This document shows positions 1 to 32,139 of a stretch of DNA of 32,139 bases, one piece after another (within the stretch, counting starts at the first letter, position 1; each line of letters opens with the position of its first letter). Position numbers and translations under genes: made by a program. The notes below the pieces were generated by a model that worked only from the letters and a program-made list of their open reading frames with translations, made no database searches and had not been told where the DNA came from. The DNA comes from Thermoleophilia bacterium (lineage in GTDB: Bacteria > Actinomycetota > Thermoleophilia > Solirubrobacterales > 70-9), in assembly GCA_016649905.1 (NCBI GenBank), contig JAENWU010000017.1, positions 1-32,139 of the forward strand. The letters run 5' to 3'.

Positions 1-762
1 CTCGGCTACGGCGAACATCTTGTCGACTCTTGCGGAAGCTAAGCCGCGGACGACGGTTGTGTCGAGTGCTTCGTAGGCGCTGAGTTGGGACTGGGCTTCG
101 GCGGCGTCTGAGGCGGCTACGCCAACGGTTCCCTCGGGTTCCCCGAGGCGGGCGAAGTGGTTTCGGTAGCCGTCGTGGAGGTCGCGGTAGAAGGACTCCT
201 CCTTGGCCAGGCGCTCGGCGGCGTCGGGGCCGACGGCGGTGCGGACGTAGCCGAAGATCGGCGGCGTCTGCAGGCTCGCCTCGGCGGCGCCGGCTTCGAC
301 CTTGGCGCGGGCGCCGGCGGCGAACTCCGGGGTCATCCAGTTGAAGAAGGCGCCGTCGTAGGAGGCGCCCGCCAGCGCGCACATCTTCGGCCCCATCGCG
401 GCGAGGACGAGGCGGACGTCGGGGAGGACCTCACGCAGCGTCGGCAGGGCCTCGCGCATCGCCGTCAGCGGCTTCTTCGAGAAGCCGGCACCGACCCCGA
501 GCCAGAGCCGCGCCGGGTCGAGCCCGACTCGCTCGATGTCGGCAGCGATCTGCTCCGGGGGCGTGCGGTCGATCGCGATCACGGCGACGCCGAGCTCGAT
601 CCGCGGTGCCGCGGCGGCGAATTCGGCCAGCGTCTCCAGGCCTTTGGCGCCGGGATGGTCGTTGGACCAGATCGAGTCGTAGCCGAGCTCTTCGCAACGG
701 ACGGCGAGCGGTCGCGCGACCTCGGAGTCGAGCCCGGCGGCGACGCCGAAGGCGCGGCCCAT
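1..762 (-). CDS. Luciferase-like (LLM class, probably F420-dependent) oxidoreductase, C-terminus cut by window edge
   Basis: Translating the minus strand from the ATG at 762 gives an open frame through the left edge (254 codons, no stop reached). It starts MGRAFGVAAGLDSE and shows typical luciferase-like monooxygenase features. These are a first strand followed by CEELGYDSIWSNDHPG (about residues 23-38), then an ELGVAVIAIDR strand, then LDPARLWLGVGAGFSKKPL, the usual 'R..lGvG.G' segment of bacterial LLM enzymes. Family members are TIM-barrel flavin or F420 oxidoreductases; in actinobacteria most use F420. The substrate cannot be inferred. The ATG shares one base with the TGA of the upstream methyltransferase gene (TGATG), so it is probably translationally coupled as last gene of a four-gene minus-strand operon. 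The C-terminal part is outside the window. Confidence 0.8.
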   Translation of the reverse strand, partial: MGRAFGVAAGLDSEVARPLAVRCEELGYDSIWSNDHPGAKGLETLAEFAAAAPRIELGVAVIAIDRTPPEQIAADIERVGLDPARLWLGVGAGFSKKPLTAMREALPTLREVLPDVRLVLAAMGPKMCALAGASYDGAFFNWMTPEFAAGARAKVEAGAAEASLQTPPIFGYVRTAVGPDAAERLAKEESFYRDLHDGYRNHFARLGEPEGTVGVAASDAAEAQSQLSAYEALDTTVVRGLASARVDKMFAVAE

Positions 763-2117
763 CAGGCGGCCACCTTCTCGAACAACGCCACGCACTCGAT
801 GTGCGGGGTCTGGGGGAACATGTCGACCGGCCTCACCCGGCTCAGCCTATAACCGGCCTCGACCAGCTGGGCGGCGTTCGGCGCCAGCGTCGTCGGGTTG
901 CAGGAGACGTAGACGATCTTCTTCGCCTCGCACTCGAGCAGGCGGCGGACGATTTTCTGCGAGAGCCCGGCCCGCGGCGGGTCGATCACGACGACGTCGG
1001 CCTTGCCCGCCTGCACCAGCAGCGGCCGCACGCCGGTGCGGGCGTTGGCGGCGAGGAAGTGCGCGTTCTCGATCCCGTTGCGCTCGGCGTTGCGCTCGGC
1101 GTCGGCGATCGCCTCGGGGACGATCTCCAGCCCCCAGACCTCGCCGGCCTGCGCGGCCAGGGTCAGGCCGATCGTGCCGATCCCGCAGTAGAGGTCGAAG
1201 ACCCGCTCGCTGCCGCTCAGCCCGGCGAACTCGGCGACGACCCCATAGAGGCGCTCGGCCATCTCGGTGTTGGTCTGGAAGAAGGCGCCGTGGGACATCT
1301 CCAGCTTCAGGCCGCAGAGCTCCTCGCGCAGCCGCTCCTCGCCGAGCACGCCGGTCGGGCCGTCAGTGCCGCCGCTGTCGCCCTCGATCGTCGTGTGGAG
1401 GTCGACCGGCGGTTTCGGGAAGCGGGAGGGGGTGGTGACCAGGCGGGTCTGGATCTGTCCCGTCCGCCGGCCCTCGCGGACGACGAGGTTGCGCAGGGTG
1501 CCCTTGTGGGCGCGGCCGTCGTAGGCCCGGATCGACCCCAGCTGCGCCCAGTCGCGGACCGCATCGCGGGCTTTGTTGCCGGCGGCGGAGGCGAGGTGGC
1601 AGTCGTCGACGTCGACGATCAGGTCCCAGCGGCCGCGGGCGTGGAAGCCGAGCGTCGGCTGGTCGCCGTCTTCGCCGAAGGAGTATTCGAGCTTGTTGCG
1701 GTAGCGCCACTGTTCGGCCGCGGGGACGATCTCCTCCAGCTCGAAGCCCTCGAGCTCGCCGATCCGCCGCAGCGCCTCGCCGACCTGGTCGCTCTTGTGC
1801 TCGAGCTGGCGCTCGTAGGCGAGGCCCTGCCAGGGGGCGCCGGGGCAGGGCTCGCCGCCGTGGACGCAGACGTCGGCGACCCGGTCGGGGCTCGGCGTCA
1901 GCAGCTCGACCGCGCGCGCCTCGGCGAACCGCTTCTTTGCTTTTGTCACCTCGGCGCGGACCCGGTCGCCGGGCAGTGCCCCGGCGACGAAGACGACCAG
2001 GCCTTCGGTACGGGCGACCCCGCGGCCGCCGAAGGCGAGCGATTCGATCTCTACCTCGAGCAGCTCGCCGCGTTTGGGACGGCGGGCCGCCGGCTTGGGG
2101 CCGCTGGCCGCCTCCAT
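762..2117 (-). CDS. rlmD: 23S rRNA (uracil-C5)-methyltransferase, RlmD/RlmCD type (TRAM + SAM methyltransferase)
   Basis: 451 residues, usual length for the family. An N-terminal TRAM domain (about 17-72) is followed by a cluster region with C84 and C91, a central region, then the Rossmann methyltransferase: FFQTN 279-283, SAM loop DLYCGIGTIGL 308-318, DPPRAGL 379-385, catalytic C406 in YVSCNPTT, and the closing DMFPQTPHIE 433-441. The family transfers a methyl group from SAM to C5 of a uridine in 23S rRNA (RlmD/RlmCD) or tRNA (TrmA); the TRAM domain favours the rRNA enzymes. In E. coli RlmD four cysteines bind a 4Fe-4S cluster. Here C84, C91 and C173 fit, but the third position (usual CGGC) reads CPGA, so one ligand looks missing. 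It starts 3 nt after the upstream stop and its own stop overlaps the next ATG. Confidence 0.88.
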   Translation of the reverse strand: MEAASGPKPAARRPKRGELLEVEIESLAFGGRGVARTEGLVVFVAGALPGDRVRAEVTKAKKRFAEARAVELLTPSPDRVADVCVHGGEPCPGAPWQGLAYERQLEHKSDQVGEALRRIGELEGFELEEIVPAAEQWRYRNKLEYSFGEDGDQPTLGFHARGRWDLIVDVDDCHLASAAGNKARDAVRDWAQLGSIRAYDGRAHKGTLRNLVVREGRRTGQIQTRLVTTPSRFPKPPVDLHTTIEGDSGGTDGPTGVLGEERLREELCGLKLEMSHGAFFQTNTEMAERLYGVVAEFAGLSGSERVFDLYCGIGTIGLTLAAQAGEVWGLEIVPEAIADAERNAERNGIENAHFLAANARTGVRPLLVQAGKADVVVIDPPRAGLSQKIVRRLLECEAKKIVYVSCNPTTLAPNAAQLVEAGYRLSRVRPVDMFPQTPHIECVALFEKVAA

Positions 2118-2120
2118 CCG

Positions 2121-2612
2121 TTAACCGAGCTTTTTGCGCGCGCGGCGCGCTGCCTGGGTCGCCTGTTTGCGCACCGGCTCGGCGCGGCCGCCGACCTCTT
2201 TGCGCGCCTGTTTGACCAGCCGCTCGAGCTCGCCGAGCAGGGTGTCGGTCTGTTTGCGGCCGCGTTTGACCAGGTCGCTGAGCAGCTTCTCGGCGTCGCC
2301 GCGGGTCATCCGACCGCGCTGGACGGCGTCGTCGACAACCTCCTGGATGCGGTCGCGGCTGAGCGTGACGCTCTGCTCGAGGCTCTCGCGGAACTGGGCG
2401 ACGCTCTTGTCGAGGCCGGTCGTCGCTTTGCTGCCCGCCGCTTTCCTCGATGACGTTTTCGAAGAAGATCTGGGCGCAGCTTTCTTCGCGCCTGCGCTGG
2501 CGGAGGCTTTTTTCGGTTTCGCCGCTTTCGCTTTGCTTTTGGCTTTGGCTTTCGGCTTCGCTTCGGCTTTGTTCTGTTTGCTGGATTTGCCCGCTGCTTT
2601 TTTCTCGGCCAT
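2121..2612 (-). CDS. Lys/Ala-rich basic protein with phasin-like C-terminal helix region
   Basis: 163 residues. The first ~65 are a low-complexity Lys/Ala/Ser tail of AKAKSK-type repeats, like histone H1-like or HU-extension tails, likely disordered and nucleic-acid binding. Residues ~70-163 are predicted long amphipathic helices (QFRESLEQSVTLSRDRIQ, then GDAEKLLSDLVKRGRKQ) resembling phasin/PhaF-like or apolipoprotein-like coiled coils. A GGAGG at 2622-2626 lies 9 nt before the ATG, a strong ribosome site that supports this start. The gene lies 49 nt after the EEP gene and 3 nt before the rRNA methyltransferase. Family and role are not certain: it could be a granule-associated phasin or a nucleoid/RNA-binding protein; the operon partner favours the latter slightly. 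Confidence 0.75.
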   Translation of the reverse strand: MAEKKAAGKSSKQNKAEAKPKAKAKSKAKAAKPKKASASAGAKKAAPRSSSKTSSRKAAGSKATTGLDKSVAQFRESLEQSVTLSRDRIQEVVDDAVQRGRMTRGDAEKLLSDLVKRGRKQTDTLLGELERLVKQARKEVGGRAEPVRKQATQAARRARKKLG

Positions 2613-2661
2613 CTCGACGTGCCTCCAGACTGGTGTTTTCCCCGGGTGTGCCCCGACTATC

Positions 2662-3501
2662 TCAATTCCGGGCCACCGGTGGCTCAGCGGCGCCGAAGCG
2701 GGCCTCGATCGGCGCGTGGTCGGAGAGCCGCAGGGCGCGGCCGCCGAGTGGCAGCTCGCGCTTCCCGGGCACCCAGGCGAGCGGCGGCTCGAGCACCTCG
2801 AGGCCGCGGGTCAGCAGGTGGTCGATCGCCCGCGGCCCGGTCGGCGCCGCCAACCCGAACTCGTCCCGCAGCCGGGCGAAGATCTCCGGGCCGTCCCCTG
2901 GGCGAAGGTTGAGGTCGCCGCCGAAGATCAGCGGCGACTCGGCGGCCCATTCGTCGGCGGCGCTGGCCGCTCGCAGGACGTCCTCGACCGCCAGCTTCGG
3001 CACGTCGTTGGTCGCGTGCAGGTTGGCGACGCAGACCCCGGAGGCGGTGCGCGTGAAGGCCATCGCCCGCCGATCCGGCTCGCCCTCGTGGATCGCCAGC
3101 TCGCGCCGCTCGGCGATGCCGCCGAGCTTGCCGGGCACGCGGACCAGGGTCAGGTTGGAGCCGCCCTCGCCGGAGGCGATCAGGTCCGGGTTCTGTCGCG
3201 CCAGCAGTGCCCGCAGCGGCCCCAGTGAGTTGCGCGAGGTCAGCACCTGGTGCGCTTCGGCGCCGCAGGCGCGGGCCAGCGGCGCGGCGAAGCGCGGCGG
3301 GCACTCCTGCAGCAGGGCGACGTCCCAGGCTGTCGCGGCCAGCAGCGTCGCGAACTCCTTGCTGAGGTCGCGGTTGACCTGGACGTGGGTGGCGTTTCGC
3401 TGCTCGATCCGCAGCAGCCGCGAGCGCCAGCTGCGCAGGGTCGGGTCGGGCGGGAAGTCCCGTCCGTGAAAGAGGTTCCAGGCGATCGCGGTGAACTCCA
3501 C
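2662..3501 (-). CDS. Endonuclease/exonuclease/phosphatase (EEP) family protein
   Basis: 279 residues from a GTG at 3501 (MEFTAIAWNLFHG). The EEP fold signature residues are present in order: N9 in WNLFHG, E66 in LLQE (metal ligand), the ANLHATND strand, GGDLN (catalytic Asp/Asn), AIDHLL, and the closing SDHAPI with the catalytic His. The family comprises DNase I-like phosphodiesterases (nucleases, lipid and nucleotide phosphatases); the substrate is not predictable here. There is no signal peptide, so it is probably cytoplasmic. The open frame extends far upstream but would cover argF; the GTG just before the first conserved strand is the sensible start. It is the first gene of the minus-strand operon, diverging from argF with about 19 bp between the start codons. 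Confidence 0.82.
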   Translation of the reverse strand: MEFTAIAWNLFHGRDFPPDPTLRSWRSRLLRIEQRNATHVQVNRDLSKEFATLLAATAWDVALLQECPPRFAAPLARACGAEAHQVLTSRNSLGPLRALLARQNPDLIASGEGGSNLTLVRVPGKLGGIAERRELAIHEGEPDRRAMAFTRTASGVCVANLHATNDVPKLAVEDVLRAASAADEWAAESPLIFGGDLNLRPGDGPEIFARLRDEFGLAAPTGPRAIDHLLTRGLEVLEPPLAWVPGKRELPLGGRALRLSDHAPIEARFGAAEPPVARN

Positions 3502-3520
3502 GGTCCGTAGTATCCGCCGC

Positions 3521-4405
3521 TTGACGCGCAACTTCCTCACCGGCGAGGAGTTCGGGGCCTTCGAGCTGGGCAAGCTGCTCGAGCGCGCGGCCGAGCTCAA
3601 AGCCGGCCGCCGCGCGGGCGTCGGCACCGACTCGTTGGCCGGCCGCAGCGTCGCCCTGATCTTCGAACGGCCCTCGACGCGGACGCGGATCTCCTTCGAG
3701 GTCGGCGTTGTCCAGCTCGGCGCCCACCCGGTCGTCCTGCGCGGCGACGAGATGCAGATCTCCCGCGGCGAGTCGATCGGCGACACCGCGCGGGTGCTCT
3801 CGCGCTTCGTCGACGCGATCGTGATCCGCTCCGGCTCCCACGAGGCCGTCGCCGAGCTCGCCGAGGCCGCCGACGTCCCCGTCGTCAACGGGCTGACGCC
3901 GCTGCACCACCCCTGCCAGGCGCTGGCCGACCTGCTGACCATGCGCGAGCGCTTCGGCGAGCTCGACGGGCTCCGCCTCGCTTATGTCGGCGACGGCAAC
4001 AACGTCGCCCGCTCGCTGGCGATCCTCGGTGAGCTGGCCGGCGTCGAAGTGGTCGTCGCCGCGCCCGACGGCTACCAGCTCGAGGAGGGCCACGGGGTCA
4101 AGCTCAGCGCCGACCCGCGCGCGGCCGCGGCCGGCGCCGACGCCCTATATACGGACGTCTGGGTCAGCATGGGCGACGAGGCCGAGGCCGATCGCCGCCG
4201 CTCCGACCTCGCTCCGTTCCGGCTCGACGGCGACCTGCTGGCGGCGGCCAAGGACGGCGCCATCGTCCTCCACTGCCTGCCCGCCCATCCCGGCGAAGAG
4301 ATCACCGCCGATGTCCTCTACGGCGAGTCCTCCGCCGTCTGGGGTCAGGCGGAGAACCGCTTGCACGCGCAGAAGGCGCTGCTGGAGACGCTGCTCGTTC
4401 CGTAG
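3521..4405 (+). CDS. argF: Ornithine carbamoyltransferase
   Basis: 294 residues from a TTG at 3521 (MTRNFLTGEEF, the usual family start); an in-frame GTG at 3491 would add ten residues and overlap the divergent gene, so it is less likely. The enzyme forms citrulline from ornithine and carbamoyl phosphate in arginine synthesis. Motifs: carbamoyl-phosphate loop STRTR at 52-56, HHPCQALADLL (the HPCQ motif), the ornithine-side loop VSMGDE, and the HCLPAHPGEE motif with the catalytic Cys. All key residues are present. No other arg gene is in the window. The first gene of a plus-strand run with lgt 12 nt downstream. No Shine-Dalgarno is obvious at either start, so a leaderless or near-leaderless message is possible. 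Confidence 0.95.
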   Translation: MTRNFLTGEEFGAFELGKLLERAAELKAGRRAGVGTDSLAGRSVALIFERPSTRTRISFEVGVVQLGAHPVVLRGDEMQISRGESIGDTARVLSRFVDAIVIRSGSHEAVAELAEAADVPVVNGLTPLHHPCQALADLLTMRERFGELDGLRLAYVGDGNNVARSLAILGELAGVEVVVAAPDGYQLEEGHGVKLSADPRAAAAGADALYTDVWVSMGDEAEADRRRSDLAPFRLDGDLLAAAKDGAIVLHCLPAHPGEEITADVLYGESSAVWGQAENRLHAQKALLETLLVP

Positions 4406-4417
4406 CCTGGACCGCCC

Positions 4418-5203
4418 GTGTATCCCGAGATCGAGATCGGCCCGATAACGCTGCAGACCTTCGGTCTGATGTTCGCGCTCGGCTTCCTCGCCGCCGGCGC
4501 CCTGATTTGGAAGCGCTTCGGGGAGCTCGGCAAGCCGGTCGACTGGGCCTACGAGATGGGCTTCGCGGCGCTGATCGGCGGCGTCGTCGGCTCCCGCCTC
4601 TACTTCATCGCCCAGAACTACAGCAGCGTCAAGGACGACCTGCTCGGCAACCTCTTCTCCGGCGGCGGTTTGGTCTGGTATGGCGGTGTGATCGGCGGCG
4701 CGCTCGCCGTCCTCGCCTGGGCTTGGTACCGCGACTTCATCGGCCTCACCCTGCTCGACGTGGCGGCGCCGGCGCTGGCGATCGGCTACGCGATCGGCCG
4801 CTGCGGCTGTCAGCTCTCCGGCGACGGCGACTACGGCAAGGCCTGGGACGGGCCCTGGGCGATGGCCTATCCCGACGGCACCGTCCCCACCGACGAAACC
4901 GTCCACCCGACCCCCGTCTACGAGACGCTGGCGATGGGGCTCTGCGCCTGGCTACTCTGGCAGCTGCGCGACCGGGTCCGGGCCGGGGTCCTTTTTGCCA
5001 TCTACCTGGTCTACGCGGGGACCGAGCGCTTCCTGATCGAGTTCCTGCGCCGCAACGACCCGGGAGCGCTGGGATTGACCACGGCTCAGTTCGAGAGCCT
5101 GACGATGATGCTCGGCGGAGCGATCTGGATCGCTATCGTGATCCGCCGCCACGGAGGCATCGGTCGTCCGGCGGCGAACGAAGCGGTTCAAGCGGCCGCT
5201 TGA
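4418..5203 (+). CDS. lgt: Prolipoprotein diacylglyceryl transferase
   Basis: 261 residues, GTG start 12 nt after argF. An integral membrane enzyme with about seven hydrophobic segments that moves diacylglycerol from phosphatidylglycerol to the lipobox Cys of prolipoproteins. The glycine-rich GGGLVWYGGVIGG (82-94) corresponds to the E. coli region with His103; this branch has Tyr at that place. The Lgt signature appears as GRCGCQLSGDGDYG (127-140), the variant form of GRxGNfxNgExxG, with the essential Arg at 128. ERFLIEFLR follows near the C-terminus. The C-terminus is short and cytoplasmic. Likely co-transcribed with argF; the next gene, prmC, follows after 67 nt. Confidence 0.93.
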   Translation: MYPEIEIGPITLQTFGLMFALGFLAAGALIWKRFGELGKPVDWAYEMGFAALIGGVVGSRLYFIAQNYSSVKDDLLGNLFSGGGLVWYGGVIGGALAVLAWAWYRDFIGLTLLDVAAPALAIGYAIGRCGCQLSGDGDYGKAWDGPWAMAYPDGTVPTDETVHPTPVYETLAMGLCAWLLWQLRDRVRAGVLFAIYLVYAGTERFLIEFLRRNDPGALGLTTAQFESLTMMLGGAIWIAIVIRRHGGIGRPAANEAVQAAA

Positions 5204-5270
5204 GAAGCGAGAAAACGATGTTAGTCTTGCGCAAAATCTTTGGAGCAATTAGGCGAGAGGAACGGCAGGC

Positions 5271-6116
5271 ATGGCGGCAATAGACATTCAGAGTCAAGAG
5301 GGGCCCTCGGCCCGCACCGTCAGCGCCGTGCTCGACGACGCCGCCGAGCGGATCGCCGCGGCCGGGGTCGAGAACGCCCGCGCCGATGCCGAAGTGCTGG
5401 TCGCCGACGCGATGGGCGTCGATACCGCGAACCTCTCGGTCGACAGCGCCGGTGAGATCGACGCCGACGTGGCGGCTGCGATCGAGGAGCGGGTGGCCCG
5501 CCGGGTCGACCGCGAGCCGATGGCCTACATCCTCGGCCGCGCCCCCTTTCGCAACCTCGAGATCGCGGTTGACACGCGGGTGCTGTGGCCGCGCCGCGAG
5601 ACCGAGCTGCTGGTCGAGGTCGGCGCCAAGCTTCCCGAGGGCGCCCGCGTCCACGAGGTCGGCACCGGCTCCGGCGCGATCGCGCTGGCGCTGATCTCCG
5701 AGCGACCCGACCTCCGGGTCACCGCCTCGGACCTCTCGCCGGAGGCGGTCGAAGCCGCCCGTGAGAACGCCGAGCGCCTCGGTCTCGACCTCGACGTCAG
5801 CGTCGGCGTCGGCCTGCCCGACGACCTCGAGGGCGTCGACCTGGTGATCGCCAACCTTCCCTACGTCACCGACAGCACGATCTTCGAGCGCTCGCCCGAG
5901 ATCCAGCGCGAGCCGCGGATCGCCGTCACCGGCGACTGCGGCGAGGACGGCCTCGGCGTGATCCGCGGCCTGATCGCGGAAACGCCCTCCGGCTGGCAGC
6001 TGGCGATGGAGCACGACACTCACCACGGCCCGGCGATGCGCGAGATGCTGCGCGACGCCACTACCCTTCAGGACTATGAAGGTGATGAGCGGGTGACTGT
6101 CGGCTTCGCTCCATGA
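5271..6116 (+). CDS. prmC: Peptide chain release factor N5-glutamine methyltransferase (PrmC/HemK)
   Basis: 281 residues; the ATG follows a GAGAGGA ribosome site by about 10 nt. PrmC methylates the GGQ glutamine of release factors RF1/RF2. A helical N-terminal domain (1-90) precedes the methyltransferase domain. The SAM loop is EVGTGSGAIALAL (about 129-141), the acidic strand end is ASDLSPEAVEAA, and the substrate motif is NLPYV at 195-199 where the family norm is NPPY. The first Pro is thus replaced by Leu, although the Asn and the second Pro-Tyr that contact glutamine are kept. In many bacteria prmC follows prfA; here it lies between lgt and lysS, so the identity rests on its own motifs. 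The spacer before it is unusually AT-rich and may hold a promoter. Confidence 0.88.
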   Translation: MAAIDIQSQEGPSARTVSAVLDDAAERIAAAGVENARADAEVLVADAMGVDTANLSVDSAGEIDADVAAAIEERVARRVDREPMAYILGRAPFRNLEIAVDTRVLWPRRETELLVEVGAKLPEGARVHEVGTGSGAIALALISERPDLRVTASDLSPEAVEAARENAERLGLDLDVSVGVGLPDDLEGVDLVIANLPYVTDSTIFERSPEIQREPRIAVTGDCGEDGLGVIRGLIAETPSGWQLAMEHDTHHGPAMREMLRDATTLQDYEGDERVTVGFAP

Positions 6117-6132
6117 GCGGCGGCCGCAAGCG

Positions 6133-7659
6133 ATGAGCGAGGCCCCGCCGCGGGCCGAGTCGGCGCCCGAGACGACCGGGGACCGCTCCGGAGCTGCCAG
6201 TGAGGCGCAGCGCCGCGCCAAGGTCGAGCGCCTGCGCGAGGCGGGGATCAATCCCTACCCGCACTCCTTCGAAGGCCGCGACCACGTCGCCGACATCCTC
6301 GCCGCCCACGACCCGGCTGAGCTGGAGGAGGGCGAGCACGACCAGTTCTCCTACCGGGTGATGGGCCGGGTGACCGGTAAGCGCGGCCACGGCAAGACCG
6401 CCTTCCTCGACGTCCGCGACATCACCGGCACGATCCAGGCCTACGCCCGCCGCGACGTGCTCGGCGACGAGGACTTCGACCGGGTCGAGGACCTCGACAT
6501 CGGCGATCTGGTCGGGATCGAGGGGCCGCTGTACGTGACCAAGCGCGGGCAGCTGGCGATCGGGCTGCGCAAGTGCGTGCTGCTGGCCAAGGCGCTGCTC
6601 GACCCGCCCGACCTCTTCCACGGCATCTCCGATCCGGAGACTCGCTACCGCCAGCGCGAGCTCGACCTGATGGCCAACGAGGAGTCGCGGGAGATCTTCA
6701 AGAAGCGGGCGAAGCTGCTCTGGGAGATCCGCAACCACATGAACGAGCGCGGCTGGGTCGAGCTGGAAACGCCGGTCCTGCAGCGGCTCACGGGGGGCGC
6801 CGCGGCGCGGCCCTTCGTCACTCACCACAACGCCCTGGACCGTGAGCTCTTCCTTCGCACGGCGACCGAGCTCTACCTCAAGCGGGCGATCGTCGGCGGC
6901 TTCGAGGACGTCTACGAGTTCGGCAAGTTCTTCCGCAACGAGGGGATGTCGCCTCAGCACAACCCCGAGTTCACGATGCTGGAGATGTTCGTCGGCGGCG
7001 CCGACTACAACGGCGTCATGGACTTCGTCGAGGTCCTCGTCGCCAACGTGGTCGAGAAGGTGATGGGGACGACGGTGGTCGAACGCGACGGGGTCGAGAT
7101 CGACTTCAAGGCGCCCTGGCCGCGGGTGGTGCTGCGCGACGAGCTCCTGCGCGAGACCGGCGTCGACATCTACAAGGCGAGCCGCGACGAGCTGGCCGAG
7201 CTGGCCGGCGACGACGCCGGCGAGAACGACGACTGGGCCGGGCTCGTCGACACCCTGCAGGGCAAGCTGATCGAGCCGAAGCTGATCCAGCCGACCTTCA
7301 TCACCGTGCTGCCGATCGACATCTGGCCGCTGGTCAAGGTCCACCCCGACGATCCCAAGGTCTGCGAGGCCTTCGACGGCATCGTCGCCGGGATGGAGAT
7401 CGTCGGCGGCGGCACCGACATCAACGACCCGGTCGAGCAGCGCCAGCGCTTCATCGGCCAACGTGAACGCCAGGAAGCCGGCGCCGAGGAGGATCCCCAT
7501 CCCCACGACGAAGAGTTCGTCAAGGCGATCGAATACGGGATGCCGCCGGCGAGCGGCTGCGGCCTCGGGATCGACCGCCTGCTGATGATCATGACCGGGG
7601 CGAAGAGCCTGCGGGACGTGATCATCTACCCCGCCATGCGCGAGGCGCCGGGTAGCTAG
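6133..7659 (+). CDS. lysS: Class II lysyl-tRNA synthetase with altered lysine-pocket residues
   Basis: 508 residues, 16 nt after prmC. The N-terminal anticodon-binding OB fold (about 70-170) reads VMGRVTGKRGHGKTAFLDVRD, typical LysRS. The class II core has GGAAARPFVTHHNALD, motif 2 FRNEGMSPQHNPEFTMLE (267-284) and motif 3 GCGLGIDRLL (475-484). Overall this is plainly LysRS and would charge tRNA-Lys with lysine. Residues lining the amino-acid site differ from the norm: MLEMFVGGADY (282-292) replaces the usual LExYxAYADY, and EIVGGGTDIND (422-432) replaces ExxNxFSELND. In E. coli LysU numbering, recalled from memory, this gives Y280F, Y283G, N424G, F426G and E428D. Either a lineage variant or a specificity change. 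The stop codon overlaps that of the convergent SDR gene by three bases (CTAG). Confidence 0.9.
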   Translation: MSEAPPRAESAPETTGDRSGAASEAQRRAKVERLREAGINPYPHSFEGRDHVADILAAHDPAELEEGEHDQFSYRVMGRVTGKRGHGKTAFLDVRDITGTIQAYARRDVLGDEDFDRVEDLDIGDLVGIEGPLYVTKRGQLAIGLRKCVLLAKALLDPPDLFHGISDPETRYRQRELDLMANEESREIFKKRAKLLWEIRNHMNERGWVELETPVLQRLTGGAAARPFVTHHNALDRELFLRTATELYLKRAIVGGFEDVYEFGKFFRNEGMSPQHNPEFTMLEMFVGGADYNGVMDFVEVLVANVVEKVMGTTVVERDGVEIDFKAPWPRVVLRDELLRETGVDIYKASRDELAELAGDDAGENDDWAGLVDTLQGKLIEPKLIQPTFITVLPIDIWPLVKVHPDDPKVCEAFDGIVAGMEIVGGGTDINDPVEQRQRFIGQRERQEAGAEEDPHPHDEEFVKAIEYGMPPASGCGLGIDRLLMIMTGAKSLRDVIIYPAMREAPGS

Positions 7660-8411
7660 AAGGCTGCGTGCAGCATGCCGCCGTCGATCGGGATCACGGT
7701 CCCGGTGACGTAGGCGGCGCGCTTGGAGCAGAGGAAGGCGACGAGGTCCCCGTACTCCTCGGGTTGGCCGAGCCGGCCGGCCGGGACGTCCGTCTTGGCG
7801 GCCTCTTCAGCCTGCTCCAGAGAGCCCATGTTCGAGGCGAGCCGTTCGGTGGCGAATTTGCCGGTGGCGACGGTGTTGACGGTGATCCCGTCGCCGGCGA
7901 GCTCGCGCGAGAGCGTCTTCAGGTAGCCGACCGCCGCCATCCGGTGAGTGTTGGAGAGGTTGAGGTAGGGGATCGGCTCTCGGGTGGAGGTGGAGCCGAC
8001 GTTGACGATCCGCCCCCAGCCGCGCTCTCGCATCCCCGGCACGACCGCCTCGGCGAGGACTTTGGGCGCGAGCACCAGCGAGCGATAGGCGTGCTCCCAC
8101 TCGTCCCGCCCGTGGTCGAAGGCGCCGCCCATCGGCGGGCCACCGGTGTTGGCGACGAGGATCTCGACGGGCCCGAGCGCCCCCTCGACCTCCGCCGGCA
8201 GCGCCGCCAGCCGATCGACGTCGGCGGCATCGGCGACGAACGGCGTCGCTGCCTCGCCGATCTCCGCCGCCGCGTCCTCGAGCTTCTCCGTCGAGCGGCT
8301 GACGATCGCCACCCGCGCTCCCTCACGAGCCAGCGCAACCGCGATCCCCCGCCCCAGCCCACGGCTGGCGCCCATCACCAGCGCCACCTTGCCCTCGATG
8401 CCCAGATCCAT
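7656..8411 (-). CDS. SDR family oxidoreductase, beta-ketoacyl-ACP-reductase-like with atypical active site
   Basis: 251 residues, a normal short-chain dehydrogenase length. The cofactor loop is GASRGLG at 14-20, SRS at 38-40 suggests NADP preference, and VANTGG (87-91) stands for the usual NNAG. The active-site serine is S140 in VNVGSTSTREP, but the Tyr-x3-Lys pair is not present. The corresponding stretch is NLSNTHRMAAVG (151-162), with Ser/Asn in place of Tyr and Arg157 in place of Lys. This pattern is known in a BKR-like SDR subgroup that lacks the classical tetrad. The C-terminal IPIDGGML is canonical. Substrate unknown; may act on a 3-oxoacyl thioester or be a non-classical enzyme. Monocistronic, convergent with lysS and divergent from the tRNA gene. 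Confidence 0.85.
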   Translation of the reverse strand: MDLGIEGKVALVMGASRGLGRGIAVALAREGARVAIVSRSTEKLEDAAAEIGEAATPFVADAADVDRLAALPAEVEGALGPVEILVANTGGPPMGGAFDHGRDEWEHAYRSLVLAPKVLAEAVVPGMRERGWGRIVNVGSTSTREPIPYLNLSNTHRMAAVGYLKTLSRELAGDGITVNTVATGKFATERLASNMGSLEQAEEAAKTDVPAGRLGQPEEYGDLVAFLCSKRAAYVTGTVIPIDGGMLHAAF

Positions 8412-8473
8412 GCCCGCAGCCTAGCCCGCGCAGAAACGCTCAAGACCCGCTGCGCGGGTAGTCTTCTCCGCGA

Positions 8474-8569
8474 GCGCCCGTAGCTCAGTGGTCAACGGTT
8501 CCTTTCGGGGGGCCAAAGAGCGTCGGTCTTTCAAGCCGAAGGTCGCGGGTTCGACTCCCGTCGGGCGCA
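8474..8569 (+). tRNA. tRNA with UUC anticodon (nominally tRNA-Glu) and a 23-nt D-loop insertion
   Basis: A complete cloverleaf can be folded by hand. The acceptor stem is 8474-8480 with 8562-8568 (7 perfect pairs), discriminator A8569, no encoded CCA. The D stem is GCTC/GAGC (8483-8486, 8518-8521). The anticodon arm is TCGGT/GCCGA with loop CTTTCAA and anticodon TTC at 8530-8532. The variable loop has 5 nt. The T arm is 8545-8561 with loop TTCGACT. U8, A14, G15-C48, G18G19, U33 and the T-loop consensus are all kept. The D-loop is 31 nt rather than about 8; the extra 23 nt (8495-8517) contain GGTTCC and GGGGCC (8497-8502, 8509-8514), which form a six-pair hairpin with G-U pairs. D-stem and variable loop do not look like usual bacterial tRNA-Glu, which has a GUC-type D-stem and lacks base 47, so charging identity is uncertain. 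Confidence 0.85.
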
Positions 8570-8832
8570 TGCCGTTCCTCGCCGTTTTATGCCGGTCTTT
8601 GGCTCTGCGAAGGGGAATTCATTCCTTCAAACCAAAAGCCTTCTGCCGCCGCCTTCCGACCTGTTCCGAGGCTCGCCAGCCGCTGACTGCTACATCTCAG
8701 CTACATCCGGGGGACCGAAATGGCCTCGTGGCGGTCTCCCGAACCAGATCTCAGGCAACCCATGCCACCGACCTCCGCCTGGGCGCACAGGACTCCCATT
8801 TGTCGCACGCGGGGGCGTGCGGTGGTTCGCCC

Positions 8833-9753
8833 ATGCACACCCAGACGGAGAGCACCCAGGGCCACCGCCGCATCCGCGCCATCCTCCCGGGTGCCGCGGC
8901 CGGCCTCGCCCTCTACCTGCTGACGATTTCCGGGGAGGTGATGCTGGGAGCCAGCGTTCGCTGGTTCCTCGCCTACCTCGGCGCTGCGATCGCGGGAACG
9001 ATCGTGCCCCTCGGGGTAGGCGCCGAGGGTCTTGCCTGGGTTGCCGCCCTCGCACCGATCGCCTGGTCCCTGGCCGGGCTGGCCCTGCCGGGCCGCGGTC
9101 GAGTGTGGGGGCGGCGCCTTGGCGCTCGCCGGCCCAGCTCTGAAGAGGTGGATGCTCTCGCCGACGCCTTGGAAACGCTGCGCTGCACTGAACCGAATCT
9201 CCCCGGCGCAGCGGAGTTTCTGGTTCTCGATGACCCGCTTCCCGGCGCAGCGGTTCGTGGCCGCGCCCTGATCCTCAGCCGGGGGCTGCTGGACCACACC
9301 GAGTCGTTGCCAGCTGTCCTCGCCCATGAGCTCGGACATGCGGACACCCTCGACGGTCGCCTCACCGAGGCACTCGAGCGCCTCGCTCTCTGGGGCGATC
9401 CGCTGGCATCGGTGCGATGCGAGGCCGGGGGGGAGGGTGAGCTCCACGACGACCCTCGTGGCGGCCTGCTCTGGGGCCTACTGCGCTGGACCCTGCGCCT
9501 CGCCGGCGGCAGCTTCGCCCAGCAGTTGCTGACGCCGCTCTGGGCCGCACACTGGCGAGCTCGAGAGTACGCCGCCGACGACTACGCCGCATCGCTGGGC
9601 CAGGCTGAGGATCTGGCCGGCTACCTGGCCGATCAGGAGCAGCCGTTCGATGCTCCGCAGCGCGGACTGTTCTTCAACCCCGCCGAGCATCCCCCGGTGG
9701 CGCTGCGCATCGAGCGACTGCTGGGAAGCTTCGATCACGAGGGATCGAAGTGA
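8833..9753 (+). CDS. M48-like membrane zinc metallopeptidase
   Basis: 306 residues from the ATG at 8833; the frame is open further upstream but that would overlap the tRNA. N-terminal hydrophobic segments at about 16-40 and 46-90 suggest two or three membrane passes, followed by a protease domain. The zinc motif HELGH is at 165-169 (AVLAHELGHADTLDG). A likely third ligand is E245 in REYAADDYAA, the ExxxD helix typical of M48 and BlaR1/HtpX-like gluzincins. The substrate is unknown. Unlike BlaR1 systems, no BlaI-type repressor is next to it. Its TGA overlaps the next GTG by four bases, suggesting coupled translation with two small downstream ORFs. The position just after a tRNA gene fits an accessory island. 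Confidence 0.75.
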   Translation: MHTQTESTQGHRRIRAILPGAAAGLALYLLTISGEVMLGASVRWFLAYLGAAIAGTIVPLGVGAEGLAWVAALAPIAWSLAGLALPGRGRVWGRRLGARRPSSEEVDALADALETLRCTEPNLPGAAEFLVLDDPLPGAAVRGRALILSRGLLDHTESLPAVLAHELGHADTLDGRLTEALERLALWGDPLASVRCEAGGEGELHDDPRGGLLWGLLRWTLRLAGGSFAQQLLTPLWAAHWRAREYAADDYAASLGQAEDLAGYLADQEQPFDAPQRGLFFNPAEHPPVALRIERLLGSFDHEGSK

Positions 9754-9980
9754 TCGCCGCTTTCGTCTTGGGAGCGATGACGGCACCGGGACTGTGTCAA
9801 AGCACTGGCTTCATGATACGGGGGTGCAGCTGCCCCGCCTGTCGCGTGCTTATGCTCCGCGCGGGGTTGCGGGTCCTTTCAGACGGCCCGATCTGGACCG
9901 TCGAGGACTATGCGGCCCAGCTCGGCATCTCGCGCGAGGAGTTGCTCAGGATCGCGGGCGGATTGGAGATACCGAGATGA
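9750..9980 (+). CDS. Small protein with HTH-like C-terminus
   Basis: 76 residues, GTG start overlapping the peptidase stop (GTGA). The N-terminal half is hydrophobic and Cys-containing (CSCPACRVLMLRAGL), with a CxCxxC arrangement that could bind metal. The C-terminal part (WTVEDYAAQLGISREELLRIAGGLEIPR, about 49-76) looks like a short helix-turn-helix. I do not recognise a family. Its TGA overlaps the next ATG (ATGA), so three ORFs are chained by four-base overlaps, which is the main support for it being real. A regulatory or accessory role for the peptidase is possible but only inferred from position. Confidence 0.5.
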   Translation: MIAAFVLGAMTAPGLCQSTGFMIRGCSCPACRVLMLRAGLRVLSDGPIWTVEDYAAQLGISREELLRIAGGLEIPR

Positions 9981-10219
9981 GCGAGTCCCACCCAGGTCGC
10001 TTCACTCGGGCCGCGGTTCACTCCGAGGCCGGTGAGGCCGAGCTGCGCCTCAGCCGGCAAGGCAACTGGCAGTTGCACCATCGCGCCGAGGGTGATCGCG
10101 ACTGGCGCCTTGCCTGTAGTGGTGACCTGAAACTGGCGCATTCGTGCCGGACCCGATGCCTGCGGAGGAGCCTGTGCTCCTCCGCAACCTGCTGCTCGAC
10201 CGAGCCGCTCGGCGCGTAA
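9977..10219 (+). CDS. Small hypothetical protein, possibly frameshifted near its C-terminus
   Basis: 80 residues, ATG overlapping the upstream stop. Residues 1-55 (MSESHPGRFTRAAVHSEAG start, then WQLHHRAEGDRDWRLACSGDLK) look like a normal hydrophilic protein. From about residue 56 the sequence becomes Cys/Ser/Arg-rich, and the neighbouring frame from 10141 onward instead encodes a winged-helix-like segment. This suggests that either the original gene has lost its frame around 10125-10145 or two ORFs were joined by deletion. No family recognised. Treat the last ~25 residues as unreliable. Confidence 0.4.
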   Translation: MSESHPGRFTRAAVHSEAGEAELRLSRQGNWQLHHRAEGDRDWRLACSGDLKLAHSCRTRCLRRSLCSSATCCSTEPLGA

Positions 10220-10335
10220 CGCTCAATGGGGCGGAGGTGAAAACTCTCAATCGCACCAGCCGCACCCTCGAGAGCTACGCCAGTAAGTTGCGCGGCAACC
10301 TCCGCCGCCCCGGCGCCAAAGGGCGCGGGCTGCTT
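10144..10335 (+). pseudogene. Remnant of an OmpR/PhoB-type winged-helix DNA-binding domain
   Basis: In this frame the translation reads LLLDRAARRVTLNGAEV followed closely by SRTLESYASKLRGNL. These match the beginning ('L.LD...R.V..dG..V.L') and the recognition-helix/C-terminal end ('R.TLeSy.SrLR.kL') of response-regulator type winged-helix domains. The ~35 residues that normally lie between them (helices 1-2) are missing, and the closing hairpin is lost, so the piece looks internally deleted. There is an in-frame stop at 10123 just before, and no receiver domain nearby. Inference: a decayed regulator gene at the junction behind the small ORFs. It could still be read as part of a longer ORF but has no plausible function. 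Confidence 0.45.
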
Positions 10336-10446
10336 GACTCTCATCGCCATCCGCCGCGGACGAATGTCCATCCGCGACCTTTGGTCCCGGCCGGGGTTTG
10401 GGTTGAGCGAAAGAATTTCGGCAAGCAAACGGCGAGGGGGATGCAG

Positions 10447-11496
10447 ATGAGGAGCAGGGGGAGATTCCGGGCACTGGCGAGCACGGTCACGGCAGAGCGG
10501 ATCGACTCCGCCCGCGCCGTACCCGCCGCCCTCCTCGCCGTCGGCGTGACGGCGCTCCTGGCCGCCTCGGGCGCCCAGGCCGCGACCGTCACCATCGGCA
10601 GCCCGTCAATCTCGGGCATCCCCCCGAAAACGATCGGCAGCCTGTCGACCCTGGTTGCCACGGCCTCCCCCCAGGAAGGCGCCAGGATGACCTCGCCGAT
10701 CAGCGGCAGGATCGTTCGCTGGCGGATCGGCGGCGCCTCCGGCGGACCCTTCCGCCTGCGGGTGATGACGCCCGGCGAAGGGCTGCTCTACGTCGGTGGC
10801 GCCATGAGCAGCCCGCAGACCCCGAGTGGGACCGATGTCCAGGTCTTCTCGGCCAGCCTGCCGATCAGGGCGGGGGAGACGATCGGCCTCGACAACGCCA
10901 ACGCGTCCGACCAGGTCGGCCTCGGCTTCATGCCCGGGGCGGGCGTCGCGTCTTGGACGCCGCCGCTGCCGCCCGGCCTCGGCATCCCGGCCACCGGCTC
11001 CATGCCCGACACCGAACTGGCGCTCAACGCGGACGTCCAGCCCGAACCGACCATCGCCAGCGTCACGCCCGCCGCCGGCTCGATCGCAGGCGGCAGCGAA
11101 GTGACAATCCTCGGCAGCGATTTCTCAGGCGCGACGGCGGTCAGGTTCGGCCTCGTGCCCGCCCTCAGCTTCTCGGTCCTGACCGACACCCGCATCCTTG
11201 CGATCTCCCCGCCTGGGTCTAAACCGGGCCCGGTCGACGCCGTCGTCACCACCCCGGCGGGAACTACCGGCGCCCTGCCGCCCGACCGCTACACCTACAC
11301 GGCGTGCGTCGTGCCCAAACTGAAGCACCGCTCGCTGAAAGCGGCGAAGAAGCTGCTGCGCCGCAGGGAATGCCGCCCCGGCCGGGTCACGCGGGCCTAC
11401 GGGGCCAAAAAATCGGCCCGGGTCGTCCGCCAGGGTCACAAGCCGAAGTCGATCCTGCCGCCAGGGTCGAAGGTGAGCATCAGGATCGCCGGATAG
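10447..11496 (+). CDS. Secreted protein with IPT/TIG domain and PASTA-like C-terminus
   Basis: 349 residues from the ATG at 10447, 7 nt after GAGGGG; an ATG at 10441 sits on top of the ribosome site and is less likely. A signal peptide ends near LLAASGAQAA. A ~150-residue beta-rich region follows, then an IPT/TIG domain (TIASVTPAAGSIAGGSEVTILGSDF and on), then a tail beginning CVVPKLKHRSLKAAKKLL with the PASTA pattern 'vP.l.g.sl..Ak..L....' ending VSIRIAG. TIG and PASTA modules are extracellular Ig-like or peptidoglycan-associated folds, so a cell-surface or wall-attached role is likely. No catalytic motif. Preceded by a regulator remnant; followed after 91 nt by the DUF6338-like gene. The gap holds only a 17-codon ORF I do not credit. 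Confidence 0.75.
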   Translation: MRSRGRFRALASTVTAERIDSARAVPAALLAVGVTALLAASGAQAATVTIGSPSISGIPPKTIGSLSTLVATASPQEGARMTSPISGRIVRWRIGGASGGPFRLRVMTPGEGLLYVGGAMSSPQTPSGTDVQVFSASLPIRAGETIGLDNANASDQVGLGFMPGAGVASWTPPLPPGLGIPATGSMPDTELALNADVQPEPTIASVTPAAGSIAGGSEVTILGSDFSGATAVRFGLVPALSFSVLTDTRILAISPPGSKPGPVDAVVTTPAGTTGALPPDRYTYTACVVPKLKHRSLKAAKKLLRRRECRPGRVTRAYGAKKSARVVRQGHKPKSILPPGSKVSIRIAG

Positions 11497-11587
11497 CCCG
11501 GCGCCCACCCGAGGTGACATTATGCGCAGCCCTCGGCGCTGGGCCTCGCGAGTCTGCTGCGTCCTTTGCCCCTGATAGGAACCGGGG

Positions 11588-12265
11588 ATGCTCAGCACTG
11601 CCGTTTCGATCCTCGCCGCAGTAGCCCTGCTGATGCCGGGCTTCATCATCGCCGAGCTGAGCGTCGCCCGCTCGGCTCGCTCCTCGCGCAGCGATCTCGA
11701 ACTGGCGCTGCGGGCGCTGGCCTACACCTTGATTGTCCACCTGGCCTTCGGCTTTTGGACTGCGCACTTGGTCAAGACCGTCGGCGCGCCGGAGCATTGG
11801 GCCGATCACCTGGGGGCGATCAGCGCCTACATCGGCGTCGTCCTGCTCGGCGTCCCGATCGCCCTGGGGGTTTGCCTGAACCGCTACCTCGCTTACGTGG
11901 AGGCCCAGGACGGGCCCCCGAACCTCTTTGCCGCCGGCCTCGGCGGCGGCGAGGCCCGCGACGCCTTCGACTACGCCTACCAGCGCTGGCGCAAGGATGG
12001 CGTCTACGTGATCGTCGAGCTGGTCGGCCACAGCGCACAATCCCCCCGGCTGGTCGGCGGCATCTACGGCCGGCGCTCCGCTGTCGGCCAGACGCCCCAG
12101 CCACACGACATCTACCTTGAATCGCTCTGCACCGTGACCGTCGACGAGCAGGGCATCCGTAGCCTGGACCGTCGCGCCGACCCCGAGCGCGGCGTCTACA
12201 TCGCCGCGCATCAGATCGCCCGCGTCGATCTGGTCCCCGGCGGACCCGATACCCTGCAGTCATGA
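11588..12265 (+). CDS. DUF6338-like membrane protein
   Basis: 225 residues; AGGA about 9 nt before the ATG. Hydrophobic segments lie at about 3-23, 42-62 and 82-104, with 'LLMPGFIIAEL' in the first and 'RSDLELALRALAYTLIVHL' before the second, as in DUF6338 proteins. The C-terminal ~110 residues are soluble (WRKDGVYVIVELVGHSAQSPRLVGGIYG, then PHDIYLE), a beta-rich cytoplasmic domain also typical of that family as I recall it. Function unknown. Its TGA overlaps the ATG of a 43-codon gene by four bases, which in turn overlaps a 54-codon gene, so the three look like one translationally coupled unit. A replication-initiator gene follows. Confidence 0.6.
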   Translation: MLSTAVSILAAVALLMPGFIIAELSVARSARSSRSDLELALRALAYTLIVHLAFGFWTAHLVKTVGAPEHWADHLGAISAYIGVVLLGVPIALGVCLNRYLAYVEAQDGPPNLFAAGLGGGEARDAFDYAYQRWRKDGVYVIVELVGHSAQSPRLVGGIYGRRSAVGQTPQPHDIYLESLCTVTVDEQGIRSLDRRADPERGVYIAAHQIARVDLVPGGPDTLQS

Positions 12266-12393
12266 GCGAGTCAGGCAACAAGCGCTTGCAGGAGGGTGCG
12301 CTCAGCGCCCTGAAGACGCCGAAGAACCCACCGGCCCCGACCAAGCTGGTGCCTCTCGCGCCGGCGAAGAACGGGCAGGCCAGCGGCAAATGA
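12262..12393 (+). CDS. 43-residue protein, copy 1 of a TPKNPPxPTxLVPLAP micro-protein pair
   Basis: Too short for most gene callers. The ATG overlaps the DUF6338-like stop (ATGA) and its own TGA overlaps the ATG of the next small gene. A polar start (MSESGNKRLQEGALSALK) is followed by the core TPKNPPAPTKLVPLAP (residues 19-34) and a short basic tail. No signal peptide or membrane segment is evident. The core recurs in the next gene with 14 of 16 residues identical, while the codons differ silently at seven positions and non-silently at two, the pattern expected for a translated and selected peptide. No family recognised. A proline-rich linear motif could bind an SH3-like or membrane partner; the neighbouring membrane protein is the obvious candidate. 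Confidence 0.6.
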   Translation: MSESGNKRLQEGALSALKTPKNPPAPTKLVPLAPAKNGQASGK

Positions 12394-12554
12394 GTTCGCG
12401 GCCTCCAGGCAGGCCCGCGCGTCGCCCGGCTGGGGCTCCACTCGAAGAGCACGCATCGCTCACCCCCAAGAGCACCCCGAAGAACCCGCCCGGGCCGACC
12501 AACCTGGTCCCCTTGGCGCCAAAGCTGCCGGCTCCCTCGCCCGAGAAGAAGTAG
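12390..12554 (+). CDS. 54-residue protein, copy 2 of the TPKNPPxPTxLVPLAP micro-protein pair
   Basis: The ATG overlaps the stop of copy 1 (ATGA). An Arg/Pro-rich N-terminus (SSRPPGRPARRPAG) and an acidic patch (LEEH) precede TPKS and then the core TPKNPPGPTNLVPLAP (29-44), ending with a Pro/Lys tail. The N-terminal part differs from copy 1, so only the core and the downstream lysine are shared; the pair therefore arose by duplication followed by divergence outside the core. No transmembrane helix, which argues against a filamentous-phage coat protein. No Cys or leader/core layout of a ribosomal peptide is visible. Function unknown. Confidence 0.6.
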   Translation: MSSRPPGRPARRPAGAPLEEHASLTPKSTPKNPPGPTNLVPLAPKLPAPSPEKK

Positions 12555-12669
12555 CCGCTTAGCTCGTTCCGCCCGCCCGAGTCTCGACCGGGCTTGGAGT
12601 GGCCTCGCTCTTGGGGGGGGCGAAACTTGGGTGGGGCGAGAACCCGCTCGCCATCGCTCACCCGCAGCG

Positions 12670-13911
12670 ATGGCCTTGCGCCCACCCAATGACTTCAGCC
12701 CGCCCGCAGCTCCCCCGCGCCCGCCCGGCGAGGGGGAGCTGCGGGCACTCTGGAGCCGGCACGAGGCCAATCGCCGCGAGCGCGAGCGGGTGGGGGAGTG
12801 GCGACACGCCCTTGCCGCAGCGCGTCGCGCCGAGGACGGCGAGCTGCAGCCCGCCCGCAGATCCGCAAGTCTGCCGCCCTACCTCTGTGACCTCGCCGCG
12901 GCTGGCCCTGACAGCCGCGCGGCCCTGCGGCCCGTTCCCCGCCCAGGTCGCGCTCGCGGCGCTGGCGTCGACACCTTCTCACCCTGCTGGTACGCGGAGC
13001 CCGGCACTCCGCTGGCCCGGGCGATGCGGGCCTTGGCCACACGTCGCACCCGTCTTGCCGATCTCCTGCCTGAGCCGGTCGCCGGCTACCGGGTCGGTTG
13101 GTTCGCCGAGCCCGGCCTCGTCTTCGCCGAGGGCCGTCCCGGCGGCGGCTCGCTCTGCGCAGCCGCCGAGCTCGCGGCCGCTGCGGCCCGTCTCGATCAC
13201 GCCCTCGAAGACCTCGGACTCCCGCTCGCCTCGGTCCCCAGCGCTGGTCTGCGCCGCCTCGACGTCGCCGTCGACCTCTGGATCGATTCAGCGGCTGAGG
13301 GGGTGGCGCTGCTGGAGTGCGTCGGCGCCGCCTCCTTTGGCGCTGGCAAGCTGGCCACCTATCGGGCCGAGCGCCGCGTCGAGAGCGTCCTTGTCAAGAG
13401 CCCAGCCGGGCGCACCCTCGCCCGCCTCTATGACAAAGGAGCCCAGACCGGAGCGGCGCCGCTCGGGCGCTGGCTGCGCCTGGAGGCCCAGTGGCGCCTG
13501 CCGCGCGGCTCGCGAATAGCGCTTTCAGAGGTCGATTCGGCGTTCCTGCGCGAGCGCTTTGCCGCCCGCTTCGCGCCGCTCTGGCTGGCCGCCGGCGGCT
13601 TTCGCCTCGGCGGCCTCGCCGCCCTGGCGGAGCGGATCGAGGGCGCGGTCTCAAGTGGCCAGCTGCTGCCCTCGCGTGCCCGCTCAATCGCCGGATACCT
13701 GGTGCTCGGGGCGGCCGGTATCCCCCAGGGCGCCAAGCGCACTGCCTCCGAGCTCGAGCGCGAGTGCCGGGAACTTGGGCTTTCGGTCGCGCTGATCGAG
13801 GCCGGTGAGCGGCGGATCGACATTGCCACCGTTCTCGACGAGTGCCTCGCACCGGAGCCCTGGGAGCGTCAAACAGCCCGCCCAAAGCTTGAGCCCAACG
13901 GGCTCGACTAA
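12670..13911 (+). CDS. Replication initiation protein (Rep_trans / filamentous-phage RstA-like)
   Basis: 413 residues from the ATG at 12670; an in-frame GTG at 12631, 10 nt after a G-run, is an alternative. Characteristic motifs appear in order: LRRLDVAVDLW (194-204, the 'R.D.a.D' strand), ARLYDKGAQ (251-259, the 'lYDKg' motif) and WLRLEAQWRLP (268-278, the 'R.E.q.r' motif). These define the replication-initiation-factor family of rolling-circle plasmids, ICEs and inoviruses, which nick at an origin and start rolling-circle replication. The N-terminal ~90 residues are Pro/Arg-rich and not conserved. No integrase, relaxase or Zot-like ATPase is visible nearby, so this is either a Rep of a stripped integrated element or a domesticated copy. 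Likely downstream of the micro-protein pair, 115 nt away. Confidence 0.68.
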   Translation: MALRPPNDFSPPAAPPRPPGEGELRALWSRHEANRRERERVGEWRHALAAARRAEDGELQPARRSASLPPYLCDLAAAGPDSRAALRPVPRPGRARGAGVDTFSPCWYAEPGTPLARAMRALATRRTRLADLLPEPVAGYRVGWFAEPGLVFAEGRPGGGSLCAAAELAAAAARLDHALEDLGLPLASVPSAGLRRLDVAVDLWIDSAAEGVALLECVGAASFGAGKLATYRAERRVESVLVKSPAGRTLARLYDKGAQTGAAPLGRWLRLEAQWRLPRGSRIALSEVDSAFLRERFAARFAPLWLAAGGFRLGGLAALAERIEGAVSSGQLLPSRARSIAGYLVLGAAGIPQGAKRTASELERECRELGLSVALIEAGERRIDIATVLDECLAPEPWERQTARPKLEPNGLD

Positions 13912-14110
13912 ACGAATAGACGAGAGGTGCGCACCGAACCCTCGGCCATTCGTGGCTGTTTCACCGTTCGCGTACCACATAGCCCAAATCGCGGATCTCA
14001 CACCGGTAGGGGTATCGGCTGACGCCGTACATACGTCTCAAAGAGTGAGAGGGCCTAAGCATCACGGCCTGATAGTCCCGCGAGCGGGCACCAGAGAACA
14101 GGAGAGCGGT

Positions 14111-16534
14111 ATGTCACCTCGAACCAGTCATCCGGCCAAGCGGCCGGTAGTGATCACCTCATGCCTGATGGCGCTTGCCTTCGCGATCATGCTCGTTGGC
14201 GCGGCTGACGCCAAGGCCGCCTACTACAAGATGGTCGCCTGCGCCGGCAACAACGGCGCTCCGCCGTACAGCGTCGGCACCAACACGACCAGTCCACAGA
14301 ATCCGGGCGGGATTTTTGAATTCCACGTCTGGTGCAACGGCCAAGGTGGCGATCCGCCCGGCGAGCACGCGCTGATGCGGATCGCCGAGAACCAGCCCGC
14401 CGGCAACGCCGGCCACGGCGCCTACGGGCACTTCGTCTTCGACACGCCCTCCCACGTGCACTTTAAAACCGCCGGTGGTTACACCCGCCAGTTCAATGCT
14501 TTCAACGACGGCTGGCGCGCCCGCTTCTGGGTCGCCAGTGCGTCCTCGACGGCTCAGATCATGACCCAGGGTGCCGGCTTGCCGAACTCGGGAGGCCAGT
14601 GGGCGAGCACGGGCACCTTCGGGCCACACCTGTGGCCGATCGGTCAGCTCTGGGATTTCACCCGGTTCGTCTATGAGATGCAGTGCGTCCGCCCGGCCGG
14701 CTGCGACCGCTCCAACTACAACGCAACCGACCTCAATGGACTTGTCTTCACCCTCTCCGATGACTCCCCCGCCGGCGTTGCCTTCACCGACACTGGCTCG
14801 GCCCTGCTCGCCGGCAGCTGGGTCAGAGGCACCCAGCACTCCACTTTCAACGTCTCTGACCTCGGCTCGGGCATCCGCCACGAGCGGATGCGGATCGACG
14901 GCGCCCAGGTGTGGGGCTGGGACCACTGGTCCGAGTGCAACACCTCCTCCTCGGGACTGAACGGCGAGTGGGCGCGCGCCTACGCCCCCTGCCCAACCGG
15001 CACCCACGGCCGCTCGATCCCGATCAATACCGCCGCCTATCCCGATGGGGCCCGCACGCTGCAGATCTGCAACCAGGACTACTCCCAGTATCAGGGTCTG
15101 TTCGGCACTGCCGGCGAAACGTGCAGCGCACGCACCGTCCGCTTCGACAACACGCCCCCCGGCGCGCCCTCGGGCCTGCACGTCACCTCGGCCAACCCCG
15201 AGCGCTATCTCGACCGCTTCGGCGCTCAGTTCGCGCTGCCGCCCAACCAGGGCAGCCCGATCACCAAGGTTCACTACGAGATCGTCAACGCGGCCGGCGA
15301 CATCGTCAAGCCCAAGCAGGTCATCACCGCGGCCAATCCGACCGCGATCACCGGGATCGAAGGCCCGGCCAAAGCCGGTGACTACCGGCTCCGGATTTGG
15401 CTTGAGGATGAGGTCGGCCTTAACGGGCCAGCCGCCACGGCGTCGATCCCCCGTGACACAACTCCGCCGGCCGCACCGCAGGGCGTCTCCGTAACCGCGC
15501 CAAACACCTCTCGCGCGGCCGATGGCGTCGACCTGCGCTGGCACAACATCGTCGACGCCGGCGCCCCGATTGACTCTGCCCGCTACCAGGTGCTCGACGG
15601 CGCCGGCAAGGTGGTCATTCCCGCCGTGATCGTTGGCGGAAACAACGTGCAGGCGGTTGCCGACCTTGACGTGCCGAGTGCCGCCGGCTCCTACCAGCTG
15701 CGCCTCTGGCTGACCGACGCGGAGGGCAACGTCGGCGCCCCGGTCATCGCGCCGCTGGCGTACGACTGCATGCGCTCGCCGACCTCGGGCGCTCAGTCGC
15801 TGAGCGCCACGCTCGGCGGCCAGCCGGCCCAGACCGTGGCGCAGGGGCAAGGCACGGCGTTGACGGGCGTGCTGAGCAACCAGGGGGAAGCGGTGGCCAC
15901 GGCCCCGGTCTGCGTCTACAGCCGTGTCGAGACCGACGCTGGCCGCGAGTTCCTCGGCATCGCTCTCACCGGCCCGACTGGGGGCTACCGCTTCCCGGTC
16001 CCGTCCGGGCCTTCGCGCGAAATGATCGCGATTCACCGTCCCGACCAGCGCCAGCTACGTGCGACGGCGACGCTGAAAACCATCGTCCACCCGACGCTTC
16101 GCACTCCAAGGGCGGTCATCCGCAACAAGAGCGCCGCCTACTTCGAGGGCGAGATCCCCGGCCCCCACAACGACCAGGTGACGATCGTCCTCCAGGTCAA
16201 GAGCGGCAAGGGCTGGCTCGCCTTCCGTCGCTACCGCACCCGCGGTGACGGCCACTATGAGCTCAAGTACCCGTTCCGCCGCACCAACCGCCCGACCACC
16301 TACGAGTTTCGCGCCCAGGTGCGCGAAACGGTCGGCTATCCATACCTGCAGGGGGACTCCGATCCGCTCATCCTGCGCGTCTTGCCCGCTCGCGCCAAGC
16401 GCCCGGCCGCCAAGCACCACTGCCGCAAGGGTGCGCGGTCGGTCAAGCGCCGCGGCAAGGTCCGCTGTGTCAAGCCCAAGCAAAGGGGCAGGAGCCAGAA
16501 GGCAGCTTCCTCGTCCCGCCTGAGCGCGAAATGA
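14111..16534 (+). CDS. Large secreted protein with Ig/FnIII-like repeats and basic Cys-Lys tail
   Basis: 807 residues; AGGAG 6 nt before the ATG fixes the start although the frame is open for 100 codons upstream. The signal peptide's hydrophobic stretch CLMALAFAIMLVGAADAKA is cleaved near residue 37. Residues ~40-350 form a lectin- or CBM-like beta region rich in Trp, Gly and paired Cys. Two repeats starting TPPGAPSGLHVTSANP and TPPAAPQGVSVTAPN look like Ig/fibronectin-like modules, followed by further beta domains. The C-terminus is strongly basic (CRKGARSVKRRGKVRCVKPK), a tail also seen in the PD40 protein of this window. Function unknown; exported and probably wall-associated. The stop overlaps the DUF429 start by four bases. 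The 199 nt upstream hold no other gene and no clear promoter. Confidence 0.78.
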   Translation: MSPRTSHPAKRPVVITSCLMALAFAIMLVGAADAKAAYYKMVACAGNNGAPPYSVGTNTTSPQNPGGIFEFHVWCNGQGGDPPGEHALMRIAENQPAGNAGHGAYGHFVFDTPSHVHFKTAGGYTRQFNAFNDGWRARFWVASASSTAQIMTQGAGLPNSGGQWASTGTFGPHLWPIGQLWDFTRFVYEMQCVRPAGCDRSNYNATDLNGLVFTLSDDSPAGVAFTDTGSALLAGSWVRGTQHSTFNVSDLGSGIRHERMRIDGAQVWGWDHWSECNTSSSGLNGEWARAYAPCPTGTHGRSIPINTAAYPDGARTLQICNQDYSQYQGLFGTAGETCSARTVRFDNTPPGAPSGLHVTSANPERYLDRFGAQFALPPNQGSPITKVHYEIVNAAGDIVKPKQVITAANPTAITGIEGPAKAGDYRLRIWLEDEVGLNGPAATASIPRDTTPPAAPQGVSVTAPNTSRAADGVDLRWHNIVDAGAPIDSARYQVLDGAGKVVIPAVIVGGNNVQAVADLDVPSAAGSYQLRLWLTDAEGNVGAPVIAPLAYDCMRSPTSGAQSLSATLGGQPAQTVAQGQGTALTGVLSNQGEAVATAPVCVYSRVETDAGREFLGIALTGPTGGYRFPVPSGPSREMIAIHRPDQRQLRATATLKTIVHPTLRTPRAVIRNKSAAYFEGEIPGPHNDQVTIVLQVKSGKGWLAFRRYRTRGDGHYELKYPFRRTNRPTTYEFRAQVRETVGYPYLQGDSDPLILRVLPARAKRPAAKHHCRKGARSVKRRGKVRCVKPKQRGRSQKAASSSRLSAK

Positions 16535-17307
16535 GGACCGTGGGAGTCGACCTCTCCGCGGCGCCGGAGCGCACGGCGGCGGCCACCATCGAGTGGCGCC
16601 GCCGTGATGCGACGGTCGCCGTGCCGGAGGTCGGCCTCGATGATGGCGCTCTGCTCAGCTGCCTCGCCGACGGCGAGTGGATAGGAATCGATGCTCCCTT
16701 CGGCTGGCCGGAGGCGATGGTCGCAGCCCTACACAGCTATGGGACGGAGGGCGCTTGGCCCTCCGTCGCCAAAAACGATTTTCGCCATCGGCATACCGAC
16801 CGCTTCGTCCGCGAGATGGTCTTGGCCGAGACCGGCGCGAAGCTCTGGCCGTTGAGTGTCTCTTCCGACCGCATCGGGCTGACCGCCTGGCGGCTGGCCG
16901 GACTGCGCGAAAGTGCCTTCCGGCGCTCGGGCATCCGCTTCGATCGCGCCGGTGCCGACCAAGTCATCGAGGTATACCCCGCTGCAGCTTTGCTGCTGTG
17001 GGGCCTGAACCGTCTCGGCTATAAGGGCGGAACCGGCGCGCCGAGGGAACCGACCACTTTGACCCGTGAAGCGCTTCTCACCGCGATCGAGGAGCAGGCG
17101 CCTTGGCTGCGATGGGCCCCCGCCGCTCGCCGGAAGTGTGTCGAGAGCGCCGACGCCCTCGATGCCGTGCTCGCCGCGTTGATCGCGCGCGCCTGCGCCC
17201 TCGGTCTAACCGCACGGCCAGAAGGGGAAGACACCGAGCATGCCCGCAGCGAGGGTTGGATTCACCTGCCTCGCCAGGGATCCTTGCCGGGCCTGCTCGA
17301 TGGATGA
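16531..17307 (+). CDS. DUF429 family protein (predicted RNase H-fold nuclease-like)
   Basis: 258 residues. It starts MRTVGVDLSAAPERTA, the usual 'GVDlaa.p..Ta' first strand. IGIDAPFGWP (51-60) is the signature second strand with its Asp, RHRHTDRFV (85-93) holds the RxTD motif, VIEVYPAAALLLWG gives the EvYPaa segment, and SADALDAVLAALIARA carries the closing DA..aA helix. The tail EGWIHLP is also standard. These acidic positions fit a RuvC/RNase H-like active site, and the family is predicted, not proven, to be nucleases. The ATG overlaps the TGA of the secreted-protein gene, so it is co-translated with it, although no functional link is evident. Confidence 0.85.
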   Translation: MRTVGVDLSAAPERTAAATIEWRRRDATVAVPEVGLDDGALLSCLADGEWIGIDAPFGWPEAMVAALHSYGTEGAWPSVAKNDFRHRHTDRFVREMVLAETGAKLWPLSVSSDRIGLTAWRLAGLRESAFRRSGIRFDRAGADQVIEVYPAAALLLWGLNRLGYKGGTGAPREPTTLTREALLTAIEEQAPWLRWAPAARRKCVESADALDAVLAALIARACALGLTARPEGEDTEHARSEGWIHLPRQGSLPGLLDG

Positions 17308-17538
17308 GATGGGCCTGGTCCAGATCCTCCTGACTGTTGCCTCGCCCTTCTAACAGGCAATTTCGCGCCGATATTCGCGCAGAGCCGTCATCGTCCATGT
17401 CAAGGTGGAATGCGCCGCCGCACAGGGGTAGACAGCCGCGCGAACTACCCGCCTCGCCGCAGCGTCTTCGGAGTGATTCCGGGTTCGGCCGACACATGAG
17501 CACCTCGCCACCGAGCTGCGAGAGGCCGTGTACCCGCC

Positions 17539-17568
17539 TTGACACCAACCCCAGCCGCCACCTAAGCT
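17539..17568 (+). promoter_or_regulatory. Candidate sigma-70-type promoter for the TetR gene
   Basis: TTGACA at 17539-17544 and TAAGCT at 17563-17568 with an 18-bp spacer, a perfect -35 and a fair -10. The expected start of transcription, about 17575, falls just upstream of a GTG at 17580, which would give an almost leaderless message. The remaining 272-nt gap (17308-17579) holds no credible gene. Confidence 0.5.
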
Positions 17569-17579
17569 CCGCCACCGAC

Positions 17580-18215
17580 GTGGCAGGCGGTCCCTCCCAG
17601 CAGCGCTCAGAAGTGGATTCCGGAGATCCCGGTGGCGATCGCGAACGCCTGGTCGCGGCGATCTCCCGCGCCGCCGGCGAGCAGGGCTACGACAAGCTGA
17701 CCGTCGAGCACGTAATCCGCTACGCCGGGGTCCCGCTCGCCACCTTCTACGAGCATTTCGCGACAACCGAGCAGGGCCTAATCGCCGCCCAGGACGCCTT
17801 CCTCGATCGCATCTGGCTCGACGTGCTCGATAGTTGCGAGGCGATCGAGGGGTGGCCGGCCAAAGTCAGCGCCGCGGTGCGCACGATCGTCCTCACCCTC
17901 GCCGAAGCCAGCGCCCTCGCCCGCGTCTTCGCGGTCGAAGCCACGGCGGCCAGCTTCGCCGCCGCCGAGCGCCACTACGCGGCCCTGGACCGCTTCGCCC
18001 GCCTGCTCCGCGATGGCCGCGATCACTACCCGCAGGCCTCCGGCCTGCCGCCGTCGGCCGAGCTTGCGGTGGTCGGCGGCATCGCCTCGATCATCTCTCG
18101 CCACCTGCTCGCCGAGGAGCCGAAGGCGCTGGCCGAGATGGAGCCCGAACTGGTCGAGCTGGTGCTGCTGCCCTACGTCGGCCTGAGGCAGGCGAGCCGG
18201 ATCGCCCGCGGTTAG
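17580..18215 (+). CDS. TetR/AcrR family transcriptional regulator (single unit)
   Basis: 211 residues if started at the GTG at 17580 next to the predicted promoter; an in-frame GTG at 17613 gives 200. The open frame extends further upstream but across non-coding-looking sequence. The TetR helix-turn-helix is RERLVAAISRAAGEQGYDKLTVEHVIRYAGVPLATFYEHFATTEQGL with the hallmark 'YEHF'. A helical ligand/dimerisation domain follows to the end. Ligand unknown. It converges on a double-TetR gene; the two stop codons overlap by four bases (TTAG). With the next two genes this locus holds five TetR units. No enzyme or pump lies immediately beside it. Confidence 0.82.
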   Translation: MAGGPSQQRSEVDSGDPGGDRERLVAAISRAAGEQGYDKLTVEHVIRYAGVPLATFYEHFATTEQGLIAAQDAFLDRIWLDVLDSCEAIEGWPAKVSAAVRTIVLTLAEASALARVFAVEATAASFAAAERHYAALDRFARLLRDGRDHYPQASGLPPSAELAVVGGIASIISRHLLAEEPKALAEMEPELVELVLLPYVGLRQASRIARG

Positions 18216-19564
18216 ACGGGGTTGGCAACCAGCTCGGCGGCGCCGAACGGCGCCAGCGCTATCCGCGCCAGCTCCGGTGCCAGCTGGGGTAGGTGCTCGG
18301 AGCGTTCGCTGGCGATCTCGTGCTGGATCACCGACCAGATGCCGGTCGCGATCGCGGCGAGGGCTGTGGACGGCAGTACGCCGTCGACTCCTGGGGGCGC
18401 AAGCTCCGGGGTGAGGAAGGCGGTGAAGCCGTCGAGGATCTGGTCGGCGCGGTCGAGCGCGGCCGGGCCCGCGGTGGGTAGCTCGAAGAAGGCCAGGCGG
18501 GCGAAGACGCTGTGGCCGGCGATGTACTCGGTCAGGGCGCGCAGGCCGGCGCCGATCGCCTCCGGGCCGTCGGGCGCCGCCTCGAAGGCGGACACCCCCG
18601 CTGTGAGGGCGTCGGCGGCGACGATCTCGAAGGCGGCCAGCAAGGCGTCGCGCTTGCTGTCGAAGTTCTCGTAGAAAGTCTGGTTGGAGGTGCCGGCGGC
18701 GGCCGAGATCGCCGGGATGCTGAGTGCCTCGTAGCCGCGGTCGACCACCACCATCGCCGCCGCCCGGACGATCCGCTCGCGCTGGGTCAGGCGCGCCTTG
18801 CTGCGCCGGCTGTCCGGTGGCTCCTCCCAGTCGGGCACCTCCTCGTCTTGGTCGATCGCCGAGCGGGCCATCGACGGCTCTCTCGCGGCCTCGACCGCTC
18901 TCCGGGTCGCGTCGCTCTCCGGCTGCTGGTAGCTCAGCGCCCAGTCGACCAGAGTCTCGACCGACCCGGGAAGCTCCTCTGGCTGGCCAGCCCGCAGTCG
19001 CCGGTAGGCGACGCCCCGGATGCCGGCGACGATGGCCCGCACGACGACGGGCGCAACCGGCGCTCCGGTGGGCGAGTGGTCGAAGCTCTGCTGGACCAGC
19101 GCTTCGAAGCCTGCCGAGGCGCGTTCGCGGCGGGCGACCCCCGCTCCACCCAGGGTCAGCGACTCGACCGCGGCCAGCGAGGCCGCGTTGGGCTCTTCCA
19201 CTGCCAGGTTCATGAACGCGGTCAGGGCGGCGACCAGGCGAGGACGGAACTCTTCCTCGGAGCGGTAGGCCTCGCTGACCCGGGCGGCGAGGATCGCGAC
19301 GATCTGATCGAAGGTCGAGAGAAAGCAGTCCCGTTTGCTCTCGAAGTGCTGGTAGAAGGTCGTCTTCGAGACCCCCGCCAGGGCGACCAGCTCGCGCAGC
19401 GTCGTGCCGGCGTAGCCGTGTCGGGCGACCACCTCGACCATCGCCCCCTGCAGCCGCGCCTTCTGGTGCCGGGCCACCCGCTCGGGGGCCATCCTTCTCG
19501 GCCCGCCCGCCAGGCGGGGAAACATCGGCTCGGTCGGCCGTGCTGCTGGGTCCGTCGACGCCAT
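18212..19564 (-). CDS. Tandem (double) TetR-family regulator
   Basis: 450 residues from the ATG at 19564, first of a clear protein start (MASTDPAARPTEP). Two complete TetR units lie in one chain. The first HTH is at about 36-79 (GYAGTTLRELVALAGVSKTTFYQHFESK) with its ligand domain to ~225. A linker of acidic and Pro-rich residues follows (~226-255), then the second HTH at about 263-305 (LTQRERIVRAAAMVVVDRGYEALSIPAISAAAGTSN start) with its own ligand domain. TetR proteins normally work as dimers of one-unit chains, so a fused pair could act as a covalent dimer with two different half-site readers. Paralogous to the next minus-strand gene, which has the same order. An inverted repeat 67-91 bp upstream may be its operator. 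Confidence 0.85.
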   Translation of the reverse strand: MASTDPAARPTEPMFPRLAGGPRRMAPERVARHQKARLQGAMVEVVARHGYAGTTLRELVALAGVSKTTFYQHFESKRDCFLSTFDQIVAILAARVSEAYRSEEEFRPRLVAALTAFMNLAVEEPNAASLAAVESLTLGGAGVARRERASAGFEALVQQSFDHSPTGAPVAPVVVRAIVAGIRGVAYRRLRAGQPEELPGSVETLVDWALSYQQPESDATRRAVEAAREPSMARSAIDQDEEVPDWEEPPDSRRSKARLTQRERIVRAAAMVVVDRGYEALSIPAISAAAGTSNQTFYENFDSKRDALLAAFEIVAADALTAGVSAFEAAPDGPEAIGAGLRALTEYIAGHSVFARLAFFELPTAGPAALDRADQILDGFTAFLTPELAPPGVDGVLPSTALAAIATGIWSVIQHEIASERSEHLPQLAPELARIALAPFGAAELVANPV

Positions 19565-19630
19565 TGCGCCTAAAGATAGTCCGCGCCGAGCCCTCTTCAG
19601 CCTCCCCAGCGGATGGCGCCTCCTTGCGCG

Positions 19631-19655
19631 CTGGCACTCACGGGCGTGGTGCCAG
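19631..19655. promoter_or_regulatory. Inverted repeat upstream of the tandem TetR gene, possible operator
   Basis: CTGGCAC (19631-19637) and GTGCCAG (19649-19655) are perfect inverted copies with 11 bp between. Allowing one bulged T, three further pairs form, giving a ten-pair hairpin with a GGGC loop. It lies in the 115-bp gap between the two tandem TetR genes. There is no T-run on either side, so an operator is likelier than a terminator. Confidence 0.35.
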
Positions 19656-19679
19656 TAATTCTGCTCTCCTGGCGCCGCC

Positions 19680-20987
19680 TTACCCGTCCGTCTCAAACGG
19701 CGCCAGCGCCGCCGCGGCGAGGCGGGGCGCCAGCTCCGGCAGCGACTCCCGGCGATCCTGGGCAAGCTCATGGCGGATCGCCTCCCAGGTGCCGCCGGCG
19801 ATCGCATCGCCGAGCACCCTTCCAGGCCCCTGCGGCGATCGCGCCCCAGCGGCCTTCGGTTCCAGGGCGGCGACGAAGGCGTCGAGCATGGCTTCGAAGC
19901 GCGCCAGCCCCATCTGCCCTGAGGCTGGCAGCTCGAAGAAGGCCAGCTGGGCGAAGATCGGTTCGGTGGCGATGTGGTGGCACAGGGAGCCAACCGCGCC
20001 TGCGACCCCGCTTGCCCAGTTCCGCTGGGCTTCGAAGGCAGCCACGAAGGTTCTAAGGGCGCGTTCGGTGAGCGCATCGAGGGCGATCTCGAGGGCTTCG
20101 TCCTTTGACCGGAAGTTCTCGTAGTAGGTGGCGTTGGACGTTCCCGCTCGGGCCGAGATCTTTGGGATCGAGAGTTCTCCGTGGCCCTGCTCGGCGACGA
20201 GCTGGGCCACCGCTCGCACGATTCGCTCTCTCTGGGTTAAGTCGATTCGGGCGGCTGCGCTCGAGGGCGGCTTCTGCCATCCGAGCTCCTCACTCGGCTC
20301 GGCCGTCCTCAGGCTGATCGCGACCTCCTGCTCCGTCCCGCCATTACAGTGGCTCAGGGCCCAGGCCGCCAGCACCGGCACCTGCCTTCGCACGTCCTCG
20401 GGGCGTCCATCGCGCAGCGCCCGGAAGCCGCAGTGCCAGGCTCCTCCCACGATCACCCGCGCCGACAGGCCCGAGATCGGTACGCCCTCCGACCTGAAGA
20501 TCTCCGAGACCAGCTTTTCAAGGCGCCTCTCCGCCCGATCGCGCCAGCCCGTCCCCGCCGACCCCAGGCCGAGCGAGTCGACCAGGACCAGATGAGCGCC
20601 AGCCGGGTTGGCCTCGACAATGGAGGCCAGCGACTCGAGGCCCGCCTGCATCCGTCCCCCCGGCCCCGCGCCCCACTCGGAGGCTTCGGCGACCCGCTCG
20701 GCTGCCCGCTCGAAGAGCTCGTCTAGCAGCGCCACGAAGCAGCCCTCGACCCCCTCGAAGTGCCCGTACAACGTGGTCTTGGAGACCCCGGCAAGCTCGG
20801 CCAGCCGACGTGAATGGACCGCCCCGTAGCCGTGGCGTCCGACCGCCCCCGCCATCGCCATCATCAGTCGTTGGCGCTGCTGCTCGGCTGCACGCGCCCG
20901 CGCATCGGGCGACCTCGCTGCCCTTCCCCGCGGGAGCCGGGGAAACGGCTGATCGGGTCCCGCTCCGCGTGCTGGTGTCGTGCTCAT
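19680..20987 (-). CDS. Tandem (double) TetR-family regulator, paralogue
   Basis: 435 residues from the ATG at 20987 (MSTTPARGAGPDQPFPRLP). First HTH unit at about 37-80 (GAVHSRRLAELAGVSKTTLYGHFEG), ligand domain to ~215, linker, second HTH at about 252-295 (TQRERIVRAVAQLVAEQG, ELSIPKISARAGTSNATYYENF). The second units of this and the downstream gene share long identical stretches (LTQRERIVRA, SIPxIS, AGTSN, YENF, AFFELP), so the two genes arose by duplication of an already fused gene. The start is separated from the surface-protein operon by a 773-bp gap with candidate divergent promoters, so that operon is a plausible target. Ligand unknown. Confidence 0.85.
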   Translation of the reverse strand: MSTTPARGAGPDQPFPRLPRGRAARSPDARARAAEQQRQRLMMAMAGAVGRHGYGAVHSRRLAELAGVSKTTLYGHFEGVEGCFVALLDELFERAAERVAEASEWGAGPGGRMQAGLESLASIVEANPAGAHLVLVDSLGLGSAGTGWRDRAERRLEKLVSEIFRSEGVPISGLSARVIVGGAWHCGFRALRDGRPEDVRRQVPVLAAWALSHCNGGTEQEVAISLRTAEPSEELGWQKPPSSAAARIDLTQRERIVRAVAQLVAEQGHGELSIPKISARAGTSNATYYENFRSKDEALEIALDALTERALRTFVAAFEAQRNWASGVAGAVGSLCHHIATEPIFAQLAFFELPASGQMGLARFEAMLDAFVAALEPKAAGARSPQGPGRVLGDAIAGGTWEAIRHELAQDRRESLPELAPRLAAAALAPFETDG

Positions 20988-21053
20988 CTCGCCATCACCG
21001 TAGCTCCTGCCTGAGGTCGATCCCGAGCCGCCAAGATCGCGCCGCTCCAGCCC

Positions 21054-21082
21054 AGTATGAAACCGTGCGCCGACTTTTGTAA
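21054..21082 (-). promoter_or_regulatory. Candidate promoter for the tandem TetR gene
   Basis: On the minus strand TTACAA (21082-21077) and CATACT (21059-21054) are 17 bp apart. Start of transcription would be near 21047, about 60 nt before the ATG. Matches to consensus are modest. Confidence 0.3.
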
Positions 21083-21108
21083 GCGACGGTCCTGTCATGT
21101 ACCCGGGG

Positions 21109-21138
21109 TTGACATCACCCCCCGCCGTCTGCTTCAAT
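21109..21138 (+). promoter_or_regulatory. Candidate promoter for the surface-protein operon
   Basis: TTGACA at 21109-21114 and TTCAAT at 21133-21138, spacer 18 bp. It lies 26 bp from the divergent candidate promoter, so one bound regulator could affect both. It implies a leader of about 615 nt before the GTG at 21761. Confidence 0.4.
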
Positions 21139-21221
21139 GCCGCCAGCGACTCGGATGGGACCGAGTTGCTGAAGGCCTCGCGACTGTCGCAAGGGCCAGG
21201 GAAACAGGAGAGGCAAGGGAC

Positions 21222-21764
21222 TTGAACACCACCATCTCGCCGTTCGCGTCTGAGCGCAATGACCGCAGCCGGTCATTGCTTGCATCCGCGTCCCCGACCG
21301 CGCCCTCGCGCGCCCTCCCAACCGCCCGCCTTTCGAAGTACCGCCCGGCGCCCGTGGCTCTCCCTGGCTCGCGGGGTCGCAGGAGCAGCGCGGGCGGCTT
21401 CCAGCGCTCCGGGGCCCGTCCCGGCTTCGTGGCCGCCGCCGTCCGCGGCTGCTCCACCTTCTCGGCCGCGAGCGCCGCCTTCCGAACACCCGGCCTCGCT
21501 GACTCAAGCCGCGTCGCAGTCACCAACGTGACGAGTCACGTTGGCTCGACCCCGAGCGCTCCCAGCGCGAAGCGGGTTGACGGCGAGCGCGGCTCACAAT
21601 CGCCCCCCGTTTGCAGGCCGAGCGCAGCTCGCCTCGCAAACACACCCGCTTTTGCATTAAGCGCCTCGCACACCGCAGGCACTTCAGGGACCACCGCCAC
21701 GCCTCCGTCCCTCGCAACCCGCACCACCAACCGCATCACCACCAACCTCAAGGAGACCAAGTGA
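21222..21764 (+). CDS. Possible 180-codon leader ORF upstream of the PD40 protein gene (doubtful)
   Basis: A TTG at 21222 stands 8 nt after a good ribosome site (AGGAGAGG, 21206-21213), and the frame stays open to a TGA at 21762-21764 that overlaps the next GTG by four bases. The product would be rich in Ser, Thr, Ala, Arg and Pro with no predicted domain, signal peptide or family. Codon third positions are clearly less GC-rich than in the neighbouring genes, and both perfect inverted repeats of the leader fall inside it. It may be a translated leader that couples to the surface gene, or simply an untranslated region that happens to be open. Nothing else was found in the gap. Confidence 0.25.
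   Translation: MNTTISPFASERNDRSRSLLASASPTAPSRALPTARLSKYRPAPVALPGSRGRRSSAGGFQRSGARPGFVAAAVRGCSTFSAASAAFRTPGLADSSRVAVTNVTSHVGSTPSAPSAKRVDGERGSQSPPVCRPSAARLANTPAFALSASHTAGTSGTTATPPSLATRTTNRITTNLKETK
21256..21279. repeat. Perfect 10-bp inverted repeat in the surface-operon leader
   Basis: GCAATGACCG (21256-21265), loop CAGC, CGGTCATTGC (21270-21279). In RNA this is a stable ten-pair tetraloop hairpin about 110 nt into the predicted transcript. No T-run follows, so it is not a simple terminator. Confidence 0.7.
21523..21544. promoter_or_regulatory. 22-bp palindrome, possible TetR-type operator
   Basis: CCAACGTGAC (21523-21532), two central bases GA, GTCACGTTGG (21535-21544): perfect dyad. Size and symmetry are those of TetR-family operators, and three TetR genes are adjacent. 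It lies 217 bp before the PD40 gene and downstream of the candidate promoter, where binding could block elongation or a second promoter. As RNA a two-base loop is unfavourable, which favours a DNA role. Confidence 0.4.
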
Positions 21765-24655
21765 AGACCCGAATCGCATCGCTCCTCGCCAACCGCCGGC
21801 CCCTCGCTGCGGCTGGCCGTGCGAGCGCTCGGGCTTCCAAAGGCACCGGTGCGCCCTCAGCCCGCCTCGCCGCTTCGCTCTCCGCTCTGGTTGCGGCTCT
21901 GCTCCTGATCGCGGTTGCTCCCGTTGCCTCCGCCGCCGAATGCCCCAACGAAGCGATCCGCGAAGCGCAGGGCACCACCTATCTGCCGGACTGCATGGCG
22001 CTCGAGATGGTCAGCCCCCCGGTCAAGGGCAACCTCAAGGCATTTGGTCCGTCGATCTCTGCCGACGGCGAGCGTGTCCTCTTCGAATCACCCGCAGCGC
22101 TGGGAGAAACCCCGGGCCTCCTGAATGCAGCGCGGGAGAGATACGTAGCGAGTCGAGGAAACGAAGGCTGGGATACCGCCGCGACCACGCCTCCCGGCGA
22201 ATTCCACTTCGGCTGGGCAAAGGAAATCGGCCTCGGTGGACCGCTCGCGTTCACTCCCGACCTCGGGCGCTGGCTGTCAGTTCAGGCGACGATCGCGGAG
22301 GCGCAGGAAGGGGAGGCAACCGTGTACGAAGGCAGGCTCGATGGCACCTGGACCCGGCGCTCACCATTGCTGGTGCCCGCCGATGGCCACCACAACTCGA
22401 ACAACACGGAAGGCGCCGCGTCTGGCGTGTCGAACTTCCATGCACTCTCTGCCGACCTCTCCCACGTCTTCTTTCGCCCCGGAGACCCTTCTTCGCCCAC
22501 CCTCTCCTATCTTCCCGGCGACCCCCAGCCGAATTCGGTGCCGCCGCTGAGCTCAGGCGCCGGAGGTCCAGGAAATAGTCTTGCGACCTGGAACACCTAC
22601 GCGATTAAGGACGCCGCCGAAGGAGAGCCGACCGTGGCGCTGCTATCGCGTGATCTGACCGGCAAGGCGTGGGGCGGAGACTGCGGAGCCTGGGTCGGCG
22701 GCGGGGAACGCAGCGTGGCGGGGACCATCGGCTTTGGCAACGCCGGTGGTCGCAACCAGGGAGCGGTCTCGCCCGACGGCTCCCGGGTGCTCTTCTCGAC
22801 CCGGCCCGATCAGCCGCAGCCGCTCCCCTGGGAACTGCGCAAGCCGGCCTGCAACACGGTGGGAACCGCAAACACCACGGCGGGCTCGAACGAGCTCACC
22901 GCAGTCGTCAGCGCCAAAGGAACCGGCTCCCTGTCGGCGGGGTCGGCGGAGGTCACCGGCGTGACAACCGCCTCCGGCGTCTTCCTCGCCGGCCAGGCTG
23001 TCACCGGGCCCGGCGTGCCGCCTGGAACCACCATCACCGCTGTCGGCCCTGGGACGCTCGAACTCTCCGCCGGCGCCACCGCCTCAGGTTCGTCGGTCGC
23101 TCTCTCCGCCGGAGCCCAGCCCTTCGCGGTCGGCCAAGCGATCGAAGGCGCCGGCATTCCTGCGGGGACGACGATCACGGCCGTCAGCGGTCAGACGATC
23201 ACCCTCTCCGCGCCAGCCACCGCCACCGCGACCGGCGTGACCGTTTCCGCAGTCAACCCGATTCGCATCATGGAACGAAACGAGACGCCGTCGGGGATCG
23301 AGATCTCCGAACTCCTCCCAGCGACCCCGGCAGCTGGCAGCGACTTCTTCGAAGGCGCGTCGGTTGACGGCAGCCGGGTCTACTTCACGACGACTCGCCA
23401 GCTCGCTGGCGGCGACGGCGACGAAGGGGGAACCTGCAACGGCGATGTCTCCGTCTCGCAGCAGGGCTGCGATCTCTACCTCTACGAATCGACTCCCACC
23501 GGTCCGGAGATCGTGCAGGTCTCCGCGGGAGAAGCAACGGCTGGTCACCCGACGCCGGGTGTCGGGGCGCAGGTCTTTCGCGGCGTGACGGCGATTTCTG
23601 GCGACGGGTCGCACGTCTACTACGTGGCGCGCGGCGCACTTACCTCGGCCCCAAATCCAGACGGTGCGGTCCCGGCCGCCGGAGATCTGAACTTCTACCT
23701 CTACGAGCGAGATGCCGCCCATCCCAACGGTCGCACGGCGTTCGTCGGAGCGCTCGACTCGTCCTGCACCCCGGTTTCTAACCCATTTGAAGGTGGGCCG
23801 GACTGCAGCGAGCTGGTCGGCGCCGTGCAAAGCTATGCATCCATAGCGGTTCCCGTACCGTATCGGGGCAGCGACGGTGCCGGAAACGAGATCGGCGGCG
23901 ATGGCCACGTTCTGGTCTTCCAATCGACCGCGCCGCTCACCGCCGACGATCAGGACGGCAAGCACCTCGATGTCTTCCGCTACGACTCCAGCGCCGATCC
24001 TCCGACCCTCGAATGCGTGTCTTGCGCTCCCGGCGACGACGGCGACGAAAGTGCCTTCCACGTGGCGCCCCACGGTAGCCTGATCGGATATCCAGCCACG
24101 GAATTCGCCGAGCAGGGTCGGTGGGTTAGCGAAGACGGCCGCAGTATCGTCTTCGCCACGCAGGAGCCCCTCGTACCGGCCGACAACGACGGGCAAACCA
24201 ATCCCTATTTGTGGCAGATGGTCGGAGGGCAGGGCCAGCTGGTCCAACTCCCCGGTGCCGGGGTCCCGGTTGTTGGATCGACTGGACGGCTGCCCACGCC
24301 GACCGTGTCCGCCAGCGGCGAGGAGGTCGCCTTCGAAAGCTCTGAGCAACTTCTGCCGTGGGACGGCGACACCGCGCAGGACATCTACCTCGCCCGGGTC
24401 GACGGCGGTTTCCCGAACCCAGCCAGCCAGACCTTCTGCGAAGGCGAAGCCTGTCAAGGCCCACCCGCACCGGGGCTCGACACCCAGATCGCGGCGAGCA
24501 GCGCGTTCAGCGGCCGAGGCAACGTCAAGCAGCCCAAGCCCTGCGGTAAGGGCCAGGTGCGAAAGAAGGGCAAGTGCGTGAAAAGAAAGCACCACCACAA
24601 CAAGCACAAGCGCGGGCGCTGGGCAGAGCGGGCGCACCGGGGAGCGGCCAGATGA
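21761..24655 (+). CDS. Secreted PD40/WD40-like beta-propeller protein with an inserted repeat module
   Basis: 964 residues. GTG start 5 nt after AGGAG (21751-21755). A long twin-Arg-free signal peptide ends LLLIAVAPVASAA. The body carries at least six PD40 repeats (SADGERVLFES, SPDGSRVLFSTR, SVDGSRVYFTTT, SGDGSHVYYVA, SEDGRSIVFATQ, SASGEEVAFESSE), the TolB-type propeller blade. Between ELRKPACN and PIRIMERNE a ~130-residue Gly/Thr/Ala-rich module (about residues 366-498) breaks the propeller. The C-terminus is CGKGQVRKKGKCVKRK followed by a His/Lys/Arg-rich tail, which suggests binding to acidic wall polymers. No enzymatic motif. Its stop overlaps an ATG of the next gene's frame, and the two make one operon ending at the 29609 terminator. 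Confidence 0.82.
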   Translation: MKTRIASLLANRRPLAAAGRASARASKGTGAPSARLAASLSALVAALLLIAVAPVASAAECPNEAIREAQGTTYLPDCMALEMVSPPVKGNLKAFGPSISADGERVLFESPAALGETPGLLNAARERYVASRGNEGWDTAATTPPGEFHFGWAKEIGLGGPLAFTPDLGRWLSVQATIAEAQEGEATVYEGRLDGTWTRRSPLLVPADGHHNSNNTEGAASGVSNFHALSADLSHVFFRPGDPSSPTLSYLPGDPQPNSVPPLSSGAGGPGNSLATWNTYAIKDAAEGEPTVALLSRDLTGKAWGGDCGAWVGGGERSVAGTIGFGNAGGRNQGAVSPDGSRVLFSTRPDQPQPLPWELRKPACNTVGTANTTAGSNELTAVVSAKGTGSLSAGSAEVTGVTTASGVFLAGQAVTGPGVPPGTTITAVGPGTLELSAGATASGSSVALSAGAQPFAVGQAIEGAGIPAGTTITAVSGQTITLSAPATATATGVTVSAVNPIRIMERNETPSGIEISELLPATPAAGSDFFEGASVDGSRVYFTTTRQLAGGDGDEGGTCNGDVSVSQQGCDLYLYESTPTGPEIVQVSAGEATAGHPTPGVGAQVFRGVTAISGDGSHVYYVARGALTSAPNPDGAVPAAGDLNFYLYERDAAHPNGRTAFVGALDSSCTPVSNPFEGGPDCSELVGAVQSYASIAVPVPYRGSDGAGNEIGGDGHVLVFQSTAPLTADDQDGKHLDVFRYDSSADPPTLECVSCAPGDDGDESAFHVAPHGSLIGYPATEFAEQGRWVSEDGRSIVFATQEPLVPADNDGQTNPYLWQMVGGQGQLVQLPGAGVPVVGSTGRLPTPTVSASGEEVAFESSEQLLPWDGDTAQDIYLARVDGGFPNPASQTFCEGEACQGPPAPGLDTQIAASSAFSGRGNVKQPKPCGKGQVRKKGKCVKRKHHHNKHKRGRWAERAHRGAAR
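22858..23254 (+). repeat. GIPAGTTIT-type repeat module inserted in the PD40 protein (two sub-repeats)
   Basis: Encodes two ~58-residue sub-repeats, each with 'F.vGQ.v.G.G(I/V)P.GTTITAV....L.LSA.ATA'. The first begins GTGSLSAGSAEVTGVTT, the second FAVGQAIEGAGIPAGTTIT. The same type of sub-repeat is found in phage tail and bacterial surface proteins. Boundaries are estimated from where propeller-like sequence stops and resumes. Confidence 0.65.
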
Positions 24656-24696
24656 GCGCCGTAGCCACCCCCAGTCAGCGGATCAATCCCTTCGAG

Positions 24697-24703
24697 AAGG
24701 AGG
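24697..24703 (+). promoter_or_regulatory. Strong ribosome binding site deciding a TTG start
   Basis: AAGGAGG, fully complementary to the 16S 3' end, 8 nt before a TTG at 24712. It lies inside the frame that also has an ATG at 24652, and suggests translation starts at the TTG. Confidence 0.6.
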
Positions 24704-24711
24704 CTCTGAAA

Positions 24712-27700
24712 TTGACGACGTCTCACCGAATCTTCGGCCTTGGCCAAGTTGCCATCGCCATCGGCCTGGCCGGCCTCCTGGCACTGCTGACCGCCGGCCC
24801 GGTCCAGGCGGCGCCGCAGCTCGACCTCTCGATCTCGCACACGCCGACCACGATGCCGCGTAACGACGAACAGCTCACTTATCAGTTGCAAGTGAAGAAC
24901 ACCGCGCCGGCCTCACCGTCGGTTGGCTCGACGCTGATCTGCGACGGCGTTCCAGCGGCCTTCGGAGGGACTAAGAACTGGATCGGGAGCCCGACTCCCA
25001 GTTTCAAGTACCGTTGGCTTCGCAACGGCGAACCGATCCCGGGGGCGAGCGGTGTGGTTCCGCCCGGAGGTCCCCTGCCGACCTATGATGTCGCCGCCGC
25101 CGACGCCGGCGCCGCATTGCAGTGCGAAGTAACCGGGACCGTCCAGGCCTACAACCCGGCCCAAGACGTGAGCGTCGCCGTGGACTCCATGCCCCCCATC
25201 CCGATCGAACCGCCGTCCTCGCCGCTTCCCCCGACCGCGCCTACCGGCAACCCATCGAAGCCGGCGATAACCACCGTGGAAACGACGAAGCGCCTCTGCA
25301 CGGCGCCCAGCAACTGGACGGGCTCGCCGAGCTGGACCTATCGCTGGCTTCGCAACGGGTCGCCGATCGCTGGCGCCATCGGCTCAAAATACGAACCGCT
25401 CGTGGCAACCGCCAATACGACCACGGTTGCCGGGGAAGCCAATGTGCTCAAAGCAGTCACCACCACCAAGGGAGCCGGGACCCTTACCTCGGGCAGCGCG
25501 ACCGTCTCTGGGGTCACGACTACGGTCGGCAACTTCCTGGTTGGTCAGACGGTGACTGCAGGCAACGGCACCCCGGCTGAAGGTATCCCGGCCGGCACGA
25601 CCGTGGTCTCGGTCGGGGCGGGAAGCATTGAACTCTCCGCCGCCGCCACCGCCAGCGGGGCCAAAGCCCTCTCCGGCGGCGCCCTGCCCTTCGCCGTTGG
25701 CCAGTCGATCAGCGGCACCGGCATCCCGGTCGGGACGAGGATCACCGCTGTCAGTGGCCAGACCCTTACCATCTCGGCCAACGCAACTGCGATCGCCACC
25801 GGCGTGCCCGTGGCGGCAACCGCTCCTGCGTCCGCGACCCTGACCGCGGGGTCGAACAGCGTGACTGTCGTCACCTCCGCGACCGGTACCGGGAACCTGA
25901 CCTCCGGCAACAAAAACGTCACCGGCGTCAGCACCTCCACCGGCACTTTCGTCGTCGGCCAGCCGATCAGCGGCACCGGCATCCCGGCGGGCGCGACCAT
26001 CGCCAAAGTCGGCGCCGGCACGCTCGAACTTTCCGTGAATGCCACCGCCTCCGGCGTCCAGAGCCTTTCGGCCGGCGCTACCGCACCGTTCGCGGTTGGC
26101 CAAGAAATCACCGGAGCCGGCATCCCGGCGGGCACCACCGTGACGGGCGTCAGCGGCTCGACCCTGACGCTCTCCGCCAATGCGACCGCCACCGCCTCGG
26201 AAGTCGCCCTCTGGGGCACGACCGCGGGGCCCGATAACGGCGTTTCTCTCCAGTGCGAAGTCACCGGCAGAACGGGCAGCGGCGAAGCGCCGACCGGCGG
26301 CCGGGCGGTGGCGATCTCGAGTCGGGAAGCGATTGGCGCAGCCCCTCCCGGCGTGAGCACGAATCCTGGTAACTTTCCGGGAGGAGGGACGAATCCCACC
26401 GTGCTCACCGGGGACGCCACGGCCGGAACGATGACGCTTGAATTGGAACTCCCGGCCGGCGAGGAAACCCGTGCCTTCGCGGTCTCGCAGGGGGAAGGTT
26501 GGTCGTGTACGACCTTGGAGCCGATTGGCATTGTCCACGGCAGCGTCAAGTGCGTGAAAAGCACCAGCCTCTTGCCGCAGGCCGAAGCAGCTGTCAGCGT
26601 CGCGACCTCGATCGGCGCCGACGCCCTTGACCCGTCGATCGCGACGGCAAGCATCTCCGGCGGCGGGTCGGCTCCCGATATGGTGGTGGACGAATTCCAC
26701 TTCCTGTCGCCGACTCCGTTTGGTGTTCAGGCATTCGAAGCCAACGCGCTCGATCAGGCGCAAGCCGACTACACCCAGGCAGGTGGGCATCCATTCTCCG
26801 CAACGGCGTCCTTCTCCCTCAACACGCGGATCGACAGGGAAGGGAACCCCGCTCCGATCGAATTCCTGAAGGATGTCGCCACTGACATTCCCAGAGGCTT
26901 CATCGGCAACCCGCAGGCGATTCCCGGACGTTGCGAAAACACGGATGCGATTCGGGACAACACGTTCACCGAACCGACCTGTCCGCCTGGTGCGATCGTC
27001 GGCAGCGTCGAAGTTCTCGTCGGGGGCCAGGGCGGAACTGGGGGTCCGTACAAGAACCTGCCGCTTTACGCGGTGCGACCCGAACGAGGCCTGCCCGCGC
27101 AGTTCGGATTCATGGTCCCCAACGGGAAGACGCTGATCACCCTGAAAACGCGGTTGCGACCGTCCGAAGGCTACGCGATTGGCGTCGACGCGCCATTGGC
27201 GCCCAAGGCCCCGGTGGTGCTGGCTGCGTCGGTCACCCTCTGCGGGTTCGGCGCCAACCTACAGGAGACGGGGGTCAACTCGAAATACCTGGGTGCTCCC
27301 GAAGTCACCGGTTGCAAACCGGCGGCCCAAGCCGGTGCCGAACCCGCCAACCCCCGACCCCTCCTCACCAATCCGGTGGAGTGCGTCGGAGGGGGTCCGA
27401 AGACCAAGCTCTCGGTCGACTCTTGGGACCGTCCGGCCGCGCACAACCGGGATGGCGGCCCGGACTACTCCGATCCGAATTGGCACTCGGAGACCTGGAC
27501 CTCTCCGTCACTCACCGGCTGCGAGCAAGTTCCCTTCGATCCCGCCATCGACCTTCGCCCGACTTCCGATCACGCAGACACGCCGACTGGCCTCGACGTC
27601 TCCCTCTCGTTGCCCAGCGCGGGCCTCGAAAACCCGACCGGCGTCGCCCAGGGCTACCTGAAGCGGGCGGTCGTCACCCTGCCGGAGGGAATGTCGGTCA

Positions 27701-29562
27701 ACCCCGCTGCGGCCGACGGACTGCAGGCTTGCACCCAGGCGCAGCTCGGGATGCATGATGGCGTGCCCGACAACGAACCAGTCGCCTGTCCCGACGCAAG
27801 CAAGATCGGCACGGCCGAGGCGACGACGCCGATCCTCGACGAGCCGCTCAGCGGCAGCATCTACATCGCCACGCAGGGGGACAACCCCTTCAAGTCCCTG
27901 CTCGGCCTTTACCTGGTGCTCGAATCGAAGGAGCGGGGCATTTTGATCAAGCTGCCCGGCAAGGTTGCCGCCGATCCTGTTACCGGCCAGTTGGTCACCA
28001 CCTTCGACAACAACCCGCAGGCGCCGATCGGATCTGTCGACCTGCACTTGAACGCTGGCAGCCGCGCGGCACTGCTGACGCCGCCCCGATGCGGCAGCTA
28101 CGACATCGTCTCTGAACTCACGCCCTGGTCGGCTACCGATCCCGACCACCCGACCGCCGCAGAGGTCCGTCGGAAGATCTCCACCTTCGAGGTGACCTCT
28201 GGCCCCGATGGTGGCCCCTGCCCCAGCGGTGCGCTCGAACCGCGCTTGAACGCCGGCCTAGCCAACCCTGTCGCCGGCACGACCAGCCCCTTCGCGGTGC
28301 AGCTCTCTCGCTCCGACGGCACCCAGCGCTTCGTCTCGCTCGACCTGATGATGCCAGCGGGGATCTCCGCCTACCTCAAGGGCATCCCGTATTGTCCTGA
28401 CGCGGCCTTGGCGGCGATCCCGGGCGGAGAAGGCACCGGGGCGGCGGAGCTCGCCTCGCCCTCCTGCCCGGCCGCGAGCCAGATCGGCACCGTTTCGGTC
28501 GGCGCCGGCGGCGGCTCCAACCCGTTCTACGTGAACACCGCCAAGGTCTACCTCGCCGGTCCCTACAAAGGCGCGCCGCTCAGCATCGCCGTCGTCGCCC
28601 CGGCCGTCGCCGGACCCTTCGATCTCGGCTCCGTCGTCGTCCGCTCCGGCGCTTACGTCAATCCCAAAACCGCCCAGATCACGGTCAAGTCCGACCCGAT
28701 TCCGACGATCTTGCATGGCATCCCACTGGACATCAGGGATATCCGGGTCTCGATCGACCGGCCAGACTTCACCCTGGCGCCGACCAACTGCGAAGCGATG
28801 GCGGTAAGCGCCAGCGTTACCGGCGAAGGCGGGGGCACGGCAAACGCCTCCAATCGCTTCCAGGTCGGCGAATGCGCCGCCCTGGGCTTCAAGCCGCAGC
28901 TGAACCTGAAGCTGAGCGGCGGCACCAAGCGCGACGCCCACCCGAAGCTGCGCGCGGAACTCAAGCAGCCAGCGGGCCAAGCCAATATCAACGGGGTCTC
29001 CGTGGTCTTGCCGCGGACCCAGTTCATCGACCAGGATCGGATCGGCAACGTCTGCACGCGGCCGCAGTTTGACGCGGAAGCGTGCCCGAAGAGCTCGATC
29101 CTCGGCAACGCGGTCGCCTACACCCCGTTGCTCGACGAGCCGCTGCGCGGCAAGGTCTACTTCCGCGCCAACGGCGGCGAACGCGAACTGCCCGACATGG
29201 TCGTCGACCTCAAGGGCCAGGTCCCGATCGAGCTGGTCGGCTACATCGACTCGGTCGGCAAGAAGGGCTCGGAAGTCTCGAGGATCCGCAACCGCTTCGC
29301 GGTCGTCCCCGACGCCCCGGTCACCAAGTTCGTCTTGAACCTCAAAGGCGGCAAGGAAGGCCTGCTGGTCAACAGCACCGACATCTGCGCCAAGAAGTTC
29401 AAGGCGACGGTGAAGATGCAGGCCCACAACGGCAGGGCTCGGAACTTCAGCCCGGTGATCAAGAACGACTGCGGCAAGAAGAAGAAGGGCAAAAAGGCTG
29501 GTAAGGGCAAGAAATCGGCGAAAGCCAGCACCCAGTGGTACCTGCGGGACGTCGCAGGCTGA
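24712..29562 (+). CDS. Giant secreted surface protein with Ig-like domains, GIPAG modules and CPxxSxIG repeats
   Basis: 1616 residues from the TTG behind AAGGAGG; an ATG at 24652, overlapping the upstream stop, would add 20 residues. Signal peptide VAIAIGLAGLLALLTAGPVQA. Two Ig-like domains follow, recognised by 'YRWLRNGxPIxGA' and 'LQCEVTG'. The second is split by two GIPAG modules (25411-26226). A long region specific to this lineage comes next, with four repeats beginning CPPGAIVG, CPDASKIG, CPAASQIG and CPKSSILG, each followed by a beta-rich 'L.G.vY' segment. Before the end stands VTKFVLNLKGGKEGLLVNS, also found in the 31111 fragment. The tail is Lys-rich (CGKKKKGKKAGKGKKSAK). Exported and probably wall-bound; function unknown. 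Followed by a strong terminator. Confidence 0.82.
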   Translation: MTTSHRIFGLGQVAIAIGLAGLLALLTAGPVQAAPQLDLSISHTPTTMPRNDEQLTYQLQVKNTAPASPSVGSTLICDGVPAAFGGTKNWIGSPTPSFKYRWLRNGEPIPGASGVVPPGGPLPTYDVAAADAGAALQCEVTGTVQAYNPAQDVSVAVDSMPPIPIEPPSSPLPPTAPTGNPSKPAITTVETTKRLCTAPSNWTGSPSWTYRWLRNGSPIAGAIGSKYEPLVATANTTTVAGEANVLKAVTTTKGAGTLTSGSATVSGVTTTVGNFLVGQTVTAGNGTPAEGIPAGTTVVSVGAGSIELSAAATASGAKALSGGALPFAVGQSISGTGIPVGTRITAVSGQTLTISANATAIATGVPVAATAPASATLTAGSNSVTVVTSATGTGNLTSGNKNVTGVSTSTGTFVVGQPISGTGIPAGATIAKVGAGTLELSVNATASGVQSLSAGATAPFAVGQEITGAGIPAGTTVTGVSGSTLTLSANATATASEVALWGTTAGPDNGVSLQCEVTGRTGSGEAPTGGRAVAISSREAIGAAPPGVSTNPGNFPGGGTNPTVLTGDATAGTMTLELELPAGEETRAFAVSQGEGWSCTTLEPIGIVHGSVKCVKSTSLLPQAEAAVSVATSIGADALDPSIATASISGGGSAPDMVVDEFHFLSPTPFGVQAFEANALDQAQADYTQAGGHPFSATASFSLNTRIDREGNPAPIEFLKDVATDIPRGFIGNPQAIPGRCENTDAIRDNTFTEPTCPPGAIVGSVEVLVGGQGGTGGPYKNLPLYAVRPERGLPAQFGFMVPNGKTLITLKTRLRPSEGYAIGVDAPLAPKAPVVLAASVTLCGFGANLQETGVNSKYLGAPEVTGCKPAAQAGAEPANPRPLLTNPVECVGGGPKTKLSVDSWDRPAAHNRDGGPDYSDPNWHSETWTSPSLTGCEQVPFDPAIDLRPTSDHADTPTGLDVSLSLPSAGLENPTGVAQGYLKRAVVTLPEGMSVNPAAADGLQACTQAQLGMHDGVPDNEPVACPDASKIGTAEATTPILDEPLSGSIYIATQGDNPFKSLLGLYLVLESKERGILIKLPGKVAADPVTGQLVTTFDNNPQAPIGSVDLHLNAGSRAALLTPPRCGSYDIVSELTPWSATDPDHPTAAEVRRKISTFEVTSGPDGGPCPSGALEPRLNAGLANPVAGTTSPFAVQLSRSDGTQRFVSLDLMMPAGISAYLKGIPYCPDAALAAIPGGEGTGAAELASPSCPAASQIGTVSVGAGGGSNPFYVNTAKVYLAGPYKGAPLSIAVVAPAVAGPFDLGSVVVRSGAYVNPKTAQITVKSDPIPTILHGIPLDIRDIRVSIDRPDFTLAPTNCEAMAVSASVTGEGGGTANASNRFQVGECAALGFKPQLNLKLSGGTKRDAHPKLRAELKQPAGQANINGVSVVLPRTQFIDQDRIGNVCTRPQFDAEACPKSSILGNAVAYTPLLDEPLRGKVYFRANGGERELPDMVVDLKGQVPIELVGYIDSVGKKGSEVSRIRNRFAVVPDAPVTKFVLNLKGGKEGLLVNSTDICAKKFKATVKMQAHNGRARNFSPVIKNDCGKKKKGKKAGKGKKSAKASTQWYLRDVAG
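25411..26226 (+). repeat. Two GIPAGTTIT-type modules (four sub-repeats) inserted in an Ig-like domain
   Basis: Two modules of ~135 residues, about 25411-25824 and 25825-26222, each with two sub-repeats, e.g. FVVGQPISGTGIPAGATIAKV and FAVGQEITGAGIPAGTTVTGV. They sit between SKYEPLVATA and DNGVSLQCEVTG, i.e. inside one Ig-like fold, and match the module of the upstream PD40 protein in order and wording. Confidence 0.7.
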
Positions 29563-29608
29563 CCCTGGCGCGCTGCAATGCACTGCCCGGGCACGTTATA
29601 TCTGGACT

Positions 29609-29646
29609 AAAGAAGGGGCTGGCTCGGTGAGCCAGCCCCTTCTTTT
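29609..29646 (+). terminator. Rho-independent terminator of the surface-protein operon
   Basis: Perfect 17-bp stem, 29609-29625 with 29629-29645, GGT loop, then TTTT overlapping the 3' arm. It stands 47 nt after the stop codon at 29562. A-rich bases on the 5' side could also let it work on the other strand. The following ~250 nt (29647-29901) hold no gene I can support and are less GC-rich than the surroundings. Confidence 0.92.
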
Positions 29647-29901
29647 CGCGCCTATGTAGCTAAAAAATGGACTTTGGCAGATCATGTACTGACATCTACA
29701 GTCCTGGGGCTGTCGCGTTCAGACGGCGGGAGTGTGCACCGTGTTGGGGAATCGCAGAGTTGGATGTCGTCCGCTCCCTGTGGCGGCTCCAAGGCACAAA
29801 TGGCTATTCGGCGTCGGGGGTCTCCCAACTCCCGGCGCCAATGCCTGTCGCTTCAGCAGACGTGAACCGGACGCAATCCAGAACGGCCCTGCCGCAGAGC
29901 G

Positions 29902-30218
29902 GTGCAGATGCCGCTCGCCGGGGTGCTGGCCGAGAGCTGCACCGGTTCGGGCCCGGACTGGCCGGAGAAGCTGATCGCGGCGATCGAGAGCAGCCTCCAG
30001 TTCGCCGCGGAAGCACCCGAGCAGGTGCGCCTGCTCCTGCTCGATGCGGTGGCGATCGATGCCGTGCTCGCAGCCGCCGCGCGGTGGCCGGCGGGGCCAG
30101 CGCTCTGGTCTCCCCCGACGCTGGCTTCGCCGCGCTGGAGGTGGTCGAACACGTCGTCCCAGATGCGAGCGGCGTTGCCACCCTGCTCGCAGACCGGGGT
30201 AACCTCAGCCGGGGATGA
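29902..30218 (+). pseudogene. Frameshifted TetR C-terminal-domain-like remnant without HTH
   Basis: In the frame starting at the GTG at 29902, residues ESCTGSGPDWPEKLIAAIES and AEAPEQVRLLLLDAVA look like helices of a TetR ligand domain. After about 30075 the sensible reading moves to another frame (AGGASALVSPDAGFAALEVVEH and on), ending with a TGA at 30216-30218. No helix-turn-helix is present upstream. The stop overlaps the ATG of the next gene (ATGA), so it was probably once an intact HTH-less gene coupled to it. A similar intact N-terminus begins at 32003. Confidence 0.45.
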
Positions 30219-31015
30219 GGGGACGGGCGAGGAGCACCCTGGGCATCGCCACCGCACTGGCGGTCCTCTTCGGCTGCGCCTCGCTAGCCTCCGCCGAGCT
30301 GACCGCGCGCGGCGACCTCTTCATCAAGTTCGAAGGGGGCATCGCTCCCCGGGCGCTGCCGCGTACGGCACGGGCGCCGATCTCGGTCAGCGTCGCCGGT
30401 ACGGTCAGGACCCTCTCCGGAGAGCGGCCGCCGGCGCTGCGCAAGATCTCGATCGCAATCAACCGCGGCGGTCGCCTCGACACCCACGGCCTGCCGATCT
30501 GCCACCGCAACGAGATCGAGCCCTCGACCACCGCGCAGGCGCTGGCGATCTGCGGCGATGCCCTGGTCGGGACCGGGTCCTACGACGCCGACCTCGCCTT
30601 CCCCGAACAGTCGGCCTTCCCCACCCGCGGCCGCATCCTCGCCTTCAACGCGATCGAAGGCGGCAAGCGCGCGATCCTCGCCCACGTCTACGGCACCAGC
30701 CCGATCCCGATCGCCCGCATCATCGTCTTCCACGTGCGCGAAACCGCCGGGACCTACGGGACGACGATCACCGGCTACCTGCCGGCCTCCGAAAACCGCT
30801 ACGGCTACCTGAAACGGATCAGCCTCTCCCTGCACCGGGTCTTCACCTACCGAGGCAAGCGCCGCAGCTACCTCAGCGCCGCCTGCGAAGCGCCCCCCGG
30901 CTTCCCCGGGGCGGCGTTCCCGTTCGCCCGCGTATCGATGGCCTTCGCCGACCGGCGCGCTCTCTCCTCGGTCCTGACCCGCAGCTGCAAGGTGCGTGCT
31001 GCCATTCGTCCTTGA
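30215..31015 (+). CDS. Secreted protein of unknown function (Solirubrobacterales-type)
   Basis: 266 residues from an ATG at 30215. Signal peptide TLGIATALAVLFGCASLASA, cleaved before ELTARGD. The mature part is beta-rich with paired Cys (PICHRNEIEPST, LAICGDALVG, SAACEAPPGF, TRSCKVR). The closing portion YGYLKRISLSLHRVFTYRGKRRSYLSAACEAP follows a pattern I recall from secreted proteins of Thermoleophilia. No catalytic motif or anchor. Its start overlaps the stop of the TetR-C-like remnant. Exported; role unknown. Confidence 0.75.
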   Translation: MRGRARSTLGIATALAVLFGCASLASAELTARGDLFIKFEGGIAPRALPRTARAPISVSVAGTVRTLSGERPPALRKISIAINRGGRLDTHGLPICHRNEIEPSTTAQALAICGDALVGTGSYDADLAFPEQSAFPTRGRILAFNAIEGGKRAILAHVYGTSPIPIARIIVFHVRETAGTYGTTITGYLPASENRYGYLKRISLSLHRVFTYRGKRRSYLSAACEAPPGFPGAAFPFARVSMAFADRRALSSVLTRSCKVRAAIRP

Positions 31016-31032
31016 ATACGACAGAGCAATAC

Positions 31033-31087
31033 CAATCGCCCTCAAATCATCCGACGACCAGCCCCCGGACCTGGCAATCGCCCTCAA
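31033..31087 (+). repeat. 13-bp direct repeat pair near a gene fragment
   Basis: CAATCGCCCTCAA occurs at 31033-31045 and 31075-31087, 42 bp apart start to start, just before the surface-protein fragment. It may mark a recombination junction; chance is not excluded. Confidence 0.4.
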
Positions 31088-31110
31088 GGTCTCGACGCCA
31101 GCCGGGTGAC

Positions 31111-31317
31111 GTCAAATTCCACGGCCGTATCGACTCCGTGCACGCCCAGATCCGCAACAGGATCGAAGGATTGCCGGACGTCCCGGTCTCCAAATTCGTC
31201 CTGCGGATGAAGGGAGGGCGCAAAGGCCTGCTGGCCAACTCCCGCAAACTCCGTGCCTCCAAGGTCACGAAGCTGACGGTGAGCATGGTCGGCCACGCCC
31301 TCGCTTCGATCTGGTAG
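31111..31317 (+). pseudogene. 3' fragment of a giant surface-protein gene
   Basis: The 68-codon open stretch reads GRIDSVHAQIRNRIEGLPDVPVSKF... and GGRKGLLANSRKLRASK. It lines up with YIDSVGKKGSEVSRIRNRFAVVPDAPVTKF and GGKEGLLVNSTDICAKK near the end of the giant protein at 24712-29562. No start codon, signal peptide or upstream part is present, and the frame ends in TAG. It is therefore a terminal remnant of a related gene, diverged rather than freshly copied. The stretch from here to 31625 otherwise holds only a terminator. Confidence 0.6.
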
Positions 31318-31521
31318 GCGCGCAGGCAGAGGAGAGGAGGGGCCGGTCAGCGAGGCTGCGCTTGTTCTTCGATCTCTGAGGTTCTTGCCGCGGGCTCTTC
31401 GAGGAAGAGACGTTTCTGGCTTTCTGGCGATCCTTCTCAGCCGTTTTTGGCAGACTGGCCATGGGCGTACGGAGCGGCTGCGCTTCCCGCCGCCGCTCCC
31501 AGCCCGAGGCGGCATCTTTCC

Positions 31522-31554
31522 TACGGCCGGCCGGGTTCCCGGCCGGCCGTATTT
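31522..31554 (+). terminator. GC-rich hairpin terminator
   Basis: TACGGCCGGCCGG (31522-31534), loop GTTC, perfect complement (31539-31551), then TTT. Thirteen pairs, short T-run. It would end transcripts from the secreted-protein gene at 30215 or from the fragment behind it, and separates them from the next gene. Confidence 0.6.
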
Positions 31555-31625
31555 GCCGCCTTCCGAGTATCGCCGCGCTCGCCGATCCGGGGGGCGAGAA
31601 AGGCGAGCGGTCCTCTCATGGTGGT

Positions 31626-31943
31626 GTGGACAAACGCCGAATCTCATTTGCCCGCGCCCTCTCCGAGCTGCAGGGCATGCTCGGAGCGCGGATCCAGGTC
31701 GCCGTCAACCTGCCCGGCTACTTCTTCGACTGCGGCTTCCGCGCCCGCCTGCTCAGCGCGCGCAGCCTCGATGAGGAGGGCGGCGCGGTCCTGCTCGTCT
31801 TCGGCCACGAGCAGGGCATCGCCCACGATCCCGACGAGCTCGACTGCTTCCTCGTCGCGACCCCCTGCGCCCCTGGCCGGCCCTGGCTCGAGCTGCGCGT
31901 CGGCGACCGCGCCGTCCTCCTGCTCAGCCGAGCGGGCGCTTAA
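31626..31943 (+). CDS. Small protein of unknown function
   Basis: 105 residues from a GTG at 31626 (MDKRRISFARALSELQGMLG). The frame is open upstream but passes through the terminator hairpin, so a start there is unlikely. The predicted fold is mixed beta: RIQVAVNLPGYFFDCGFRARL, then an acidic loop DEEGG, VLLVFGHEQG, DELDCFLV and a final hydrophobic strand AVLLL. No signal peptide or membrane helix. No family recognised. Its weak ribosome site leaves the start uncertain. Followed after 59 nt by a partial TetR-C-like gene; the gap contains a seven-pair hairpin (31967-31987). Confidence 0.55.
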   Translation: MDKRRISFARALSELQGMLGARIQVAVNLPGYFFDCGFRARLLSARSLDEEGGAVLLVFGHEQGIAHDPDELDCFLVATPCAPGRPWLELRVGDRAVLLLSRAGA

Positions 31944-32002
31944 CCGCGCCCCTCGCCAGTAACAGGGGGGGCGAGCTTTCCGCCCCCGTCTCTCAAGCCT
32001 GC

Positions 32003-32139
32003 ATGAACGAGACAGCACGACGCCCAGACGATTTCGCCAACCGATTCGAGTCCGCCCTCGCTGCTCTGCGGGCGCGGATCGAGACCGCATGCGCCGACCA
32101 GGACGACTGGGCGGCCCAGGTCGCCGCCGCGGTCCGCGC
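32003..32139 (+). CDS. TetR C-terminal-domain-like protein lacking HTH, cut by window edge
   Basis: ATG at 32003, 45 codons to the edge. The sequence begins FANRFESALAALRARIE and goes on DQDDWAAQVAAAVR, which resembles the start of TetR ligand domains ('F...v..l..rv.aa......dW...v.aal.a'). The usual 50-residue DNA-binding part is absent from the start and nothing like it lies upstream. The frame-broken remnant at 29902-30218 has the same layout. Partial, so identity is tentative. Confidence 0.45.
   Translation, partial: MNETARRPDDFANRFESALAALRARIETACADQDDWAAQVAAAVR

What the first reader, a model, noticed from the sequence alone, without database searches (positions are those of the whole stretch)
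8474..8569. tRNA(UUC) with a 23-nt hairpin-forming insertion in the D-loop and a body unlike tRNA-Glu
Every arm and tertiary consensus base of a normal tRNA is present, so it does not look decayed. Yet the D-loop is 31 nt, and the extra part folds into a six-pair stem (8497-8502 with 8509-8514). In addition the D-stem is GCTC/GAGC and the variable loop has base 47, whereas bacterial tRNA-Glu normally has a GUC-type D-stem and lacks base 47. The body looks closer to Lys/Phe/Ala-type tRNAs with a UUC anticodon. It could be a variant elongator, a tRNA processed to remove the insert, or a tRNA used outside translation.
Basis: partly seen in the sequence, partly recalled or inferred. Interest (0 to 1): 0.78.

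Follow-up and report, generated by a model that had tools for sequence, protein, structure and literature searches.

The report
Glutamate tRNA with extra D-loop hairpin
In three genera of uncultured soil actinobacteria, and in some viruses, the ordinary glutamate tRNA that reads GAA codons is missing and its place is taken by a tRNA built on a different body with a conserved extra hairpin in its D-loop, so here an essential tRNA carries an added structural arm that I found described nowhere.

Summary
Window 8474-8569 is an intact tRNA with a UUC anticodon and a 31-nt D-loop; the insert is a 7-bp stem with a UUCG loop (one pair more than reported).

The hairpin is conserved. It occurs in 28 of 399 genomes of the class, all in three Solirubrobacterales genera (9/10, 2/2 and 17/17 genomes), and in 8 viral contigs. 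Across 25 distinct sequences all seven stem pairs show compensatory changes.

In these genera canonical tRNA-Glu(UUC) was not found (0 of 29 genomes; 26 of 28 comparison genomes have it, p = 3e-14). In the fully inventoried genome G208 (97% complete) the insert tRNA is the only UUC tRNA. GAA codons still mean Glu: 218 of 239 conserved columns.

So it is very probably the working elongator tRNA-Glu(UUC). Its body lacks several E. coli Glu identity elements and most resembles tRNA-Arg(ACG). What the hairpin does is inferred. I favour a retained extra arm on the elbow that helps define identity, most likely by blocking the amidotransferase GatCAB, which senses D-loop size. Two distant clades plus viral copies suggest horizontal spread. 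It is a new structural variant of a known kind; retention in the mature RNA and charging with Glu are untested.

The parts
8474..8569 (+). tRNA(UUC) gene, 96 nt, acceptor stem to A73; CCA not encoded
   Evidence: Rfam RF00005 65.6 bits; orthologues
8483..8486 (+). D-stem 5' strand GCTC, pairs with 8518-8521 GAGC
   Evidence: invariant in 25 homologues
8487..8517 (+). 31-nt D-loop: AGTGGT + CAA(C) + hairpin + AAA; the flanks AGTGGT, AA and AA are invariant, the hairpin sequence is not
8497..8514 (+). extra hairpin: 8497-8503 pairs with 8508-8514, tetraloop UUCG 8504-8507
   Evidence: 7 of 7 pairs with compensatory changes, 0/500 shuffles
8530..8532 (+). anticodon UUC, loop CUUUCAA (A37)
   Evidence: loop invariant in 25 homologues, partly by construction of the search pattern
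8540..8544 (+). variable loop AGGTC with base 47 (canonical bacterial tRNA-Glu lacks 47)
   Evidence: sequence; Glu identity set in PMC9976931
6133..7659 (+). class II lysyl-tRNA synthetase gene two genes upstream; no functional tie shown
   Evidence: PF00152 3.9e-77
7656..8411 (-). short-chain dehydrogenase next to the tRNA; upstream DNA aligns in most same-genus orthologues

Best explanation
This is the working elongator tRNA-Glu(UUC) of a group of Solirubrobacterales, a replacement for the canonical one. SHOWN: the gene is intact and conserved, the canonical isoacceptor was not found wherever it occurs, GAA remains a glutamate codon, and the D-loop hairpin is held by compensatory mutation in hosts and viruses. 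STRONGLY INFERRED: it is charged with Glu by the single GluRS, mainly through U34 U35 C36 A37 and G1-C72, and reads GAA (and GAG by wobble). INFERRED: the hairpin stays in the mature RNA as an extra arm leaving the elbow between bases 20 and 21, clear of the G18/G19 contacts with the T-loop. PROPOSED ROLE: a size-based identity element. These cells make Gln-tRNA indirectly (GatB present, one GluRS, no GlnRS), so Glu-tRNA(Glu) must escape amidation by GatCAB, whose tail domain accepts the small D-loops of tRNA-Gln; a 7-bp hairpin there should block it. It would also disturb base 20, used by ArgRS, on a body that resembles tRNA-Arg. The gene probably arose by anticodon shift of an Arg- or Lys-like tRNA and probably moved between two families, possibly by phage.
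For: Conserved in 28/399 class genomes, confined to 3 genera. Covariation of all 7 pairs across 25 sequences. Canonical Glu(UUC): 0 of 29 genomes of these genera (28 with the variant plus G368) by two patterns, with DNA search of a subset returning only other tRNAs; present in 26 of 28 comparison genomes, p = 3e-14. Full tRNA inventory of G208 has only this UUC tRNA. GAA = Glu: 218/239 conserved columns, mean E fraction 0.615 against 0.669 in controls. GatB in 12/12 genomes searched; one tRNA-synt_1c gene in each of 14 variant genomes. GatCAB tail and smaller D-loops of tRNA-Gln: PMC4810234; Glu identity set: PMC9976931. Eight viral contigs carry it, one beside 14 other tRNAs and a tmRNA. RpoB tree puts carriers in two separate clades with canonical genera between.
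Against: It lacks E. coli Glu determinants U11-A24, U13-G22:A46 and absence of base 47, so charging by GluRS is not obvious. G1-C72 alone should already exclude GatCAB, so a hairpin for that purpose may be redundant. Canonical tRNA-Glu(CUC) in the same genomes manages without a hairpin. GluRS shows no residue changed in parallel in the two carrier clades. G300 has a second, poorer insert-bearing UUC tRNA (L202), so there the window-type gene need not be the only one. Genomes are draft MAGs. Expression is not shown.
Confidence: 0.8

Rival explanations
1. The hairpin protects the tRNA from a tRNA-cutting defence nuclease or toxin. Phages carried a resistant tRNA-Glu(UUC), and hosts acquired it and lost the sensitive canonical gene.
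For: Eight viral contigs with insert tRNAs, one in a tRNA array with RNA ligase; carriers in two distant clades; phage tRNAs are known to evade tRNA-targeting defences (PMC10264068, PMC11555353, listed).
Against: The known phage escapes work through anticodon-loop changes (title of PMC10264068), not D-loop arms; no nuclease was identified here; the insert is near-universal in the carrier genera, so it would no longer discriminate phage from host.
Confidence: 0.2
2. The hairpin is a mini-intron or processing signal removed from the precursor, leaving an ordinary tRNA.
For: Removing 23 nt leaves a standard 73-nt tRNA; the hairpin sequence is free to vary while its shape is kept.
Against: No bulge-helix-bulge layout, too short for a group I intron, and bacteria are not known to have a tRNA splicing endonuclease (own knowledge); invariant AA flanks and constant 31-32 nt loop length in most sequences fit a retained arm.
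Confidence: 0.08
3. The insert is neutral: a harmless D-loop expansion fixed by drift, its stem kept only because an unpaired 23-nt loop would misfold the tRNA.
For: Stem sequence varies widely; stem kept by compensatory change, which folding alone can select for; no parallel GluRS change.
Against: Never lost among 28 carriers and 8 viral contigs, length almost constant, and it coincides with replacement of the canonical tRNA.
Confidence: 0.25
4. A decayed tRNA or one used only outside translation, with an unseen canonical tRNA-Glu(UUC) doing the decoding.
For: Draft genomes; the window genome also lacks a recovered tRNA-Asn.
Against: 0 of 29 genomes have a canonical gene and 26 of 28 comparison genomes do; complete inventory in G208; all stems conserved with compensatory change.
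Confidence: 0.03
5. GAA has been reassigned to another amino acid read by this Arg/Lys-like tRNA.
For: Arg-like body with non-Glu D-stem and variable loop.
Against: GAA aligns with conserved Glu in 218 of 239 columns.
Confidence: 0.01

Closest known systems
Canonical bacterial tRNA-Glu(UUC)
   Same: Anticodon UUC, A37, G1-C72; sole reader of GAA in the genome
   Different: D-stem GCTC/GAGC instead of GUCU- or GUGU-type, C13-G22 rather than U13-G22:A46, base 47 present, 23-nt D-loop hairpin
tRNA-Arg(ACG) of the same genomes
   Same: 88% identical body without the insert, identical acceptor stem
   Different: Anticodon ACG against UUC; normal D-loop with A20
Alloacceptor tRNA remolding / anticodon shift (PMC4783518, PMC3923123)
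   Same: A tRNA with one anticodon descends from another isoacceptor family and replaces the original
   Different: Described in those papers for animal mitochondria and eukaryotic genomes; here bacterial, with a new structural arm and viral copies
Class II tRNAs (Leu, Ser, bacterial Tyr; long variable arm)
   Same: An extra hairpin arm of free sequence and fixed shape
   Different: The arm is in the D-loop, not the variable region
Archaeal non-canonical tRNA introns (PMC4090602, PMC8450103)
   Same: Hairpin-containing insert at an unusual place in a tRNA gene
   Different: Those are spliced through a bulge-helix-bulge; no such motif here and the organism is a bacterium

Membership tests
tRNA (RF00005) | Cloverleaf stems and T-loop/D-loop consensus over the whole model | tested here: met
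   65.6 bits, model 1-71 complete; all five stems 96.6-100% paired in 25 homologues
tRNA-Glu(UUC), by function | UUC anticodon in the only gene able to read GAA, with GAA = Glu | tested here: met
   strictly sole in G208, G300 has a second insert-type gene
tRNA-Glu, by E. coli identity set | U34 U35 C36 A37 and G1-C72 | tested here: met
   Sequence against PMC9976931
tRNA-Glu, by E. coli identity set | U11-A24, U13-G22:A46, no base 47, U2-A71 | tested here: not met
   C11-G24, C13-G22 with G46, U47 present, C2-G71 by direct reading
tRNA-Glu, by charging | Aminoacylated with Glu by GluRS | not testable with these tools
   Inferred from codon meaning only
Archaeal-type tRNA intron (BHB) | Two 3-nt bulges separated by 4 bp at the exon-intron borders | tested here: not met
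   By inspection: a single stem of about 7 bp (9 bp in L308), with at most an internal mismatch, flanked by CAA(C) and AA in the homologues
Class II tRNA | Long arm in the variable region | tested here: not met
   Variable loop is 5 nt; arm is in the D-loop

The most novel reading that the evidence does not exclude
A new structural layout of elongator tRNA: an obligatory extra D-loop arm retained in the mature tRNA that acts as an identity or anti-identity element, letting an Arg/Lys-like tRNA take over glutamate decoding, and carried between bacterial families by phages.
Probability: 0.4. Interest if true: 0.85.

Novelty: new variant of a known kind. Interest (0 to 1): 0.75.

Why it matters
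The D-loop is one of the least tolerant parts of tRNA, because it builds the elbow that the ribosome and many enzymes grip. A lineage whose GAA-reading tRNA carries a 7-bp hairpin there is a natural test of how much the elbow can bear, and of how GluRS and GatCAB tell tRNA-Glu from tRNA-Gln. It is also a clear bacterial case in which an essential isoacceptor appears to have been replaced by a tRNA of another lineage, with viral copies as a possible vehicle. In practice, ARAGORN names these genes as Pro, Ala or Thr/His, or misses them, so tRNA counts for these genomes are wrong.

Tried and rejected
Genetic-code change at GAA: rejected by codon-column alignment (the first run was contaminated by wrong-frame ORFs and was discarded). 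GAA avoidance: an early hint from GluRS alone vanished with more genes. Co-adapted GluRS: no residue shared by both carrier clades and rare in canonical genomes. Wider spread: none in 396 genomes sampled across the phylum except the window's own, with an anticodon-free insert pattern. Cultured phages: no match in INPHARED at 1e-5. LysRS next door as the charging enzyme: no support beyond proximity; C36 does not fit Lys (own knowledge). Literature searches for bacterial D-loop insertions found nothing matching; subscription papers are not covered. A PDB comparison of GluRS failed on coordinates and was not repeated.

Full report
WHAT IS THERE. The tRNA at 8474-8569 is real and intact: the Rfam tRNA model matches end to end with 65.6 bits. 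ARAGORN reports the same ends but forces a wrong fold and names it tRNA-Pro(GGG). The D-loop has 31 nt. The anticodon is UUC (8530-8532) with C32, U33, A37 and A38; base 47 is present; A73; no encoded CCA.

CONSERVATION. One scan of GTDB genomes gave 11 orthologues, all with the same insert length, in MAGs mostly labelled Solirubrobacterales or Actinomycetota. Of 399 genomes drawn from the class, 28 carry the insert-bearing UUC tRNA; by genus this is 9/10, 2/2 and 17/17 genomes of just three genera in two families. An anticodon-free insert pattern found nothing in 396 genomes across the phylum except the window's own genome. Most same-genus loci share the upstream neighbourhood (lysS, short-chain dehydrogenase), while downstream similarity is lost.

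THE HAIRPIN IS SELECTED AS A STRUCTURE. Twenty-five distinct host and viral sequences were aligned. D-stem, AGTGGT, the AA flanks and the anticodon loop are invariant (the anticodon loop and D-stem partly by construction of the search pattern), while the hairpin sequence changes freely. All seven pairs carry double changes, 44 cells in all against 14.1 expected by shuffling; covariation score 0.842 against 0.267 +/- 0.034, 0 of 500 shuffles, and at most 0.232 for slid pairings. Loops in the window's genus are UUCG, UCCG or UACG; others include UUAC, UAAC and UCAC.

IT REPLACES THE CANONICAL tRNA-Glu(UUC). The genera that carry it yield no canonical gene: 0 of 29 genomes (28 carriers plus G368) with a GUCU-type D-arm pattern and with a pattern blind to the D-arm (which returns the insert tRNAs, their 3' copies and a few background or degenerate hits); a DNA search of a subset returned only Gln, Gly, Pro and weaker tRNA matches. 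In 28 comparison genomes 26 have an ordinary Glu(UUC); Fisher p = 3e-14. These counts treat related genomes as independent. Full inventories were read for G208 (97% complete) and G300 (100%): both have tRNAs for all 20 amino acids, and in G208 the insert tRNA is the only one with UUC. G300 has a second UUC tRNA with a shorter D-loop hairpin and a C31-A39 mismatch (L202). Since a CUC anticodon is not expected to read GAA, the insert tRNA must do so, at least in G208.

GAA STILL MEANS GLU. In homology-supported genes of carrier genomes (rpoB region, GluRS and others), 218 of 239 conserved columns under a GAA codon are Glu; controls with the canonical tRNA give 175 of 181. GAA is not avoided (11-14% of Glu codons in the three carrier genera, 6.7% in controls).

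BODY AND IDENTITY. With the insert removed, the closest tRNA in each of three genomes is Arg(ACG) (82-88%); in the window's genome Lys(UUU) follows at 85%, and Glu(CUC) is only 68%. It keeps U34 U35 C36 A37 and G1-C72 but lacks U11-A24, U13-G22:A46 and the absence of base 47, which define Glu identity in E. coli (PMC9976931). An origin by anticodon shift from an Arg- or Lys-like tRNA is likely; a tree was not attempted on so few sites.

HOW IT MAY WORK. Each of the 14 carrier genomes with a hit has a single tRNA-synt_1c gene, and GatB is present in all 12 genomes searched, so Gln-tRNA is made by amidation and GluRS is probably non-discriminating. GatCAB separates tRNA-Gln from tRNA-Glu partly by fitting its tail domain to the smaller D-loop of tRNA-Gln (PMC4810234). 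A hairpin between bases 20 and 21 would be a strong block. This is my favoured role for the hairpin (perhaps 40%); a neutral but structurally maintained insert, or protection from a tRNA nuclease, are live rivals. No residue of GluRS changed in parallel in both carrier clades.

SPREAD. The RpoB tree places carriers in two well-separated clades, with genera bearing the canonical tRNA between them; within the second clade the position of G208 is unresolved. Eight IMG/VR contigs encode insert-bearing UUC tRNAs, most with their own hairpin sequences. One (L311) has it in an array with 14 other tRNAs and a tmRNA, near ribonucleotide reductase and RNA ligase genes; others have phage-like helicase, DNA methyltransferase or tail genes. 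Cultured phages gave no match. Horizontal transfer by phage is plausible, not shown.

LIMITS. All carrier genomes are drafts, the window's own at 92% completeness. Expression, retention of the hairpin, charging and GatCAB behaviour are untested. The literature held here covers open papers only. The headline confidence (0.8) is for 'working tRNA-Glu(UUC) with a structurally conserved hairpin'; the specific GatCAB role is at about 0.4.

Noticed in passing
G000 contig C48 near 19997 (L221) and C106 near 493; also in G216, G286, G288: Copies of the tRNA's 3' half, starting at the anticodon loop and running to the 3' end, without the rest of the tRNA (read in L221, L223, L242): the mark of integrating elements that use this tRNA as attachment site.
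   Followed up: partly
L202:101-191 (G300 C18:27136-27226): Second UUC tRNA with a shorter D-loop hairpin (GGCC-CACA-GGCC), a C31-A39 mismatch and no A73; possibly a decaying or mobile-element paralogue.
   Followed up: partly
14 carrier genomes against 12 comparison genomes: Most comparison genomes have a second, shorter tRNA-synt_1c protein (about 300 aa in several, GluQRS-like); every carrier genome lacks it. It may be unrelated to the tRNA.
   Followed up: no
L311:5843-9491: Viral contig with an array of 14 tRNAs and a tmRNA besides the insert tRNA at 7451-7546, which ARAGORN misses.
   Followed up: partly
L313:5110-5970: Viral contig with a QueC-like queuosine biosynthesis protein near tRNAs for Arg, His, Asp and Glu(CUC).
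   Followed up: no
window 8574-8760: Downstream of the tRNA similarity between same-genus genomes is lost, as expected at a site used by integrating elements.
   Followed up: partly
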